From positions 310,001-374,000 of the forward strand of contig JAJXYY010000041.1 in the NCBI GenBank assembly GCA_021780315.1: a stretch of DNA of 64,000 bases. The letters run 5' to 3'. The notes beneath the pieces were generated by a model. The model did no database searches, was not told the origin of the DNA, and was given only the letters and a program-made list of their open reading frames with translations. The translations under genes were made by a program, and so were the position numbers. The DNA comes from Acidobacteriota bacterium (GTDB taxonomy: Bacteria > Acidobacteriota > Terriglobia > Terriglobales > Acidobacteriaceae). Below are positions 1 through 64,000 of the stretch, piece after piece; the first letter of the stretch is position 1, and each line of letters begins with the position of its first letter.

Positions 1-2147
1 GACTCGTAGGGGGCAAGGTCCAGGTTGAAGCCGGTGGTGGTGTTGGTGAGGGCGAGGGAGTCGGTGGAGTCGGGGTCTAGCTCCTCGCCGTGGTGATGGG
101 TTGAGGTGAAGGAGGCGGTGGCGTGGACGGGGTGGTTGCTGGTGTTGGCGACGAAGTAGATGTCGGAGGTGGGGAGTCTGCGTCGGATGAATCCGATGAC
201 GTCCTTGGTGGCGCTGTCGGTGTTGGTGAGTTGGAGGTCGGGGGTGCCGAGGTCGTTGAGGGCCTGGCCGAGGAGAGCTTCGTCGGGGACGACGGGGATG
301 GAGTGGGTGAGTTCGGCGATCTCGGTGGAGGGCTTGCTGTCGGGATCGAGGGTAGGGGTGTGTCCGACGGCGATGACCTTTCCACCAGCCTGGGTGAAGG
401 CGTGGATCTTGCGGAGGGTCTCGACGGGGATACGGTCGGTGGGGGGGAGGACGAGGATCTGGTGGTGGAGGCCGAGGCGGTTGATGGTGTCGGCGTCGAT
501 GAAGTCGAGGTTGTAGCCGGCGGAGAGGATAGTGGAGACGAGGCGGGGGGTGATGAGGTGGGCCATCTCTCCGGTGACGGTGACCTTGCCGGGAGTGAAG
601 TTGGCCCAGGCGTCGTCGGTGGGGAGGAGGACAGCGACCTGGTTGGCGGGTTGGCCCTGGCGGAGGAGGAAGCTGACACGCTGGATGTAGCGGGTGACCT
701 CGGGCATGACTGGGTGCCAGGGGTTGTGGTCGTTGAAGACGGCAGCGGCGTAGAGGGACCAGCCGGGGTCTCCGGGCTGGAGTTGGGAGGCGGGTGGGGA
801 GTAGGGCCAGCCGTGGAAGATGAGGAGGTTTTCGCCGGTGAGGAAGTCGACGTCGGCCTCGGCTTTCATGTCGAGGGGGGTGGCGCGGAAGACGGGGGTA
901 TGGAGCCAGGTGAAGGTCTCACCGGAGGTGACGTTGTTGCCGAAGAGGTGGTTGGCAGAGGTGGCCCAGCGGAGTGTGGAAAACTGGCGCCACTGTGGAC
1001 CCTCTCCTTCCGGGAGGGCGACCAGGCGTTGACTTGCAAGGCTAACAGCTGGTTCACCATATGTTTGCGAGCGAAACTTGGTGTGATGCGCGATGGCCCA
1101 GTTATTGATTTGAGTCAGGTAGTTTTCGTCGACCAATTCGGTGAGGGTTCGGCCCCAGTCGTGCCTGACGGCTTGTGCGGAAGGTGTGCCTCCGGCGGCG
1201 AGTTCGGGGAGGTGGGGGAGCAGGTCGTAGCCGCGGCGCTGGCGGAATTCGGCGGGGAGGTTGGGGGTCCAGTCGGCTCCGTAGGCTTCGAGGGAGTCGG
1301 AGAAGATGGCGTAGGGCGGGGTGGCTCCGAAGGCTTTGACGAGTGGGGCGCCTACGGCCTGGAGGTGATGGGCGACGGCCTGGTGGCTGAAGGGATCGAG
1401 GACCCAGCCTTCGGCACCGACGGCGGCGCGCTTGACGACCTGATGGGTGTGGCTGGCGATGAAGACGAGGGCGACGCGGGGTTGGGTGTCGGCGGGGATG
1501 GGTGAGTTTTCCCAGGTTGAGGTGCCTGAATGGGGGAGGCTGAGGGTGGTAGCGGAGGCGGCGTCCCAGTGTTTTGGGGTGCCGTTGACGAGGGAGATGG
1601 AGAGGATGGACTCGCCGGTGGCGAGTTTGATGTTGGGGAGGGTGGTGGCGGTGGGAGTGAGGGGAATTTCGGCGATGCGGAGGTGTCCGGCGGCTTCGTC
1701 GAGGGTGGTGGCGGGACCGCCGTAGGGCCATCCGCTACCGAGGGTTACGTCGATGCGGAGGCCGAGTTTTCGGCCTTCGGCCTGAGCGTAGTGGACGCTA
1801 TCGAGCATGGCTGGGCTGAGAAAGGGCTGGTTGACGATCTCTTTGGCGGGATCGTCGAGTACCTGGGCATAGACGAAGGCCAGTTCTGCTCCTCCGATGC
1901 CGTCGGCTCGCATCTGTTGGAGTTCGCGGAGGATCTCGGGTTTTTCGACGGCGGTGCCGAACCACCACCAGCGGACCATGGGCTTGGCTTCCTGCGGCGG
2001 ATTCTGAAAGTGTTGCTTGAGGGTAAGTCCAGAAGTCTGAGCATGAACGAGGCTTGACGCTGCAAACAGGAAGATAGCGGCGAGGGCGCGGGCAGGGTTG
2101 GCGAGGTGTGGAAAACGTTGTGGAGAGCGGGGACTGCTGGTGGACAT
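1..2147 (-). CDS. GH106-like alpha-L-rhamnosidase, 3' end outside window
   Basis: The minus-strand frame from the ATG at 2145-2147 stays open to the first base, giving about 715 N-terminal residues and no stop. It starts with a signal peptide (hydrophobic stretch, then Ala-Gln-Thr) followed by KPMVRWWWFG and a GIGGAELAFVY segment. Further in are RWATSANHLFGNNVTSGET and, near the edge, FNLDLAPYES. These match what I know of family GH106, exported enzymes of about 1000-1200 residues that remove alpha-L-rhamnose from rhamnogalacturonan and related glycans. The C-terminal third lies outside the window. Rhamnogalacturonan-type enzymes downstream (7.4-10.9 kb) fit a pectin role. Family call fairly sure; exact substrate inferred. 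Confidence 0.8.
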   Translation of the reverse strand, partial: MSTSSPRSPQRFPHLANPARALAAIFLFAASSLVHAQTSGLTLKQHFQNPPQEAKPMVRWWWFGTAVEKPEILRELQQMRADGIGGAELAFVYAQVLDDPAKEIVNQPFLSPAMLDSVHYAQAEGRKLGLRIDVTLGSGWPYGGPATTLDEAAGHLRIAEIPLTPTATTLPNIKLATGESILSISLVNGTPKHWDAASATTLSLPHSGTSTWENSPIPADTQPRVALVFIASHTHQVVKRAAVGAEGWVLDPFSHQAVAHHLQAVGAPLVKAFGATPPYAIFSDSLEAYGADWTPNLPAEFRQRRGYDLLPHLPELAAGGTPSAQAVRHDWGRTLTELVDENYLTQINNWAIAHHTKFRSQTYGEPAVSLASQRLVALPEGEGPQWRQFSTLRWATSANHLFGNNVTSGETFTWLHTPVFRATPLDMKAEADVDFLTGENLLIFHGWPYSPPASQLQPGDPGWSLYAAAVFNDHNPWHPVMPEVTRYIQRVSFLLRQGQPANQVAVLLPTDDAWANFTPGKVTVTGEMAHLITPRLVSTILSAGYNLDFIDADTINRLGLHHQILVLPPTDRIPVETLRKIHAFTQAGGKVIAVGHTPTLDPDSKPSTEIAELTHSIPVVPDEALLGQALNDLGTPDLQLTNTDSATKDVIGFIRRRLPTSDIYFVANTSNHPVHATASFTSTHHHGEELDPDSTDSLALTNTTTGFNLDLAPYE

Positions 2148-2393
2148 TCGGTGCTCCTGCAAACGGTTGAGGCGGCTGTGGTGGGGGTGCGGACGCGGGG
2201 CTGGCGGTGCGGTGGTGGCAGTTAGAGGCATGAGGGGAGGCAGAAGTTGCGACGGAAACAAGGTAGTTCATTGGAGAGAATGTTTCAAGGGTGAACTAAG
2301 CGGTGACTGGGTGTGAGGGGCTGGCAAGCTGTTGATCGGGCGAGAAAAATATGGGTGGACGATTGACGTTGTGGGAGTAAGATCAACGCCATC
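2148..2393. other. Divergent intergenic region between GH106 and EAL genes
   Basis: About 250 bases separate the two divergent genes, so both promoters should lie here. A GTTTCAA half-site is at 2284-2290, resembling the one upstream of the rhamnogalacturonan acetylesterase gene. I could not fix a convincing -35/-10 pair for either gene. Confidence 0.4.
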
Positions 2394-4439
2394 ATGACTT
2401 CCGAGTGTGTTCTCGATCTACGAAGAGGAATTGATAGTGGCGAGATTGTTCCTTACTTTCAGCCATTGGTAGAGCTGCGTACGGGGCAGCTTTCGGGGTT
2501 TGAGGTGCTGGCCCGGTGGCATCATCCGTTGCGTGGTGTGGTTTTGCCGGATGAGTTTATTCCTGTGGCCGAGGCGGGTGGTCTGATTGGCGAGCTGATG
2601 CAGAGCGTTTTGGTGAAGGCTTTTACTGCGGCGGTGAGTTTACCGGAGTATTTGCGGCTGTCGGTGAATGTGTCTGCGATACAGTTGCGAGATTTGTCGT
2701 TACGTCAGGAGATTGGTCTGGCGGCGGAACGAGCGGGCTTCCAGATGTCTCGGCTGACGGTGGAGATCACGGAGAGCGCGTTGGTGGGGAATCTGGAACA
2801 TGCGCGGATGGTGACGCAGGAGTTGAAAGAGTTGGGATCGCGGATTGCGATTGACGATTTTGGGACGGGGTATTCGAGTTTGCGGCATTTGCATGCTTTG
2901 CCGTTTGACGAGATCAAGGTAGACCAGACGTTTGTGCATACGATGTTGTCGCGGCGGGAGAGCCGAAAGATTGTGGCGGCGATTGTGGGGTTGGGCCAGA
3001 GTCTGGGACTGGTGACAGTGGCAGAAGGGGTGGAGGATAAGGACCAGGCGGAGATGCTGCTGTGGCTGGGGTGCGACCTGGGACAGGGGTGGCTGTATGG
3101 GCGTCCGGTCTCGGGGGATGAGTTGCAGGAGTATGTGACGGCGCATAAGCGGGAGTTGCGGAAGGAGTCGGCGAAGGCGCCAGTGGGTGGCGATAGCGGG
3201 TTTCATATGGATGCGCTGCCGAGTCAGCGGTTGGCGCAGTTGCAGGCGATCTACGATGGGGCTCCTGTGGGGCTGTGTTTTCTGGATCGGAACCTGAGGT
3301 ATGTGAGTTTGAACCGGCGGCTGGCGGAGATGAACAACGCTCCGATCGTTGCGCATCTGGGGCGGACGGTGGCGGAGGTGATACCGCAGTTTTATGCGCA
3401 ACTGGAGCCTTATTTGAAGCGGGCTTTGTCGGGCGAGCCGGTGATTGGACTGAAGTCACGGGCTGTGATGGAGGATGGGGCAGTGCAGATGCGATCCACG
3501 TCGTACCAGCCGACGCTGGATGAGGCGGGCGAGGTGGTGGGGATCTCGGTGGCTGTGGTGGATATAACGGAGCGCGAGTCAAAGGACGAGGCGCTGCGGG
3601 AGAGTGAAGAGCACTATCGATATACGGTGGAACTGAGTCCACATGTGACGTGGACGGCGGATGCGAAGGGAATGGTGATGGAGTCGGGGCCGTTGTGGAC
3701 GCTGCTGACGGGGCTGACGCAGGAGGAGTCGATGGATTGGGGGTGGTCGCAGGCGCTGCATCCGGAGGATATTCCGCGGACTGCTGCGGCATGGCAGCGG
3801 TCGATCGACAGTGGGAAGCCTTTGGATCTGGAGTACCGGATTCGTTGCAAGGATGGGGGGTGGCGTTGGATGCGGGCGCGTGCCTCGGCCCGGTTGGGGG
3901 AGGATGGGGCCGTGGTGCGGTGGTATGGGACTTTGGAAGATATACATGACTACAAGGCAGCGATGGAGGAGTTGGAGGCGAGCAAGGCACGGTTACAGGC
4001 GGTGTTTGACGCGGTGCCGGTGGGGCTGGTGATTGCGGAGGCGCCTTCGGGACGGGTGGCGATGGGAAATCCGCGGGCTGAGGCGATCCTGGGGCATCCA
4101 ATTATTCCGACTGATGACATTGCCGGGCATGCGATGTGGCCGCTTTTCCATGCGGATGGCAGGCGGTTGGGGAGTCAGGAGTATCCGCTGGTGCGGGCGA
4201 TCCAGCGGGGAGAGGTGGTAGACGGGGAGGAGTTGATCTATGAGTGTGGGGACGGGGTGCGGCGGTGGGTGAGCCTGACGGCGGCGCCGATACGATCCGG
4301 TGAGGGGCATATCACAGGCGGGGTAGTGGCGCTGCGAGACATTCAGGCGGTGAAGGCTCCGCAGGTGGATGCGGTGGGGGAGATTTTGGGCAAGGGGAGT
4401 ACCGATCGGGGTAAGCGATCGCTGAAGCCGAAGGGATAG
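2394..4439 (+). CDS. EAL-domain cyclic-di-GMP phosphodiesterase with three C-terminal PAS domains
   Basis: 681 residues. Residues 1-250 are an EAL domain with its catalytic set visible: Glu37 in EVLAR, Asn92, Glu124 in EITES, Asp154-Asp155 in DDFGTGYSS, Lys175, Glu211 and Gln231. It should therefore hydrolyse cyclic-di-GMP to pGpG. Three PAS/PAC modules follow at about 275-400, 405-525 and 530-650; the first ends in VVDITERES and the second carries the typical HPED and WRWMRARA segments. There is no GGDEF, kinase or membrane segment. The order is inverted relative to the common PAS-GGDEF-EAL layout, so the sensor modules lie behind the enzyme. The PAS ligands cannot be read. The gene converges on a lipoprotein gene 3 bases away. 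Confidence 0.88.
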   Translation: MTSECVLDLRRGIDSGEIVPYFQPLVELRTGQLSGFEVLARWHHPLRGVVLPDEFIPVAEAGGLIGELMQSVLVKAFTAAVSLPEYLRLSVNVSAIQLRDLSLRQEIGLAAERAGFQMSRLTVEITESALVGNLEHARMVTQELKELGSRIAIDDFGTGYSSLRHLHALPFDEIKVDQTFVHTMLSRRESRKIVAAIVGLGQSLGLVTVAEGVEDKDQAEMLLWLGCDLGQGWLYGRPVSGDELQEYVTAHKRELRKESAKAPVGGDSGFHMDALPSQRLAQLQAIYDGAPVGLCFLDRNLRYVSLNRRLAEMNNAPIVAHLGRTVAEVIPQFYAQLEPYLKRALSGEPVIGLKSRAVMEDGAVQMRSTSYQPTLDEAGEVVGISVAVVDITERESKDEALRESEEHYRYTVELSPHVTWTADAKGMVMESGPLWTLLTGLTQEESMDWGWSQALHPEDIPRTAAAWQRSIDSGKPLDLEYRIRCKDGGWRWMRARASARLGEDGAVVRWYGTLEDIHDYKAAMEELEASKARLQAVFDAVPVGLVIAEAPSGRVAMGNPRAEAILGHPIIPTDDIAGHAMWPLFHADGRRLGSQEYPLVRAIQRGEVVDGEELIYECGDGVRRWVSLTAAPIRSGEGHITGGVVALRDIQAVKAPQVDAVGEILGKGSTDRGKRSLKPKG

Positions 4440-4442
4440 GGA

Positions 4443-5006
4443 TTAGTCGGGGACCTGCCAGCCGGCGAGGGTTCCGGCGAGTGTGGCTTTTCCGCTGGCG
4501 TGTCCGGAGGTGGCGGTGGCCATGTCGGGGAAGGCGGCTTGTACGGCGGTGGATTTTGCCCAGACGGGAACGTCCTCCATGGCGTAGTGGTAGGTGACCT
4601 GGGTCTCGGGGAATCCGTTGGCCTGAGCGGGTGGGGTGAAGGAGTCGATGGCAGTGATGGTGCGGTGGCCGTAGCAGAAGCGGGGGGCGAAACGGGTTCC
4701 GGTGGTGGTGGGGGTGTAGCGGCTGGCGTGGATGCTCATCTCTTCACTTTTGGTGAGGAGTTGCGCGGTGATGAGGGCGTCGAGTTGCTTGCTCATGGCT
4801 GGGTTGGAGGTTTCGAAGGGGAAGCGAGGTGGGGTGGGGAAGAGGCAGTCGGGGTGCTCCAGGAAGTAGGCGTTGAGGGCGGTAGTGAAGTTTTCCGGGG
4901 TGGCAGCGGTTTTGGATTTGCATCCGGAGAGGACGATGAGGGTGGCGATGAGGGTGGCGGTAGTGAAGAGCGTGGCGGCAGTGCGGACTCGGGGGGATTG
5001 GGACAT
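4443..5006 (-). CDS. Hypothetical lipoprotein
   Basis: 187 residues. The start is supported by AAGGAG four bases before the ATG. The N-terminus has a charged segment, a hydrophobic core and a lipobox ending LSGC at residue 29, so it should be a lipid-anchored envelope protein. The mature part is soluble, with an Asp-Cys-Leu-Phe and a Phe-Cys-Tyr-Gly segment whose cysteines could pair. I recognise no family. It lies downstream of the porin gene on the same strand, but a hairpin between them (5081-5117) probably separates the transcripts. Confidence 0.7.
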   Translation of the reverse strand: MSQSPRVRTAATLFTTATLIATLIVLSGCKSKTAATPENFTTALNAYFLEHPDCLFPTPPRFPFETSNPAMSKQLDALITAQLLTKSEEMSIHASRYTPTTTGTRFAPRFCYGHRTITAIDSFTPPAQANGFPETQVTYHYAMEDVPVWAKSTAVQAAFPDMATATSGHASGKATLAGTLAGWQVPD

Positions 5007-5080
5007 GAAGCTCCTTCGTACTGCTGAGTCGTTGGATGCTAACAGGCTGGGATGGTTGGTGCAGAGGGAGTGAAAAGCAG

Positions 5081-5117
5081 GGCTGGGGCCGGTGCTGGAT
5101 GAGCGCGGGCCCCAGCC
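5081..5117 (-). terminator. Probable intrinsic terminator behind the porin gene
   Basis: A perfect 10-base inverted repeat (5081-5090 with 5108-5117, GGCTGGGGCC type) encloses a 17-base loop. Read on the minus strand it follows the porin stop by about 45 bases and is followed by TGCTTTTC, a weak U tract. No calculated folding energy. Confidence 0.55.
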
Positions 5118-5136
5118 TAATTTATGGGGGAGGTGG

Positions 5137-5170
5137 ACTGAGGGTTAGAAGTGACTGAGGGTTAGAAGTG
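5137..5170. repeat. 17-base perfect tandem duplication at the porin 3' end
   Basis: The unit ACTGAGGGTTAGAAGTG occurs twice back to back (5137-5153 and 5154-5170). On the minus strand each copy contains CACTTCTAA, the final His-Phe codons and stop of the porin gene, so the gene's last codons are echoed just downstream. It looks like a recent slippage duplication that leaves the reading frame intact. Confidence 0.9.
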
Positions 5171-6613
5171 GTAGATGAGGTCGGCTGCAGCTGTGAACTG
5201 GGATGGGTGTTTTCCGTTGTCGTAGGGTTGGGCGTCCCAGGCGTGTTCGAAGCGTAGCTCGGGGCGGAACTGGATAGTGGAGCCTATCCAGTGGGTCCAG
5301 AGGATGGTGTTTTCGGAGTAGCGGGTGGCATAGCCGGTTCGCTGACCTTTTTTGTCGTTGAGGAAGTCGGTGCGGAAGGAGACGAAGTTATGTGGGGAGA
5401 GCTCTTTCTGGAGGTAATTGTCGACGGCGTACTCGGGAGCGGTGCAGTGGATCTGTCCGGGCAGGCAATGGGCTGCATTGGTGTTGGTCTGGGGCTGGAT
5501 GGGGCCTCCGAGTGCGGGGACTTCGCGCTGGTACATGTACCAGGCCTCGGTGGCGATGTGGATGGATTTGGAAAATTTGTGGTACCAGGTGAGGTCGTAC
5601 TGCTGGAGGTTGTTGTAAGCGTATTTTCCGTCGTTGATGCCGTTGGCGCAGGCGTAGAGATTGTCGTTGACGGAGGAGGTGGTGTAGCTGACGCAGGCGG
5701 TGGCTGAGGGTTTGGCGTCGCTGGTCCAGAGGGCGACGTCGTGGCCGCCGGTGAGGCCGAGTTGGAGGAGCCAGTGATCGGTGAGTTTGAGGGTGGCGAG
5801 GATTCCGGTGTCGGTGGTGGGGCTGACGCCGTAGACGAGGGAGTGGCTGAAGGCGTAGTTGCCGGGAGCCAATGGGGCCTCAATGCCGGGGATGGAGGCG
5901 AAGCGTCCTACGCGGATGTTCATTCCCTGGCCTAGATGGGGGAGATAGAGGTCGAGATATTCGAGCAGGGGATCGAAGCCGTATTGGTGATTGTGGTCGA
6001 GAAGCTGGCTGCTGAGATAGCCCTTGCCGGTGGTGAAGCGGTAGTCGGTTCCGTAGAGTGCGGTGAGGTGGTAGCCCCAGTCTAAGTGGGAGGTTTGGAC
6101 GGTGTCGGGGAGACGTTCGGCGAAGAGGACGGCCTGATTGAGTTCGAGGCGGTTGGCGTAGACGTCGTAGCTGGCGGGTGCGTTGCTGTGGGAGGAGGTG
6201 CTGCCGTTGACGGAGGGTGCAATCCAGCCATATATTTTGCTGCGGCTGGCGGCTCCGTTGATGGCGGACATGAGGGGGTAGGTGGTGGTGTCGGGCTCGC
6301 CGATGACAGGGGAGCTGCCGTAGCACCAGTCGGATTCGGGAAAGGGGGAGGAGTCGAGCGGGGAAGGCTGGCCGCGACGGGGTGGGGCGGGGGCTGTGGA
6401 TGCGGGGCCGAACCAGTCCTGATGGTAGGCCTGGGTGAGGCGGGAGAAGAAGGTGCCGGAGAGCGGAGCTGGTTCCGCGGGGACGGCTGGGGATGGGGCG
6501 GGGGGCTCCGCAGCGGGAACGGCGGGCTGCTGTGCGGATGCGGTGCAGGCTAGAGCTGCAAGCAGGACAAAGATACAAAGTGTACAAAAGCTGCTACGGG
6601 GCGGCTTAGTCAT
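5162..6613 (-). CDS. Outer-membrane beta-barrel porin (BBP2 type)
   Basis: 483 residues with a clear signal peptide ending Ala-Ser-Ala-Gln, then a Pro/Ala-rich linker (about 28-65). The body alternates polar and aromatic or hydrophobic residues and has segments such as KIYGWIAP, NRLELNQAVLFAERLP, HLTALYGTDYRF and MNIRVGRFASIPGIEAPLAPGNYAF, typical of the putative beta-barrel porin-2 family. The protein ends in aromatic YHF, the usual signal for barrel assembly. It probably forms an outer-membrane channel; the solute is unknown. A 17-base duplication overlaps the stop and a terminator hairpin follows. Confidence 0.75.
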   Translation of the reverse strand: MTKPPRSSFCTLCIFVLLAALACTASAQQPAVPAAEPPAPSPAVPAEPAPLSGTFFSRLTQAYHQDWFGPASTAPAPPRRGQPSPLDSSPFPESDWCYGSSPVIGEPDTTTYPLMSAINGAASRSKIYGWIAPSVNGSTSSHSNAPASYDVYANRLELNQAVLFAERLPDTVQTSHLDWGYHLTALYGTDYRFTTGKGYLSSQLLDHNHQYGFDPLLEYLDLYLPHLGQGMNIRVGRFASIPGIEAPLAPGNYAFSHSLVYGVSPTTDTGILATLKLTDHWLLQLGLTGGHDVALWTSDAKPSATACVSYTTSSVNDNLYACANGINDGKYAYNNLQQYDLTWYHKFSKSIHIATEAWYMYQREVPALGGPIQPQTNTNAAHCLPGQIHCTAPEYAVDNYLQKELSPHNFVSFRTDFLNDKKGQRTGYATRYSENTILWTHWIGSTIQFRPELRFEHAWDAQPYDNGKHPSQFTAAADLIYHF

Positions 6614-6837
6614 GTATAGATGAGGTCTTCCGTTGGCTTATAAAACGACGAGGTTATACGGCATTACCTGGCGGAGGAGTTGGGTCCGGCAGGAGAGATC
6701 AACATTGATCGGATAGAGATAATAGAAACACATTTTTTGTTGGACGGTAAGTTTTAAATAATTTCGACGGCCTAAATACAGAGAGTGGTGCGTGTTGTAG
6801 GAGGCAGGCGGCGGAATAACGGGGTGGATTTGGGTGG

Positions 6838-7410
6838 ATGATGGAGGGAGTGAGTCGGATGGTGCGCGAGATGGGACGAGAGGTGCAGGTGCGGCGGTTG
6901 GCGGTGGGTCTGCTGGTGGTCGTGGGCGTGGTGGTGATGGTGGTGGGCTCGCGGTCGTGGTCCCGACGGAGCGCCGCGTTGTTGCCGCAAGAGGAGCGGA
7001 AGGTGCTGGGGCCGATAACGCTAGAGCAACTAGGTGGTGGGCGGTGGGAGTTGGGGGAGCATCGGGGCCAGGTGGTGGCGATCAACTTCTGGGCGAGCTG
7101 GTGTGTGCCGTGCTGGGAAGAGACGCCGGGGCTGGAACGGGTGGCGGAAGAGATGGGGCCGAAGGGGGTCGCGGTGGTGGGGGTGTCGCTGGATGAGGGC
7201 GACCGGACAAAGGTGGAGAGTTTTGTGAAGCGGTTTCATGTAACGTATCCGGTTGCATTTCCGGAGGTGCTGTCGCAGTTGGGGAGTGGGATGGCGGGGT
7301 TGCCGACGACGATGTTGGTGGACAAGCAGGGACGGGTGGCGAAGACTTACGTGGGGTTGGTGCGCGAGACGGAGCTACGACGCGACATCTCGCGGTTGCT
7401 GGGTGAGTAG
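6838..7410 (+). CDS. Membrane-anchored TlpA/ResA-like thioredoxin-fold protein
   Basis: 190 residues: one N-terminal membrane segment (about 20-37), then a periplasmic thioredoxin fold with the redox motif WCVPC (Cys89, Cys92) and the cis-proline loop GLPTTMLVD. Such proteins reduce or rearrange disulfides outside the cytoplasm, often during cytochrome c maturation. No cytochrome maturation genes are adjacent, so the partner is unknown. The start could be Met1, Met2 or Met8, all before the membrane helix. It converges on the esterase gene with a 3-base gap. Confidence 0.85.
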   Translation: MMEGVSRMVREMGREVQVRRLAVGLLVVVGVVVMVVGSRSWSRRSAALLPQEERKVLGPITLEQLGGGRWELGEHRGQVVAINFWASWCVPCWEETPGLERVAEEMGPKGVAVVGVSLDEGDRTKVESFVKRFHVTYPVAFPEVLSQLGSGMAGLPTTMLVDKQGRVAKTYVGLVRETELRRDISRLLGE

Positions 7411-7413
7411 GGG

Positions 7414-8697
7414 CTAGACCTGAGGGATGGTCATGACGTTGGTTTTGAGCCGGATGGGGGTGGTGGGGAGATGGAAGGTGGAGATGGGGTCCGGATGGGC
7501 AGGATCAAAGTCGGGGACGCCGGGGTCGAGGAATTTGACGATGGGGAGGTTGTCGGTGCGGATGCCGTGGACGATGCAGCGGGCGAGTTCGTAGGCTCCG
7601 TAGCTATTGAAGTGGGTGTCGTCGGAGATGGGGTCGGTCTGGTTGGGATAGGAGTTGGCGGCGTAGTGCATGAAGGCGTGGGTGGATAGTTCGGGGCCGA
7701 GGGCTTCGAAGAGAGTTTTCGACATGGCGTTAAGGTCGATGAGGGCGACGTGCTGGGCGGCGGCGAGATCGCGGACGGCCTGGGGGTAGTCGCCGAGGGA
7801 GTTGGTGATGTGACCGGCGGGGTCGAAGGTGCGGCGGTTCATGGCGGTGACGAGGACGGGGGTGGCTCCTGCGGCTCGTGCTTTGGCGATGTACTCGGTT
7901 AAGAGCTGTTTGTAGACATCAAGGGGCACGGCGGCTTCGTGGGTTGTGGGATTGAGCTTCTGGTCGTTGTGGTTGAACTGGAGGAAGAGATAGTCGCCGG
8001 GCTGGATGAGGGAGAAGATCTTGGCGAATCGCTGCTCGGAGACGAAGCTGCGGATGGTTTCTCCGGATTCGGCGTGGTTGGCGATGACGATGCCGGGGGA
8101 GAAGAAGCGGGGGAGCATCTGGCCCCAGGCGGCCCAGGGTTCGATGTCCTGATCGACGACGGTGGAGTCTCCGGCGAGGTAGAGAGTGGGTTCGTGGATG
8201 GGGGTGATGGAGATGGAACGGACGCTGGGGTGATCGCCGTTGAACTCGAGGGTGAGCTTGGGGTCCCAGTCGAGGTTGCCGATCTCGCGGGGCTTGAGGC
8301 GGACGTGATTGGCGGTGGGGAACTCGGGGACGCGGAGGTTGGTGTCGAAGGTACGGGTGACGGCGGCTCCGGGTGGGGTGGAGATTTTTTCGAGCATGAG
8401 GCGGCGGGCCTCGGCGCGGACGGTGGTGGTGGAGGGTTGGGGGCCGCCGAGGACGAGGGTGACGCGGTAGCTGCCTTCGGGGAGGGGGATGGAGAAGTAG
8501 AAGGGCAGATCGCTGGAGCAGGAGTGCTGGGCGATGGTTGGGAGGGTGTTGAGATCGAAGCCGGGGGTGGTGTCGGAGAAGAGGGTGGTGGCAGAGAGGG
8601 GTGTTGCGGATTTGGTGGCGGGGCCGCAGGTGAAGGACTGGGCGAGCGCGGGGATGGTGGAAGTGAGGGTGAGGAGGGTGAGGGTGGCGCGGATCAT
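7414..8697 (-). CDS. CE12-like SGNH rhamnogalacturonan acetylesterase
   Basis: 427 residues. A signal peptide (to about Gln20) precedes a beta-sandwich-like N-terminal domain (about 20-165) and an SGNH esterase domain. Catalytic blocks are GDST with Ser178, the glycine of ESGET (residue 212), NHND with Asn242-His243, and DDTHF with Asp359 and His362. This set is typical of carbohydrate esterase family 12, which removes acetyl groups from rhamnogalacturonan so backbone enzymes can act. An AGGAG lies four bases before the ATG. A GAAAC-A-GTTTC dyad 26 bases upstream of the ATG is a candidate operator. The nearby GH106 and KdgF-like genes support a pectin role; the exact polymer is inferred. Confidence 0.82.
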   Translation of the reverse strand: MIRATLTLLTLTSTIPALAQSFTCGPATKSATPLSATTLFSDTTPGFDLNTLPTIAQHSCSSDLPFYFSIPLPEGSYRVTLVLGGPQPSTTTVRAEARRLMLEKISTPPGAAVTRTFDTNLRVPEFPTANHVRLKPREIGNLDWDPKLTLEFNGDHPSVRSISITPIHEPTLYLAGDSTVVDQDIEPWAAWGQMLPRFFSPGIVIANHAESGETIRSFVSEQRFAKIFSLIQPGDYLFLQFNHNDQKLNPTTHEAAVPLDVYKQLLTEYIAKARAAGATPVLVTAMNRRTFDPAGHITNSLGDYPQAVRDLAAAQHVALIDLNAMSKTLFEALGPELSTHAFMHYAANSYPNQTDPISDDTHFNSYGAYELARCIVHGIRTDNLPIVKFLDPGVPDFDPAHPDPISTFHLPTTPIRLKTNVMTIPQV

Positions 8698-8722
8698 GTA
8701 GCTCCTGGGGTGGATGCAGAGA

Positions 8723-8733
8723 GAAACAGTTTC
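8723..8733. promoter_or_regulatory. Candidate operator GAAAC-A-GTTTC
   Basis: An 11-base perfect dyad lies 26-36 bases upstream of the rhamnogalacturonan acetylesterase start. The longer string GTTTCAATTGGG (8729-8740) recurs at 23736-23747 upstream of the MFS transporter. The dyad resembles LacI-family or KdgR-like boxes, but no such regulator gene is in the window. Confidence 0.4.
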
Positions 8734-8818
8734 AATTGGGAGAATAGTAGCATTTCGGACGTGGCTTGTTGGAGCAGAATGTGGGGAAGGAGCTATGTTG
8801 CGGAGCGAGGCAGGGGGG

Positions 8819-9430
8819 TTATTCGGAGAGGAACTGGGGGCGGGTGTCGAAGTCCATGCCGAAGGAGAAGCGCTCGACGACCATGCAGAAGATGTGTTCG
8901 AGGGCGAGCTGGGACTCCTGGATGTTCATGGTGACGTTGGAAGGGATGATGACGTTGTGGTGGCAGAGGGGGCGCATGGCTCCGCCGCCGTTTCCGGTGA
9001 AGCCGATGGTGGTGATGCCCTGGGAGTTGGCCTGATTGATGGCGTTGATGATGTTGGGCGAGTTGCCGGAGGTGGAGATGCCGAGGAAGATGTCGCCGGG
9101 CTGTCCGAGTGCTTCGATCTGGCGGGCGAAGACGAGGTCGAAGCCGAAGTCGTTGCCGGTGGCGGTGAGGATGGAGGAGTCGGTGGTGAGTGCGATGGCG
9201 CGGAGTGCGGGGCGGTTGACGGTGAGGCGGACGACGAACTCTGCGACGAGGTGCTGAGCATCCGCTGCGGAACCTCCGTTGCCGGCGACGAGTAGCTTAT
9301 TGCCGGTGGCCATGGCACGGGCGGTGAGTTCGCCGATGGTGACGATGGTGTCGGCTAGGTGCTGGTCGTCGAGGACGGCCTGGAGGGTGGCGATGGACTG
9401 GGCTAGCTGTCGGCGGACGAGTTGCTTCAT
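8819..9430 (-). CDS. gmhA: Phosphoheptose (sedoheptulose 7-phosphate) isomerase, SIS domain
   Basis: 203 residues covering the full GmhA length. The SIS fold is visible with GNGGSAADAQHLVAEF, TGNDFGFD and GISTSGNSPN, the sugar-phosphate loops of this family. The enzyme converts sedoheptulose 7-phosphate to glycero-manno-heptose 7-phosphate in the cytoplasm, the first step of heptose supply for lipopolysaccharide. I chose the ATG at 9430 over a GTG ten codons upstream because family members start about here and AGAGAAG lies seven bases before it. Other heptose genes are not adjacent; a related SIS-domain role cannot be excluded. Confidence 0.82.
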   Translation of the reverse strand: MKQLVRRQLAQSIATLQAVLDDQHLADTIVTIGELTARAMATGNKLLVAGNGGSAADAQHLVAEFVVRLTVNRPALRAIALTTDSSILTATGNDFGFDLVFARQIEALGQPGDIFLGISTSGNSPNIINAINQANSQGITTIGFTGNGGGAMRPLCHHNVIIPSNVTMNIQESQLALEHIFCMVVERFSFGMDFDTRPQFLSE

Positions 9431-9568
9431 GGGAGGGCTTCTCTTTTCGCGGGACGACACGAATTATGTGCAATCACTGGATGGATTTTATCGTGTGGAG
9501 GCAGGACGCGTTAGGATGGTTTGCGGCAGAGCCTAGTTGTTTACTGGCGCTGCGACTATGGAGGCAGG

Positions 9569-10504
9569 GTGCGATATCTGGTGAGCGGTCTGGTGAGCTT
9601 GGGCGTGATGCTGAGTGGAGTAGGTTTGGCGCAGGGAACTGGTGCGGAGCAGACGGGGAAGACGCTGCTGTTGTGGCCAGCGGGAGCCCCGGGGGCGCAG
9701 GGCGATGAGGAGATCGATAAGCCGACGTTGACGGTGTATCTGCCTTCTGGGGTGAATGCGACGAAGACGGGGGTGGTGGTGGCGCCGGGGGGTGGATACG
9801 CGCATCTTGCGATAGGGAAGGAGGGAACTGACATTGCGGCGTGGCTGAATGCGCGCGGGGTGGCGGCGTTTGTGCTGAAGTATCGGCTGGGGCCTAAGTA
9901 TCACCATCCGATTGAACTGGAGGATGCACAGCGGGCGATCCGGATGGTGCGGGCGAATTCGGCGGAGTATGGGATTGATGCGGACCATGTGGGGATGTGG
10001 GGTTTTTCCGCTGGTGGGCACTTGGCGGCGACGGCGGGGACGGAGTTCGATGCGGGCAATGTGTCTGCGACGGACCCGATTGAGCGGGTGAGTAGCCGTC
10101 CGGATTTTCTGATACTGGCGTACCCGGTGATTACGCTGATGCCGCCGTTGGCGCATGCGGGCTCTCGGAATAGCCTGCTGCCGGCGGATGCGGACCCGGC
10201 GCTGGTGCGGTCGCTTTCGGCAGAGACTCGGGTGACGAAGGAAACGCCGCCGACGTTCCTGTTTGCGACGACGGAGGATAAGACGGTTCCGGTGATGAAC
10301 AGCGTGATGTTCTATTCGGCGCTGGTGGCGGCTGGGGTTCCGGCGGAGATGCACCTGTTCCAGCATGGGGCGCATGGGGCAGGACTGGCGGCGGCGAATG
10401 CTGAGCTGCGGGTGTGGCCGGAGCTTTTGGCGAAGTGGATGCGGGAGCGCGGGCTGATGGCGGCGGCGGATGGTGCGGGTTCGAGTGCGGCGGCGGTGCG
10501 TTAG
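9569..10504 (+). CDS. Secreted alpha/beta hydrolase, acetyl-esterase-like
   Basis: 311 residues from the GTG at 9569, chosen because it gives a clean signal peptide ending LAQG and has GGAGG just upstream; an in-frame ATG 16 codons earlier is less likely. The oxyanion-hole segment APGGGYAHL and nucleophile elbow GFSAGG are present, and QHGAHG near the C-terminus supplies the histidine. The LWPAGAPGA opening is frequent in exported acetyl-xylan or pectin acetyl esterases of Bacteroidetes and Acidobacteria. It is flanked by pectin-type genes and faces the cupin gene. Likely a deacetylase of plant polysaccharides; substrate inferred. Confidence 0.72.
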   Translation: MRYLVSGLVSLGVMLSGVGLAQGTGAEQTGKTLLLWPAGAPGAQGDEEIDKPTLTVYLPSGVNATKTGVVVAPGGGYAHLAIGKEGTDIAAWLNARGVAAFVLKYRLGPKYHHPIELEDAQRAIRMVRANSAEYGIDADHVGMWGFSAGGHLAATAGTEFDAGNVSATDPIERVSSRPDFLILAYPVITLMPPLAHAGSRNSLLPADADPALVRSLSAETRVTKETPPTFLFATTEDKTVPVMNSVMFYSALVAAGVPAEMHLFQHGAHGAGLAAANAELRVWPELLAKWMRERGLMAAADGAGSSAAAVR

Positions 10505-10571
10505 AGAACCGAGGGTAGCGGTGGTTCAGCAGCAGGCGCGATGAGTTGGCGGCCTGCTGCTGGAGGATGGG

Positions 10572-10928
10572 TTAGCGGAGGTAGGAGTCTTGCTTGTTGA
10601 TCCAGTCCTGACGTGGCGGGGCGAAGAGGTCGAGGTCGATGGTGTCTTCGAGGGCTTCGGCTGAGTGGGGCAGGTTGGCGGGGATGACGAGGACCTGACC
10701 GGCGCGGACGATGTGTTCAGTGCCATCGCCGAGGATGAAGCGGAGGGCTCCTTCGAGGATGTAGGCAATCTGCTCGTTGGGGTGGGAGTGGGTGGGGACG
10801 GTGCAGCCTTTTTTGAGGATGATGCGTGCAAGCATGGACTGCTCGCCGGAGACGAACTGGCGGGTGAGGAGAGGGTTGAGCTGCTCGAGTTCTACGGTAT
10901 CCCAGGAGTGCAGGGTTGCGGTGGACAT
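10572..10928 (-). CDS. Single-domain cupin, KdgF-like
   Basis: 118 residues forming one cupin barrel. The first cupin motif reads HSHPNEQIAYILEG, with metal-binding His-His-Glu, and the second ends in the PHSAEA histidine. The C-terminal LDLFAPPRQDW is typical of KdgF-type cupins, which in pectin and alginate use speed linearisation of unsaturated uronates to 5-keto-4-deoxyuronate. The nearby rhamnogalacturonan genes and the KduD-like gene at the far end of the window fit, but small cupins are functionally diverse, so this is a family-level inference. Confidence 0.65.
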   Translation of the reverse strand: MSTATLHSWDTVELEQLNPLLTRQFVSGEQSMLARIILKKGCTVPTHSHPNEQIAYILEGALRFILGDGTEHIVRAGQVLVIPANLPHSAEALEDTIDLDLFAPPRQDWINKQDSYLR

Positions 10929-11128
10929 GAGGATCGATACCTTTCCATTGTTGGCGGACGTATTAATTGCTTTTTTTTAGACGCTATCTTGTGTAAAGTA
11001 AGCGAAACAAGCTTCCAGCCTACTTTGCCGCCCATGATGTCGGCAAACCTTACCGATATGTCCGTGAGGCATTACGGGCACAAGTGTTTTTCCCATACAT
11101 TTTGAAAGTTAAAGCGGGTGATTGATCG
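10929..11128. other. Divergent intergenic region upstream of amtB
   Basis: This 200-base AT-richer stretch should hold promoters for the cupin gene and the amtB operon. I looked for a sigma-54 box (GG-N10-GC) as often found before amtB and saw none with correct spacing. Confidence 0.4.
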
Positions 11129-12586
11129 ATGCGTCTTCCAGCAGTGAAGGTGTTCCTGGTACTCCTCTTTGCGGTGATCTTTGGCGGTGTAGTGGCTAAT
11201 GGGCCACTGGCACTGGCACAGGCTCCGGCGGCAGCAACCGTGGCAACGACGTCATCGGCCAGTCAGGCTGACCGGATTGCGGCGCTGGAGAAGCAGGCGG
11301 CGGATAATGCGACTGCGATTGCGGCTGCGCAGACGGCTGGCGACAACGGTTGGATGCTGGTGTCGGCTGCGTTGGTGCTGATGATGAGCGGGCCAGGACT
11401 GGCGTTGTTTTACGGCGGTCTGGTGCGGAAGAAGAACATTCTGGGCACGATGATGCAGACGTTCGCGATGATGGCGGTGATCACGGTGCTCTGGGCGCTG
11501 GTGACGTACTCGCTGGCGTTTGGCGAGGGGAATGCGTTTATCGGCGGACTGCACAATGTGTTTCTGCGTGGAGTGGGTCTGGCGCCGGATGTGAAGTATG
11601 CGGCGACGATTCCACTGCAGACGTTCATGGTGTACCAGTTGATGTTTGCAATTATCACTCCAGCGTTGATTACAGGCGCGTTTGCGGAGCGGATGAAGTT
11701 TTCTGCGATGCTGGTGTTCATGGTGCTGTGGGCGTTGTTTGTGTACAGCCCGATGGCGCATATGGTTTGGGGCAAGGGTGGTTTGTTGAATGCGACGCTG
11801 GGCGGGAAGTTTCCGTGCCTGGACTTTGCGGGTGGAACGGTGGTGCATGTGACCTCGGGTGTTTCGGCGCTGGTGACGGCGTTGTATCTGGGCAAGCGTC
11901 TGGGATATCCGAAGGTTCCGATGCCTCCGCACTCGGTGGTGCTGAGCTTTATTGGTGCTTGCCTGTTGTGGGTGGGCTGGTTTGGATTCAACGCGGGTTC
12001 GGCACTGGCGGCTGGAACGCTGGCGACCTCGGCGTTTGTGGCGACGCACTTTGGAGCGGCTGCTGCGGCACTGAGCTGGAGCGCAGCGGAGTGGATTCGT
12101 CAGGGCAAGCCATCGGCGCTGGGAGCGATCTCGGGTTGCGTGGCTGGCCTGGTGGCGATTACGCCGGCGGCTGGATTTGTGACTCCGATGTCGGCTTTGT
12201 GGATTGGCGCGATTGCGGGAGTTTTCTGCTACATGATGGTTGTGAAGGTGAAGGCGTTGTTCGGGTATGACGACTCTCTGGATGCCTTTGGCGTGCATGG
12301 GGCAGGCGGTACGCTGGGCGCGATTCTGACGGGTATTTTTGCGAACAGCGTGATCAACCCAATCTTTGGCGCAGGCAAGGCGACCGGGCTATTGGAGGGC
12401 AACGGTCATCAGTTGCTGAACCAGTTGGTTGGCGTGGCGATTGCGTGGAGTCTTTCCATAGTGGGTACGCTGGTGATTCTTTTCGTTGTCGATAAGCTGA
12501 TTGGGCTTAGGGTTAGTGAAGAGGCCGAGCGTGAAGGTCTGGATCTTTCGCAGCACGGTGAAGAAGGTTACGATTGGGCGCACTAA
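11129..12586 (+). CDS. amtB: Ammonium transporter
   Basis: 485 residues. A signal peptide (about 1-30, ending LALAQA) and a short Ala-rich coiled linker (about 45-70) precede the Amt core of about eleven membrane helices. Family landmarks include SGPGLALFYGGLVRKKN, the first twin histidine in VVHVTSGVSALV and the second in DAFGVHGAGGTLG. It conducts ammonium/ammonia across the inner membrane. A PII gene follows 38 bases later and glnD after that, the classic layout in which deuridylylated PII plugs the channel when nitrogen is plentiful. Identity is clear. Confidence 0.95.
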   Translation: MRLPAVKVFLVLLFAVIFGGVVANGPLALAQAPAAATVATTSSASQADRIAALEKQAADNATAIAAAQTAGDNGWMLVSAALVLMMSGPGLALFYGGLVRKKNILGTMMQTFAMMAVITVLWALVTYSLAFGEGNAFIGGLHNVFLRGVGLAPDVKYAATIPLQTFMVYQLMFAIITPALITGAFAERMKFSAMLVFMVLWALFVYSPMAHMVWGKGGLLNATLGGKFPCLDFAGGTVVHVTSGVSALVTALYLGKRLGYPKVPMPPHSVVLSFIGACLLWVGWFGFNAGSALAAGTLATSAFVATHFGAAAAALSWSAAEWIRQGKPSALGAISGCVAGLVAITPAAGFVTPMSALWIGAIAGVFCYMMVVKVKALFGYDDSLDAFGVHGAGGTLGAILTGIFANSVINPIFGAGKATGLLEGNGHQLLNQLVGVAIAWSLSIVGTLVILFVVDKLIGLRVSEEAEREGLDLSQHGEEGYDWAH

Positions 12587-12621
12587 CGAACTCGGTATTG
12601 AACTACGAGGAAGGACTATAG

Positions 12622-12963
<342 letters not shown>

Positions 12964-13020
12964 GTCGGCGGAGTAGTGTGGAGCAGCCTGATTTCAGACC
13001 CTTGAGACCGGCCCGTGTTG

Positions 13021-15696
13021 ATGGGCTACGAGCGAAGCACTCCAAACGGCGACGAGGATATGCAGGCAAACGAATCGACACATAATGCGATGCGCGACGA
13101 GTACCAGCGAGCGATGCTGGAGATACGTGGTGCGTTTGAGGCTGGTGCCAGTGGGCAGGCAACCATTGCTGCCCGCTCGGCTGCGGTCGATGCGCTGATT
13201 TCGGGATTGTGGCAGCGGGTGGTGGAGCGCGATTCGCGGATGGCCACGGGTTTGTCGCTGCTGGCGGTGGGTGGATATGGGCGCAGCCAGTTGTTTCCCT
13301 ACTCGGATGTTGACTTATTGTTTTTGATGGATGGGCGGCTGGTTGAGAAAGACGTCAAAGACGCGATACGTGGTGTGAGCCAGCAGTTGTGGGATTGCGG
13401 GATTCGGGTTTCGCCTGCGACGCGGAAGCTGGTGGAGTGCGATAAGTTCGACGAAGACAACCTGGAGTTTACGCTGTCTCTGATGGATCACCGGCTGGTT
13501 GTGGGTGATGCGGCGATGTATGGCAAGCTGGCGGATCAGATGTTGCCAAAGATGCTGCAGCGAGATCAGAGGAAGCTGCTGACGGGGTTGGCTGAGATTA
13601 CGCGAAGCCGTCATGCAAAGTATGGTGGGACGTTGTTTCATCTGGAGCCTAACATTAAGGACTGTCCGGGTGGATTACGCGATGTGCATGTGTGTGGGTG
13701 GATTCGGCAACTACAGGCGGCTGGTGGGAAAGTGCCAGGGGAAGAACTGTCCGCGGGTGGGGATGAGTTTCGCAAGGCGGTGGAGTTTTTGTATCTTGTG
13801 CGCTGCTTTCTGCACTACCGGCATGATCGGGACGACAATACGCTGGATTGGCTAGCGCAGGATGCGGCGTCTGGGGCAGCGGTGGGATTGTCGGGCAGGG
13901 AGATTGGGGCAGCGGACGCGGCGTATTGGATGCGTTTTTACTTTCGTCATGCGCGCAGCGTGGAGCGGCAGGTGACGCAGAAGCTGGATGAGGTGCCGAT
14001 CGGGAAGGCTCCATCGAAGCTGTTTGGTCTGCGAGGGAAGCGTAGGGTGGAGACCCCTGAGTCGGGATTTCGACTGGAGCATGGCCGCGTGGTGCTGGAC
14101 CCTCGGACGATTGCGCCGACGGGGGGAGCGTATGATCCGGCACTGGATCCTGATGTGGTGCTGAAGATTTTTGCTGCGATGGCGCGGACGGGCAGTCGGC
14201 TGGGCCGGGAGGCGGAGGAGCGATTGTCGCACGCGTTGCCCTTGCTCTCGGCGCATATTGAAGAGGGTCCGGCGCTGTGGCAGCACTTGCAGGGGATTTT
14301 GACGGAGGTCCATGCCGGGGATGCGCTGCGGGCGATGCATGCTCTGGGCGTGCTGGAGTTGCTGATTCCCGAGTTTCATGGAATTGATGCATTGGTGATT
14401 CGAGATGCGTACCACCGGTATACGGTGGATGAGCACACGTTTGTGTTGATTGATACGCTACATGGTCTGGCGGTACCGCAGGCGGGTGGACTGGGGGAGT
14501 GGGCGGCGCGGTTTGGGGGGCTGCTGCGCGAGCTTCCGCATCCTGGGCTGCTGTACCTGGTGGCCTTGTTGCACGACACGGGCAAGGGGCGGAATACGGG
14601 CGATCATGCGAAGGAGAGCATGCGGATGGCGAAGAGCGTACTGAGCCGTCTGGAGCTGGATGCGTACGAGAGTGGATTGGTGCTGGACGTGATTGCGAAT
14701 CATCTGGAGATGTCGTCGGCGTTGCGGCGGGACATCTTTGATGCGGAGACGGTGGGGGCGTTTGCAGGCAAGGTATTAACACCGGAGGCGCTGCGGATGT
14801 TGACACTGTTTACGTATGCGGACATCAATGCGGTGCATCCGGACGCGTTGACTCCATGGAAGGCAGAGAATCTGTGGCGCCTTTATATAGCTACGGCGAA
14901 TTATCTTGATCGGAGTGTGGATGACGAGCGGGTGGGTGCGCGGGAAGAGAGCGAGTTGATCCATCGCGTGACGGGGCTTCTGCCAGGGCAGGCTGGTGAG
15001 GTGCGGGCGTATCTGGAGGGCTTTCCGGAGCGGTACGTACGGACCAGAACGCCGGAGCAGGTGCGGACACACTTCCAGATGTCGAAGCGATTTTCGGATG
15101 ATGTGGTTCAGTTGGATTTTCGGTATGCGCCGGGCGTGAGCGAGTTGACACTGGTGACGCGGGACCGGGCGCAACTATTTGCGAATATGGCTGGAGCGTT
15201 GGCGGCCTGGGGGATGAATATTGTTACGGCGGATGCATTCTCAAACCGTCAAGGGGTGGTGGTGGACAGCTTTCGTTTTTCGGACAGCTTCCGTACGCTG
15301 GAGATGAATGAGTCGGAGCATGAGCGGTTTGTAAAGAGCGTGCATGATGTGATGACGGGAGTGCTGCCGGTGGAGAAGCTACTGGCGGGGCGCAAACGGG
15401 GACGACGCAAGGCTCCGAAGGTGGTGGTGGAGGCACGGGTGGAGTTTGATGATGAGTCTTCTTCGCACAGCACACTGCTGGAGGTAGTGGCACAGGATAC
15501 TCCGGGTCTGCTGCGGGCGTTGAGCCTGACGCTGGCAGCGCGAGGCTGCAATATTGAAGTTGCGCTGGTGGATACGGAAGGTGAGACGGCGATCGACGTG
15601 TTCTATCTGACGCGTGATGGGGAGAAGCTGGATGCTGCGGAGCAGGCGGTGTTGCGGCGGGAGTTGGTTGAGGCGATGGAGGAGAATGCTCGCTAA
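13021..15696 (+). CDS. glnD: PII uridylyltransferase / uridylyl-removing enzyme
   Basis: 891 residues, the usual GlnD size, with full domain order: nucleotidyltransferase (GGYGRSQLFPYSDVDLLFL, about 80-100), the GlnD uridylyltransferase helical region, an HD phosphohydrolase (LLHDTGKGRNTGDH, about 515-530) and two C-terminal ACT domains (about 700-790 and 815-890). It adds UMP to PII Tyr51 when glutamine is low and removes it when glutamine is high, so enzyme and target are encoded together. The start is uncertain: GTG 13015, TTG 13018, ATG 13021 and ATG 13060 are in frame and none has an ideal ribosome site. Confidence 0.94.
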   Translation: MGYERSTPNGDEDMQANESTHNAMRDEYQRAMLEIRGAFEAGASGQATIAARSAAVDALISGLWQRVVERDSRMATGLSLLAVGGYGRSQLFPYSDVDLLFLMDGRLVEKDVKDAIRGVSQQLWDCGIRVSPATRKLVECDKFDEDNLEFTLSLMDHRLVVGDAAMYGKLADQMLPKMLQRDQRKLLTGLAEITRSRHAKYGGTLFHLEPNIKDCPGGLRDVHVCGWIRQLQAAGGKVPGEELSAGGDEFRKAVEFLYLVRCFLHYRHDRDDNTLDWLAQDAASGAAVGLSGREIGAADAAYWMRFYFRHARSVERQVTQKLDEVPIGKAPSKLFGLRGKRRVETPESGFRLEHGRVVLDPRTIAPTGGAYDPALDPDVVLKIFAAMARTGSRLGREAEERLSHALPLLSAHIEEGPALWQHLQGILTEVHAGDALRAMHALGVLELLIPEFHGIDALVIRDAYHRYTVDEHTFVLIDTLHGLAVPQAGGLGEWAARFGGLLRELPHPGLLYLVALLHDTGKGRNTGDHAKESMRMAKSVLSRLELDAYESGLVLDVIANHLEMSSALRRDIFDAETVGAFAGKVLTPEALRMLTLFTYADINAVHPDALTPWKAENLWRLYIATANYLDRSVDDERVGAREESELIHRVTGLLPGQAGEVRAYLEGFPERYVRTRTPEQVRTHFQMSKRFSDDVVQLDFRYAPGVSELTLVTRDRAQLFANMAGALAAWGMNIVTADAFSNRQGVVVDSFRFSDSFRTLEMNESEHERFVKSVHDVMTGVLPVEKLLAGRKRGRRKAPKVVVEARVEFDDESSSHSTLLEVVAQDTPGLLRALSLTLAARGCNIEVALVDTEGETAIDVFYLTRDGEKLDAAEQAVLRRELVEAMEENAR

Positions 15697-16426
15697 GGTT
15701 GGGTTGGTTCGTTGGGAAGTTGTGCGGGTGTTGCTGTTATTTGGGCTGATGTCCGGTGTTGGGGACTTGCTGAGCTGGGGGCAGGTGCGCGGCGGGAGTG
15801 GGGCGTGCCAGCGTGAGGTGATTGCGGGCGAGGTGCGGGCGGGGGAGGAGTTTGTGCGTCCGGTGGGGAATGGGTTAGAGGTGATGCTGGAACCGCTGGC
15901 TTCGGGCTGGATTGTGCGAGTGCTGCCGGTGGCGGGGCCGCGGCAGGCGCATGATTATGCGGAGTTGGCGACGCCGCCGTATGCGTCGGTGAGTCCCTTG
16001 CTGCTGAGTACGGACTTCAGTTTTCGGGCACAGGATGTGGTGGCGTGGAATCCGCGGCGATTTCGGTTTGCGGCGAGTGCGGGGGATTTTGATCGTTTGC
16101 TGGGTGTGTATGGGCGGTATCGTGCGGCGTCGCCGGCGGGTGGTGCTGTGGAGGCGGAGTTGGCGGAGTTGGTAAGCCGCATGCCGGAGGGCATGGTGCA
16201 GATTGTCGATGCAAAGCTGACGCCGGGGATGGCGAACCAGTCGCAAATGGCGGCGATGGTTGCGTCGCACTTTAGCACGACTGCGCACACGCTAGAAGAG
16301 CCAGCGGAGGGCAAGGGAAGTGCGCTGGGTCGAGTGGAGTGGATGCGATTTCGATTGAGTCTGGATGTGCCTGCGGGTTTCAAGTTGGCGAGTGGGGCGA
16401 AGGTGGAGCGGCGATCTTGCCGGTAG
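15686..16426 (+). CDS. Hypothetical secreted protein overlapping the end of glnD
   Basis: 246 residues. The ATG at 15686 lies inside the last codons of glnD (11-base overlap) and GGAGGAG sits just before it, so translation is probably coupled to glnD. The N-terminus has a charged start and a hydrophobic segment (about 14-31), consistent with a signal peptide. The mature part contains RQAHDYAELATPPY and SMPEG-like segments plus a WNPRRFRFA block, but I recognise no family. Function unknown; its conservation behind glnD in related genomes would be informative. Confidence 0.65.
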   Translation: MLAKVGLVRWEVVRVLLLFGLMSGVGDLLSWGQVRGGSGACQREVIAGEVRAGEEFVRPVGNGLEVMLEPLASGWIVRVLPVAGPRQAHDYAELATPPYASVSPLLLSTDFSFRAQDVVAWNPRRFRFAASAGDFDRLLGVYGRYRAASPAGGAVEAELAELVSRMPEGMVQIVDAKLTPGMANQSQMAAMVASHFSTTAHTLEEPAEGKGSALGRVEWMRFRLSLDVPAGFKLASGAKVERRSCR

Positions 16427-16487
16427 GGAATGTAATCGTGCTACGAAAGATTTACCGGGTTAGCGGAAGAGTTTTATACTGAGAGAC

Positions 16488-17102
16488 ATGAGTTCACCTT
16501 TAGACCAGACGACGAGCAAGGGGCACCCTGCGGGGGCGCAGCAGGATGACCGTTATTTTTTTGGAGCGCTGGACAGCTTTGGCAAGAACCGCGAGAAGGT
16601 GAATGAGGTGAGTTGGGGGTACGACCAGCCTGAGGGGATTGTGATGGCGTCGATGGATGCCGCGATCAACTGGGTGCGTAAGAACTCGGTGTGGCCCATG
16701 ACGTTTGGACTGGCGTGCTGTGCGATCGAGATGATGTCGATGGGCGGGTCTCGCTATGACATTGCGCGTTTTGGAGCGGAGGTATTTCGTCCGTCGCCTC
16801 GGCAGAGCGATCTGATGATTATCGCGGGACGGGTGTCGCAGAAGATGGCACCGGTGATTCGGCGGTTGTACGAGCAGATGCCGGAGCCGAAGTGGGTGAT
16901 TTCGATGGGTGCATGTGCGACTTCGGGCGGGGTGTTCAATAACTATGCCCTGATGCAGGGGGTAAATCAGGTGATTCCGGTGGATATTTACGTTCCGGGA
17001 TGCCCTCCGCGCCCGGAGCAGTTGTTGTATGCGATTACTTTGCTTCAAGAGAAGATCCAAAAGGAACGTGGGACCGTACGTAAGACATTGAATTTGGAAT
17101 AG
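16488..17102 (+). CDS. nuoB: NADH-quinone oxidoreductase subunit B
   Basis: 204 residues. All four cysteines that hold iron-sulfur cluster N2 are present: Cys77-Cys78 in LACCAIE, Cys143 in GACATSGG and Cys172 in PGCPPRP. The subunit passes electrons to quinone at the membrane interface of respiratory complex I. Unusually, no nuoA lies before it and no nuoC after it: the neighbours are an unknown secreted protein and an OmpA-like gene. It is either a detached subunit gene or a second copy. The N-terminal 40 residues are longer and more polar than in many homologues. Confidence 0.92.
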
Positions 17103-17330
17103 TTGTTACGTTGTATGGCTTGCGTTACTTTTTGGGTTCGCGGTGTGAATTGGTGATACCGGTGTCTGAGCAGTTAGCTGGTAGAGTTTGAATGGAAGAT
17201 ATGTTGCTAAGTGGTTAATTTTTGTAGATACGTTGAGCAACCAGAGTGAGCAGGATGGAATCTTAAGCGTAGAAGCACAGCCATTTTAAAGTGTTTATCA
17301 TTAGTGTTGGAATTTAGCGGAGGAAGTCGA

Positions 17331-19004
17331 ATGGTTTATCGCCCGTTTCGTAATGTTGGCATGTCTGTCTTGGCTGCATGTGCAGTCAGCCTTGGAGTCA
17401 CGAGTCTAGGTGCACAGACGGCACCGGGAGCGGCTGCTCCTGCAGTGTCGAATCCGTCTCGTGTGGACGTATTCACCGGTTACTCTTACTTTGGTGCGCA
17501 TGGCCAGTTGAAGCCTGCGGGCATCAATTATTCGTCGATCGACGAAGGCGCGATTGGTAGCGGCGCGTACTACTTTAGCAAGTACATCGGCGCTGAAGGC
17601 ATCTTCACCGCGCATCCGGATGGCAAGAACGACGGATTGTACACGGTTGGCGTTGGACCTATCTTCCGTGCACCGATGCAGAACTTTACGGTATTTGCCC
17701 ATGGGTTGGTTGGCGGCGGTCGCCTTGGCGGACCGAACAGCGAAGGCCCGATCGTGTATCACAACCCGTACCAGTGGGGCCCGGCGTTGACTGCTGGCGG
17801 TGGTATGGATTACGCGTTGCCATTTCTGAACAACCGCTTCTCGCTGCGTTTGTTTGAGGCTGATTATCGTTACATTCACGAGAGCTATGGTCCTTACACG
17901 GCACCTTCGACTCCTGGTCAAGTGGGTGGACGTGCAAACCTTAGCGGTGCAGAGTTGAGCACGGGTATCGTGACGCACTTCGGCAATGTACTGCCTCCTC
18001 CGCCGGTAACTTACTCCTGCGCGGTTGCTCCTGCGACGGTGTATCCGGGTGACCCGATCACGGTGACGGGCACGGCGGTGAACCTGAACCCCAAGAAGAC
18101 GGCGACCTACAACTGGACGACGGATGGCGGCGTGATTTCGGGTACTTCGAGCACAGCGAACATCGACACGAAGAATGCTGCACCTGGCACCTATACGGCC
18201 AAGGGTCATGTATCCGAGGGAACGAAGCCTGGCCAAATGGCAGACTGCTCGGGGACGTACACGGTGAAGCCGTTTGATCCTCCGACGGTTTCCTGCGCAG
18301 CGAATCCTTCGACGCTGAATCCGGGTGATTCTGCCACGATCACTGCGACTGGTGTCAGCCCGCAGAACCGTCCTTTGACCTACAGCTACAGCTCTACGGC
18401 TGGTGCTGTGACGGGTAGCGGATCGACTGCGACCCTGTCTACCGCTGGTGCTGCACCGGGAACGATTACTGTGACCTGCAACGTGGTTGACGACAAGGGA
18501 CAGACGTCCTCTGCTCCGACGACACTGACGTTGAATGCGCCTCCTCCGCCTCCTGCTCCGAAGACGTCCAGCCTGTGCTCGGTGAGCTTTGATCGTGACA
18601 AGAAGCGTCCTGCGCGCGTCGACAATGAAGGCAAGGCCTGCTTGGATGATATTTCGCTGAATCTGCAGCGCTCGTCCGACGCCAAGCTGGCTGTGGTTGG
18701 CAATGCCGACGCGAAGGAGAAGGAAGTGAAGAAGGGCCACAAGGCGACCAAGGTTAAGAACCTGGCTGCTGAGCGTGCCGTCAACACGAAGGACTATCTG
18801 GTAACGGAGAAGGGCATCGATGCTTCGCGCGTCTCTGTCTACACCGGTGCTGCGGATGCGAAGTCGGTAACGACGACGCTGGTTCCTGCTGGTGCCACGC
18901 TGGATAGCAGCTCTCTGACCCCGGTTGATGAAACTGCCGTCAAAGCTGTTCCTCGCAAGCCAGTTGCCAAGAAGCACAGCAAAAAGGCAGCAATGAAGAT
19001 GTAG
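17331..19004 (+). CDS. OmpA-like protein: beta-barrel, two Ig-like repeats, OmpA-type C-terminus
   Basis: 557 residues from the ATG at 17331, preceded by GGAGG seven bases upstream. After a signal peptide (about 1-30) comes a beta-barrel-like region (about 40-215; VDVFTGYSYFGAHGQ). Two Ig-like repeats (about 220-310 and 315-400) both begin Ser-Cys-Ala-x-x-Pro and contain the PGDPITVT/PGDSATIT pattern. A Pro hinge then leads to an OmpA-like domain with LAAERAVNTKDYLVTEKGID. The tail is Lys/His-rich. It probably spans the outer membrane and contacts peptidoglycan, although the OmpA domain looks degenerate in its first half. A terminator hairpin follows. Confidence 0.72.
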   Translation: MVYRPFRNVGMSVLAACAVSLGVTSLGAQTAPGAAAPAVSNPSRVDVFTGYSYFGAHGQLKPAGINYSSIDEGAIGSGAYYFSKYIGAEGIFTAHPDGKNDGLYTVGVGPIFRAPMQNFTVFAHGLVGGGRLGGPNSEGPIVYHNPYQWGPALTAGGGMDYALPFLNNRFSLRLFEADYRYIHESYGPYTAPSTPGQVGGRANLSGAELSTGIVTHFGNVLPPPPVTYSCAVAPATVYPGDPITVTGTAVNLNPKKTATYNWTTDGGVISGTSSTANIDTKNAAPGTYTAKGHVSEGTKPGQMADCSGTYTVKPFDPPTVSCAANPSTLNPGDSATITATGVSPQNRPLTYSYSSTAGAVTGSGSTATLSTAGAAPGTITVTCNVVDDKGQTSSAPTTLTLNAPPPPPAPKTSSLCSVSFDRDKKRPARVDNEGKACLDDISLNLQRSSDAKLAVVGNADAKEKEVKKGHKATKVKNLAAERAVNTKDYLVTEKGIDASRVSVYTGAADAKSVTTTLVPAGATLDSSSLTPVDETAVKAVPRKPVAKKHSKKAAMKM

Positions 19005-19027
19005 TTGAATACAGTAGGGCAATGCAG

Positions 19028-19057
19028 AGGCTGGCTGGGTTGGTTCCCAGTCAGCCT
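19028..19057 (+). terminator. Intrinsic terminator after the OmpA-like gene
   Basis: A 12-base stem (19028-19039 with 19046-19057, one wobble pair) closes a 6-base loop 24 bases after the stop and is followed by TTGTGTT, a modest U-rich tail. Confidence 0.6.
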
Positions 19058-19128
19058 TTGTGTTGAGTGGCAGGAGATGAATTGGTTCGGAAACTGAATT
19101 CAATCGATGGAATAACTGGACGGGTACG

Positions 19129-21243
19129 TTGAAGCGAAAGTATAGAGTTCGGGTGGCGCTGCTGGTTTTGTTCGTGGGACTGTCGTTCGGCGTGGGGCGA
19201 GCGATTACGTGGTTGCCGTTTGGGCCTGATGGTGGAGATGCACGTTCGCTGACGGCCGATCCGCACGACCATACGCACCTCTATTTGGGGACGGCGAATG
19301 GCTGGGTATACGAGTCGCGGAATAGCGGTAAGGAGTGGCAGCGGCTGGCGCGCGTGGGCAAACGCGATGATCTAGTGTTGGACAATATCGTGGTGGATGC
19401 GGATGATTCGAAACATTTGCTGGTGGGTGCGTGGGTGCTGGGCAGCGCGGATGGCGGACTTTATGTGAGCCATGATGGGGGATTGACCTGGAGCAGCAAT
19501 GCGGGCATGCGGGGCGAGTCGATCCGGTCGCTGGCGATGTCTACGGCTGAGCCGAAGGTGCTGGTGGCTGGCACGCTGAAGGGCGTATACCGGTCCGAGG
19601 ATCGAGGGGTGAGTTGGAAGCTGATCAGTCCTGCAGGAAGCCGCGAGTTGCACGAGGTAGAGTCGATTGCCATTGATCCGACGGATTCGAAGATTATCTA
19701 TGCAGGGACCTGGCATCTGCCGTGGAAGACATCGGACGGTGGGGCACATTGGCAGAACATCAAGCAGGGAGTGATCGATGACTCGGATGTGTTCTCGATT
19801 ATTGTGGATCCGAAGCAGCCGAAGGTGGTGTTTGCCAGTGCTTGCTCAGGAATTTACAAGAGCGAGGATGCGGGCGAGAAGTTTCAGAAGGTTCAGGGGA
19901 TACCTTCGACGGCTCGGCGAACGCGGGTGTTGATGCAGGACCCGGGGCATCTGGACACTGTTTATGCGGGCACGACTGAGGGGTTGTTTCGGTCGGATGA
20001 TGCCGGCAAGTCGTGGGTGCGAACGACGGGGCCTGAGTTGATTGTGAATGATGTCTATGTCGATCCAACCGATTCAAACCGGGTGCTGATTGCAACGGAC
20101 AGGGGCGGCGTGATGGCGAGCCGTGACCGGGGAAACTCATTTGATCCTGCGAACCACGGATTTTCTGCGCGTCAGATCACGTCGTTTGTAGCGGACGCAC
20201 AGCGACCATCGAATGTGTATGTGGGGGTGGTGAACGACAAGGAGTGGGGGGGAGTTTTTGCAAGCGATAATGGTGGACTAAGCTGGGAGCAAAAGAGTTC
20301 GGGGTTGGGTGGGCGGGATGTGTTCAGCCTGGGGCAGGCTTCGGATGGAACGATTATTGCTGGGACGGCGCATGGGATCTATCGATTGACGGGTGCGGTG
20401 TGGAATCGGGTTGGGAGCAAGGCGGGCGGGGAGGCTGATCCTGTTGTCGGGACTGGCCGGAGCGACGGGAAGGAAGCGGAGGCTGCGGGTTCTGTATCTA
20501 CAGCGGATGGGCTTCCGGCTGCTGCGGTGAAGAAGAGTGCGACTGCCGGAAAGCATCGTGCTGCTGGAAGGGCACCGAAGCTGGTTACAGTTGCGCAGAA
20601 GCGGAGTGCGAAAAGTAGCGATGGCCTGGTGTTGACGGACTTTGATGGGAGTGTGTCTGCACTGGCACAGGCTGGCGATACGGTGTATGCAGCGACCTCC
20701 GGGGGACTGTTGGAGAGTGGGACAGCGGGTGAAAGCTGGAAGCAGGTAAGCAGCCTGAAGGAGCGGGACCTGGTGTTTGTCGCGGCTGCACGGGGGATGC
20801 TGGTTGCGGGTGGTCTGCATGTGGTGGTGGAGTCTGTGGATCGGGGCAAGACGTGGTCTGTGGTGACGTTGCCGGCGACGGTGACGCAGGTTACGGCGGT
20901 AGCTGCGGACGGAGTTGGCGGGGTGTGGGTTGGTGGCCGGGAGGGGGTTTTTGTAAGCCTCGACAAGGGCGCGACGTGGGATACTGTGCGGAATGTTTCG
21001 ATCCGCGATGTGAATGCGCTGTACTACGATGCGGCTTCGGAACGGCTGATGATTACGACGGGCGAGACCAGCACGATGGCATATGCGGTGCATGTGCCGG
21101 ACCGGTCAGTGAAGTTCTGGGATACGGGCTGGAAGCTTCGGTTTGTACGTCCTGTGGGAGACCATCTGGTTGCGGCAACTTTATTTGATGGGGTCGTGGT
21201 TCAGCCGCAGATGATTGACTCCAAGTTGATTGCGCAACACTGA
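19129..21243 (+). CDS. Exported BNR/Asp-box beta-propeller protein (Ycf48/sortilin-like)
   Basis: 704 residues from a TTG with GGACGGG about five bases upstream. A signal peptide or anchor (about 1-24) precedes repeated Asp-box units such as SHDGGLTWSS, SEDRGVSWKL, SDDAGKSWVR, SRDRGNSFDP and SVDRGKTWSV. Such repeats build beta-propellers like those of Ycf48, sortilins and sialidases. A low-complexity Ala/Lys/Gly insertion (about 425-500) interrupts the propeller before a second set of repeats. No glycosidase active-site residues were recognised, so it is more likely a binding or assembly factor. Function unknown; fold fairly sure. Confidence 0.7.
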   Translation: MKRKYRVRVALLVLFVGLSFGVGRAITWLPFGPDGGDARSLTADPHDHTHLYLGTANGWVYESRNSGKEWQRLARVGKRDDLVLDNIVVDADDSKHLLVGAWVLGSADGGLYVSHDGGLTWSSNAGMRGESIRSLAMSTAEPKVLVAGTLKGVYRSEDRGVSWKLISPAGSRELHEVESIAIDPTDSKIIYAGTWHLPWKTSDGGAHWQNIKQGVIDDSDVFSIIVDPKQPKVVFASACSGIYKSEDAGEKFQKVQGIPSTARRTRVLMQDPGHLDTVYAGTTEGLFRSDDAGKSWVRTTGPELIVNDVYVDPTDSNRVLIATDRGGVMASRDRGNSFDPANHGFSARQITSFVADAQRPSNVYVGVVNDKEWGGVFASDNGGLSWEQKSSGLGGRDVFSLGQASDGTIIAGTAHGIYRLTGAVWNRVGSKAGGEADPVVGTGRSDGKEAEAAGSVSTADGLPAAAVKKSATAGKHRAAGRAPKLVTVAQKRSAKSSDGLVLTDFDGSVSALAQAGDTVYAATSGGLLESGTAGESWKQVSSLKERDLVFVAAARGMLVAGGLHVVVESVDRGKTWSVVTLPATVTQVTAVAADGVGGVWVGGREGVFVSLDKGATWDTVRNVSIRDVNALYYDAASERLMITTGETSTMAYAVHVPDRSVKFWDTGWKLRFVRPVGDHLVAATLFDGVVVQPQMIDSKLIAQH

Positions 21244-21281
21244 GACTTTTTGTGAGCGGAGGGGAGGAATAGAATCAAGGT

Positions 21282-22433
21282 ATGAGCTTGCCTAACGTGA
21301 ACAATCGCCCGCGACACTCCTTCCAGACCGACGATAAAGCCCTGCTGCCGATTGCAGAGAAGGTACAGTCGGGGGTACGGCTGGACTATGACGATGGCGT
21401 GTCGCTGTATCGAAGTGGAGACATTCTGGCGGTGGGCTGGCTGGCGAACATGGTGCGCGAGAAGTTGCATGGCGACACGGCTTACTTCAATGTGAATCGG
21501 CACATCAATCCGACGAACGTGTGTGTTGCGTCGTGCCGGTTGTGCGCGTTTGGGCGGAAGAAGGGGGATGCCGGGACGTACACGATGGCGTTGGAAGAGG
21601 CTTGGGAGACGGCAGCGACAGGGTACACGGAGGCAGTGACGGAGTTTCATATTGTGGGGGGGCTGCATCCCGATCTTCCGTTTGAATACTTTATGGATAT
21701 GGTGCGCGGGCTGAAGGAGCGTTTTCCGAAGGTTCATATCAAGGCGTTCACCATGGTGGAGGTGGCGTTTCTGGCCAAGCGCGGGAAGATGACGATTGCG
21801 GAGACGCTGCAGCAGATGAAGGATGCGGGTGTCGATTCGCTTCCTGGAGGTGGTGCGGAGATCTTTGCGGATCGGGTGCGGCATATTATCTGCGATCACA
21901 AGATTGATGGGAGCGAGTGGCTGGATACGGCTCGTATGGCTCACCAGATGGGGCTGCGGTCGAATGCGACGATGTTGTATGGGCATGTGGAGAACGAAGA
22001 AGACCGCGTAGACCACATGTTGAAGCTGCGTGCCGTTCAGGATGAGACGGGTGGATTTCAGACATTTATTCCGTTGGCGTTCCATCCGGAGAATACGGCG
22101 CTGGGACACATTCCGCGGACGACTGGGATGCTGGATATGCGTCAGATAGCGGTGGGGCGGTTGATGCTGGATAACTTTCCGCACATCAAGAGCTACTGGC
22201 AGATGGTTTCGCCGAAGATGGCTCAGATCTCGTTGCGGTTTGGCGCAGACGACATTGACGGGACCGTGATTGAAGAGAAGATTTATCACGATGCTGGTGC
22301 GACGACTCCGCAGGGAATGCGACGAGCGGATCTGGTGCGTTTGATTACCGAGGCGGGACGTGTGCCGTTTGAGCGTGACACCATGTACCGGGCGGTGACG
22401 CGGAGTGAAGACAGCTTTACGGTTGCTGTTTAG
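21282..22433 (+). CDS. mqnE: Aminofutalosine synthase, radical SAM
   Basis: 383 residues. The radical-SAM cluster motif is CVASCRLC (Cys81, Cys85, Cys88). FHIVGGLHPDLPFEY, KAFTMVEVAFLAKRGK and DIDGTVIEEKIYHDAGA are characteristic of MqnE rather than MqnC or CofH. It joins 3-(1-carboxyvinyloxy)benzoate to an adenosyl radical, making aminofutalosine in the alternative menaquinone pathway. No other mqn gene is in the window, so the pathway genes are scattered. GGAGGGGAGGA lies about 14-24 bases before the ATG. Confidence in the family is high; MqnC is the only serious alternative. Confidence 0.88.
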   Translation: MSLPNVNNRPRHSFQTDDKALLPIAEKVQSGVRLDYDDGVSLYRSGDILAVGWLANMVREKLHGDTAYFNVNRHINPTNVCVASCRLCAFGRKKGDAGTYTMALEEAWETAATGYTEAVTEFHIVGGLHPDLPFEYFMDMVRGLKERFPKVHIKAFTMVEVAFLAKRGKMTIAETLQQMKDAGVDSLPGGGAEIFADRVRHIICDHKIDGSEWLDTARMAHQMGLRSNATMLYGHVENEEDRVDHMLKLRAVQDETGGFQTFIPLAFHPENTALGHIPRTTGMLDMRQIAVGRLMLDNFPHIKSYWQMVSPKMAQISLRFGADDIDGTVIEEKIYHDAGATTPQGMRRADLVRLITEAGRVPFERDTMYRAVTRSEDSFTVAV

Positions 22434-22475
22434 ACTGCGGCTGTTTGGTTGGGTTGAAAAGATAGAGCAGGGAAG

Positions 22476-22523
22476 AACCGGTTATTCGAAGGGCCTGTGG
22501 GTCGTTTGGATCGCCGGTTTTTT
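22476..22523 (+). terminator. Possible terminator after mqnE
   Basis: AACCGG (22476-22481) can pair with CCGGTT (22514-22519) across a long loop and is followed by a run of six Ts on the plus strand that reaches the convergent MFS stop codon. The loop is long, so support is weak. Confidence 0.3.
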
Positions 22524-23721
22524 ATTGGTTGGGGGTAGGTGGCGCAGAGGGGTGTTGGGTGATGCGGGGAGAGAGGATGAGGAGCAGGACGCAGCCTGCA
22601 GCCGGGACGATGAGACCGGCACGGAGGTTGTGGCGCTGGGTGGAGATGAGTCCAGTGAGGCTGGGCAGGAGGCCTCCACCGAGAGCGGCGAGGGCGAAGA
22701 AGGGGCCAAGGCGAGGATGGTTTCCGCTGTGGGCGAGGACGAAGGCGAGCAGGATGGGGTAGAGGGGAGCGAGGGTGAAGGCGGCGAGCGCGGTGAGGGC
22801 GATCATGCTGCCGATGGATAGGTAGGCGGCGATGCAGAGGGCGGCCTGGCTGAGGATGAGAAGGCCGAGGCAGAGGCGGAAGAGAAAGGCCTCGGTGTAG
22901 ATGGACATAATAGCGGCGACTAGGACTCTGCCGACAAGTTCCGCGACCCAGAAGGTGAGGGCGATGGTGGAGGTGTGGGCGGTGGGGTTGATGCGTCCGG
23001 CGTAGGTGGGGAGCCAGCCGTTGAGGGCGTTTTCTATGCCGACGTAGAGGAAGATGGCGCAGCCGAAGAGGATGAGTTGGGGGAGTGGGAGAGGGAGCAG
23101 TGAAAGCTTGGCGGCTGGCTGGACTGATGAGTTTGTGGTGTGGTGTGGCTGGCTGGCGAAGGGCAAGGTGATGGCGTAGAGGCCGGTGAGGATGAGGATG
23201 GCGGCGGTGATGAGGAAGAAGGCACGGGTGTTGTCTTTGCCGACGGCTTGAACGAGCAGGGGGCAGGAGATTGCTCCTATGCCCCAAGCTACGTTGAGGT
23301 TGGCGAGGAGGCGGGCGCGGGAGGCAGTGAAAGCAGTGCCGACGAGGATGTTGCCAGCGGTGAGTCCGGCGCCGATGCCGATGCCGAGGGCGAAGAGGGC
23401 GATGTGGGCGAGCGGGTATCCGGTGAAGGCCATGATGCAGCAGCCAATGGCGGAGATGGCCGCTCCGTAGATGATGCTGCCGCGGAGGTTGTAGGAGGAG
23501 ATCCATGCTCCGGTGAACTGTCCGGCAAAGCTGGCTGCGAAGAGGGATCCGGCTTGAGCGTCCTGAATGTGCCATTGGGGGATGAGGGCCGGGAGCAGCG
23601 GGCCGAGCATAACGGTGGCGATGCCAGCGACGACGAAGTAGAGAAAGATGGGAGCGAAAGCCAGGATCGATGGCTCAGGCTGGAGTACGGGTTGGGTTGG
23701 GTTGACGAGGTCCGATGGCAA
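22522..23721 (-). CDS. Major facilitator superfamily transporter
   Basis: 399 residues with about twelve hydrophobic helices and short polar loops. The first helix is FAPIFLYFVVAGIATVMLG and the loop after helix 2 carries NLRGS. The central cytoplasmic loop (about 205-225) is Ser/Pro-rich. It should be an inner-membrane secondary transporter; FucP-like sugar transporters are a possibility but no substrate motif is clear. Translation seems to start at a TTG (23721), because an in-frame TAG lies just upstream. GTTTCAATTGGG at 23736-23747 is shared with the rhamnogalacturonan acetylesterase upstream region, hinting at sugar-linked control. Confidence 0.78.
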   Translation of the reverse strand: MPSDLVNPTQPVLQPEPSILAFAPIFLYFVVAGIATVMLGPLLPALIPQWHIQDAQAGSLFAASFAGQFTGAWISSYNLRGSIIYGAAISAIGCCIMAFTGYPLAHIALFALGIGIGAGLTAGNILVGTAFTASRARLLANLNVAWGIGAISCPLLVQAVGKDNTRAFFLITAAILILTGLYAITLPFASQPHHTTNSSVQPAAKLSLLPLPLPQLILFGCAIFLYVGIENALNGWLPTYAGRINPTAHTSTIALTFWVAELVGRVLVAAIMSIYTEAFLFRLCLGLLILSQAALCIAAYLSIGSMIALTALAAFTLAPLYPILLAFVLAHSGNHPRLGPFFALAALGGGLLPSLTGLISTQRHNLRAGLIVPAAGCVLLLILSPRITQHPSAPPTPNQ

Positions 23722-23735
23722 CGCTTTGATCTACC

Positions 23736-23747
23736 GTTTCAATTGGG
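23736..23747. promoter_or_regulatory. Shared 12-base motif upstream of the MFS gene
   Basis: GTTTCAATTGGG is identical to 8729-8740 upstream of the CE12-like esterase. Here it is 15-26 bases before the TTG start but lacks the GAAAC partner arm. Candidate binding site only. Confidence 0.3.
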
Positions 23748-23900
23748 GTGACGCTGTGGCTGGGTTTGAACGACGTGAAAAGAGACTGGAGAGCGACCGC
23801 ACCAGAGTACCCGTTGTGGGGAGCAGAAGGAAATGAAGTTTTGAAGTGGACAGGCGGGCTATGCTGGAGTGTGGTGGGGTGAAGTGTGGATGGAGAAGCA

Positions 23901-24389
23901 ATGGCAGAGTTGGTGCGGATTCGGGAGTGCGTAGCGGCGGATGTCGAGGGGATGTTTCGGCTGGACGAGATTTGCTTTGATAGGCGTTTTCGGTTTGACC
24001 GGGGTTCGATGCGGGCCTTTGCTATGGCACGAGATGCGGTGAGCCTGATTGCGGAGGATGCCAGTGGTCGGCTGATGGGGCTGGTGATTGTGCATGTGGA
24101 GTGGCGGTTGCAACGTCGTTATGGGTATGTGGTGACGTTGGATGTTGCGCCGGAGTTTCGCCGGTTAGGGGTGGCGGGACAGTTGATGGACGAGGCAGAG
24201 CGACGAGTGGTGCTGGCTGGTGGGACGAGCATGGAGTTACATGTTTTTACGGGCAACGCGGTGGCGGTGGGGCTGTACGAGGGGCGTGGGTATGTGCGGG
24301 TGGGGATGAAGGCGGGATTCTATGGGCAGGGAGTGGATGAACAGGGGCTCGATGCGTGGGTGTATCGCAAGGAGCCCCTGATTATGTAG
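23901..24389 (+). CDS. GNAT-family N-acetyltransferase, RimI-like
   Basis: 162 residues. The acetyl-CoA binding region is visible as TLDVAPEFRRLGVAGQLMDEAE (motif A, with Arg-Arg-x-Gly-x-Ala), and the C-terminal part has LHVFTGNAVAVGLYEGRGYVRVG, the usual motif B. Single-domain GNATs acetylate small molecules or protein N-termini; the target is unknown. I chose the ATG at 23901 with GGAG five bases upstream over a GTG five codons earlier. It converges on murA with a 9-base gap. Confidence 0.8.
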   Translation: MAELVRIRECVAADVEGMFRLDEICFDRRFRFDRGSMRAFAMARDAVSLIAEDASGRLMGLVIVHVEWRLQRRYGYVVTLDVAPEFRRLGVAGQLMDEAERRVVLAGGTSMELHVFTGNAVAVGLYEGRGYVRVGMKAGFYGQGVDEQGLDAWVYRKEPLIM

Positions 24390-24398
24390 CGGAGGAGG

Positions 24399-25694
24399 TT
24401 ACTTTTTGCCGAAGACATCGCCCATGCGGCGGATCTGTGCACCTACGCCGCGGAGTTTTTCCTCAAAGTTTTCGTAGCCGCGATCGAGGTGGTAGACGCG
24501 GTCGAGAATGGTTTCACCATCGGCGACGAGTGCGGCGAGGACGAGCGACGCTGAGGCGCGGAGGTCAGAACACATAACGGCGGCTGACTGCAGGGACGAC
24601 TTGCCGCGGATGGTGGCGGTACGTCCGGAGATGGTGATGTTTGCGCCCATGCGGTTGAGTTCGCCGACGTGCATGAAGCGATTTTCGAAGATGTTTTCGG
24701 TGATTGTGGTTGTGCCTTCGGCCTGGGTGGCGAGGGCCATGAACTGGGCCTGCATATCGGTAGGGAAGCCGGGGTATTCTTCGGTGGAGATGTCAGCTGC
24801 TTTGAGCTGGCCACCGCTGCGGACGCGGATGTGGTCGGTGCCGACGTCGATGCGTACGCCGCACTGCTCGAGTTTGGCGATGAGTGCGCCGAGGTGTTTG
24901 GGTTCGCAGGCATCGACGTTGAGGTCTCCGCCGGTGATGGCTCCCGCGAGGAGGAAGGTGCCGGCCTCGATGCGGTCTGGGTTGATGCGGTGCCGTGCGC
25001 CGTGGAGCCGGGCTACGCCCTGGACGCGGATGGTGGGTGTTCCTGCGCCCTCAATTTTAGCGCCCATGGCTGTGAGGAGAGCGGCGAGGTCGGTGACTTC
25101 GGGCTCGCGGGCGCAGTTCTCGAAGAGGGTTTCACCTTCGGCGAGGGTGGCGGCCATGAGGAGGTCTTCGGTGCCGGTGACGGTGATTTTGTCGAAGACA
25201 ATGTGAGCGCCCTTGAGGCGGCCCTGGCCGTTGCCGGGAGCGCGTGCTTCGAGATAGCCGTGCTCCTGGGTGATGGTTGCGCCCATGGATTCAAGGCCTT
25301 TGATGTGCAGGTCGATTGGGCGGCCACCGATGGCGCAGCCTCCTGGCATGGCGACGCGGGCGATGCCGGTGCGGGCGATGAGCGGGCCCAGGACGAGAGA
25401 GCTGGCACGCATGGTCTTGACGATCTCGTACTTGGCGACGGGATCGGAGAGGACGGCGCACTTGATGTGGGTGCGGTGCTGGGCTCGGCCGTAGCCGAGT
25501 TCGACCTCGGCGCCCATGGAGGTGAGGAGCTTGCGCTCGGTCTCAATGTCGCGGACCTGAGGGATATTTTCGAGGATGACCTCGTCCTCGGTGAGGATGG
25601 CCGCAGCCATGCAGGGGAGCGCGGAGTTCTTGGCTCCGGAGACTTTGATGGTGCCGAGAAGGGGGTTTCCGCCGCGTACTACGAACTTGTCCAT
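24399..25694 (-). CDS. murA: UDP-N-acetylglucosamine 1-carboxyvinyltransferase
   Basis: 431 residues, full length. Lys22-Asn23 in SGAKNSAL and the catalytic cysteine Cys120 in PGGCAIGGRPIDLH are present, the latter being the fosfomycin target. EYPGFPTDMQAQFMALA and ENRFMHVGELNRMGA are also typical. The cytoplasmic enzyme transfers enolpyruvate to UDP-GlcNAc, the first committed step of peptidoglycan synthesis. It follows the class A PBP gene on the same strand by 70 bases and is probably cotranscribed with it and proS. Confidence 0.96.
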   Translation of the reverse strand: MDKFVVRGGNPLLGTIKVSGAKNSALPCMAAAILTEDEVILENIPQVRDIETERKLLTSMGAEVELGYGRAQHRTHIKCAVLSDPVAKYEIVKTMRASSLVLGPLIARTGIARVAMPGGCAIGGRPIDLHIKGLESMGATITQEHGYLEARAPGNGQGRLKGAHIVFDKITVTGTEDLLMAATLAEGETLFENCAREPEVTDLAALLTAMGAKIEGAGTPTIRVQGVARLHGARHRINPDRIEAGTFLLAGAITGGDLNVDACEPKHLGALIAKLEQCGVRIDVGTDHIRVRSGGQLKAADISTEEYPGFPTDMQAQFMALATQAEGTTTITENIFENRFMHVGELNRMGANITISGRTATIRGKSSLQSAAVMCSDLRASASLVLAALVADGETILDRVYHLDRGYENFEEKLRGVGAQIRRMGDVFGKK

Positions 25695-25763
25695 GAGTAT
25701 TAATAGTGTAGCGGGGATGGGGGTGGAAATAGGTGGCTGGGTTGGTACGGCGTGCGTGCCTGG

Positions 25764-28349
25764 CTACTGCGGCGGGGCGGTCTGCGGCTTGTTTTTGTCC
25801 GGGGTGTTGTTGCCGCCTGCGCCGAAGATCTTCTGGAAGATGTTTTTCTTCTTCTGGGCGGGTTGGGCGGTGTCGGGCGCGTTGCCGTCGGGCGGGGTGT
25901 TGGTGGGGACGGTGACTCGCTGGCTGGGGGCGTTGGGTTGCTGCGGGTTGGGTGGCAGCGGGGTGGCGTCGTTGTGGCTGCCGATGCCGAAGAGCTTCTG
26001 GAGGAAGTTCTGGGGGGAGTCGTGCATCTGGCTACAGGTATTAGTGGGGGCGGTGCCGTCGAGGAAGGCTGCGGTGAAGGAGTTGTCGGGGCAGGTGGAG
26101 TCTGCGAGGAGGTTGGTGGTCTTGTCGATGCGGTAGTTGGTGACGCCGTCGGGTGGGGTGAAGGGTTTGACGTCGGAGTACTGGGGGAGCTTGATGGCGC
26201 GGTTCATGAACTCGGCCCAGATGGGAGCGGCGGCGATGGCTCCGGAGAGTTTGACGTCGGTGTAGTCGTCGTTGCCGATCCAGACGATGCAGATAAGGTT
26301 GGAGTCGTAGGCGGCGAACCATGCGTCGTGGGAGGTGCCGGTTTTGCCCGCGGCGGGGGCCATGAATCCACGCTGGCGGACTGCGTATCCGTAACCGAAG
26401 TTCATGACGCCTTCAAGGAGTGACTGGGTGAGATAGGCGGCGCGGGGGTCCATGACCTGTTTGGCTTCGGGGGCGAAGTCGGAGACGATATCGCCGTTGT
26501 TGTTGCGGACGGAGGCGAGCAGCCAGGGGTTGAGGTGGACGCCGTTGTTGGCGAAGACGGTGTAGGCCCCGGCCATGTCGAGCGGGGTGGCATCGTAGGC
26601 ACCGAGGGAGACGGAGGGGGTGCCGCGTGCGGCGGTGATTCCGGAGGCGCGGCCCAGGGCGGCGACCGCATCGAAGCCTACCTGCTGACCGAGGGAGATG
26701 GTGGCGTTGTTGAGCGAGTGTGCGAGAGCGTAGATGGCGGTGACGTTGCCATGGAACTCGTCCTTGTAGTTGCGCGGGGTGTAGGTCTGGCGTCCGTTGT
26801 CGAAGGTGAAGGTGGTGGGCTCGTCGTTGAGCTGGGTGAGTGCGGTGAAGACGCTGCCGTCGCCGAGGGTGGTTCCCTGGAGGGCGGTGTTCTCCGCAGT
26901 AGCGTAGACGAAGGGCTTGAAGATTGAGCCGGTGGGGCGTTTGGCAACGGCGTGGTTGAGCTGGGAGATGCCGTAGTTGCGACCGCCGACGAGAGCGAGG
27001 ACCTGGCCGGTATGGGGATTGAGGGCGACGAGCGAGACCTGGGGATAGGTGATGTTAGTGTCACCCTTTTTGTGCATTTTGCGGACGAGGTCGTCGACAC
27101 CCTTCATGCCGGCATCGACTGCTTCGGACGCGGCACGCTGGAGTTCTGGATCGAGCGAGGTGTAGATGCGGAGGCTGGCGTGGGCGGTGTCGGTGTCGCC
27201 GATGCGCTGGACGATCTGGTCGTGGACGAGATCGACGAAGTAGGGAGCTTCGCTGGCTTCGACGTTGGGCTGGGCGAGGTGGAGTGGCTCGGCCTTGGCG
27301 CGGGAGGCTTCGGACTCGGTGATGGCACCGGTTTCGACCATGGAGGAGAGAACGGTGTTGCGGCGCTCCATTGCGCGCTCGGGGTGGCGGTAGGGGTTGA
27401 GGCGGTTGGGGGACTGGATGGTTCCTGCGAGGAGGGCACACTCGGCGGTGTCTAGCTGCGCAAGGGGCTTTCCGAAGAAGGCCTGGGCGGCCTCGCCGAA
27501 GCCGTTGATGGCGTAGCTGCCGCGCTGTCCGAGGTTGATCTGGTTGGCGTACATCTCGAAGATCTGCTGTTTATTGAAGTGGGCTTCGAGCTGGAAGGTG
27601 ATCATGATCTCGCGGAGTTTGCGGGTGATGCGTTTTTCCGGAGTGAGAAAGAAGCCGCGGGCGAGCTGCATAGTGAGGGTAGAGCCGCCGCACTCCTTGT
27701 GGTGGCTGACGATGTCTTCGACAGCACATTTGGCGATGCGGAGGTAGTTGACTCCGCCGTGCTCGAAGAAGCTGCGGTCTTCGATGGCGGTGACGGCCTG
27801 GACCATGCGCGGGGGGATTTCGCTGTAGGTGACGAGGCGGCGCTTGGTGCGGTTTTTATCTTCGGAGAGGGAGGTGATGAGTTGGGGTTCGAGGGAGTAG
27901 CCGCCGAGGGAGACGCCATTTTCGGCGGTGATGGACTGGACGATGCCGCCAGCCGTGTTGATGGTGGCTCCGTCGGTGGCATGGTAGCTCTGGGGGCCTG
28001 GCTTGACGAAGATGTTGTCTCCGTTGAGCTGGAAGGTGCCGAGTGTCGGGTTGCTGTTGTATCCAGCTTGCCGGAGGTCGCGGGCGATGGAGGCTGCGGT
28101 GAGGGTTTGTCCGGTGCGGACTTCCTTGGGTGCGGCGTAGATCTGGGAGACGTTGGCGAAGATGGGACCGGAGGCGAGACGGTCGTCGACGATTTTCTCG
28201 TATTTGAAGTAGAAGTAGCCGAAAATGGCTGCCCCGATGAGGAGACAGCCCAGGGTGAGGATGAGCGCGTAGCGGAGCAGGCGTGTGCCGAAGCCTTGTT
28301 GCGCTGCTTTGGCGCGAGCGCCGTTTCCGTATTTCAGTTTGACAGGCAT
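25764..28349 (-). CDS. Class A penicillin-binding protein (PBP1A/1B type)
   Basis: 861 residues. A short cytoplasmic tail and one membrane helix (about 28-48) are followed by an N-terminal accessory region, a GT51 glycosyltransferase (AIEDRSFFEHGG with the catalytic Glu, then STLTMQLARGFFL) and a transpeptidase. Transpeptidase motifs are TGSIFKPF (Ser near 475), SLN in AHSLNNAT and KTGTS (about 670). It polymerises and crosslinks peptidoglycan in the periplasm. The C-terminus is a Pro/Asn/Gln-rich tail containing NIFQKIFG, not part of the core. The gene lies 16 bases behind proS. Confidence 0.92.
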   Translation of the reverse strand: MPVKLKYGNGARAKAAQQGFGTRLLRYALILTLGCLLIGAAIFGYFYFKYEKIVDDRLASGPIFANVSQIYAAPKEVRTGQTLTAASIARDLRQAGYNSNPTLGTFQLNGDNIFVKPGPQSYHATDGATINTAGGIVQSITAENGVSLGGYSLEPQLITSLSEDKNRTKRRLVTYSEIPPRMVQAVTAIEDRSFFEHGGVNYLRIAKCAVEDIVSHHKECGGSTLTMQLARGFFLTPEKRITRKLREIMITFQLEAHFNKQQIFEMYANQINLGQRGSYAINGFGEAAQAFFGKPLAQLDTAECALLAGTIQSPNRLNPYRHPERAMERRNTVLSSMVETGAITESEASRAKAEPLHLAQPNVEASEAPYFVDLVHDQIVQRIGDTDTAHASLRIYTSLDPELQRAASEAVDAGMKGVDDLVRKMHKKGDTNITYPQVSLVALNPHTGQVLALVGGRNYGISQLNHAVAKRPTGSIFKPFVYATAENTALQGTTLGDGSVFTALTQLNDEPTTFTFDNGRQTYTPRNYKDEFHGNVTAIYALAHSLNNATISLGQQVGFDAVAALGRASGITAARGTPSVSLGAYDATPLDMAGAYTVFANNGVHLNPWLLASVRNNNGDIVSDFAPEAKQVMDPRAAYLTQSLLEGVMNFGYGYAVRQRGFMAPAAGKTGTSHDAWFAAYDSNLICIVWIGNDDYTDVKLSGAIAAAPIWAEFMNRAIKLPQYSDVKPFTPPDGVTNYRIDKTTNLLADSTCPDNSFTAAFLDGTAPTNTCSQMHDSPQNFLQKLFGIGSHNDATPLPPNPQQPNAPSQRVTVPTNTPPDGNAPDTAQPAQKKKNIFQKIFGAGGNNTPDKNKPQTAPPQ

Positions 28350-28365
28350 GAAGGGTGGTGTGGGC

Positions 28366-30159
28366 CTAGTTGTTGGAGGGTAGAGCGCAGAGGCTCGCGA
28401 TGTTCGTCGTCAGGTGTTGGACGGCTTCGGCTGGAGATAGGTTGTGGGTCTGGTTGGTGAGGCGGTCGACGAGCTCGACCTTATTTTCGGCGATTCCTCG
28501 TCCGATATTGATGCGGAAGGGGATACCGATGAGGTCGGCGTCTTTGAATTTGACTCCGGCACGCTCGTCGCGGTCGTCGAGGAGGACATCGAGGCCAGCG
28601 CCGGTGAGGTTTTCGGCGATTTTTTCTCCGGCGTTGAGGAGGTCGGCGTCCTTGATGTTGGTGATGGTGACGACGACGTGGAAGGGAGCGATGGCGGGGT
28701 GGAGAGCATAGGCGCTGCCGTCGTTGGCGGCGGCGGAGGTCTCGATGGCGGCGGTGAGGATACGCTCAATGCCGATGCCGTAGCTGCCCATGATGGGGGT
28801 GACTTCCTTGCCGTCGCGGTTGAGGACGGAGGCTCCCATGCTGGCGGTGTACTTGCGTCCGAGTTTGAAGATGTGGCCGATTTCGACGGCTTTGCCGAGA
28901 CGGAGCGGAGAGTCGTCGGTGGGGCAGGGTTCTCCCTCGTTAACGTTACGGACGTCGGCGACGAGGGTGGGTTTGAAGTCTCGGGTGGGGGTGACGTTGC
29001 GGAGGTGGTACTCCTCTTTGTTGGCACCTGCGATGAGGTTGGTGCGGCCTTCGAGTGCGGCATCGAGGATGACGAGGGTTCCGGGCTTTTTGGGGTGCGG
29101 AGCGGCTGTCACGCCAATGGGGCCGAGGTATCCGGCGGGTGCGTTGAAGGTGGTGGCGAGCTCTTCGGGGGGCATGGGGCGAAGCTCGCCGCCGGAGATG
29201 GCGCTAAGTTTGGCCTCGTTGAGGGAGTGGTCTCCGCGTAGGAAGACGATGACAGGGCGCGACTTGCCGAGCTTGGCGTGATCAGCTTCCGGGAGGTCGG
29301 CGATGTAGGCCATGGTCTTGATCTGATGGTGAGGCTGGGTGTTGAGGAAGGCGCCTACCTCATCGATGGTGCGCTGGCCCGGGGTGTGGACGAGTGCGGG
29401 GAGGCCGTCGCCGGTGGGGGCTAGGTCTTGAACGGGGGCCAGGCGGCTGGTGGCTTTTTCGAGGTTGGCGGCGTAGCTGCAAGTGGGGCAGGAGGCGATG
29501 AGGTCTTCACCGGCGTCGGTGTAGACCATGAACTCCTGCGAGGCGGAGCCGCCCATGGCTCCGGAGTCTGCTTCTACGGCGACGAAGGAGAGGCCGCAGC
29601 GGGAGAAGATGCGGCGGTAGGCGTGGTCGTGCTTGTTGTAGGAGAGATCGAGGCCGGCTTCGTCGATGTCGAAGGAGTAGGCGTCCTTCATGATGAACTG
29701 GCGGACGCGGAGGAGGCCGGATTTGGGGCGGGGCTCGTCGCGGAATTTGGTCTGGATCTGGTACCAGATCTGGGGGAGCTGCTTGTAGCTGCGGAGTTCT
29801 TTGCGGGCGATGTCGGTCATGACCTCTTCGTGGGTCATGGCGAGGCAGAGTTCAGCACCTTTGCGGTCTTTGAGGCGGAACATGTTGTCGCCCATGACGG
29901 ACCAGCGTCCGCTGGCTTCCCAGACTTCTTTGGGGTTGAGGGCGGGGAGGAGGAACTCCTGGCCGATGCGGTCCATCTCCTGGCGGACGATGGCGACGAT
30001 TTTGTTGACGGAGCGGTTACCGAGGAAGAGGTAGGAGTAGATGCCTGCGCCCAGCTGGCGGACATATCCGGCGCGCAGGAGGAGTTTGTGGCTGGCGACT
30101 TCGGCGTCGGCGGGGGCTTCGCGGAGGGTGGGGATGAAGAGACTGGACCAGCGGTGCAT
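28366..30159 (-). CDS. proS: Prolyl-tRNA synthetase, bacterial type
   Basis: 597 residues from the ATG at 30159. The family start is around [20 protein letters not shown]; an in-frame TTG 16 codons upstream is less likely. Class II motifs include [21 protein letters not shown]. The INS editing insertion spans about 225-400 and the anticodon-binding domain is at the C-terminus. It charges tRNA-Pro in the cytoplasm. The downstream PBP and murA genes form a same-strand run, an unusual but plausible housekeeping transcription unit. Confidence 0.95.
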
Positions 30160-30360
30160 GGGCAAGTTTTGCGCTTTCCGGCCCGCATGTTGAGAGACAT
30201 GGGGCAAAGGGGATCAGGGAAGATTCTATCCTGCGGGGCAGGGATGCGGGTAGGTGAGACGGGCTAATGCGTCCAGTAATTGGGGCATAGAAAAGGTTCG
30301 GCTGCGGAGAGAGCCGGGAAGAGCAAACGTGGGATCGGCGAGGGTAAAGTTTCCTCACTA

Positions 30361-30380
30361 TGTTTGCCAAGTGACAGACA
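30361..30380. promoter_or_regulatory. Candidate Crp/Fnr-family operator, site 1
   Basis: The dyad TGTTTG-N8-CAGACA lies 113-132 bases upstream of the Crp/Fnr-type gene. Together with 31383-31402 it gives the consensus TGTYTG-N8-CAGAYA, with matching bases (TGACAGA) also in the spacer. The sites flank the regulator gene, suggesting autoregulation. Confidence 0.5.
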
Positions 30381-30492
30381 AATAGGGAGTAAGCGCGTAG
30401 TTTGCAGGATAAGCGCACTTGCTCCGACCTGCATGTTTCAGTCCGGTTGACTTGTGCGGCCAGGGGATTGCCTCGTGTAAAGGAATTAACTA

Positions 30493-31248
30493 GTGAATCA
30501 GGTGGGCTTGGCGGAGAACGTACTTTATCGGCCGCGCAACATTATTCTCTCCCAGCTTCCCGAGGCGGAGTACGCCCAATTGGCAAAGCATTTGAAGCCA
30601 GTGGATTTGCCTTTGGAAAAGAAGTTATCGGAGCCGAATCTTCCGATTGAGCACATCTACTTTCTGAACAGTGGACTGGTGTCTACGGACGTGTTGTCGT
30701 CGAATGGAGAGTCGGTTGAGGTAGGGGTGATTGGGCGGGAAGGATTTGCGGGTTTGCCTGCGCTGCTGGATCAGCCTCAGATGTCGCATATGGTGCTGAT
30801 GCAGGGAGTTGGCGAGGGGCTGCGGATTCGGTCTGAGATCGTGCGGGAAGAGTTTTTGAAGGGTGGGATGCTGCAGAAGTTGGTGCACGCATTCGCGTAT
30901 TTACAGTTGGTTCAAGTGACGCAGTCTGTGTTGTGCAATCGACTGCATCCGGTAAATGCGCGGCTGGCTCGGTGGCTGCTAACTTCGGCTGACCGGATGG
31001 AGAGCCGTTTGTTGAATTTGACCCAGGAGTTTCTGGCGCAGATGCTGGGCGTCCAGAGATCGACGGTGACGGTTGCTGCGGGGGAGTTGCAGGCGGAAGG
31101 CCTGATCGAGTATAGCCGGGGCAAGATTCAGATACTGAATCGTCAGGGCCTGATCAACTCGTCGTGCGAGTGTTATGGCACGGTGGAGAGCTCGTATGAA
31201 CGAATTCTGCAGAAGGATGGGAATGGCACAACACGGTACATCGTGTAG
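30493..31248 (+). CDS. Crp/Fnr-family transcriptional regulator
   Basis: 251 residues from a GTG with AAAGGA eight bases upstream. The N-terminal half (about 15-130) is a cNMP-binding-type beta-roll (PIEHIYFLNSGLVS, VEVGVIGREGFAGLPALL). The dimer helix follows, and the HTH (about 165-225) includes LTQEFLAQMLGVQRSTVTVAAGELQAEG. The GREGFAG signature belongs to a subgroup in which the cAMP-binding Arg-Ser is not conserved, so the ligand is uncertain. No N-terminal Fe-S cysteine set is seen. Near-identical dyads lie upstream of it and of the next gene, so both are likely targets. Confidence 0.85.
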   Translation: MNQVGLAENVLYRPRNIILSQLPEAEYAQLAKHLKPVDLPLEKKLSEPNLPIEHIYFLNSGLVSTDVLSSNGESVEVGVIGREGFAGLPALLDQPQMSHMVLMQGVGEGLRIRSEIVREEFLKGGMLQKLVHAFAYLQLVQVTQSVLCNRLHPVNARLARWLLTSADRMESRLLNLTQEFLAQMLGVQRSTVTVAAGELQAEGLIEYSRGKIQILNRQGLINSSCECYGTVESSYERILQKDGNGTTRYIV

Positions 31249-31382
31249 CTGTTGGTGTCGCAGTGGCAGGATTATCCGATGCCTTGCAGTCAGTATGCTT
31301 CCTAGCGGGCAGGGAGGCGATTTGCGCGGGGATGCTGTGGCAGTGGGCTATTTAGGTTAGCGGAGTGTGAATTTACCGGTTA

Positions 31383-31402
31383 TGTCTGGCACATGACAGA
31401 TA
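31383..31402. promoter_or_regulatory. Candidate Crp/Fnr-family operator, site 2
   Basis: TGTCTG-N8-CAGATA, 78-97 bases upstream of the degenerate receiver gene. It matches the site at 30361-30380 in 15 of 20 positions and shares the flanking TA and A/T-rich sequence. Confidence 0.5.
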
Positions 31403-31479
31403 ATTTGCTTTTGATGGGATCAAGCTAAGTAGAGATGAAGATGTTCTTCGGCCGGGTTCTGGGTTTAGCGGAGGAATGT

Positions 31480-31839
31480 ATGCTGCATATCTTGTTGATC
31501 GGTGAAAATCTGTTGTTGCTGTCTGCGACTGCTGCGGCGTTGCGTCGCTCGGGAGCAGATGTTGAGAGTAGTTGTTTTTCCGACGCTCCTCGCCATTTGA
31601 TGCAGCGTGGCTTTGATCTGCTGGTGCTGTGCTCCACGTTGACGGAGCAGAAGGCGGAGGCGGTGTCTCGGTTGGTGCAGCAGGAGTGGCCCGAGACGCG
31701 GATTCTGCAGGTGCTGTCGGGGAAACGGCCTGAGAAGGTAGCGACTGTTCTGCATGGGGAGTCAACGGAAGCGGTGCAGTCAAAACTGAAGTTGCTGACT
31801 TGTGAGCGCGCAGGCCTGATGAAGAACTACTCCATGTAG
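31480..31839 (+). CDS. Degenerate receiver-like (CheY-fold) protein
   Basis: 119 residues from the ATG at 31480, with GGAGG five bases upstream. The opening LHILLIGEN and the later FDLLVLCSTLTEQ follow the beta-strand pattern of response-regulator receivers. The usual acidic pair is replaced by Gly-Glu-Asn and the phosphoacceptor Asp by Cys-Ser. It is thus unlikely to be phosphorylated normally and may act by protein contacts. No output domain or partner kinase is nearby. The site at 31383-31402 links it to the preceding Crp/Fnr regulator. Confidence 0.6.
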   Translation: MLHILLIGENLLLLSATAAALRRSGADVESSCFSDAPRHLMQRGFDLLVLCSTLTEQKAEAVSRLVQQEWPETRILQVLSGKRPEKVATVLHGESTEAVQSKLKLLTCERAGLMKNYSM

Positions 31840-32079
31840 TTTTGGGTGGCGGACGCGGGTGGCGATCTAGCTGTGTGCAAAACCGTGCGCTTGAATCGCG
31901 TACTATTTACATAGTGGGTATGGATGCTGGCTTGTGCCTGGATACCCTGAAGGTTGTAGGCGGATGCATGGAAGTGCTAGTTCGCCTGAACTTCGCAGGA
32001 ATTACCTTGGAAGTGCGTCACTGTCCGATTTTTCACTTTAAGTAAGCCCTTGGACAGTTTCGCTTGACTAAGGGGATTT
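31840..32079. other. Intergenic stretch before the NHL lipoprotein gene
   Basis: This 240-base interval contains no coding frame I can support; a 67-codon frame lacks a ribosome site and family resemblance. AAGGGGA at 32068-32074 is the ribosome site of the next gene. Confidence 0.4.
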
Positions 32080-33918
32080 ATGCGTTTTGGGATAGGCATA
32101 GCTCGAATCGGTGTTTTAGCAGGGGTGGGAGCGGTTCTGGCATTGGCAGGGTGTGGATCGGGTGTTTATGGGACGTCGGGACAAGTAACAGGGTTCGCGT
32201 TGACGGGGCGGGTGATGGGAGGTCAGCGACCGATTGCTGGGGCGGCAATTTCGCTGTACGCGGCGGGGACGACTGGTTATGGTACAGGTGCGGTGGATCT
32301 GCTTGGTGGGACAGCGGTTACCTCGGATACGAATGGAAATTTCAGTATTCCCAACAGCTATACCTGTCCTTCGGCGAGTACTCCGGTGTATCTGGTGTCA
32401 TCGGGCGGGGACCCTGGTTCGGGTGTAAATAGTAGTGCTGTGTTGATGTTGCCGGTGGGTAGTTGCAGCGATCTGTCGACTTTGGGTCAGGCGAATATCA
32501 GCGAGGTGTCCTCTGTCGCAGCTGTGTATGGGCTGGGGCAGTTTATGACACCGGGCAGTACGGCAGTGGGGACGAGCAGTACGAATGTGACCGGTTTGCT
32601 GAATGCGTATGCGACGGTGTTTAACCTGATCGATCCGTCGACTGGGTATGCCCGCACGACGACGCCAGCGGGGAATGGGACGGTTCCGCAAAACGCTTTG
32701 AACACGCTGGCGAATGTGATGGCAGCTTGCGTGAATACGACGAGCGGATCGGGTGCGTGCAATACCTTGTTCACGGCGGCCACGCCGATTGGCGGAGTGG
32801 CTCCAACAGATACGCTGTCGGCGATGTTGAATATTGCCCGCAATCCGGGTTTGAATGTGAAGACGCTCTATGACTTGTCGGTGGCGCGGGCGACGTTTCA
32901 GCCGAGTTTGGCGGGTAAGCCAAACGATTTGACGTTGAGCATTGAATATACCGGTGGCGGGTTGAACCGGGGGCAGTTGATTGCGGTAGATGGTGCCGGG
33001 AACGTGTGGGTGCCGAATGCCGTCGATCCTGGGACGCTAAGCGAGTTTAGTCCAACGGGCGCGGCGTTGTCACCGAGCACGGGGTTTACTGGTGGCGGGT
33101 TGAGCTATCCGGAGGCAGTAGCGATCGACCTGAGCGGGTATGTGTGGGCTGCGAATGAAGGCAACGGCAGCCTGAGCAAGCACAGTTCAAGCGGTACGGC
33201 GATCTCTGGCAGCAATGGTTTTACGATGGCGGGGATGTTGTATCCGTATGCGGTGGCAGTGGATGGTGCGGGGAACATCTTCAGCGCGAATGGGAACAAT
33301 ACGGTCTCTAAGATGAGCGATGGCGGTGCTCCGCTGGCGTTGTTCCAAGGTGGCGGTCTGGATGTGCCTTACGCGATTGCGATTGATAACTCCGAGAATG
33401 TATGGATTGCGAATGGGAACCGGACACCGGCTGCGGACTCGGTTTCGAAGTTCAGCAATGGCGGGTCTCCGGCAGCGATTGGGGCCTACACGGGTGGAGG
33501 GCTATCGACACCTGTGGGGGTTGCCGTCGATGCGACGGGCGATGTGTGGCTGAGCAACTTTGGCGCCCCGACGGTGAGCAAGTTGAGCAGTACGGGAGCA
33601 CCGTTGTCCGGGGCGGGGTATGCAACTCCGAACGAGACCAGCGCGATTGCGGTGGATGGAAGCAATACGGTGTGGACGGCGAACCTGGACGGATCGGTGA
33701 GCCACTTTGCGGACTCGGGGACGGCGCTCTCTCCGGCGACGGGGTATGTGACTCCGGGTGCAACGGCTGCGGTGGGGATTGCGGTGGATGCGTCGGGTAA
33801 TGTGTGGATGACGGACTTCTACGTGAACAGCCTGTTTGAGTATGTGGGGGCAGCGTCGCCGACGGTGGTACCAATGGCGCTGGCGGTGAAGAACCAGCGG
33901 CTGGGGATGATGCCGTAA
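32080..33918 (+). CDS. NHL/Vgb-like beta-propeller lipoprotein
   Basis: 612 residues; AAGGGGA lies six bases before the ATG. A lipobox ends LAGC near residue 25. An Ig/carboxypeptidase-regulatory-like segment (about 40-95; GRVMGGQRPIAGAAISLY) is followed by an Ala/Thr/Ser-rich region. About six propeller blades (about 285-590) repeat the pattern ...AVDGAGNVWV.., AIDLSGYVWAAN and AIDNSENVWIAN. NHL-type propellers usually bind proteins or ligands. No catalytic set is visible. Acidobacteria often have many such surface lipoproteins. Role unknown. Confidence 0.75.
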   Translation: MRFGIGIARIGVLAGVGAVLALAGCGSGVYGTSGQVTGFALTGRVMGGQRPIAGAAISLYAAGTTGYGTGAVDLLGGTAVTSDTNGNFSIPNSYTCPSASTPVYLVSSGGDPGSGVNSSAVLMLPVGSCSDLSTLGQANISEVSSVAAVYGLGQFMTPGSTAVGTSSTNVTGLLNAYATVFNLIDPSTGYARTTTPAGNGTVPQNALNTLANVMAACVNTTSGSGACNTLFTAATPIGGVAPTDTLSAMLNIARNPGLNVKTLYDLSVARATFQPSLAGKPNDLTLSIEYTGGGLNRGQLIAVDGAGNVWVPNAVDPGTLSEFSPTGAALSPSTGFTGGGLSYPEAVAIDLSGYVWAANEGNGSLSKHSSSGTAISGSNGFTMAGMLYPYAVAVDGAGNIFSANGNNTVSKMSDGGAPLALFQGGGLDVPYAIAIDNSENVWIANGNRTPAADSVSKFSNGGSPAAIGAYTGGGLSTPVGVAVDATGDVWLSNFGAPTVSKLSSTGAPLSGAGYATPNETSAIAVDGSNTVWTANLDGSVSHFADSGTALSPATGYVTPGATAAVGIAVDASGNVWMTDFYVNSLFEYVGAASPTVVPMALAVKNQRLGMMP

Positions 33919-34045
33919 GGGTTGTGCTGCGGTGGTAATCGCGCCGTTTATCGTGCTGATGAGTGGCGGTTTGCAGGGCTGGCGTGGGAGAATGCTGTGT
34001 CAGGTTGCGTGAAGGTACGCTACCGGAATTGGGGTCATTGTCTAC

Positions 34046-34960
34046 GTGCTGCGATCTGCGTTTATTGCACTTTCTCAAAATAAGGAACTGCGGTCGTTCT
34101 CGGAACGATCGGCGATGGGTCGGAAGTTGTCGGGGCGGTTTGTAGCCGGGATGACGGTGGAGGAGGCCCTTGCAGCGTGTGCACGGGTAAATGGCGAGGG
34201 CATTGCGGTAAGTCTGGACTCGCTGGGGGAGAGCGTTACGGTGGAGGCGGAGGCGCGGGCTTCGGCGTCGATCTACCATGAGTTGCTGGATGCGATCCAT
34301 GGGCGCGGGCTGAATGCGAATGTGAGCGTGAAGCTGTCGCAGATGGGGATGGATTTTGACCAGGCGCTGGCGGAACGTATTGTGGGTGAGATGGTGGCGC
34401 ATGCAGAGGCAGTGGACTCGTTTGTGCGGATTGATATGGAGGGAACTCCGTATACCGAGGCTACGATTGCGATGACGGAGAGGCTGCATGCGCAGCATCC
34501 GGGGCGTGTGGGGACGGTGCTTCAGGCGTATCTGTACCGGACTGGGGCGGATGTGGAGCGTTTGGTGGCGCAGGGAATTCGGATACGGCTGTGCAAGGGG
34601 GCCTACAAAGAAGGCCCAGATCATGCGTTTCCGGCGAAGGCCGATGTGGATGCTAATTATGTGAAGCTGATGAAGCGGCTGGCGACGTCGGGGGTGTTTT
34701 GCGGACTGGCGACTCATGATGAGGCGATTGTCGATGCGATGCGTACGTTTGTGCGGGAGCAGGATGTGTCGAAGAGCGCGTTCGAGTTCCAGATGCTGTA
34801 TGGGGTGAGGCGCGATCTGCAGCGGCGGTTAGCGGCGGAGGGGTTTGGGGTGCGGGTTTATATTCCGTTTGGTACGGAGTGGTATCCGTACTTTATGCGG
34901 CGACTGGCGGAGCGTCCTGCGAACGTGCTGTTCCTGGCGAAGAACTTTTTCAAGAACTAG
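34046..34960 (+). CDS. Monofunctional proline dehydrogenase
   Basis: 304 residues, typical of short PRODH enzymes. The FAD/proline barrel shows VSVKLSQMG, FVRIDMEGT, RIRLCKGAYKEG, LATHDEAIV, FEFQMLYGVR and the C-terminal YIPFGTEWYPYFMRRLAERP with conserved Arg-Arg for the substrate carboxylate. It oxidises proline to delta-1-pyrroline-5-carboxylate with FAD and passes electrons to the membrane quinone pool. Translation probably starts at a GTG (34046). The partner P5C dehydrogenase is not adjacent. It overlaps the convergent TlpA-like gene by 4 bases. Confidence 0.92.
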   Translation: MLRSAFIALSQNKELRSFSERSAMGRKLSGRFVAGMTVEEALAACARVNGEGIAVSLDSLGESVTVEAEARASASIYHELLDAIHGRGLNANVSVKLSQMGMDFDQALAERIVGEMVAHAEAVDSFVRIDMEGTPYTEATIAMTERLHAQHPGRVGTVLQAYLYRTGADVERLVAQGIRIRLCKGAYKEGPDHAFPAKADVDANYVKLMKRLATSGVFCGLATHDEAIVDAMRTFVREQDVSKSAFEFQMLYGVRRDLQRRLAAEGFGVRVYIPFGTEWYPYFMRRLAERPANVLFLAKNFFKN

Positions 34961-36204
34961 CGGGTAGCGGAGAGCGCGGGTGCTGGCTCGGCCAGAAGCT
35001 GCTCGATGAGGTCGGTGACTTCGTGGGTGAGAGCCTGGTGCGCGGCGGGGTTGGCAGGGCCGGCGAATCCTGCGTGCACCTCGCGGACGCGTCCGTCGCG
35101 ACCAAGGAAGAAGGAGGTTGGCCAGCAATTGAGGTTGACGGCCTGCGGGATTTTTTCGTTGAGCTGCTCGGTCTCGCCCGCCAAGAGCACCGTATAGGTG
35201 ATGCCGTAACGGGCGATGAAGGCACGGAGGCGGGCCGGGTCTTTGAGTTGGTCAGCTTCCTCAAAGGAGAGGCTGACGATTTCGAGGCCACGAGCTTGGA
35301 ATTGGCGGTAAAGGCTCTCAAGAAAAGGAGCTTCGTCGTGGCAGTTGGGGCACCAGGAACCACCGATGGCGACGATGACGACCTTGCCGTCGAACTGGGG
35401 ATCGGTGTTTGCGATGATCTTGCCGGCGAGGTTGGGAAACCGGAAGGCGAAGCGGGCGCTGGGGTCGCGGACGGTGGTCTGCCGGGTGGGATCGGTGGGT
35501 TCGGTGAGTTTCTGCTGGCGGGCTTGGGTAGGGCGACGGGCGATTAGTTTTTGCTGGTCGGGCGGGTTGAGGTCGGCACGGAGCAGGTTGGAGACGAGCA
35601 GCGTGCCATCGGGCTGTGGCTGAAGCGAGTAGAGAGCAGGGCCAGCGGGGGTGAAGTGGGAGACGAGGAGCTGTTTGCCATTGAACGAGCCATAGAGTGA
35701 GCCTGTATCGCCGTCGATCCGCTGGATGACGGCCCGCATCAGTGCGGGATTGGGTGCGGCAGGTTCGAGGTGGAGCTGCCAGGCGGATTCTCCCTTGGCA
35801 GATTGGACGGCGATCTCCCAATCGCCTGTGATTGCTGGGGGTATCAGGGTTGGAGCAGGCGGAGTAGCGCGGGAGAGAACGACTGGGTAGCGGACGGTGG
35901 TTGTCCCGAAGGTGCCTGTCAGAGTTCCATGGGTAAGGGTGGCATCGAGGGTGCGGGCGAAGTAGTCGAAGGAGACGAGGAGATGGGTTCCGGTAAGGGT
36001 GGCAGAAGAGGCAGCGGAGTGTTCCGGGCCGTTAAGCAGGGACGCACTGAAGGTGTGGGAGGAGTTGGAGAGATCGAGGGTGAGCGGCACCTGCTGGCCG
36101 TGGACGGTAGCAGTTCCCGTCCAGATGCCTATGAGAGAGGATGGAGGTACTGACTGGGCAACGGCGGCGAGATGCAGGAAAAGAAAAGTGGCGAAGAGCT
36201 TCAT
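34957..36204 (-). CDS. Secreted TlpA-like thioredoxin-fold protein with large N-terminal domain
   Basis: 415 residues from the ATG at 36204, which gives a clean signal peptide ending VAQS; earlier in-frame starts add about 16 residues. About 20-250 is a beta-rich domain with two similar halves (LIGIWTGTATVHG and ITGDWEIAVQSAKG). The C-terminus is a redoxin fold with WCPNC and the cis-Pro loop NCWPTSFFL. It probably works as an exported thiol-disulfide protein. The N-terminal repeat domain is not one I can name. It is the second TlpA-type protein in the window. Confidence 0.75.
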   Translation of the reverse strand: MKLFATFLFLHLAAVAQSVPPSSLIGIWTGTATVHGQQVPLTLDLSNSSHTFSASLLNGPEHSAASSATLTGTHLLVSFDYFARTLDATLTHGTLTGTFGTTTVRYPVVLSRATPPAPTLIPPAITGDWEIAVQSAKGESAWQLHLEPAAPNPALMRAVIQRIDGDTGSLYGSFNGKQLLVSHFTPAGPALYSLQPQPDGTLLVSNLLRADLNPPDQQKLIARRPTQARQQKLTEPTDPTRQTTVRDPSARFAFRFPNLAGKIIANTDPQFDGKVVIVAIGGSWCPNCHDEAPFLESLYRQFQARGLEIVSLSFEEADQLKDPARLRAFIARYGITYTVLLAGETEQLNEKIPQAVNLNCWPTSFFLGRDGRVREVHAGFAGPANPAAHQALTHEVTDLIEQLLAEPAPALSATR

Positions 36205-36391
36205 CGTCAGGCTCGATTCATACGGCATATAGGCAGTGGGAGGGGGCTGCAAACAATTCTGCTGCGGAGGGAGAGTGGCGCGTCGGGGTTGCGAGCTTCG
36301 ATCAGGGGCGACAGCGACAGGTGTAGATTTGGCGCAGCATGGGTTGAGCGTAGACCGGGAGATGATCCCGGGTCAAGCGAAAGGCTGCGGG

Positions 36392-37003
36392 TTACTTACC
36401 AGCTTCGACTGAATCTGCCGGTCGCTCCACTGGAAGGTAAGGTTCTACGGTGAGGAGGCTGGACAGGGTGGCACGCTCCTGGTCGGAGAACTGTCCGCGG
36501 AAGCGATCGGAGGTGAGAATGGCCTGACGCTGGGGCTGCGGCATCTCGCGTAGATCGCGGAAGGCACGAGCGACGAGACGGCGGCGATCTACGGGGAGAC
36601 TGCCAAGTTGCTGCATGGCGTCGCGAACCTGCTGACGCTGGGGTACTGTGAGGTGCTCCATGACTTCATTGCGGTCAAGGATACGGCGACGCTGCTCCTC
36701 GGGCATGTTATTGAGCTGGGTGAGACGATCCATCATGCGCTGCTGAGTTTCCGCAGGGAGTTGGTGGAAGCCGGGCTCGTTAGCGAGGGCTTTCTGCTGC
36801 TGGTCGAGTGGGAGATTGCGGTGGCGCTCCATCCACTGGGCGAGGTGTTCCTGATTCTGCTTAGGGGCAACACGGGGAGTTGGTCGAACAGGTGCGAGCT
36901 TCGAGGCAGCGGGTTGCGCTGCCATGAGCGATACAGGCAGGGAGCAGAGTAAAAGTGTCGCCAGAAGGGAGGCAGATCGCCGAGTTGGAGTGAAGAAGAT
37001 CAT
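36392..37003 (-). CDS. DUF3106-type secreted protein
   Basis: 203 residues with a signal peptide (about 1-28). The mature part has repeated helical units of the form L-P-x-x-x-R/Q-R/Q (NLPLDQQQKAL, QLPAETQQRM, NMPEEQRRRIL, SLPVDRRRLVA, EMPQPQRQAIL), the hallmark of DUF3106. It is the third gene behind an ECF sigma factor and its anti-sigma and is probably cotranscribed. It may be an envelope-stress sensor or effector, loosely like the helical CpxP-type repeats; that role is inference. Confidence 0.72.
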   Translation of the reverse strand: MIFFTPTRRSASLLATLLLCSLPVSLMAAQPAASKLAPVRPTPRVAPKQNQEHLAQWMERHRNLPLDQQQKALANEPGFHQLPAETQQRMMDRLTQLNNMPEEQRRRILDRNEVMEHLTVPQRQQVRDAMQQLGSLPVDRRRLVARAFRDLREMPQPQRQAILTSDRFRGQFSDQERATLSSLLTVEPYLPVERPADSVEAGK

Positions 37004-37111
37004 TGGTTTGGGATCGGCTAAAGCAGAGTCGTGATTGGTTGGGCAAGTTGTTCCAATACAGGGTACTGCGGGATATCTCCTTTAGTGTCAGAAATTGCGA
37101 AAAAAAATAGA

Positions 37112-37621
37112 CTAACTAGCTGGAGTAATGGTGGTGTCGTCGTTGGGAGTGTCGTCCTGAAGCAACTGATCCATGGTCTGGAGTGCCTGGTCGTTTTTGT
37201 CCAGTATCTGCAGGTCATTGATGGTTGCGGAGGCTTGATCGTGTTGAGGTCCGCTGGGGAATCCGCTGAGGTCGGCTAGTGTTCCCCCACCGACGACCAG
37301 AACGAGTGCGAGAGCGGCTGCCATTGCTGGCCGGAATTGGCGACCAGTATTGAGGCGCAGACTAATGACGAGGCGCTCAAACCAACCTGCGGGGGGCTCC
37401 TGCTGGGCTTCACGGATGCGGACGGCGAGCTTTTGGTCGAAGTAAGGGGAGGGTTCCGGCGCCTGCCATGTATCGAGGAGCTCTACGGTGGACTGAAGCG
37501 CTTGCAGGTCTGCGGCACAGGCTGGGCAGGACTCCAGATGGAGCCAGGCCTTGGCGTTCTCGGGGGCTTTGGGGTCGAGCAGCAGATTTGGAAGAGAACT
37601 TTGGCAGACTTTGCAGTTCAT
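37112..37621 (-). CDS. Anti-sigma factor with zinc-binding N-terminus
   Basis: 169 residues; AAGGAG lies just before the ATG. The cytoplasmic N-terminus holds Cys3, Cys6, His28, Cys32 and Cys35 (HLESCPAC), the zinc-containing anti-sigma pattern, followed by one membrane helix (about 95-113) and an acidic periplasmic tail. It should bind and hold back the ECF sigma factor encoded 102 bases upstream until an envelope signal arrives. Confidence 0.82.
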   Translation of the reverse strand: MNCKVCQSSLPNLLLDPKAPENAKAWLHLESCPACAADLQALQSTVELLDTWQAPEPSPYFDQKLAVRIREAQQEPPAGWFERLVISLRLNTGRQFRPAMAAALALVLVVGGGTLADLSGFPSGPQHDQASATINDLQILDKNDQALQTMDQLLQDDTPNDDTTITPAS

Positions 37622-37723
37622 GGTGACTCCTTCCTTACGGTGTTACCGGTACGTCGTTTGACTACGCTTGAGTACCGTACTTTGGACTGATCTGGAGCGC
37701 AAAACGATACATCCGGGCAGAGT

Positions 37724-38503
37724 TCAAACAAAGGGTTTCAGTTTTTCGCGCAGGGTCTGGTAGGCGCGGAAGAGCAGCGATTTGGTTGCGGACTCGCTCA
37801 GTTTGAGCACATCTCCAATTTGTCGGTAGTCCATGCCTTCGTACTTGTGCATGAGGACGGCCATGCGCTGGCGCTCCGGCAGAGCCATTACATGCTGGCG
37901 GATGGCGTTGAGCCGTTCGCGGCGGAGCAGATTGGCTTCGGCACCGGGGGTGGAGTCGGCGACATCCGGGGTGGTGCCAGTCTCGGAGTCGGTCTCGTCT
38001 AGATAGATGGTGGAAGCGTTGCGCTCGTGGCGGTTATCACGGGCATAGTTGACTCCGAGGTTGGTGGCAATGCGATAGAGCCAGGTGCTGAAACGTGCTT
38101 CGGCGCGATAGGTCTCCCGAGAGCGGTAGACACGGAGGAAGACTTCTTGTGCGAGTTCCTCGGCAACTGCCTGATTGCGCACCATGCGGTACATGAAGTG
38201 GATGATGGGTTTGCGGTACTTTTGGATCAGGAAGTCGAAGCTGGCCATGTTACCGGCGCGGAGCTCCAGCATGATGGCTGCGTCGTCCATCTGTGCGAAG
38301 TCGCCAGACATAGGCTGATTCTCAGCAGTCTGGAGGTTTTCAAGCAGCAGCGGGTTGATGGCCATGGTGCCCATGCCATCTATAACCCCATCTTCGTCTC
38401 CGGGTTGCGCTGTTGCGCTAAATTCTGCTGAGAATTGCGGATCTTCTTCAGGTCCGAATGGGGAGCCTTGCTGGGAGCCGGGATGGTGGGATCGGAATGG
38501 CAT
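37724..38503 (-). CDS. ECF-type RNA polymerase sigma factor
   Basis: 259 residues. Sigma-2 is clear (FDFLIQKYRKPIIHFMYRMV, then AEELAQEVFLRVYR and FSTWLYRIATNLGVNY) and sigma-4 shows LPERQRMAVLMHKYEGMDYRQIGDVL and SESATKSLLFRA. The N-terminal 65 residues are polar and low-complexity, so a later in-frame ATG such as Met65 may be the true start. It directs RNA polymerase to a stress regulon and is paired with the anti-sigma gene downstream. It belongs to the RpoE-like group. Confidence 0.88.
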   Translation of the reverse strand: MPFRSHHPGSQQGSPFGPEEDPQFSAEFSATAQPGDEDGVIDGMGTMAINPLLLENLQTAENQPMSGDFAQMDDAAIMLELRAGNMASFDFLIQKYRKPIIHFMYRMVRNQAVAEELAQEVFLRVYRSRETYRAEARFSTWLYRIATNLGVNYARDNRHERNASTIYLDETDSETGTTPDVADSTPGAEANLLRRERLNAIRQHVMALPERQRMAVLMHKYEGMDYRQIGDVLKLSESATKSLLFRAYQTLREKLKPFV

Positions 38504-38689
38504 GCTTCACAAGAATTGTAAGCTTTGGCGTCCGTGGATTCGGGGAGCCCAGGATCGTCTGCAGTAAGCTGAATTGATTCAGATACGTATCTACCCGTTA
38601 AGCTGGATGTAGACCCTGACAGATGCTATTCTAATGAAACGGAGTTGCCGGTGGATAGAAATACACTGCTGCGATCCTAACAACTATAT

Positions 38690-38764
38690 GGGCGCATAAC
38701 TCAGCGGTAGAGTGCCACCTTCACACGGTGGAAGTCGTAGGTTCGAATCCTGCTGTGCCCACCA
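38690..38764 (+). tRNA. tRNA-Val, anticodon CAC
   Basis: A complete cloverleaf with an encoded CCA end. The acceptor GGGCGCA pairs with TGTGCCC (one G-U). The anticodon stem is CCACC/GGTGG with loop TTCACAC, so the anticodon is CAC, reading GUG. The T arm has TTCGAAT between GTAGG and CCTGC. A hairpin with a 9-base stem lies just downstream at 38784-38809. Confidence 0.95.
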
Positions 38765-39130
38765 TAGAATCAATGCCTTACGGTGTGTCCTCCCCTCCCA
38801 GAGGGCACAAAACGGGCATAAGACCATTTCTGACAAGGCGGATCATGTTGCTTCCGTCCGCGTGCAACTATACAACACATCCACGATTTCGCTCAGTGCC
38901 TCCCGCTTCTTTTCCATACGGGCGTGCCGACGACTGATTCCGCCCGCCGAGACGGCCGGTACGACCTCTACTCCCCGCAGCCCGAGAGTATAGGTTTTGT
39001 CCTAACGCACGTGGTTCCGGTGCGCGACTTCGTGAACAGCTGGCTGGCATTTCCAAATATCCGTCATTTCGCAAGATGCAGTCGATTGCTGCCGCAGGTG
39101 CCTCGATCGAGATTCGGCGGGGAGATAAAC

Positions 39131-39265
39131 ATGGTGCAGCTTGGCAAGGTTGCGCTGAAGAGAGATTTGTCCGGGATAGGCGACTCCACGCATAAGATTG
39201 TGCTTGAGCACATTCGCGAGGCAGGCAATGTTTGGTTTGCAGTTTGCAGTGCGCGGAAGAGTTGA
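39131..39265 (+). CDS. Possible small protein, 44 residues
   Basis: A short frame beginning MVQLGKVALKRDLSGIG, with GGGGAG six bases before the ATG. The ribosome site and the amphipathic middle part favour a real gene, but I recognise no family and the region is otherwise non-coding. Low confidence. Confidence 0.25.
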   Translation: MVQLGKVALKRDLSGIGDSTHKIVLEHIREAGNVWFAVCSARKS

Positions 39266-39387
39266 GCTATCTAATATGTATCGAGTCTGGCGAGGTCGGT
39301 GGTTTGCTGGCAGCTTTTTGAGGTTGTTGTCCTTCCGTCCGAATCAACATCGGTCAGCTTTATTCGGGCCGGGGAGCCTAGCTTGTG

Positions 39388-39546
39388 ATGATCTTGTCTG
39401 GCCGGCTGGCCTTCATCGCTTCTGGTGGAGTCTTTGTTGCTCAGATCTGGTCGTTGTGGGGCAGCGAGAGCAGTGGTTGGCCGACTTGGCCACTGTCCAC
39501 AAAGAGTCAGGTGCCCATCCCTAGGGAAGGTGAATTCGTGGCTTAG
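39388..39546 (+). CDS. Possible small membrane protein, 52 residues
   Basis: A 52-codon frame that opens MILSGRLAFIASGGVFVAQI, a single hydrophobic helix, and continues into a Trp/Ser/Pro-rich tail. No good ribosome site is seen (GGGGAG is 11 bases away). It could be a small membrane peptide or chance. Confidence 0.2.
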   Translation: MILSGRLAFIASGGVFVAQIWSLWGSESSGWPTWPLSTKSQVPIPREGEFVA

Positions 39547-39687
39547 CTGATTTATACTTGTGGCTTGCCTTGCATCCGGCGTGGCGTACGTCTCATCGAC
39601 GTGTGTACAGGTCGCGCAAAATCCCGGGCATGCAGCCGAGCTAACTGATAAGTCGGCGACTCACGAAGTGAAGGTCTTTAGCCAAGC

Positions 39688-41664
39688 ATGATTCGCATTC
39701 TGCAGCAGGACAACCGTATCACCAAGATTATCTTCGCCGTCATCATTGGGTTAGCTGTTGTAACGATGGTGATTACGCTAGTACCTGGAATATTCGACAA
39801 CCAAGCAACTAACGACACGACGGTTTATGCCACAGTGCGTGAACCGGGTGTGTTGGGCCGGTTTGCAAGTGAGAGCACACCAGTTAAGGATGTCGAGGTG
39901 AACCAGCTAGCGTCGCGCCAACTACAACAGCAGCGGCTGCCTGAGTTCCTGTTGCCTTATATGGTGCAGCGTGCGGGGCAGATTCTGGTTCAGCGCGCGA
40001 TCCTGAAGCATGAAGCTGACCGGATGGGCCTGGAGGTGAGTGACGAAGACCTGCGTCGTGAGCTGCAGACTGGGCCGTTTGCCCAGTACTTGTTTCCCAA
40101 TGGCACTTACATTGGAGATGACGCGTATATGAATTTTGTGCAATCGGCTTTTCAGACGAGCCGCAGTGACTTCGAGTCGCAGGTGAAGAGCGACATGGAG
40201 CTGAACCGGCTGCAGGCTCTGGTGACTGGCGGTGTGACGGTGTCGGACAATGCGGTGCGGGATGCTTACAGGATTCAGGGCACCAAAGTGAAGTTTGATT
40301 ATGCGGTGGTCTCCGGGGATGATCTGCGTAAGACGATCAACCCTTCTGACGCTGAGTTGCAGTCGTTCTTCAAACAGAATCAGGCGCGTTATGCAGCAGC
40401 GATTCCGGAGACACGGAAGATTGAATATGTCTCGTTCGACGCGTCCAGCCTGCCTGGTGGCCGGCCGCAGGTGACCGATGCAGACGTGCAGGCTTACTAC
40501 AACCAGCACCAAGATCAATTTCAGGTGAAGGAGCAGGTGAAGGTACGCCACATTCTGATTGCAGTCCCTTCTGGTGCCGATGCAAAGACGGATGCCGCGG
40601 CGAAGGCCAAGGCGGAAGATTTGCTGAAGCAGATCAAGAGTGGCGGGAACTTTGCCGATCTGGCTAGCAAGAACTCGGACGATCCGGGCAGCAAGACTCA
40701 GGGGGGTGAACTGGGTTGGCTGGATCGCGGCAAGACGGTTCCTGAGTTCGACAAGATGGCGTTTTCATTGGCACCTGGGCAGACGTCGGATGTAGTGAAG
40801 ACGCAGTTTGGTTACCACATTCTGCAGGTGGAAGATAAGAAGACAGCGCACATGCGTCCTTTGGCTGAGGTACGGGGTGAAATCGTACCGGTGCTGGAGC
40901 AACAAAAGGCTGGTGCTGCGGAGCAGTCGTTGGCGACTCAACTGGCGGGCGATGCAAAGAAGAATGGCCTAGAGAAGGCAGCAGCAGCCAAGGGCCTGCA
41001 TGTGGTAACGACGGATTATCTCGCCAAAGATGGCGTGATTGCCGGGTTGGCTGACGGTACGGCTCTGCTGGCACAGGCGTTTGCGGTGAAGCAGGGAGGC
41101 GATCCGACGGCAGTCCCTACGGGAGACGGATTTGCAATCTTCCAGGTTGTAGATGTGAAATCTGCTCATGCGCCAGAGTTTGACGCTTACAAGCAGCACA
41201 TTCTGGATGACTATCGCGAGCAGCAGCTTCCACAGTTGTTGAATGCACAGTTGAATAAGCTGGATGATCGTGCGAAGGTATTGAACGATCTGAAGAAGGC
41301 CGCTGCGGAGATGAATATTCCGGTTAAGACGAGCGATCTGGTAGGTAAAGATGGTCAGGTGCCGGATCTTGGTGCAATGAGTGGTCCCGGAGCAGTCGCC
41401 TTTACGTTGGCGAAGGGTGCTATGTCAGGTCCTATCAACACTGGCCGCGCAGGTGTAGTTCTCAGTGTGCTCGACAAGCAGGAGCCTAGCCCAGATGAGA
41501 TTGCAAAGAACTTCGTCCAGACGCGAGAGCAACTGCTGAGTGTACAGCGGGAGGAGATCTTCCGTGTGTACATTGGCAACCTGACGGAGAAGTATGAAAA
41601 GGGCGGCGCTGTTCGGTACTCGAAGAAGCAGCCTGCGCCGGGGTCTTCGCCGTTCGGCAACTAG
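39688..41664 (+). CDS. PpiD/SurA-like periplasmic peptidyl-prolyl isomerase
   Basis: 658 residues: a short cytoplasmic start, one membrane helix (about 12-33) and a long periplasmic chaperone region (SurA_N-like, about 60-210). A parvulin domain (about 280-390) shows VRHILIAVPSG, FADLASKNSDDPGS, GELGWLDRG and FGYHILQVEDKK. A second, weaker PPIase-like region follows. The layout matches PpiD, an inner-membrane foldase at the exit of the Sec translocon. Strong terminator downstream. Fairly sure of family; specific clients unknown. Confidence 0.85.
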   Translation: MIRILQQDNRITKIIFAVIIGLAVVTMVITLVPGIFDNQATNDTTVYATVREPGVLGRFASESTPVKDVEVNQLASRQLQQQRLPEFLLPYMVQRAGQILVQRAILKHEADRMGLEVSDEDLRRELQTGPFAQYLFPNGTYIGDDAYMNFVQSAFQTSRSDFESQVKSDMELNRLQALVTGGVTVSDNAVRDAYRIQGTKVKFDYAVVSGDDLRKTINPSDAELQSFFKQNQARYAAAIPETRKIEYVSFDASSLPGGRPQVTDADVQAYYNQHQDQFQVKEQVKVRHILIAVPSGADAKTDAAAKAKAEDLLKQIKSGGNFADLASKNSDDPGSKTQGGELGWLDRGKTVPEFDKMAFSLAPGQTSDVVKTQFGYHILQVEDKKTAHMRPLAEVRGEIVPVLEQQKAGAAEQSLATQLAGDAKKNGLEKAAAAKGLHVVTTDYLAKDGVIAGLADGTALLAQAFAVKQGGDPTAVPTGDGFAIFQVVDVKSAHAPEFDAYKQHILDDYREQQLPQLLNAQLNKLDDRAKVLNDLKKAAAEMNIPVKTSDLVGKDGQVPDLGAMSGPGAVAFTLAKGAMSGPINTGRAGVVLSVLDKQEPSPDEIAKNFVQTREQLLSVQREEIFRVYIGNLTEKYEKGGAVRYSKKQPAPGSSPFGN

Positions 41665-41680
41665 TTTCGATTGGACGTGC

Positions 41681-41726
41681 GGGCCTGACTCTTTCCCAAT
41701 GGGCGAGGTCAGGCCCTTTCTTTTTT
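41681..41726 (+). terminator. Strong intrinsic terminator after the PpiD-like gene
   Basis: GGGCCTGACTC (41681-41691) pairs with GAGGTCAGGCCC (41705-41716, one bulged base) and is followed by TTTCTTTTTT. Stem, loop and U tract are all present. Confidence 0.85.
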
Positions 41727-41806
41727 GTCTAGACCAAGTATGATTTGTCAACCTGTATTTGGGCATGAGTTTTAGCACGGTTGGTCTGGTGTGAAAGAGG
41801 GAACGT

Positions 41807-43378
41807 ATGAGCGGGGAAGCTAAGGAACAGGATCGTTTGTCTGGAGTTCTACTGCATGTGACGTCGTTGCCATCCTATGGTGGGGTGGGGGATTTTGGTC
41901 CTGCGGCGTACGGGTTTGTGGATTTTCTCGTGGCAGCGAAGCAGCGTTTGTGGCAGGTATTGCCGCTGAGTCCGACTGGGTACGGTAGCTCCCCTTACTC
42001 TGCGCTGTCAGCGTTTGCGGGGAATCCTCTGTTGATCAGCGTGGAACGCCTGGCGGAAAGTGGATGGATCGCGTGGGAGCGTATTGGCGGACTGCCGGGG
42101 CACGATGGTCCGGTACAGTTCGAGGAGGCGATGCAGCGCAAATTGCCCTTAATTGAAGAGGCAGCCTCTAACTTTCTCGACCGTGCGGATAACAAGGACC
42201 GTGCGAGTTTTCAAGAGTTTTGCAAGGACAACGGTTCCTGGTTGTTGGATTATGCGATGTTCAACGTGCTGCGCCGAAAGTACAAGTATGCGAGTTGGCA
42301 TGAATGGCCAGTGGAGCATGCACTTCGGAGGCCGGATGCGCTGACGGCGTTGCTGAATGAATACGGCAGAGAGATGGCTATCGAGCAGGCGATTCAATAC
42401 TTCTTTAGCCAGCAGTGGTCTGCACTGCGCGCCTATTGTGCTGAGCGGGACGTGCGAATTCTTGGTGACGTGGCAATCTTCGTAAACTACGATAGCGCGG
42501 ATGTCTGGACACATCCAGAGTTGTTTGAACTGGATGAGGAGCGGCAACCGATACGGGTCTCGGGTGTACCACCTGACTATTTTTCTGCAACAGGACAGCG
42601 CTGGGGAAATCCACTGTACAAGTGGGATGTATTAGTTGAGCAAGGGTTCGACTGGTGGGTCGCTCGGATTCGGCGGTCGCTGGCGTTGTACGACATGATT
42701 CGACTGGATCACTTTCGGGGGTTTGAGGCGTATTGGTCGATAGCTGCTGAGGAAGCGACTGCGATCAATGGACAGTGGGTCAAGGCGCCGGGACAGGAGT
42801 TGTTTCAGCGCCTGAAAGAGGTATTTGGGCATTTACCGTTTGTTGCGGAGGACCTGGGCCTGATTACTCCCGAGGTGGACGAGTTGCGGGAGCATTTTGG
42901 GATGCCGGGGATGAGGATTTTGCAGTTTGGATTTTCTGATCGCGGGGGACATCTGTACCTGCCGCATCGATATGTTCCGAATACTGTGGTTTATACAGGT
43001 ACGCATGACAACAATACGACGCTGGGTTGGTGGCGGGATGATGTTGGCGAGGCGGAACGCCGGAACGTGCAGTCTTACCTGCAGAAGATCGAACATGACG
43101 GCGATATCGTGTGGGCAATGATTCGAGCAGCAGCTCGCTCGGTGGCGAACCTTTGCATCTTTCCGATGCAGGATGTTCTGCATCTGGGGAGCGAAGGACG
43201 GATGAATACGCCCTCTGAGGGAGCGGGGAACTGGACTTGGCGTTACGATGCCAAGGCATTGCATCCAGACTTTGCTTCTCAGCTTGCTGCCTTGATGGAG
43301 ATGACTGACCGTGACGGTTATGTGGCTCCCTCGGCGGGTGGCAGTGTTGCCAGAGCAGACCTGGGCGTGAACGTTTAG
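41807..43378 (+). CDS. malQ: 4-alpha-glucanotransferase (amylomaltase, GH77)
   Basis: 523 residues. GH77 landmarks include GVLLHVTSLPSYGGVGDFG, WQVLPLSPTGYGSSPYS, MIRLDHFRGFEAYW (nucleophile Asp), FVAEDLGLITPEV (acid/base Glu) and YTGTHDNNTTLGWW (third Asp). The cytoplasmic enzyme moves maltooligosaccharide units between glucans in glycogen or maltodextrin use. No other glycogen gene is adjacent, although a GH31 glucosidase lies 3.4 kb downstream. The start is preceded by GAGGG six bases upstream. Confidence 0.94.
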   Translation: MSGEAKEQDRLSGVLLHVTSLPSYGGVGDFGPAAYGFVDFLVAAKQRLWQVLPLSPTGYGSSPYSALSAFAGNPLLISVERLAESGWIAWERIGGLPGHDGPVQFEEAMQRKLPLIEEAASNFLDRADNKDRASFQEFCKDNGSWLLDYAMFNVLRRKYKYASWHEWPVEHALRRPDALTALLNEYGREMAIEQAIQYFFSQQWSALRAYCAERDVRILGDVAIFVNYDSADVWTHPELFELDEERQPIRVSGVPPDYFSATGQRWGNPLYKWDVLVEQGFDWWVARIRRSLALYDMIRLDHFRGFEAYWSIAAEEATAINGQWVKAPGQELFQRLKEVFGHLPFVAEDLGLITPEVDELREHFGMPGMRILQFGFSDRGGHLYLPHRYVPNTVVYTGTHDNNTTLGWWRDDVGEAERRNVQSYLQKIEHDGDIVWAMIRAAARSVANLCIFPMQDVLHLGSEGRMNTPSEGAGNWTWRYDAKALHPDFASQLAALMEMTDRDGYVAPSAGGSVARADLGVNV

Positions 43379-43415
43379 ACTGACAGTAAGTACAAACTTT
43401 ATTTCAGGAGCACTC

Positions 43416-43601
43416 ATGCCACTTTCTGGCGAAGCCATCCGTACCATGAACTATGTTGACGATATTTCTGTGACCCTGCGCCGGATTCTTGCGGTGCTGC
43501 CGTCGTTGACGGCTGAGGAGCGTGAGCGTGTCGCGAACCATATCAAAAGCTCTGAGCCGAGCTATGAGTCGGTGATTACTGCAGTGACGAGTACGAAGTG
43601 A
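43416..43601 (+). CDS. Small conserved-looking protein, 61 residues
   Basis: A 61-residue soluble frame (MPLSGEAIRTMNYVDDIS), with GGAG six bases before the ATG. Its stop overlaps the start of the next gene by four bases (GTGA), so the two are translationally coupled and probably act together. It is largely helical with a Glu-Arg-rich segment (LTAEERERVANH). No family recognised. Confidence 0.6.
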   Translation: MPLSGEAIRTMNYVDDISVTLRRILAVLPSLTAEERERVANHIKSSEPSYESVITAVTSTK

Positions 43602-44185
43602 GCCAGACAAGGGCGGCACATCCGATTCATACTGTTGCAGTGATCGGCGCAGGTGAAGCAGGTCGAAGTTTTGCGCTGGTTTGTGCATGTGCCGGTTTTC
43701 ACGTGGTGCTGGAAGACGTGATGCCGGCCAATCTGCGCAAGGCAGAAGCTGACTTTGCGGATATGAGCGGACGTGCGGCCCCTGGACGTCTGGATCTGGT
43801 AGCTACGGTTGAAGATGCTGTTCGAAATGCTGACATCGTGTTCGATTTTGTGCCGGATGAGTTGGAGTCGAAGCTGGAGATTTTCAGCATGATCGACCGT
43901 ATGGCTCCACCCAAGACGATTTTGTGTACTCCGAGTGATGCCCTGAGTATTACCGATCTGGCGTCCTGTGTTTATCGTCCGGAGCGTTGCTTTGCGATAC
44001 GGGGTGGGTTGGCTCCAGTGGTGTCAAGGGTGGGACAGACATTGCGTCTGCTGTATCCAGCGGGGATTGACGGACAGCTTATACCGGTGGTGCTTGACTT
44101 CCTGAAGAGACAAGGCAGGCTGGTGCAGGCAGAGGTTGATCCTGATATGCCGATGCTGGTGAAGAATCTGGTACAGAATCACTAG
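43598..44185 (+). CDS. Stand-alone 3-hydroxyacyl-CoA dehydrogenase NAD-binding domain, probably catalytically degenerate
   Basis: 195 residues from a GTG overlapping the previous stop. The dinucleotide fold is intact (VAVIGAGEAGRSFA, then Glu39 of VVLEDV and the DIVFDFVPDELESKLEIF block), matching 3HCDH N-terminal domains. The usual catalytic segment with HFFNP is replaced by AIRGGLAP, so the catalytic His is missing, and the C-terminal helical domain is absent. It may bind NAD as a sensor or partner of the coupled 61-residue protein. That role is inference. Confidence 0.65.
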   Translation: MSQTRAAHPIHTVAVIGAGEAGRSFALVCACAGFHVVLEDVMPANLRKAEADFADMSGRAAPGRLDLVATVEDAVRNADIVFDFVPDELESKLEIFSMIDRMAPPKTILCTPSDALSITDLASCVYRPERCFAIRGGLAPVVSRVGQTLRLLYPAGIDGQLIPVVLDFLKRQGRLVQAEVDPDMPMLVKNLVQNH

Positions 44186-44270
44186 TCAGGCATGCCTCTC
44201 GCTGGATCAGGGAACTAATTCGCGGGCAGATGCGTAACGCTGTGGGGAAGGACATCGTCAAACCACTGTC

Positions 44271-45527
44271 ATGCGTGCGCTCTTCGAGATAGTCATTCAG
44301 GTTTTCAAGTCGATTGGAGCGAATAAGTTACGCTCATTTCTGACGATGTTCGGCATCGCCTGGGGCGTGGCGTCCTTGCTGCTTTTGATCGGGCTGGGCG
44401 AGGGATTTCGTTCGGGACAGCGGCGGGGACTGGCAGAGTTAGGCACAGATGTGATCATGCTTTGGAGCGGGACTATTCCTGCGCTGCCGGGGCAACATAC
44501 GGGCATGCAGCCCTACAAACTGACGATCCGCGACGCAGACGCGATTCGTTCAGGGGCCCCGCATGTTCGGGATGTGACGGCCATGATCAACCGGAGTGAT
44601 CTGAAGCAGGTCAGCGAATATTCCAGTGCGGGTGGTCAGGTGATGGGGGTTGAGGCGAACTATCCTGCGATTCGCACGTTGCCGATCGCACAGGGACGGT
44701 TTCTGAACGCGGACGATCTTGCTCAACGACGACAGGTTGTGATTCTGGGTCAAAAGACGTATCAGCTTTTATTTTCGGGACATCCTGGTCTGGCTGCGTA
44801 CATTACGCTGAATGGCTATCGGTTTCAGGTGGTGGGAGTTGCTGCGAAGTTTGGGCGCGGGAATAATGACGGCGACAACCAGAAGGTTTATATTCCGCTG
44901 ACAACGATGCTGGAGCTATTTCCGATCAAGGGCGAGAATGTACCGACGGATGCCATCTCGTCCATCCAATATCAACCGACGTCGCCGGACTTGAACGAGA
45001 CTGCTAAAGCTGAGGTGCACCGTGCGGTTGCGGGACAGCATGGCTTTGACCCGTCGGCTACCGAGGCATTTGAAGAGTGGGACACCATAAAGTCCAACCG
45101 CACGGTAGGTCTGATCTTTACGGCGATGGATGTATTTCTGGGTGGCGTAGGCATTGTGACGCTGGCGCTTGGTGCTGTGGGCATCATCAACATCATGCTG
45201 GTGACGGTGAGCGAGCGCACAAAAGAGATAGGTTTGCGTAAGGCACTGGGAGCGACGAATGGAAGCATCCTGATGCAGTTCTTTCTGGAAGGCCTTATGC
45301 TGACAGGCTTGAGTGGTTTGATTGGGATTGCCGCGGCGGCAGTACTGATGCTGGTGCTGGGCTCCGTTGTGGGGAACAATGATATGGGCTTCGATCCGCC
45401 ACGACTGGTACCTTGGTCGGCTGCATTGGCGTTAGGGACTTTGACCTTGTGCGGCATCATTGCAGGCATCTATCCAGCGCGGCAGGCGGCGATGTTGCAG
45501 CCCGTCGAGGCGTTGCGAAAGGAGTAA
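44271..45527 (+). CDS. MacB/FtsX-type ABC transporter permease, first of a pair
   Basis: 418 residues. One N-terminal membrane helix, a large periplasmic MacB_PCD domain (about 45-260) and three C-terminal helices with the FtsX core (VTVSERTKEIGLRKALGAT and GIIAGIYPARQAAMLQPVEALRKE). Such permeases act as mechanotransmission units with an ABC ATPase and often a periplasmic adaptor, moving peptides, lipids or antibiotics. Neither ATPase nor adaptor is in this neighbourhood. The second permease starts 6 bases later, so they likely form a heterodimer. Confidence 0.88.
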   Translation: MRALFEIVIQVFKSIGANKLRSFLTMFGIAWGVASLLLLIGLGEGFRSGQRRGLAELGTDVIMLWSGTIPALPGQHTGMQPYKLTIRDADAIRSGAPHVRDVTAMINRSDLKQVSEYSSAGGQVMGVEANYPAIRTLPIAQGRFLNADDLAQRRQVVILGQKTYQLLFSGHPGLAAYITLNGYRFQVVGVAAKFGRGNNDGDNQKVYIPLTTMLELFPIKGENVPTDAISSIQYQPTSPDLNETAKAEVHRAVAGQHGFDPSATEAFEEWDTIKSNRTVGLIFTAMDVFLGGVGIVTLALGAVGIINIMLVTVSERTKEIGLRKALGATNGSILMQFFLEGLMLTGLSGLIGIAAAAVLMLVLGSVVGNNDMGFDPPRLVPWSAALALGTLTLCGIIAGIYPARQAAMLQPVEALRKE

Positions 45528-45533
45528 CGTGCG

Positions 45534-46775
45534 ATGCTAAGCGACATCTTTGGGCAGGCGATCGAAGCGATGCGGCACAATGGACGACGCACCGTTATTA
45601 CTGTAGTGGGAATGGCCTGGGGTATTGCGACAGTCGTGCTGCTGCTGGCGTATGGTGCGGGCTTTGGGCAGGCATTCGAGAATATCTTCGCGCAGTTCGG
45701 AACCAACATGATGGGGGTGTTTCCGGGGCGGACGAGCGAGCAAGCGGGTGGAGCCAAGGCGGGTGTGGTGGTGCGCCTGACCATGGATGATGTTGAGCGG
45801 ATCCAGGAGACGGTGCCGGGCATTCTGCATGTTTCGCCAACTGTTTCCAAGCAGGTTCCGGTGCAGAACGAGTTGCACAGCTATAGTTGGGGTGTGGATG
45901 GAATAACGCCGGAGTTGCAACCGATACAGAAGATGGATTTGAGTGAAGGACGATTGCTGACTGAGGCCGATCTCGTGCAGCGGGCTCATGTGACGGTAAT
46001 CGGATCCGAGGCGAAGACGAAGTTATTTTCCGGTATATACGCACTGGGGCAGACGATACGCTTGAATGGTGTTCCGTTTGAGATTGTTGGGGTGTTGAAG
46101 CCTAAGATGCAGGAGGGTGCGGATAGCGACATCAATCGAGGCATTAACGTGCCGCTGACTACCATGACGGACTTGAAGGATACCAAGTATCTGGATGGCA
46201 TCTGGATGGACTACAAGGGCGATCCCAAAGAGGTGGAGAGTGCGTTACGTAAGACGCTTGCGGCGAGTCATGGCTATCGCCCTTCTGATCGGCGAGCAGT
46301 CTTTGTGGCGAATATCATGGAACAGTTGGCGCAGTTTCGGATTATTTCTCTTGGACTGCAGGCTCTACTCTTGTTTATCGGTGCGCTGACGCTGGGGATC
46401 GCGGGTATCGGGCTGATGAATATCATGCTGGTGAGCGTGCAGCAGCGGACTCGAGAGATTGGCGTCGAGAAGGCACTGGGAGCACGCAAGCGGCATATTC
46501 TGATGCAGTTTCTAGCGGAGGCACTGGTAATTACCGGAGTTGGAGGCGTGGGTGGGATCGTGCTCGCGTACGTGGTGGCCAAGAGCATCGGAAGCATAAC
46601 GTTCTATAGCGCAATGGCTTCGAACGCGGATGCAGGGGATATTCATTTGTTGGTGTCGCCGGAGATTGTGGTTGTTGCGACGGCGATACTGGTGATCGTC
46701 GGAACGATCAGCGGGATGATTCCTGCCATACAGGCCTCGAATCTGGATCCGATCGAGGCGTTGCGGTATGAGTAG
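45534..46775 (+). CDS. MacB/FtsX-type ABC transporter permease, second of a pair
   Basis: 413 residues with the same layout as its neighbour: N-terminal helix (TVVGMAWGIATVVLLLAYGAG), MacB_PCD periplasmic domain and FtsX core (VSVQQRTREIGVEKALGARK, ISGMIPAIQASNLDPIEALRYE). It differs clearly in the periplasmic part, which supports a heterodimer rather than a recent duplication. It converges on the GH31 gene with a 26-base gap. The ATPase is presumably encoded elsewhere. Confidence 0.88.
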   Translation: MLSDIFGQAIEAMRHNGRRTVITVVGMAWGIATVVLLLAYGAGFGQAFENIFAQFGTNMMGVFPGRTSEQAGGAKAGVVVRLTMDDVERIQETVPGILHVSPTVSKQVPVQNELHSYSWGVDGITPELQPIQKMDLSEGRLLTEADLVQRAHVTVIGSEAKTKLFSGIYALGQTIRLNGVPFEIVGVLKPKMQEGADSDINRGINVPLTTMTDLKDTKYLDGIWMDYKGDPKEVESALRKTLAASHGYRPSDRRAVFVANIMEQLAQFRIISLGLQALLLFIGALTLGIAGIGLMNIMLVSVQQRTREIGVEKALGARKRHILMQFLAEALVITGVGGVGGIVLAYVVAKSIGSITFYSAMASNADAGDIHLLVSPEIVVVATAILVIVGTISGMIPAIQASNLDPIEALRYE

Positions 46776-46801
46776 TCTGCCGGGTTGGATGGACTTTGCT
46801 G

Positions 46802-49279
46802 TTACTGTAGTGTGAGGTCTGCGCCGGCGGGGGTGTTCTGGATGGTGACGACTGAGGCTTTTCCTACGGTTTGCAGCTTGAGTTTTCCAGTGGGCGTGGC
46901 TGCTTCGCCACGGTATGCAGTCCAGCCATAGGCTTCGATGCGCAACTGTTTCCACCAGGGAGGATAGGTGCCTTGTTGGGCTCCGATGTGGATTACCAGT
47001 GAGCCATCCGATTTTTCTTCGCAGGAGTAGTGGACGCGAAGGTAGGAGCCACTACGGAAGGCAAAGCTCTTGCCATCGTCCTGGTAGAGATCTCCTTGGC
47101 AGTCTGGACCGGGGTAAATACGAAGGGTGAGTGGTCCGATGGGAGTCTCCTCGGTGTTCTGCGTGAGCGGCGCGATGGGCAGTATGGTGCCCTCACGGAC
47201 GTAGACAGGCAGGTCTGCAAGGGTTGGCGTGACGAGAAGAGGCTGGGCGACGGGTTTGGCATCGCGCTGTTCGAGATCACGAGCGTTGGTCAGGGTGCGG
47301 CGGTCGAGGCGATCACCGGTCCAGTAGTTGAACCAGATGCCGGGTGGTAGATGGACTTCATAGGGGGCGACCTCCTCTGGGGAAGGTGACGCTGCCACGA
47401 GCAGGTTGGGGCCAAAGAGGAACTCTCCCGATGCATCGAGGTCGAGAGGATGGCCGTCGGACGTGGCGTTGGGGAACTCAAGGAAGAGCGGACGCATGAT
47501 GGGTAGACCGGTGCGGGACATCTCTTCCGCGGTGGTGTAGAGGTAGGGCATGAGGCGGTAGCGCTCTTCAATATAGCGACGACGGATGGCGAGTTGTTCG
47601 GGGCCGTCTACCCAGGGTTCGTGGTCGCGAGTTCCTTTGGCGGCATGATCGCGGTCAATGGGCTGGAAGGCTGCAATCTCCAGCCATTTTGTGAGCAGAT
47701 CTGGCGGTGGGGAGCCGGCAAAACCACCTACGTCGGCACCAGTCATCCCAAAGCCGCTGAGGCCCAGGTTGATGATCTGTGGCACAGTCATGCGTAGATG
47801 ATTCCATGTTGAGCTATTGTCACCGGTCCAGGTCGCTGCATAGCGCTGGCCGCCGGCGTAGCTGGCTCGGGTGAGGACGAAGGGCCGGACGTTGGGCTGG
47901 AGGGCGATCAGGCCATCGTAGGTTGCACGCGAGTTCTGCATGCCGAAGATGTTGTGGATCTCTAAATGATTGGCGGTGCGTGGCATAAAGCCGGGATCGT
48001 CGATACGGTGTTGAACGTCGTCCGGCATGGTCTTGGTGGGGACATTGAATACGGCTGGCTCGTTCATATCGTTCCAAAAGCCAGCAACACCTTGTTGCGT
48101 GAACTGACGATAGAGAGTGCCCCACCAGTCGCGGGTGAGCTTGCGGGTGAAGTCAGGGAAGACCGCTGGGCCTGGCCACACCACTCCGTAGTAGATAGAG
48201 CCGTCAGGATTTTTGACGAAGTGATCGCCAGCAGAGCCTGTATCGTACGGCGTGTAACCCGCGTTCGGGAGCTTAGCGATGTGGAGATCGGTGATGGCGA
48301 CGACGTGGAAGTGTTCAGCGGCCAGTTGTTTGATCATCTGAGGGAAGTGGGGGAATTTTATGGGATCTACAGTGAAGGGGCGATTGTCTTGCTGGTAGTC
48401 GATATCGAGGTAGATCGCATCCGTAGGGATGTGATCGGCACGTAGACGTGAGGCGATTTCCAGGACGCGCGTTTCGGGATAGTAGCTGTAGCGGGACTGC
48501 TGGAAACCGAGGGTCCATAGGGGCGGGAGTGGTGTTGGTCCGGTTAGCCAAGCGTAGGTTTGCACGACTTGCTTCGGAGTGGGGCCGTAAAAGACATAGT
48601 AGTCGACTGGCCCGTTGGGAGCGCCGAAGCTGTATTGATCTTGGAGTTCGCGGCCAAAGTCGAAGGAGGTGCGCCAGGTGTTGTCGAACAAGACGCCGAG
48701 TGCGCGGCCCGCACGGAGGTTGATAAAGAAGGGAATGCTCTTGTAGATGGGGTCGGATGACTCCTGCCAGCCGAAGTTGTCGGTGTTCCACATAGCGAAT
48801 GCTTCCCCGGCACGGTCGAGTGGACCGGGTTTGTCTCCCAGACCGAAGAAGTGATCGTCGGCGTGCATCTGCTTGCGAATGCGGAAGCGGTTGCCCTGCC
48901 ATTGGATGGGTTCAGCATCCTGCTGGAGGACGACGCCCGACCGATCCCTGATGGTGAGGCGGAGGTCTGGAGTGATGGCGATCTGCAACGCGGTGGTGCT
49001 GAAGCCGGTGGCGGTAGAGGTGACGGCCACGGAGGCGGTACGGGCGGCAGGGAGGACAGCCCAAGATGCATCTTCCGGGAGTATTGCAAGATGTGCAGCA
49101 CGCACACGAATGACATCATCGCGAAGGGCAGTGACCTGAAGGGTTGTTCCCTGAGACGAGCAGTTGACGCCGTTGTTCAGTGGCAGGCATTTGAATTCGT
49201 TTTGAGCGGCTGCGGCGCCACTTAGCAGCGTGAGAACTGTGAGCAGGGAAGTGAGGCGAACTCCGGCTGGCGATGACAT
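46802..49279 (-). CDS. Secreted GH31 alpha-glucosidase-like hydrolase
   Basis: 825 residues from the ATG at 49279, which gives a signal peptide ending AAAAQ; an upstream TTG is less likely. N-terminal beta-sandwich, then a GH31 barrel with HFFGLGDKPGPLDRAG, the nucleophile Asp in GFWNDMNEP (about 405) and acid/base Asp in WTGDNSSTW (about 485). C-terminal beta domains follow. GH31 enzymes release alpha-glucose or alpha-xylose from oligosaccharides. Export suggests action in the periplasm or outside. Substrate is most likely an alpha-glucan, but xylosidase activity cannot be excluded. Confidence 0.9.
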   Translation of the reverse strand: MSSPAGVRLTSLLTVLTLLSGAAAAQNEFKCLPLNNGVNCSSQGTTLQVTALRDDVIRVRAAHLAILPEDASWAVLPAARTASVAVTSTATGFSTTALQIAITPDLRLTIRDRSGVVLQQDAEPIQWQGNRFRIRKQMHADDHFFGLGDKPGPLDRAGEAFAMWNTDNFGWQESSDPIYKSIPFFINLRAGRALGVLFDNTWRTSFDFGRELQDQYSFGAPNGPVDYYVFYGPTPKQVVQTYAWLTGPTPLPPLWTLGFQQSRYSYYPETRVLEIASRLRADHIPTDAIYLDIDYQQDNRPFTVDPIKFPHFPQMIKQLAAEHFHVVAITDLHIAKLPNAGYTPYDTGSAGDHFVKNPDGSIYYGVVWPGPAVFPDFTRKLTRDWWGTLYRQFTQQGVAGFWNDMNEPAVFNVPTKTMPDDVQHRIDDPGFMPRTANHLEIHNIFGMQNSRATYDGLIALQPNVRPFVLTRASYAGGQRYAATWTGDNSSTWNHLRMTVPQIINLGLSGFGMTGADVGGFAGSPPPDLLTKWLEIAAFQPIDRDHAAKGTRDHEPWVDGPEQLAIRRRYIEERYRLMPYLYTTAEEMSRTGLPIMRPLFLEFPNATSDGHPLDLDASGEFLFGPNLLVAASPSPEEVAPYEVHLPPGIWFNYWTGDRLDRRTLTNARDLEQRDAKPVAQPLLVTPTLADLPVYVREGTILPIAPLTQNTEETPIGPLTLRIYPGPDCQGDLYQDDGKSFAFRSGSYLRVHYSCEEKSDGSLVIHIGAQQGTYPPWWKQLRIEAYGWTAYRGEAATPTGKLKLQTVGKASVVTIQNTPAGADLTLQ

Positions 49280-49358
49280 GAGGAGAATAGTAGCAACTAG
49301 CGTGTGGTCTCGTCTTTCTGGGTGCGCTTCATTCAAGTGGAACGCTAGTTCTGGCGGA

Positions 49359-49856
49359 TCAAGGCTGTGATTCTGTATCTGGCATGGCGAGATAAATGAG
49401 TACGATCCCTACGATGTTGAACATGCGAGCAGCAGCTTCTTGTCCATTCCAGGTTTTGGACTGCCACATCAGAAACCACTCAGCCCCAAGCGAGAGGAAT
49501 GCGATGAACCACATGAGCAGGCTGAGCGTTAGGGCAATTATTGCAAAGCGCTTTGCCGCGTTGTAGCTGGAGGCAGACGAGCGGAGGTTTTGTGCCAGAC
49601 GAAATGCACCGACAAAGCAGAGGATGGTGGTGAGCACCTCCCAGCAGATGATGGTGGCATAGAAGGCATGGTGGACCGTGGTGGAATTGATTGCTCTCCA
49701 CATACCGGCGTTGCCTGGAAAGGTGGAGTCCATCATGAGGACGTGGTGGACGAACTGATAGTTGGAGTTGTAGTCGCTGATATTGTTGAAGATGACGAGC
49801 AGGTAGAAGAAGCCAATGGCAAACAGCAGCAGGCACTTGGAGAGACGCACGGTCAT
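49359..49856 (-). CDS. DUF2165 small integral membrane protein
   Basis: 165 residues with about four membrane helices (about 8-25, 65-82, 105-125, 145-160). NNISDYNSNYQFVHHVLMMD and WRAINSTTVHHAFYATIICWEVLTT match the DUF2165 pattern with conserved His pairs facing the membrane. Function is unknown for the family. It starts 6 bases behind the cytochrome c gene, so the pair probably acts in one membrane process. Confidence 0.78.
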   Translation of the reverse strand: MTVRLSKCLLLFAIGFFYLLVIFNNISDYNSNYQFVHHVLMMDSTFPGNAGMWRAINSTTVHHAFYATIICWEVLTTILCFVGAFRLAQNLRSSASSYNAAKRFAIIALTLSLLMWFIAFLSLGAEWFLMWQSKTWNGQEAAARMFNIVGIVLIYLAMPDTESQP

Positions 49857-49862
49857 TGCAGG

Positions 49863-50762
49863 TTACTCCGATGGAAAGGCTTGGAAGTACGCTGTGATAG
49901 CTGCCAGTGTTGGCTGATCGTAGGTTGGATTGCCGGGCATGGTGGCCTTGGCATCGACTTTCTGCGGGTTGCGGACGTAGTCGGCGAATTCGACTGGATT
50001 CCGTCTAGCGATTGCAGCTATGTTTGACCAAGTACGACCGGATTTAGTGCCTCCTGCTGCGCCTTGATTGTGGCACCGAAGGCAGTTCTCCTTGGCGATG
50101 GCAAAGCCTTTCATTACAGGCGAATCCGACGCAAACTGGCCTGATGGAGTGATGGGGCCAAAGTGTTCGTTCTGGGTGCCAAAGTCTAATAGGAACATCT
50201 CTGTTGGTTCTTGAGGCATGTCCTGATGAGCAAGAATCTTGAATGAAGGTTTGAAGTCTAGGTATGTGATCAAGAATGGCCCCGGGTCTTCGTTTTTCGT
50301 TTGTTTGGCCCATTGGGACGTTGGTAGGCCGTTGATTTTCAGGACCAGTATGGGATGGTGGGCTGCGACGAACTCGGACGGCAACTGGGACTGATAGCGA
50401 TCGATGCAAAGCGCGGTTGTCATGTCGGAGTTGGCTAGAACCCCAATGATGTGCGCAAGCTCACTGAGTTCTACACCACTAACGTTGATCTTTGGCGCGT
50501 GAAGTTCACTGAAATTGACATCCTCGATGATGGTAGTTTCCACCTGCGGCAGCGACAGCAGGCTCTGATAGGGGATGAACCAGTGGGTAGTGGGAGAGAT
50601 GCCAGAGATCATACCGGTAACTTCGAGATCCGTAGTGCTGCGACGCTGAGGTTGAAGGAGCGGGGATCGTCTTCTGGGTTGGGTCGATCGTGCGTAGGAC
50701 AAGAGGCTGCCACAGAAAATAGCATGCAGAGCCAGCAGGCCGATGAGTCTTTTGCTTCCCAT
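49863..50762 (-). CDS. Exported cytochrome c protein with N-terminal oxidoreductase-like domain
   Basis: 299 residues from the ATG at 50762. A signal sequence (about 1-25) precedes a domain (about 45-200) with LEVTGMISGIS and INVSGVELSELAHIIG, which vaguely recalls the molybdopterin-binding fold of sulfite-oxidase-like proteins, and a C-terminal c-type heme domain. The heme motif is CLRCH; a distal Met ligand is plausible in ATMPGNPTY. It probably moves electrons in the periplasm. The molybdopterin idea is weak; the cytochrome call is strong. It is divergent from the RidA-like gene across 69 bases. Confidence 0.75.
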   Translation of the reverse strand: MGSKRLIGLLALHAIFCGSLLSYARSTQPRRRSPLLQPQRRSTTDLEVTGMISGISPTTHWFIPYQSLLSLPQVETTIIEDVNFSELHAPKINVSGVELSELAHIIGVLANSDMTTALCIDRYQSQLPSEFVAAHHPILVLKINGLPTSQWAKQTKNEDPGPFLITYLDFKPSFKILAHQDMPQEPTEMFLLDFGTQNEHFGPITPSGQFASDSPVMKGFAIAKENCLRCHNQGAAGGTKSGRTWSNIAAIARRNPVEFADYVRNPQKVDAKATMPGNPTYDQPTLAAITAYFQAFPSE

Positions 50763-50831
50763 ACGTAATGCTAACCGCAACAGTAGATTTAGCAAGCGAG
50801 AAAATCGACGGGCATGTTAGAGTACGGCCAC

Positions 50832-51296
50832 ATGGATATAGAATTGCGTCTCTCTGCATATGGTCATCATTTGCCCTCGCCACCAAACGCTGGTGGTAAT
50901 TATCTTTCAGCGAAACGGGTTGGAAATATGTTGTACCTTGCGGGCGTAATTTCGACCCAAGATGGCTCTGTGCTGACTGGTACTGTCGGAGCGGAGCGAA
51001 GTATCGAAGATGGTTATGCTGCGGCTGTTGCCTGCGCTTTAGCGCAATTGGCAGTGATTAAACACGAGTTAGGAACGCTGAATGCCGTGGAAAGTATCGT
51101 AGGTCTTAATGGTTATGTAAATGCGATTGCTGGCTTTGCTGATTCGCCCAAGGTGATCAACGGTGCTTCTGATCTGCTGGTTGCAGCGTTTGGCGATGCG
51201 GGGCGTCATGTGCGTGCGGCCGTGGGTGTGAACGCACTACCACGTAACGCGATGGTTGAGATCCAGATGACGGTGTTGGTGAAATCTGGGAATTGA
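50832..51296 (+). CDS. RidA/YjgF-family protein
   Basis: 154 residues from the ATG at 50832 (MDIELRL, as in related proteins); an ATG six codons upstream is possible. The family core shows PSPPNAGGNYLSAKRVGNMLYLAGVIS and the C-terminal VRAAVGVNALPRNAMVEIQM, where RidA enzymes keep the substrate-binding Arg. RidA proteins deaminate reactive enamines/imines, and paralogues serve in pyrimidine and related amide catabolism. It opens a plus-strand operon with a formamidase-type enzyme and an HpxZ-like protein, so a catabolic rather than housekeeping role is likely. Confidence 0.82.
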   Translation: MDIELRLSAYGHHLPSPPNAGGNYLSAKRVGNMLYLAGVISTQDGSVLTGTVGAERSIEDGYAAAVACALAQLAVIKHELGTLNAVESIVGLNGYVNAIAGFADSPKVINGASDLLVAAFGDAGRHVRAAVGVNALPRNAMVEIQMTVLVKSGN

Positions 51297-51341
51297 TTTG
51301 CCCAAACAGCTGCAGTCGACGAAAGAGAGGAGGTAAAAGCA

Positions 51342-52277
51342 ATGGCTGAATACAGTTTGCGTGCCGTTCCGACGCACTCGATTTGGGACAATCAACTTAG
51401 CCCACGGCTGGTTGTGTCATCTGGCGATGTTGTGCATCTGGAATGTGCTGATTCCAGCGGGGGGCAGGTGAAGCCGGGGATGGCGATGGCCGAGTTTCTC
51501 AACATTGATCGAAGTCTCATCCATGCGCTGACTGGGCCTATCTATGTCGAAAGTTCTGAACCCGGGGATGTGCTGGAGGTGCAGGTACTGGAAGTCGAGC
51601 ACATGGGTTGGGGATGGAGCAGTGTGATTTCAGGGCTTGGCTTTTTGGACCAACGCTTTACGGACCCTTATCTTTTTCATTGGAAGCTCGATGGTGAGGT
51701 GAGCCACTCCTTGTCTCCTGCGGTGGTTCCATTACGCCCGTTTTGCGGTGTTATGGGGGTTGCCCGGGCCGAAGCGGGTAAATTTCGGACGCGTCCTCCG
51801 GGGGAGTTTGGTGGCAATATGGACGTGCGTGAGCTATGCGCTGGATCGACTCTTTACCTGCCAGTGCAGGTAGTCGGCGCGCTCTTTTCTGCGGGAGATG
51901 CACATGCAGCGCAGGGGGATGGTGAAGTTTGCATCAATGGAATTGAGTGCCCTGCAACTGTGACGCTGCGCTTTGTGCTGCACCGACAGCAGAAGTTGGC
52001 GGGGCCGATGGTTGAGGTTGGGCATAACAGCATTGAGCCGTCGTCTGCTGCATGGCAGATAGTCGAGTCCGCTGAGGATGCGTTGAAAGCAGCACGTGCT
52101 GCTACATCACGCATGGTCGATTTGCTTATTCAGAATTGGGACTTTAAGCCTGTAGATGCTTATCTGTTGTGCAGTGTTGCCATGAACCTAAAGCTGAGCC
52201 AGGTTGTCAATCGACCGATGATTACGGTTAGCGCTTCAATTGCGAAGAGTATTGTTCCAACGCGGAGGCTGTTCTAA
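51342..52277 (+). CDS. Acetamidase/formamidase family hydrolase
   Basis: 311 residues with a strong AGGAGG ribosome site. The FmdA/AmdA fold shows VHLECADSSGGQ, TGPIYVESSEPGDVLEVQVLEVE, GGNMDVRELCAGSTLYLPV and GDAHAAQGDGEVC, the last being the family's catalytic region. Members hydrolyse formamide, acetamide or small amides to the acid and ammonia. Here it sits between RidA-like and HpxZ-like genes, and probably completes breakdown of a small amide released by the island's enzymes. The exact substrate is inferred. Confidence 0.88.
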   Translation: MAEYSLRAVPTHSIWDNQLSPRLVVSSGDVVHLECADSSGGQVKPGMAMAEFLNIDRSLIHALTGPIYVESSEPGDVLEVQVLEVEHMGWGWSSVISGLGFLDQRFTDPYLFHWKLDGEVSHSLSPAVVPLRPFCGVMGVARAEAGKFRTRPPGEFGGNMDVRELCAGSTLYLPVQVVGALFSAGDAHAAQGDGEVCINGIECPATVTLRFVLHRQQKLAGPMVEVGHNSIEPSSAAWQIVESAEDALKAARAATSRMVDLLIQNWDFKPVDAYLLCSVAMNLKLSQVVNRPMITVSASIAKSIVPTRRLF

Positions 52278-52279
52278 CT

Positions 52280-52669
52280 ATGGGAATTGAGATCAATGAT
52301 GCGGCTACGATAGCGGAGTTAGCCGAGCTGTATCCGAAGTATGAAGAGGCGCTGGTTACGAACGACTTGGCCACGCTGACTGCAATGTTTTGGTCTGCTC
52401 CCGAGGTGATGCGATTTGGTGTTTCGGAGAACCTGTATGGAATCGAAGAGCTTGAGGCGTTTCGTAGAGGACGCTCTCCGTTGAATCTGGCGCGCCGAGT
52501 AATACGCTTGGACATTGTTAGCTTCGGTAAAGACTTTGGGAGCATTACGCTGGAGTTTGAGCGCGAAAGCAACGGTAATACTGTTCATGGCCGTCAGAGC
52601 CAATCCTGGGTGCGTTTGCCGGAAGGGTGGCGCATCGTCGCAGCGCACGTTTCTCTACTGCCGGATTGA
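52280..52669 (+). CDS. HpxZ/AtzH-like (DUF3225) protein
   Basis: 129 residues starting 2 bases after the formamidase stop. It has the SnoaL/DUF3225 fold with NDLATLTAMFWSAPEVMRFGVSENLYGIEEL, RSPLNLARRV and WRIVAAHVSLLPD. HpxZ is in the oxalurate pathway of purine breakdown in Klebsiella, and AtzH is a helper enzyme beside the AtzE amidase in cyanuric acid use. The family partner is usually an AtzE-like amidase with a small AtzG/HpxX subunit. An amidase is encoded at 59.7 kb, but no small subunit was found. This is the best single clue to the island's chemistry. Confidence 0.82.
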   Translation: MGIEINDAATIAELAELYPKYEEALVTNDLATLTAMFWSAPEVMRFGVSENLYGIEELEAFRRGRSPLNLARRVIRLDIVSFGKDFGSITLEFERESNGNTVHGRQSQSWVRLPEGWRIVAAHVSLLPD

Positions 52670-52694
52670 TACGTCGCGGCATCGCGATCCAGAG

Positions 52695-53516
52695 TCAGGA
52701 GCAGACCCTAACAGTTAGTGGTGTAACAGGCGCTGCATGAAACTGGGCTTGTAGTTCCTCTGCGGAGGAGAAGATTTTGCTCTGAACATGCCGTGCGGGC
52801 AGGAGGAATTGAAGTTCTGGTTGGTGGAAGGGGTAGGGCGTTAGCTGGAAGTGGCGCTCACCCACAGACCGAACCGTAATTTCCTGCTGGCTGCCGTTGG
52901 TGAGTGGGAGCGGATGGAGCAGGTTCGCAGGATGGCGATAGTCAACGCAGGAGAGCAGAGAGAGATTGTCTGTTGCCTGGAGCAAGCGAAAGTGTTGCTG
53001 TATCCGTGGCCATGCGATTTCGTAGGGTGTGAGTGTGTTGTCGGCGGCGATGCTGTTGTGCAAATGCTGTTGTAATGACCGCTGGCGGCCAAGAAATTCA
53101 TCGAGTTGTGGCAGTTGCAGTGGGGAGATAGTTGAACGGTCAGCGCGTTCGGTCAGTAGATTGTAGGTATGTAGCGAGACGAGCAATGCTGCGTAAGGAT
53201 CCTCGGCTGCGACAACTTCTACGGCATGCTCTCGGACGGCGAGATAGTCGGCGAGGTCAATTTCTTCAAAAGCAGAGTATTTCCCGACAAGTTCAATTGA
53301 GAAGGCGGAGGGCAGGCCAGACTTGGTGATCTGCGGCATGGCATCGCGGACGGCCCAGCCGTCGTCGTGGGCGGAGATGCCCAGCAGTACCTGACGCCGC
53401 GGAGCAGGAGCGGCAAATTGCCCGTTGCCCCAATGCTCGGCAAAGGCTCCAGCGAGACGGGCGTGGTCAGAATGCGTGATAAGCCACCAACCAGTATCAG
53501 AGGCAAGGCGCAACAT
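52695..53516 (-). CDS. DUF3891 protein, last gene of the minus-strand catabolic operon
   Basis: 273 residues; AAGGA is about seven bases before the ATG. It matches DUF3891 with ITHSDHARLAGAFAEHWG at the start, LLGISAHDDGW and VSLHTYNLLTERAD further on. Repeated His-Asp pairs recall a metal-dependent HD-like active site, but this is not established. It follows the ABC permease by 49 bases, suggesting it takes part in the same pathway. It is a good candidate for an unassigned enzyme. Confidence 0.75.
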   Translation of the reverse strand: MLRLASDTGWWLITHSDHARLAGAFAEHWGNGQFAAPAPRRQVLLGISAHDDGWAVRDAMPQITKSGLPSAFSIELVGKYSAFEEIDLADYLAVREHAVEVVAAEDPYAALLVSLHTYNLLTERADRSTISPLQLPQLDEFLGRQRSLQQHLHNSIAADNTLTPYEIAWPRIQQHFRLLQATDNLSLLSCVDYRHPANLLHPLPLTNGSQQEITVRSVGERHFQLTPYPFHQPELQFLLPARHVQSKIFSSAEELQAQFHAAPVTPLTVRVCS

Positions 53517-53565
53517 GATGAATCCTTTCCAGTCCTGTGTTGACGGAGTTTGTTTGAGGCAGAGA

Positions 53566-54357
53566 CTACTGCGATTCTGTCTTGCGAGCCGACTCGTGCC
53601 AGTTATGTAAAAAGTAGTACTCCAGAAACATCACTGCGAAGAAAAATAAGAAGCCCAGTACTGATGCGGCTAAGACGAGTGCAAATAAGTAATCTGTTTG
53701 AAGTTGTGCGAGTGCATACGTGATTGAGTAACCCAAGCCACCTTGTCCTATAGAACTGGATCCGGCGAATAGCTCGCCGGTGATGGCTCCGATGACAGCA
53801 ATGCCGCTGGCGATACGTACACCGATAAACAGTGAAGGGAGCGCATGGGGGAGACGCAACTTCCAGAGAATCTGTGCCCCAGAGGCATTTTGCATAAGGA
53901 AGAGATTGACCATGTTCTCGTCGACACTTACGAGGCCTTGTGTGGTATTCGCGATGATGGGGGCAAGACAAATGATGAAAGTGATGAGGCTGACTGCAAA
54001 GAGTCCGGCACCGGCCCACATGATGATGAGTGGAGCGATGGCTACGATCGGTACGGTCTGTAGCAAGATGGTGTAGGGCAGAAGCATGCGGCGGAGCCAT
54101 TGGGATTGCGCAAAGATCAGGGCCACTGTCGTACCGATGAATATGCTGACGAGGAGGCCACTGGCAGCCGCTAGTGCGGTAATCCAGAACGAGTTTGTCA
54201 GGGAAGAGAAGCGATTGATGACTGTTTTCGCAACGGCGAACGGCGTAGGCAGCATATAAGCCGGAATGCTAAAGACCCAGATGAGCGTGCGCCAGAGCAC
54301 CAAGAGTGTGAGTAGTACACCCACGGCATTCAGTGCGTTATAGAAGATGCGCTTCAT
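53566..54357 (-). CDS. ABC transporter permease, SsuC/ThiX type
   Basis: 263 residues with six membrane helices and the inner-loop EAA-like motif GAITGELFAGSSSIGQGGLG. It belongs to the permeases that work with NMT1/THI5-type binding proteins for sulfonates, pyrimidine precursors and N-heterocycles. Its ATG overlaps the ATPase stop by four bases (ATGA). A matching binding lipoprotein is encoded in the divergent unit at 61.1 kb. It probably imports the compound broken down by the island. Confidence 0.88.
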   Translation of the reverse strand: MKRIFYNALNAVGVLLTLLVLWRTLIWVFSIPAYMLPTPFAVAKTVINRFSSLTNSFWITALAAASGLLVSIFIGTTVALIFAQSQWLRRMLLPYTILLQTVPIVAIAPLIIMWAGAGLFAVSLITFIICLAPIIANTTQGLVSVDENMVNLFLMQNASGAQILWKLRLPHALPSLFIGVRIASGIAVIGAITGELFAGSSSIGQGGLGYSITYALAQLQTDYLFALVLAASVLGFLFFFAVMFLEYYFLHNWHESARKTESQ

Positions 54358-55172
54358 TGGCTTTGCACTCCCCGCAGTGTCTTGCTGATAGTCGTTATGT
54401 AATCTTCGAATGCGGCGAGTTGTCGTGTAGCTTCAGTTCGAGGGTATGGTAGGTTAATGGGGATATCGTGAGCGATGCGACCGGGGTGGGGTGCCATGAT
54501 GAGTACACGTGTGGAGAGAAATACTGCTTCTGCCACAGAATGAGTTACAAATAGCGCCGTCCAGCCTTGTTCCTGCTGGAGTCGCAGAATTTCTTCGTTG
54601 AAGTGGTCGCGGGAGATCTCATCGAGAGCAGCAAATGGCTCGTCCATGAGCAATACACGAGGTTTTGTTGACATGGCACGAGCGATGGAGACCCGCATCT
54701 TCATCCCTCCGGAGAGCTGACGTGGATAGGACTTGGCTGCGTGGCTGAGGCCTACCAACTCCAATAGAGCAGCGACTTTTTCCTGACGTCGTTCGCGCGT
54801 GGTGTGCTCGAGTTCGAGTCGTAATCCGACGTTTTGTTCCACGGTGCGCCAAGGGAGAAGGGTTGCATCCTGAAAGATATACGAGACAATCTCTCTGGCA
54901 TTCGCTGGAGTCATGCCATCGATACAGATTTGGCCGGATGTGGGTGATGTAAGACCCGCGACTAGCTTGAGCATGGTTGACTTTCCGCAACCGGATGGAC
55001 CAATCAAGCTGACGAACTCACCTCGTTGTACGGACAAGTCGACGTGCTGAAGTACCTTTTGGGATGATTTTGCGGCTTTGTTGCCGTAAGACTTGGATAC
55101 GCCGGAGAAGGCAATTTCAGCCAACCCATTCGAGCGGGCGGGTAAGAGCGAGTTGAGGGTGTATGTGGTCAT
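54354..55172 (-). CDS. ABC transporter ATPase, SsuB/TauB type
   Basis: 272 residues from the ATG at 55172, whose ATGA overlap with the CocE stop decides the start. Walker A is GPSGCGKST (58-66), the signature is LSGGM, Walker B is RVLLMDEPFAALDE, and the switch His is in VTHSVAEAV. It powers the permease encoded next. Gene order ATPase-permease with a separate binding protein is typical of nitrate/sulfonate/taurine-type importers. Confidence 0.92.
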   Translation of the reverse strand: MTTYTLNSLLPARSNGLAEIAFSGVSKSYGNKAAKSSQKVLQHVDLSVQRGEFVSLIGPSGCGKSTMLKLVAGLTSPTSGQICIDGMTPANAREIVSYIFQDATLLPWRTVEQNVGLRLELEHTTRERRQEKVAALLELVGLSHAAKSYPRQLSGGMKMRVSIARAMSTKPRVLLMDEPFAALDEISRDHFNEEILRLQQEQGWTALFVTHSVAEAVFLSTRVLIMAPHPGRIAHDIPINLPYPRTEATRQLAAFEDYITTISKTLRGVQSQ

Positions 55173-56905
55173 GATTGCGGGGGAACCAGAGGGAGTCGCA
55201 GGTGGGAAGGATAGTGCAGGCCGTGCTGCAGCGTATGGGTGCAACGCTGCCAGGTCCAGGGATCTGCGAGTGATGGGGCGATATCGCTGGATGGATTGCG
55301 ATCATACAGCGGAAACGCTGAGCCTGCGATTTCGAGTCGAACCTGATCGCCAGCAGCAAAGATGCAGGACGTAGGCTCAAGGGTGAACGTCCATTTATTG
55401 ACTCTGTCGGGCGCATAGGTGGAGTTGCGGAAGAGGTAGCTGGAACGGACTATTCCCATCGTAATGAACTCGGCACGATTGTCTGGTGTAAGGCGGACAA
55501 GCTTGCCGGTCACATCTGCATTGCTTGCTGATGTTGCGCAGTAGAGGGTGAGCTCGACTGAACCGAAGACGTGGACCGGATCGAGCAGAGGAGCTGAGGT
55601 AAAGACGAGGAGGTTGTTGCCTTGCTCCATGACAGACTGATCGAAGGGGCCACTGAGGGCGGTATTGCCGCCGGGTGCGAAGACAGGAACCTCGGGATCA
55701 TAGACGAAGTAATCCGCTGGTTGCATATCGGAGGGAGGTTCTATGATCAAGGTGCCATCACCTTTGGATGAGTTTGCGCGGCCATCGCTGGAGAGGTAGA
55801 GCGTGATGGACTCCGTGCTGGTCAGGACATCCGTGGTGAACCAGCGGCTTGCCAAGGGCTGGATATCTCCGAGTGCGAAGTGACGAATACGCGGCTCAGT
55901 TGCGAACTCGTTTGAGTCTTTGAGCCAGTGGTTAAACCAGCGTAGCAGTAGGGCATCGGTGTCCATTGCAGCATCAGGGCCGAGGTTTGCGTCGCCTATA
56001 CGCGAACCCCATGGGATGTGTTGCCAGGGGCCGGCAAGGAGGTACTGGTTCTGGCGTGCGAAGGGTGTTGCTGCATGGCGAGCAAGTGCGAGAAATCCAT
56101 CGTAGCTTCCCTGGAGGTATGTGTCGTACCAGCCGAGGACGTGCAGTGCAGGGACATTGATTTGGGCGAGCGAGGTGCTGACGTCGAGTGCTGACCAGAA
56201 CTTGCCCGGCTCCGTATGCTCAAACCAATCTTGAACGTAGGTAGGCAGGCTGGAGGACTGCAGCGCGGGAAGCTTGGCGTAAGGGGCAAAGTGAGGCTGG
56301 AGGCGTAGGTTAGCCCAAGCGGCTTCAAGTTGTTCATGGGCCTGATGCAGCCCAAGTCGACGGGCATCGGAGCGGAGCATCTGGAGTCCCCAGCCCATGG
56401 CCGACGACAGCCTGAGTGCGCCGTGATGATAGAACCAACCGTGGTAGAGGTCGCATGCGGTCATGGCCGGAGCTATGCATAGAAGTCCTTCAGGTTGTTC
56501 GGCTGCGGCCAGTAGTTGGGTTGCCCCCTGGTAGGAGAAGCCGTACATGCCAAACTTCCCATTGGACTCAGGTCTGGATCTTAGCCATCGGATGGTCTCG
56601 GCTCCGTCGTGACGCTCGTATCGGAAGGGATAGAACTCGCCCTCCGAGTCGCCGCGTCCACGTACATCCTGAATGACGACGTTGTAACCGTGACGTGCGA
56701 ACCAGACCGGATGGGGATAGACAACGGTGGAGGCAATATCTCTGCCATAGGGTTGGCGCATGAGCAGGGTTGGACTGGTAGCGCCTGAGGATGCTGGTGG
56801 GTAGTAGTGATCGGAGTAGAGCGTACAGCCGTCAGACATGCGACAGGGTACGTGTCGTTGTAGACGGACTCCGGAGCCGCACTCGATGAGGAATGTACTG
56901 GTCAA
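55169..56905 (-). CDS. CocE/NonD-family alpha/beta hydrolase
   Basis: 578 residues from a TTG whose TTGA overlaps the creatininase stop. The X-Pro dipeptidyl-peptidase-like core has the nucleophile Ser124 in YGFSYQG, RGRGDSEGEFYPF, and a later Asp-His pair; the C-terminal domain is the PepX beta-sandwich. Relatives cleave esters and amides such as cocaine and acylated amino acids. Its coupling to both the creatininase and transporter genes suggests it trims an acylated or esterified substrate. No signal peptide is visible, so it acts inside the cell. Confidence 0.85.
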   Translation of the reverse strand: MTSTFLIECGSGVRLQRHVPCRMSDGCTLYSDHYYPPASSGATSPTLLMRQPYGRDIASTVVYPHPVWFARHGYNVVIQDVRGRGDSEGEFYPFRYERHDGAETIRWLRSRPESNGKFGMYGFSYQGATQLLAAAEQPEGLLCIAPAMTACDLYHGWFYHHGALRLSSAMGWGLQMLRSDARRLGLHQAHEQLEAAWANLRLQPHFAPYAKLPALQSSSLPTYVQDWFEHTEPGKFWSALDVSTSLAQINVPALHVLGWYDTYLQGSYDGFLALARHAATPFARQNQYLLAGPWQHIPWGSRIGDANLGPDAAMDTDALLLRWFNHWLKDSNEFATEPRIRHFALGDIQPLASRWFTTDVLTSTESITLYLSSDGRANSSKGDGTLIIEPPSDMQPADYFVYDPEVPVFAPGGNTALSGPFDQSVMEQGNNLLVFTSAPLLDPVHVFGSVELTLYCATSASNADVTGKLVRLTPDNRAEFITMGIVRSSYLFRNSTYAPDRVNKWTFTLEPTSCIFAAGDQVRLEIAGSAFPLYDRNPSSDIAPSLADPWTWQRCTHTLQHGLHYPSHLRLPLVPPQS

Positions 56906-57696
56906 GGCTCAAGCCCATGGGTGAAGTGGAACATTTCGGTAAGGGCTGCGGCTACTTTCTCTGCGGACTGCTTGACCCATCTTGCCCCGTTTTCCGCAGT
57001 AGCTGGATTGGGATCACCCATAACGCCACTTGGAGCGATGTCGCGCGTCAGCCAAGCAAAGGTTGCGGGACCATTTTCCGGGAGCAAAGCATGGGGTTGG
57101 TCAATCTGGGCTATGTAGTTCACGGTGTAGTGCTCGGGATGAACCAGTTCGGGAGTGCCATGTAACAGCAAGGCTGTCTCGTACTCCCCAGCGTGAAATC
57201 CATAGGCTCTTTCCTGGGGTGAGATGTCCTCGAATCTTGCACCACCAGAGCCGGAGAGATAGAAGGTGTGCAGGCCAAACTCAGCACGTAGATCTCGGCA
57301 CATGACATCGTCGAGTGAGGTATTGCCACCGTGAGTGTTGTACAAAACAAGTCTCTTAAAACCTGATGCTGCAACGCTGGCACCGATGTCGTGAACCACA
57401 GCCATGAAGGTAGAGGCGGAGACGGAGAGGGTTCCGGGAAAGCCAATGTGTTCGTTACTTTTCCCGTAGCAGATTGGTGGCAACGCATAGACGGGCAGTT
57501 CTTTTGGCAGCAAGGCCAAGGCGTAGCCCAACAGTAAATTGCTAATAAGTGTGTCGGTCGCAAGCGGCAGGTGATGACCGTGTTGTTCAATTGCTGCAGT
57601 GGGGAGGATGAGTAGTGTCTCTTCCCTGGGAAGAGCGTCTACCTGCTTCCAGGTCAGGTAGGCGAAGTTGCGATTATCCGGGATCCATGTCTTCAT
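56902..57696 (-). CDS. Creatininase-family amidohydrolase
   Basis: 264 residues starting directly after the FAD oxidoreductase stop. The metal-binding residues are visible: Glu37, His39 and Asp48 in EQHGHHLPLATD, His122 in NTHGGN, and His168 with Glu171 in HAGEYETA. The family opens cyclic amides (creatinine to creatine) but also includes formylaminopyrimidine deformylases and others. In this context it probably opens a ring or removes a formyl group. The family is sure; the creatinine substrate is not. Confidence 0.88.
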   Translation of the reverse strand: MKTWIPDNRNFAYLTWKQVDALPREETLLILPTAAIEQHGHHLPLATDTLISNLLLGYALALLPKELPVYALPPICYGKSNEHIGFPGTLSVSASTFMAVVHDIGASVAASGFKRLVLYNTHGGNTSLDDVMCRDLRAEFGLHTFYLSGSGGARFEDISPQERAYGFHAGEYETALLLHGTPELVHPEHYTVNYIAQIDQPHALLPENGPATFAWLTRDIAPSGVMGDPNPATAENGARWVKQSAEKVAAALTEMFHFTHGLEP

Positions 57697-59067
57697 CTAG
57701 TGTGCATCCTCTTCCCTTTGGTAGCTAGCCATCTTGCCAGGGTTCAACAATCCTTTGGGATCGTACTTCCGCTTGGCTTTAAGTTGAATGTGATCCTGTC
57801 GGTAACGACCTCCGCCTTCGACGTGGTTGACGTGCGGATTGGCGACACTTACTCCAATCTCACGACAGAAATCGATCATCTCGTTCAACCGTTCGGCGGT
57901 AGAGAAGCGCACAACGGGAATTGATCCTGGAACTACGATATGGTCACTGTTCTTCATGAACTCGATGTGCAGCAAAAAGTCGTCCCCGTAGCGAGCCTTG
58001 AGTTGAGAGAACTGAGTGCGAGCAGTTACTGGATTGAATCCGCATTGAAGATAAGTGAGGGCATTGTCGGACTTCATGGCCCAAAGCGTGGTGTGGTTCC
58101 AGGTGTAGTCGGAGAGCAGGGGAGAAGTGCGCAGGCCGTCGTACAGAGCAGCAAAAGTAACTTCTCCATCTCTATCTTTTGCGGTTTGTTGCAACTCGTC
58201 CAGTTGTGATGCGGCAATCATGAAAAAGATATGAGCTTTCCCCGATGCGATGATGCTACGAATGGGAGTGAAACTGGCTGCAATGTGCGATTCGAACGTG
58301 GTGACTAACCGTTTTGTCCAGTGGTTGGAGATCGCTATCTGCTCGCTGAAATCGTAGGCTTCGTTGAAGGAAGGGAAGGCAACAACACATTGAGCCCACG
58401 TCACTGCAGGGGTCAGGGAGAGCCAGATACGCGAGATGATTCCGTTGGTGCCCCAGGCATGCAGGATATCGTGGATCGCGTCGCCTTCGTGTTTGATGAT
58501 CTGGGGCACAGCTTCCATGGTGATGACTTCGAGAGCGCGTACGGTGTTGAAGTCGCGCAGGCCACCGTGCGCAACCGATCCGATGCCGCCTGATCCACCA
58601 CCTAGAAAACCTCCTACCGAAGCTTTGGCGACGGTTGAGGGATAGCAGCGCAACTCCCATCCATGACGGCGGGCCTCATTCTCGATGGTGCCCAGTTTTG
58701 CTCCTGGCTGGCAGATCGCGACTCCGTCGGGATGAATGGATTCGACTGTGTCCATCAGGGTAAGGTCCAGAACGACGCCTCCTTGCAGCGGTATGGCCTG
58801 TCCATAGTTGCCGGTACCAGCGCCTCGTGCCGTCACGGCAACTCCGGTGGCATGGCATAGTCGCAGGATGGCACAGATCTCCTCTACGCTAATTGGCTGC
58901 ACGACTACGTCGCCGACCTTGTCCGAGAGGAGTTCCTTCAAAACGGGCGAATACCAATAGAAGTCACGGGACAAGCGGGATACGGTTGCCGGGTTCGTCA
59001 GGACTCTTTCTGGGTCGCAAATGATTTCCTTGAGATGGTCGACTAGGGACATGTGGATGGAGGTCAC
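57697..59067 (-). CDS. FAD-binding (VAO/PCMH-type) oxidoreductase
   Basis: 456 residues from a GTG overlapping the deaminase stop (GTGA); an ATG five codons later is possible. The FAD domain shows ARGAGTGNYGQAIPLQGGVVLDL and GGFLGGGSGGIGSVAHGGLRDF; the C-terminal cap has HIEFMKNSDHIVVPGS. Relatives include GlcD-type dehydrogenases and amine or sugar oxidases. No histidine for a covalent flavin is clear. It likely oxidises the deaminated intermediate before ring opening. No electron-acceptor partner is nearby. Confidence 0.85.
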   Translation of the reverse strand: MTSIHMSLVDHLKEIICDPERVLTNPATVSRLSRDFYWYSPVLKELLSDKVGDVVVQPISVEEICAILRLCHATGVAVTARGAGTGNYGQAIPLQGGVVLDLTLMDTVESIHPDGVAICQPGAKLGTIENEARRHGWELRCYPSTVAKASVGGFLGGGSGGIGSVAHGGLRDFNTVRALEVITMEAVPQIIKHEGDAIHDILHAWGTNGIISRIWLSLTPAVTWAQCVVAFPSFNEAYDFSEQIAISNHWTKRLVTTFESHIAASFTPIRSIIASGKAHIFFMIAASQLDELQQTAKDRDGEVTFAALYDGLRTSPLLSDYTWNHTTLWAMKSDNALTYLQCGFNPVTARTQFSQLKARYGDDFLLHIEFMKNSDHIVVPGSIPVVRFSTAERLNEMIDFCREIGVSVANPHVNHVEGGGRYRQDHIQLKAKRKYDPKGLLNPGKMASYQREEDAH

Positions 59068-59630
59068 GTTGTGGCTCGCTTTCCATGGTTGGAGACACTT
59101 TTGGGTCGACTGCTATTGCTCCAGCCTTTGAAGGCTCTCAGCATGTTGGGATGAGTGAATAGGCTGTAGGCGAGATCGCGTTCGACTGGACCGACGACCT
59201 CACAGGCCATGTCGCTTCGTTCGACGATTTCAGTTGCTGCAATATGGATTTGACGGCAGTGTCGACTGGCATCGTCGATGGTCGCGCCGTAGACGATGCG
59301 GTCTATTCCTGCCCAGAGCAGATTGGCCATACACATCGGGCAGGGTTCGCAAGTGGAGTACATGGTGTATCCGCGGAGGGAGGGGGACATGAGCTTTTTG
59401 CAGGCCAAGCGAACTGCGCGGACCTCAGCATGACTGCTGGGATCGTTCTCTTTGGCGACTGCATTTAGTGCCTTGACGAGCAGTTTGCCGGTCTTAGTTT
59501 GGACGATCATAGCGCCGAAGGGCAAAGGTCGTTCGGTGGCCATCGTGCGCGCCGTGAAATGCACGATCTCTGCCAAGCGAGAGCTGTCTAATGCCGTAAG
59601 GCTCGGCTTTTTCTCTCTAGTGTTCCCCAT
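59064..59630 (-). CDS. Guanine-deaminase-like nucleobase deaminase
   Basis: 188 residues from the ATG at 59630; a GTG five codons upstream is less likely. The zinc site is intact: His67-Ala-Glu69 in SHAEVRAV and Cys97/Cys100 in CEPCPMC. The surrounding NDPSSHAEV and TMYSTCEPCPMC are close to bacterial GuaD. Such enzymes deaminate guanine, cytosine or related heterocycles to release ammonia. It opens the seven-gene operon, consistent with the first step after import. The exact base is unknown. Confidence 0.85.
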   Translation of the reverse strand: MGNTREKKPSLTALDSSRLAEIVHFTARTMATERPLPFGAMIVQTKTGKLLVKALNAVAKENDPSSHAEVRAVRLACKKLMSPSLRGYTMYSTCEPCPMCMANLLWAGIDRIVYGATIDDASRHCRQIHIAATEIVERSDMACEVVGPVERDLAYSLFTHPNMLRAFKGWSNSSRPKSVSNHGKRATT

Positions 59631-59729
59631 GTCGAAATGTAACACGACATGTCAGATTCGCTAAACACGAAATTGCTTCACGATGAGGCATGAAGCTTTT
59701 CTGGCTGATGCAGCCCTTAGAATTCAGGT
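59631..59729. promoter_or_regulatory. Divergent promoter region with inverted repeats, catabolic island
   Basis: The only non-coding space (99 bases) between the deaminase operon and the amidase gene, so both promoters lie here. It holds an inverted repeat GCTTCA-N10-TGAAGC at 59675-59696 and a palindrome GACATGTC at 59646-59653. Either could be the operator of an unlinked regulator. No -10/-35 is clear. Confidence 0.5.
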
Positions 59730-61037
59730 ATGCACAACGCGATGTCGCCTCTGGACGAGATACGGAAACGGCTGACCTTAGACACAGAAGCGATCACCGA
59801 GGTCGTTAACGAAGCCTTGAGCCATTCCAACAGCAATATTGGACAGAATGTATTTCTGTGGCAACAACGTGAACGTACCCAAAGGGAAGCAAGGAAGGTG
59901 GTGGATGTAGGAGCGATTCCGCGACTGCCACTGCTTGGTGTACCTGTATCGATCAAGGATTGCATTGAGGTCGAAGGCTATGTGAGTAGTTGCGGCTCGC
60001 ATTTCTACGCCGAGAATAATGCTGCTGCTTGCCGTGATGCTTGGATAGTTCAGCAGGTGCGCGCTGCAGGGGGAGTGATTACAGGGAAGACGCACATGCA
60101 CCAACTGGCGTACGGAATAACGGGAGAGAATGCGGACTTTGGGGACTGCTGTCAGCCACTCGATGCCTCGTTGCTCACAGGGGGGTCTTCCAGCGGAGCC
60201 GTTGCCAGTGTGCAGGAAGGCTCGGCGATATTGGCGATCGGCACCGATACCGGTGGGTCAATTCGGGTGCCTTCAGCGCTATGTGGTGTGGTGGGCTTTC
60301 GCTCGTCCGTGGGGGTTGGGAGTTGGACGGGTGGCGTGCATCTGGCTCGGTCGTTCGATACGTTAGGTCTTTTGTGTCGAGATCTGCGCGATTTACCGTT
60401 GTTCGCTTCGGCTGTGCTGGGCATTGAATCTGTAGAGTGTTCAGGAGAGCCCAAGGCCCCACGGATTGCAATAGTGCCTACGGAGTTTCTCTACGATTGC
60501 GATGCAGATGTAGTTGCTGCTTATGCCATGCAGCAACAGGAATTGGAACAGTTGGGAGCTACCCTTACTACCGTGAATGTTGAGTACTGGGCCCGTGCGA
60601 TGGACGTTTTTGGTCCAATTCAGGCACATGAGGCTGCGGGAGTTCAACGCGAACAGCTGGCTGGACGGGCTGGATTTGAAGTGTTTGAGCCTGCTATCGC
60701 GGATCGATTAACCTGGGGCGAAAGCATTTCTGCAAAGGAAATTGAGTTGCTTCGTAGGTGGCATCACGAATTTCAGGTCTCTATGGACACTATGCTGCAG
60801 CAACATGATTTTTTACTACTTCCATGTGCGCCTATGTCGCAGTTGCTGGCCGGTGCTGACCACTCGAAGACCCGACAGAAGATTCTGCGGTACACCACGC
60901 CGGTGAGTCTGGCAGGATTACCTGCAGTTAGCCTGCCACGCCCCGGCGGGATTGGAATGCAGCTAGTTTGCGGACGAGGACGGGATGCTGAACTGTTGGC
61001 GTATGCTTCAGTTCTTCATGGAAAGATTTCTGGGTAA
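59730..61037 (+). CDS. Amidase-signature-family hydrolase (AtzE-like)
   Basis: 435 residues. The Ser-cisSer-Lys triad is present: Lys76 in VSIKDC, Ser153-155 in TGGSSSGAV and nucleophile Ser177 in GTDTGGSIRVPSALCG. In AtzE/HpxY-type enzymes this core hydrolyses carboxybiuret or oxalurate-type amides with a small partner subunit. Such a partner is not encoded nearby, though an HpxZ/AtzH-like protein is at 52.3 kb. It starts at 59730 (or an ATG four codons later). It should release ammonia from a linear ureide or amide intermediate. Confidence 0.88.
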   Translation: MHNAMSPLDEIRKRLTLDTEAITEVVNEALSHSNSNIGQNVFLWQQRERTQREARKVVDVGAIPRLPLLGVPVSIKDCIEVEGYVSSCGSHFYAENNAAACRDAWIVQQVRAAGGVITGKTHMHQLAYGITGENADFGDCCQPLDASLLTGGSSSGAVASVQEGSAILAIGTDTGGSIRVPSALCGVVGFRSSVGVGSWTGGVHLARSFDTLGLLCRDLRDLPLFASAVLGIESVECSGEPKAPRIAIVPTEFLYDCDADVVAAYAMQQQELEQLGATLTTVNVEYWARAMDVFGPIQAHEAAGVQREQLAGRAGFEVFEPAIADRLTWGESISAKEIELLRRWHHEFQVSMDTMLQQHDFLLLPCAPMSQLLAGADHSKTRQKILRYTTPVSLAGLPAVSLPRPGGIGMQLVCGRGRDAELLAYASVLHGKISG

Positions 61038-61067
61038 ACTTGTGCCCAGAATGCTAGGCTGCTGAGC

Positions 61068-62057
61068 ATGGATCGTTTTTTCAAGATGTCCGCAGGAATT
61101 GTTGTGCTGCTGGTTGCGGCTACATTGTTGAATGGCTGCAAACACAGAGCTGCCAGCGGGTTGGTTTCAGTCAAACTGCAAACCGATTGGTATCCACAGC
61201 CCGAGCACGGTGGGTTCTACACGGCTCTGGTGAAGGGCTACTACAAGGATGCAGGGCTGGATGTGCAAATTCTACCCGGCAGCCCCTACATTACGGGTGA
61301 GCAGTTGGTATCGGCGGGCTCGGTTCAGTTTTCCATGGGGTCTTCCGACCGGATGATTGAGGCGGTCGCAGGCGGTCAGCGGCTGCTTGCAGTGGGTGCG
61401 ACCATGCAGCATGACCCACAGGCCGTGATGGTTCACGCGGCGTCTCCTGTTCATGATTTTGCAGATTTGAATGGGCACGCAATATCCGTTAGGCCTCCGG
61501 CCACGTGGTTCGAGTACATTGTGAAGCGATTTGGTTTGAAGGATGTTCGCGAGGTTCCCGCGACTTATAGTGTGGCCAATTTCATCAAGGATCCCCAGTA
61601 TATTCAACAGATCTTCGTGACGTCGGAGCCCTACTATGTAAAGAAGGCCGGTGTGCCATTACGGACGCTGCTGATTAGCGAGACCGGTTACGACCCATAC
61701 CGAGTTTTCTTTACGTCACGCGACTTTGCGCAGACCCATCCGGAGGTAGTGGCAAAGTTTGTGCAAGCGTCTATTCGCGGCTGGCATGATTACCTTCAAG
61801 ATCCCAAGCCCGCAAACGACCTTATCCGTAAGCTGAACCCTGCCATGGATCCCGAGTTGATGCAGTTCAGCTTTGAGGCATTGCGGGACGGACACTTTAT
61901 TGACGGCTCTGCACCGCCGGGCAGAATTGGTGATGAGTTGGGGCGGTTCGATCCCCAACGTTGGGCAGCGATGTCCCGACAGCTATCCGAGTTGCAGTTG
62001 GTGAACAAGCCTGTCGATCCCTCGACTGTGTACACCACGCAGTTTCAGAGCAAGTAA
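61068..62057 (+). CDS. NMT1/THI5-type substrate-binding lipoprotein
   Basis: 329 residues. The lipobox ends LNGC near residue 24. The mature protein starts VSVKLQTDWYPQPEHGGFYTAL, the pattern of NMT1/THI5 proteins that bind pyrimidine precursors, riboflavin parts and other N-heterocycles. GSPYITGEQLVSAGSVQFSMGSSDRM follows. It starts 30 bases behind the amidase gene. The permease and ATPase are in the divergent operon, so importer genes are split across the shared promoter. Likely ligand: a flat N-heterocycle or amide; HMP thiamine precursor is an alternative, but no thiamine gene is near. Confidence 0.88.
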   Translation: MDRFFKMSAGIVVLLVAATLLNGCKHRAASGLVSVKLQTDWYPQPEHGGFYTALVKGYYKDAGLDVQILPGSPYITGEQLVSAGSVQFSMGSSDRMIEAVAGGQRLLAVGATMQHDPQAVMVHAASPVHDFADLNGHAISVRPPATWFEYIVKRFGLKDVREVPATYSVANFIKDPQYIQQIFVTSEPYYVKKAGVPLRTLLISETGYDPYRVFFTSRDFAQTHPEVVAKFVQASIRGWHDYLQDPKPANDLIRKLNPAMDPELMQFSFEALRDGHFIDGSAPPGRIGDELGRFDPQRWAAMSRQLSELQLVNKPVDPSTVYTTQFQSK

Positions 62058-62130
62058 TTTGGCACGCAGGAGCCAAGGCTATTTGGATGATACTTCGTTG
62101 CCTGTCTTAGACTGAGTTTGTTAGTGGGGT

Positions 62131-63219
62131 GTGTCAGTGGATGTTGTGGGTTCAATACAGCCTGTCGTAGCAGCAGTGCCATCGGTGGCCAAGCCAATCG
62201 TGATGATCGGTTCCGGCGGGATCGTACATGATGCCCATTTGCCAGCGTATCGAAAGGCAGAGTTTCCGGTGGCGGCACTGGTGGATGTGAACCGGGATAG
62301 GGCGATTTCGCTTGCCACTGAGTTTGCGATTCCGTTTGCGACTGACTCCGTTGCTGCAGCCGTTCGCTATGCGCCAGCAGATTGCATCTTCGATGTAGCT
62401 GTGCCGGCCAACGTGATTGCCAGTATCCTGCCGCAATTGCCCGATGGTGCTGCGGTACTCATCCAAAAGCCGATGGGAGAGACATTAGCTGAAGCAGTCG
62501 AGATTTTACGCATCTGTCGGACGAAGCGACTGACAGCTGCGGTTAATTTCCAACTTCGGTGGTCTCCGAACATGCTTGCTGCACGCGCACTGTATGTGTC
62601 GGGAGCAATTGGTGAAGTGCATGACATGGAGGTAGCAGTTAGTGTGCACATGCCCTGGCAGCTGTGGAGTTTTCTGAGTACTGCTCCTCGGCTGGAGATT
62701 CTCTATCATTCGATTCATTACGTCGATTTGATCCGCTCCTGGTTTGGCAATCCGCGCGGGGTGTATGCACAGACCGTGAAGAGTCCGCGCACGCCTGAGT
62801 TGGCAGCGACGAAGAGCGTCATTGTTTTTGATTATGGAGAGAGCAGGCGTGTCTTTCTTACAACCAATCATAGCCATGATTACGATCCTTCCATGCAGCG
62901 AAGCTATGTGCAGTGGGAGGGGATGACGGGGGCTATTCGCGCACAGATGGGTGTGAATTTAAACTATCCCGAAGGGAAGCCAGACAACCTGGAGTACATC
63001 CTGACGGGAAGTGCTGGCTGGCGCGCTGCTCCCTTAAGTGGCAACTGGTTTCCTGACGCCTTTATCGGATCGATGGGTAGCCTTCAGCGCTACGTTCAAG
63101 AGGAGGATGCTACGCTCCCTACCTGCGTGGAAGATGCAATCGATACGATGCGAACGGTTGAAGCGGCGTATCTCTCTGGCCAACAAGGAGGTGTTCGGCT
63201 ACCGGAGATTGAGTCGTAA
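62131..63219 (+). CDS. Gfo/Idh/MocA-family oxidoreductase
   Basis: 362 residues from a GTG (GGGG just upstream). The Rossmann start IVMIGSGGIVHDAHLPAY and the VLIQKPMGET motif, with the catalytic Lys of the EKP-type motif, are clear; the C-terminal domain has HYVDLIRSWFG. Enzymes of this family oxidise or reduce sugars and inositols with NAD(P). It may belong to the amidase transcript (73-base gap) or stand alone, and it converges on a KduD-like gene. A sugar-acid role is likelier than nitrogen chemistry. Confidence 0.85.
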   Translation: MSVDVVGSIQPVVAAVPSVAKPIVMIGSGGIVHDAHLPAYRKAEFPVAALVDVNRDRAISLATEFAIPFATDSVAAAVRYAPADCIFDVAVPANVIASILPQLPDGAAVLIQKPMGETLAEAVEILRICRTKRLTAAVNFQLRWSPNMLAARALYVSGAIGEVHDMEVAVSVHMPWQLWSFLSTAPRLEILYHSIHYVDLIRSWFGNPRGVYAQTVKSPRTPELAATKSVIVFDYGESRRVFLTTNHSHDYDPSMQRSYVQWEGMTGAIRAQMGVNLNYPEGKPDNLEYILTGSAGWRAAPLSGNWFPDAFIGSMGSLQRYVQEEDATLPTCVEDAIDTMRTVEAAYLSGQQGGVRLPEIES

Positions 63220-63234
63220 CGATGGAAAGCTGGA

Positions 63235-63993
63235 CTAGCGTCCCATCCATCCACCGTCGACGGTAACGATGGTTCCATTGACGTAATTGCTGGCGGCAGA
63301 ACTGAGAAATAATGCGGCTCCGGCTAGGTCGTTGGGGTCACCCCATCGCCCTGCGGGAATGCGTTCCAGAATCTGACGGTTGCGGGTCTCGTCGGCTTGC
63401 AATGTCGATGTATTTTCGGTTCGGAAGTAGCCTGGGGCTATGGCGTTGACTTGAATGCCTTTAGCGGCCCATTCGTTGGCCAGTGCCTTGGTTAGCTGGG
63501 CTACAGCGCCTTTGGATGCCGCATAGGCGGGGACGCGGATACCGCCCTGAAAGCTGAGCAGGGAGGCAATATTGACGATCTTCCCTGTCCCGCGTGGAAT
63601 CATGTCGCGGGCGGCTAATTGTGAGAGTTGGAAGACACTGGTCAAGTTGACCTGCAAGACTTGCTGCCAATCCTCAAGGGCCACGTCTTCAGCAGTTTCT
63701 CGGTGAATCGTGCCGGCATTATTGATCAAAATATCGACGCGTCCAAACTGCTCGACGACCTGACTGAACAGGTCTGCGGCTCCACTGGTTGAGGAGAGGT
63801 CTGCACGAAACGCTGCCGCGTCTCCGCCGATCTTTGCTGCAGTTTGGGCTGCTGGTCGGCGGTTGCCGTGTACTGCGACGGTTGCTCCGGCTTGTGCAAG
63901 CGCAGTGGCGATCGCGGCACCCAGTCCGCTGGCTGCCCCGGTTACCAAGGCAACTTTATTTTGGAGACGAAAGCTATCAATCACATTTTGCAT
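63235..63993 (-). CDS. kduD: KduD-like 2-deoxy-D-gluconate 3-dehydrogenase (SDR family)
   Basis: 252 residues. Classical SDR features: TGAASGLG, NNAG, catalytic YAASK and a C-terminal VDGGWMGR. NIASLLSFQGGIRVPAYAASK and RIPAGRWGDPNDLAGAALFL closely resemble E. coli KduD. It interconverts keto-deoxygluconate-type intermediates in pectin and uronate use. This ties back to the rhamnogalacturonan genes at the other end of the window. The promoter lies outside the window. A general SDR role is the alternative. Confidence 0.78.
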   Translation of the reverse strand: MQNVIDSFRLQNKVALVTGAASGLGAAIATALAQAGATVAVHGNRRPAAQTAAKIGGDAAAFRADLSSTSGAADLFSQVVEQFGRVDILINNAGTIHRETAEDVALEDWQQVLQVNLTSVFQLSQLAARDMIPRGTGKIVNIASLLSFQGGIRVPAYAASKGAVAQLTKALANEWAAKGIQVNAIAPGYFRTENTSTLQADETRNRQILERIPAGRWGDPNDLAGAALFLSSAASNYVNGTIVTVDGGWMGR

Positions 63994-64000
63994 GGCAGAC

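What the first reader, a model, noticed from the sequence alone, without database searches (positions are those of the whole stretch)
50832..62057. Probable undescribed catabolic island for an N-rich heterocycle or ureide
Seen: a seven-gene minus operon (deaminase, VAO-type FAD oxidoreductase, creatininase-family, CocE/NonD hydrolase, ABC ATPase, ABC permease, DUF3891) faces an amidase plus NMT1-type binding lipoprotein and converges on RidA-like, formamidase-type and HpxZ/AtzH-like genes. Known: each family acts on amides, ureides or nucleobases. Inferred: import, deamination, oxidation, ring opening and amide hydrolysis to ammonia form one pathway. I know no described cluster with this exact set, and no regulator is encoded in it.
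Basis: partly seen in the sequence, partly recalled or inferred. Interest (0 to 1): 0.82.

Follow-up and report, generated by a model that had tools for sequence, protein, structure and literature searches.

The report
Acidobacterial pterin-ring breakdown gene cluster
A soil Acidobacterium carries a tightly conserved set of about fourteen genes that most likely imports and dismantles pterin-type rings (the ring part of the vitamin folate), with a different deaminase and extra enzymes compared with the related gene set of other bacteria; the substrate still has to be shown by experiment.

Summary
The genes are as described, with intact catalytic motifs, and are not a chance neighbourhood. In 38 related loci of the same class the run deaminase, FAD oxidoreductase, creatininase, CocE, ABC ATPase, permease, DUF3891 recurs in one order (one reduced case). 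A second block (formamidase family and RidA, usually with AtzH, cytochrome c and DUF2165) was found in 29 of 38; 8 of the other 9 run into a contig end. The substrate clue is the FAD enzyme: its best solved relative (41% identity) is titled 'flavin oxygenase ... involved in folate catabolism', and that enzyme's closer relatives sit on proteobacterial plasmids with the same creatininase, ABC importer and RidA types and an amidohydrolase deaminase. I read the cluster as a new variant of a pterin/folate catabolic module: a guanine-deaminase-like enzyme replaces the amidohydrolase, and CocE, DUF3891, AtzH, formamidase, amidase and cytochrome are added. DUF3891 keeps an HD-type ligand pattern. Not shown: substrate, order of steps, any activity. 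Confidence in pteridine catabolism 0.6; interest 0.6.

The parts
49359..49856 (-). DUF2165, predicted small membrane protein
   Evidence: PF09933 5e-60; beside cytochrome/RidA in relatives
49863..50795 (-). cytochrome c protein, about 310 aa with a CxxCH motif near the C-terminus (start codon uncertain)
   Evidence: PF13442 3e-6; C238, C241, H242 invariant in 9 rows
50814..51296 (+). RidA/YjgF-type protein
   Evidence: PF14588 1e-19; solved kin 3d01 1e-24, 9bk9 7e-21
51342..52277 (+). acetamidase/formamidase-family protein
   Evidence: PF03069 6e-51; far below the NCBIfam formamidase cut-off (108 of 500 bits)
52280..52669 (+). AtzH/HpxZ-like protein
   Evidence: PF11533 9e-48; over the HpxZ cut-off (145 of 135 bits); AtzH structure 6bjt 8e-35
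52695..53516 (-). DUF3891, probable HD-type metalloprotein
   Evidence: PF13030 8e-44; H18, H50, D51, H116, D183 invariant in distant relatives
53566..54357 (-). ABC importer permease
   Evidence: PF00528 1e-23
54354..55244 (-). ABC importer ATPase (true start probably downstream of the listed TTG)
   Evidence: PF00005 4e-36
55169..56905 (-). CocE/NonD serine hydrolase
   Evidence: TIGR00976 3e-108; S124, D261, H296 invariant in 15 rows
56902..57696 (-). creatininase-family amidohydrolase
   Evidence: PF02633 2e-66; below creatininase and MftE cut-offs; E37, H39, D48, H122, E173 invariant in 15 rows
57697..59067 (-). FAD oxygenase/oxidoreductase related to 6v42
   Evidence: PF01565 2e-27; 6v42 1.5e-98; Foldseek rank 1
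59064..59645 (-). cytidine-deaminase-fold deaminase, guanine-deaminase-like
   Evidence: PF00383 7e-21; 1tiy guanine deaminase 1.5e-18; H72, E74, C102, C105 invariant in 17 rows
59730..61037 (+). amidase
   Evidence: PF01425 4e-67; K76, S153, S177 invariant in 11 rows
61068..62057 (+). NMT1/THI5-type substrate-binding protein with an invariant Cys24 (probable lipoprotein)
   Evidence: PF09084 4e-35; solved kin 4nmy 1e-14, 3ix1 formylaminopyrimidine-binding protein 3e-8, THI5 6e-8; C24 invariant in 15 rows

Best explanation
An operon-like catabolic locus for pteridines (pterin or lumazine-type rings, as set free from folate, pteroate or biopterin). Proposed flow: an outer-membrane receptor (next to the cluster in some relatives, not here), the NMT1-type binding protein and the ABC importer bring the compound in. 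The guanine-deaminase-like enzyme removes the 2-amino group; guanine and pterin share the same 2-amino-4-oxopyrimidine half. The FAD oxygenase oxygenates the ring. The creatininase-family enzyme hydrolyses a ring amide; CocE and the amidase hydrolyse further amide or ester bonds; RidA hydrolyses imine or enamine products. AtzH (decarboxylating carbamate-type intermediates) and the formamidase-family enzyme finish ureide or formamide remnants to ammonia and CO2. DUF3891 is probably an HD-type metal hydrolase or oxygenase with an unassigned step. Cytochrome c/DUF2165 may pass electrons at the membrane. Shown here: gene set, conserved order, co-occurrence, intact motifs, kinship of the FAD enzyme. 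Inferred: substrate, order of steps, every single reaction.
For: FAD enzyme: 6v42 at 1.5e-98, next 6e-14; title 'flavin oxygenase with cofactor bound involved in folate catabolism'. 6v42 is 64-66% identical to the Rhizobium and Agrobacterium plasmid enzymes and groups with them. In 11 plasmid loci read (of 141 records): creatininase family, ABC ATPase and permease, RidA-type protein in 11; NMT1-type protein in 10 (one of them weak, 22%); amidohydrolase deaminase in 10. A 399-aa amidohydrolase of Variovorax F1 deaminates folate and pteroate, with a conserved endoribonuclease gene downstream in V. paradoxus (PMC9513972, sections read); the Pantoea locus has a 399-aa amidohydrolase followed by RidA. 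Best-named solved kin of the binding protein bind pyrimidines. Conservation and co-occurrence.
Against: Only 41% identity to 6v42 (38-45% across the acidobacterial branch); a substrate shift is possible. The deaminase is of another superfamily and none of the 11 plasmid loci has it. The paper behind 6v42 was not found, so its exact reaction is unknown to me. The proteobacterial amidohydrolases could not be compared with Arad3529 or the Variovorax enzyme; their best solved kin are cytosine deaminases. No pterin or folate riboswitch reached the Rfam threshold. No flavin reductase gene is in the set, whereas 5 of the 11 plasmid loci show one homologous to the Rhizobium NAD(P)H-dependent oxidoreductase.
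Confidence: 0.6

Rival explanations
1. Same machine, different substrate: another compound with an aminopyrimidine part (guanine or oxidised guanine, a deazapurine, a flavin or thiamine breakdown product) is imported, deaminated and opened by the same enzyme types.
For: Deaminase nearest to guanine deaminase; binding protein nearest to thiamine-pyrimidine binders among named kin; acidobacterial FAD enzymes form their own branch.
Against: Closest characterised FAD enzyme is from folate catabolism and its relatives share the importer, creatininase and RidA types; no xanthine dehydrogenase or uricase gene among the fourteen genes.
Confidence: 0.27
2. A cyanuric-acid, oxalurate or allantoin type ureide pathway built around AtzH and the amidase.
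For: AtzH keeps Y21, R45 and R72, matching Tyr22, Arg46 and Arg73 of AtzH; it passes the HpxZ cut-off; the genome has an allophanate hydrolase over its cut-off on another contig, as does 1 of 14 control genomes.
Against: The amidase is far below the AtzE cut-off (187 of 426 bits); no cyanuric acid hydrolase or allantoinase family was found among the fourteen genes; the deaminase, FAD enzyme and creatininase run is the more constant part of the set.
Confidence: 0.07
3. A biosynthetic cluster (a pteridine-type or peptide-derived cofactor or natural product).
For: The creatininase family includes MftE (126 bits, below its cut-off of 172); FAD and Rid-type enzymes also occur in biosynthesis (recalled).
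Against: ABC importer with binding protein, an outer-membrane receptor in 11 relatives, several hydrolases, and no scaffold-building enzyme family among the fourteen genes.
Confidence: 0.04
4. Unrelated genes that happen to be neighbours.
For: DUF3891 as a Pfam family (36 of 100 family genomes) and the formamidase-type gene (G097) also occur without the FAD enzyme.
Against: Order kept in 38 loci; deaminase orthologue in exactly the 6 FAD-positive genomes of 100 (8e-10 if genomes were independent draws, which they are not); the second block moves as a unit, in G083 about 120 kb away.
Confidence: 0.02

Closest known systems
Proteobacterial clusters around 6v42-type FAD oxygenases (folate catabolism by the title of 6v42)
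   Same: FAD oxygenase (35-41% identical to the window's), creatininase family, ABC ATPase and permease, usually an NMT1-type binding protein, RidA-type protein, and a deaminase
   Different: Deaminase is an amidohydrolase there and a cytidine-deaminase fold here; RidA is not detectably similar by BLAST at 1e-4; CocE, DUF3891, AtzH, formamidase, amidase, cytochrome c and DUF2165 are absent from all 11 loci read; several have LysR regulators and flavin reductases
Amidohydrolase pterin deaminases (Arad3529, Variovorax F1 PDA; PMC9513972)
   Same: Proposed reaction: removal of the 2-amino group of pterins
   Different: Other superfamily; activity of the window's enzyme untested
Guanine deaminase (1tiy, 1wkq)
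   Same: Cytidine-deaminase fold and zinc motif; the NDPxxHAE stretch aligns
   Different: Alignment is mainly over residues 42-128; genomic partners differ
AtzH of the cyanuric acid operon (PMC6219798) and HpxZ
   Same: Full-length similarity and the pocket residues Tyr22, Arg46, Arg73
   Different: Partners differ: no AtzE over its cut-off

Membership tests
6v42-type FAD oxygenase | Full-length similarity well above other VAO-type enzymes | tested here: met
   1.5e-98 against 6e-14 for the next; Foldseek 2.8e-38 against 7e-21
6v42-type FAD oxygenase | Same clade as the solved folate enzyme | tested here: inconclusive
   Acidobacterial enzymes are a separate branch (SH-aLRT 100) from the one holding 6v42; quick tree, long branches
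6v42-type FAD oxygenase | Acts on a folate-derived pteridine | not testable with these tools
   Needs enzyme assay
Proteobacterial folate/pterin module | FAD enzyme, creatininase family, ABC importer and RidA-type protein together | tested here: met
   Window genes; 11 of 11 plasmid loci
Proteobacterial folate/pterin module | Amidohydrolase-type deaminase | tested here: not met
   The cluster's deaminase is PF00383; the amidohydrolase query matched no cluster gene in the 38 loci
Guanine deaminase / TadA | NCBIfam TadA cut-off | tested here: not met
   52.9 of 150 bits
Guanine deaminase / TadA | Zinc and proton-shuttle residues | tested here: met
   H72, E74, C102, C105 invariant in 17 rows (roles recalled)
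Creatininase proper and MftE | NCBIfam cut-offs | tested here: not met
   95 of 235 and 126 of 172 bits
Formamidase FmdA | NCBIfam cut-off | tested here: not met
   108 of 500 bits
HpxZ / AtzH | NCBIfam HpxZ cut-off and AtzH pocket residues | tested here: met
   145.3 of 135 bits; Y21, R45, R72
HpxZ / AtzH | AtzG/AtzE-type partners | tested here: not met
   Amidase 187 of 426 bits for AtzE; a small AtzG gene was not looked for
HD-domain metalloenzyme (DUF3891) | H...HD...D metal ligands in an HD fold | tested here: inconclusive
   H18, H50-D51, H116, D183 invariant in 10 distinct proteins, five of them 18-24% identical to the window's; no confident fold match, GppA only rank 5 with probability 0.20; no second Pfam family of note

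The most novel reading that the evidence does not exclude
A complete, self-contained pathway for mineralising the pteridine ring of folate-type compounds in soil Acidobacteria. It would hold a new, cytidine-deaminase-fold class of pterin deaminase, a first function for DUF3891 as an HD-type metalloenzyme acting on the opened ring, an AtzH-type decarboxylation near the end, and a cytochrome c/DUF2165 electron outlet. It would give genes to ring-breaking steps of pteridine degradation for which I found no gene set in print in the library searched.
Probability: 0.35. Interest if true: 0.78.

Novelty: new variant of a known kind. Interest (0 to 1): 0.6.

Why it matters
How soil microbes break the pteridine ring of folates is poorly known: the 2022 Variovorax study identified products up to the deaminated forms and says that the later steps remain unclear (PMC9513972, parts read). 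A conserved gene set of about fourteen, one member tied by structure to folate catabolism, would give named, testable genes for the rest of the route, a candidate second class of pterin deaminase, and a context for DUF3891 (the library holds no paper that names it). Pterin conjugates also form from sulfonamides in sludge, where the pterin deaminase went undetected (PMC9686132, passages).

Tried and rejected
Rejected: chance neighbourhood. Rejected: mobile island (no mobility gene among the larger genes scanned; GC change starts outside). Rejected: transfer to Gammaproteobacteria suggested by the label 'Rhodanobacteraceae' of L013; the class of its genome (G382) contains genomes of the window's family (G485 has a match at the same contig place as G083), so the label is probably wrong. 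Rejected as family names: creatininase proper, MftE, FmdA, AtzE, TadA, by curated cut-offs.

Led nowhere: Rfam scan at gathering thresholds (only the tRNA); fold match for DUF3891 and a lax Pfam scan of its 11 aligned members; paper searches for 6v42/6v43 (none), DUF3891 (none), a folate flavoenzyme paper (none found in the listings), Arad3529 (only PMC9513972), creatininase with folate or pterin clusters (15 of 35 papers listed, none by title or abstract start describing this set). Fan et al. 2013 on Arad3529 is not held; I saw only its title in a reference list. The Rhizobium amidohydrolase could not be compared with Arad3529 or the Variovorax enzyme.

L099 and L100 have near-identical FAD enzymes (296 of 300 end residues) and are both counted. 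Of 141 plasmid records with the FAD enzyme, 11 neighbourhoods were read, picked for variety. One search used the loci L009-L024 only (9 to 17 rows a family).
Full report
What is there. The window (G000:C39, 310001-374000) holds at 49359-62057 fourteen genes in four runs: cytochrome c-DUF2165 (minus), RidA-formamidase family-AtzH (plus), deaminase-FAD enzyme-creatininase-CocE-ATPase-permease-DUF3891 (minus), and amidase-NMT1-type protein (plus). Gaps of -4, 0, -4 and -4 bases in the seven-gene run suggest one transcript. Expected catalytic residues are present and invariant in the relatives aligned (9-17 rows a family, loci L009-L024): deaminase H72, E74, C102, C105; creatininase family E37, H39, D48, H122, E173; CocE S124, D261, H296; amidase K76, S153, S177; AtzH Y21, R45, R72; cytochrome C238, C241, H242; NMT1-type protein C24 (roles are recalled, except AtzH).

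Conservation. One scan of named genomes gave 11 loci. A search of 100 genomes of the family (own included) found the FAD enzyme in 6, of 297 of the phylum in 6, all in the window's family, and of 399 of the class of L013's genome in 30. Thirty-eight loci from 38 genomes, window not counted, were charted: FAD enzyme 38, deaminase 37, creatininase 37, CocE, ATPase and permease 35 each, NMT1-type 35, DUF3891 33, amidase 24, formamidase family and RidA 20 each, DUF2165 19, AtzH 18, cytochrome 12. The seven-gene order is kept in these (in L093 and L015 the raw stop-to-stop frames only shift the printed order). Several absences are contig ends; L109 is a true reduced case that keeps deaminase, FAD enzyme, creatininase and DUF3891 but lacks CocE, ATPase and permease.

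The second block. In 11 of the 38 loci an outer-membrane beta-barrel protein lies by the cluster; two scanned match PF25183, one also CarboxypepD_reg. I read on beyond it where contig was left. In 7 such loci formamidase family, RidA, cytochrome and DUF2165 follow, with AtzH recognised in 5 (L127-L133); likewise in G067, with all five (L125). In G083 the five-gene block sits about 120 kb away on the same contig (L126). That makes 29 of 38 with the formamidase/RidA pair (20 + 7 + 1 + 1). Of the other nine, eight (L014, L015, L021, L024, L087, L094, L101, L105) run into a contig end; L109 lacks it within the stretch read. The window has no protein similar to that receptor; the barrel family itself is common, with 44 matches in the genome, some of them pieces of one gene.

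Co-occurrence. In the same 100 genomes the deaminase orthologue (E at most 4e-66) is in exactly the six FAD-positive genomes; a seventh hit is at 5e-27. The formamidase-type orthologue is in six: four FAD-positive; G020, whose 8.4-kb contig shows the second block, DUF3891, permease, ATPase and part of CocE; and G097, which has it with an amidase and no other cluster gene in 18 kb. Two FAD-positive genomes (G036, G087) lack it; both are incomplete (76 and 73%) and their clusters end at contig edges. DUF3891 as a Pfam family is in 36 of 100, so only its subfamily is tied to the cluster.

What it works on. The FAD enzyme has one outstanding solved relative, 6v42/6v43 (1.5e-98; next 6e-14). Foldseek with its AF2 model (mean pLDDT 78) prints the title of 6v42: 'Crystal structure of the flavin oxygenase with cofactor bound involved in folate catabolism'. 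Relatives on plasmids (141 records) were read in 11 cases. All 11 have creatininase-family, ATPase, permease and RidA-type genes, 10 an NMT1-type match (L029 only 22% identical) and 10 an amidohydrolase deaminase. None matches the window's deaminase, CocE, DUF3891, AtzH, formamidase family, amidase, cytochrome or DUF2165 at 1e-4; the window's RidA is not matched either, the plasmid ones being of another subfamily. In a quick ML tree of 52 rows 6v42 groups with the Rhizobium and Agrobacterium enzymes (64-66% identity); the window's is 41% identical to it, and the acidobacterial rows form one separate branch. Three long branches warn against reading the inner order.

Deaminase swap. The proteobacterial deaminase is an amidohydrolase, with cytosine deaminases as nearest solved kin. 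Variovorax F1 pterin deaminase (399 aa, 37% identical to Arad3529) was shown to deaminate folate and pteroate, and an endoribonuclease gene is conserved downstream in V. paradoxus (PMC9513972: abstract, introduction, section 8 and one discussion passage seen). The Pantoea locus has a 399-aa amidohydrolase followed by RidA; this likeness is circumstantial. In the Acidobacteria a cytidine-deaminase-fold enzyme, nearest solved kin guanine deaminase, takes the place. Guanine and pterin share the 2-amino-4-oxopyrimidine half, so the swap is chemically plausible (inference). A lone FAD-enzyme copy (L022) also has a PF00383 deaminase just upstream.

Later steps. AtzH matches the cyanuric-acid enzyme (8e-35) and keeps its pocket residues, anchored by the Arg73Lys chain in the alignment; that enzyme is reported as a decarboxylating 1,3-dicarboxyurea amidohydrolase (PMC6219798: abstract and passages seen). 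With the amidase and formamidase family this suggests ureide and formamide remnants (inference). The genome has an allophanate hydrolase over its cut-off on another contig, beside a 1204-aa frame that by eye looks like urea carboxylase. DUF3891 models well (mean pLDDT 92) but matches no solved fold (best E 0.37). Its H18, H50-D51, H116 and D183 are invariant in 10 distinct proteins, five of them 18-24% identical, the spacing type of HD metalloenzymes (recalled).

Verdict. The likeliest substrate class is pteridines; the cluster is a new variant of a known but thinly described module. Against it stand the 41% identity, the unseen paper behind 6v42, the missing flavin reductase and the many added genes, which may mean another ring. 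Nothing here measures an activity.

Noticed in passing
L020:15465-19313 and ten other loci: An outer-membrane beta-barrel receptor-like protein (PF25183) lies next to the cluster in 11 of 38 loci, between DUF3891 and the second block in those read further; probably the import gate in those genomes.
   Followed up: partly
window 52695-53516; L036-L045: DUF3891 keeps H18, H50-D51, H116 and D183 even in 18-24% identical relatives, an HD-type metal-ligand pattern.
   Followed up: partly
L022:1907-4120 (G083:C1): A lone FAD-enzyme copy with a PF00383 deaminase just upstream, away from the rest of the cluster, in a genome that also has the full cluster.
   Followed up: partly
L030 (Klebsiella pneumoniae record) and L031 (Pantoea): A compact module of LysR, PDR/VanB oxidoreductase, amidohydrolase, RidA, creatininase family, binding protein, ABC and FAD oxygenase, by kinship perhaps pterin catabolism too.
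   Followed up: partly
L013 (CAJCHN010000108.1): Record titled Rhodanobacteraceae, but the class of its genome holds genomes of the window's family; probably a wrong label.
   Followed up: partly
L109 (G497:C9): A reduced cluster: deaminase, FAD enzyme, creatininase and DUF3891 without CocE, ATPase and permease, so DUF3891 stays with the enzymes rather than the transporter.
   Followed up: partly
L095:1-3736: Molybdenum hydroxylase genes, 38-52% identical to those beside the Rhizobium cluster, about 3.6 kb from the binding-protein gene.
   Followed up: no
window 1-38000: Strong positive GC skew (0.25-0.44 in most 2-kb steps up to 38 kb) that drops with GC content after about 38 kb, near a tRNA-Val gene at 38690.
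   Followed up: no
L144 (G000:C28:97000-114000): Allophanate hydrolase next to a 1204-aa frame that by eye looks like urea carboxylase, a possible sink for urea-type products.
   Followed up: partly
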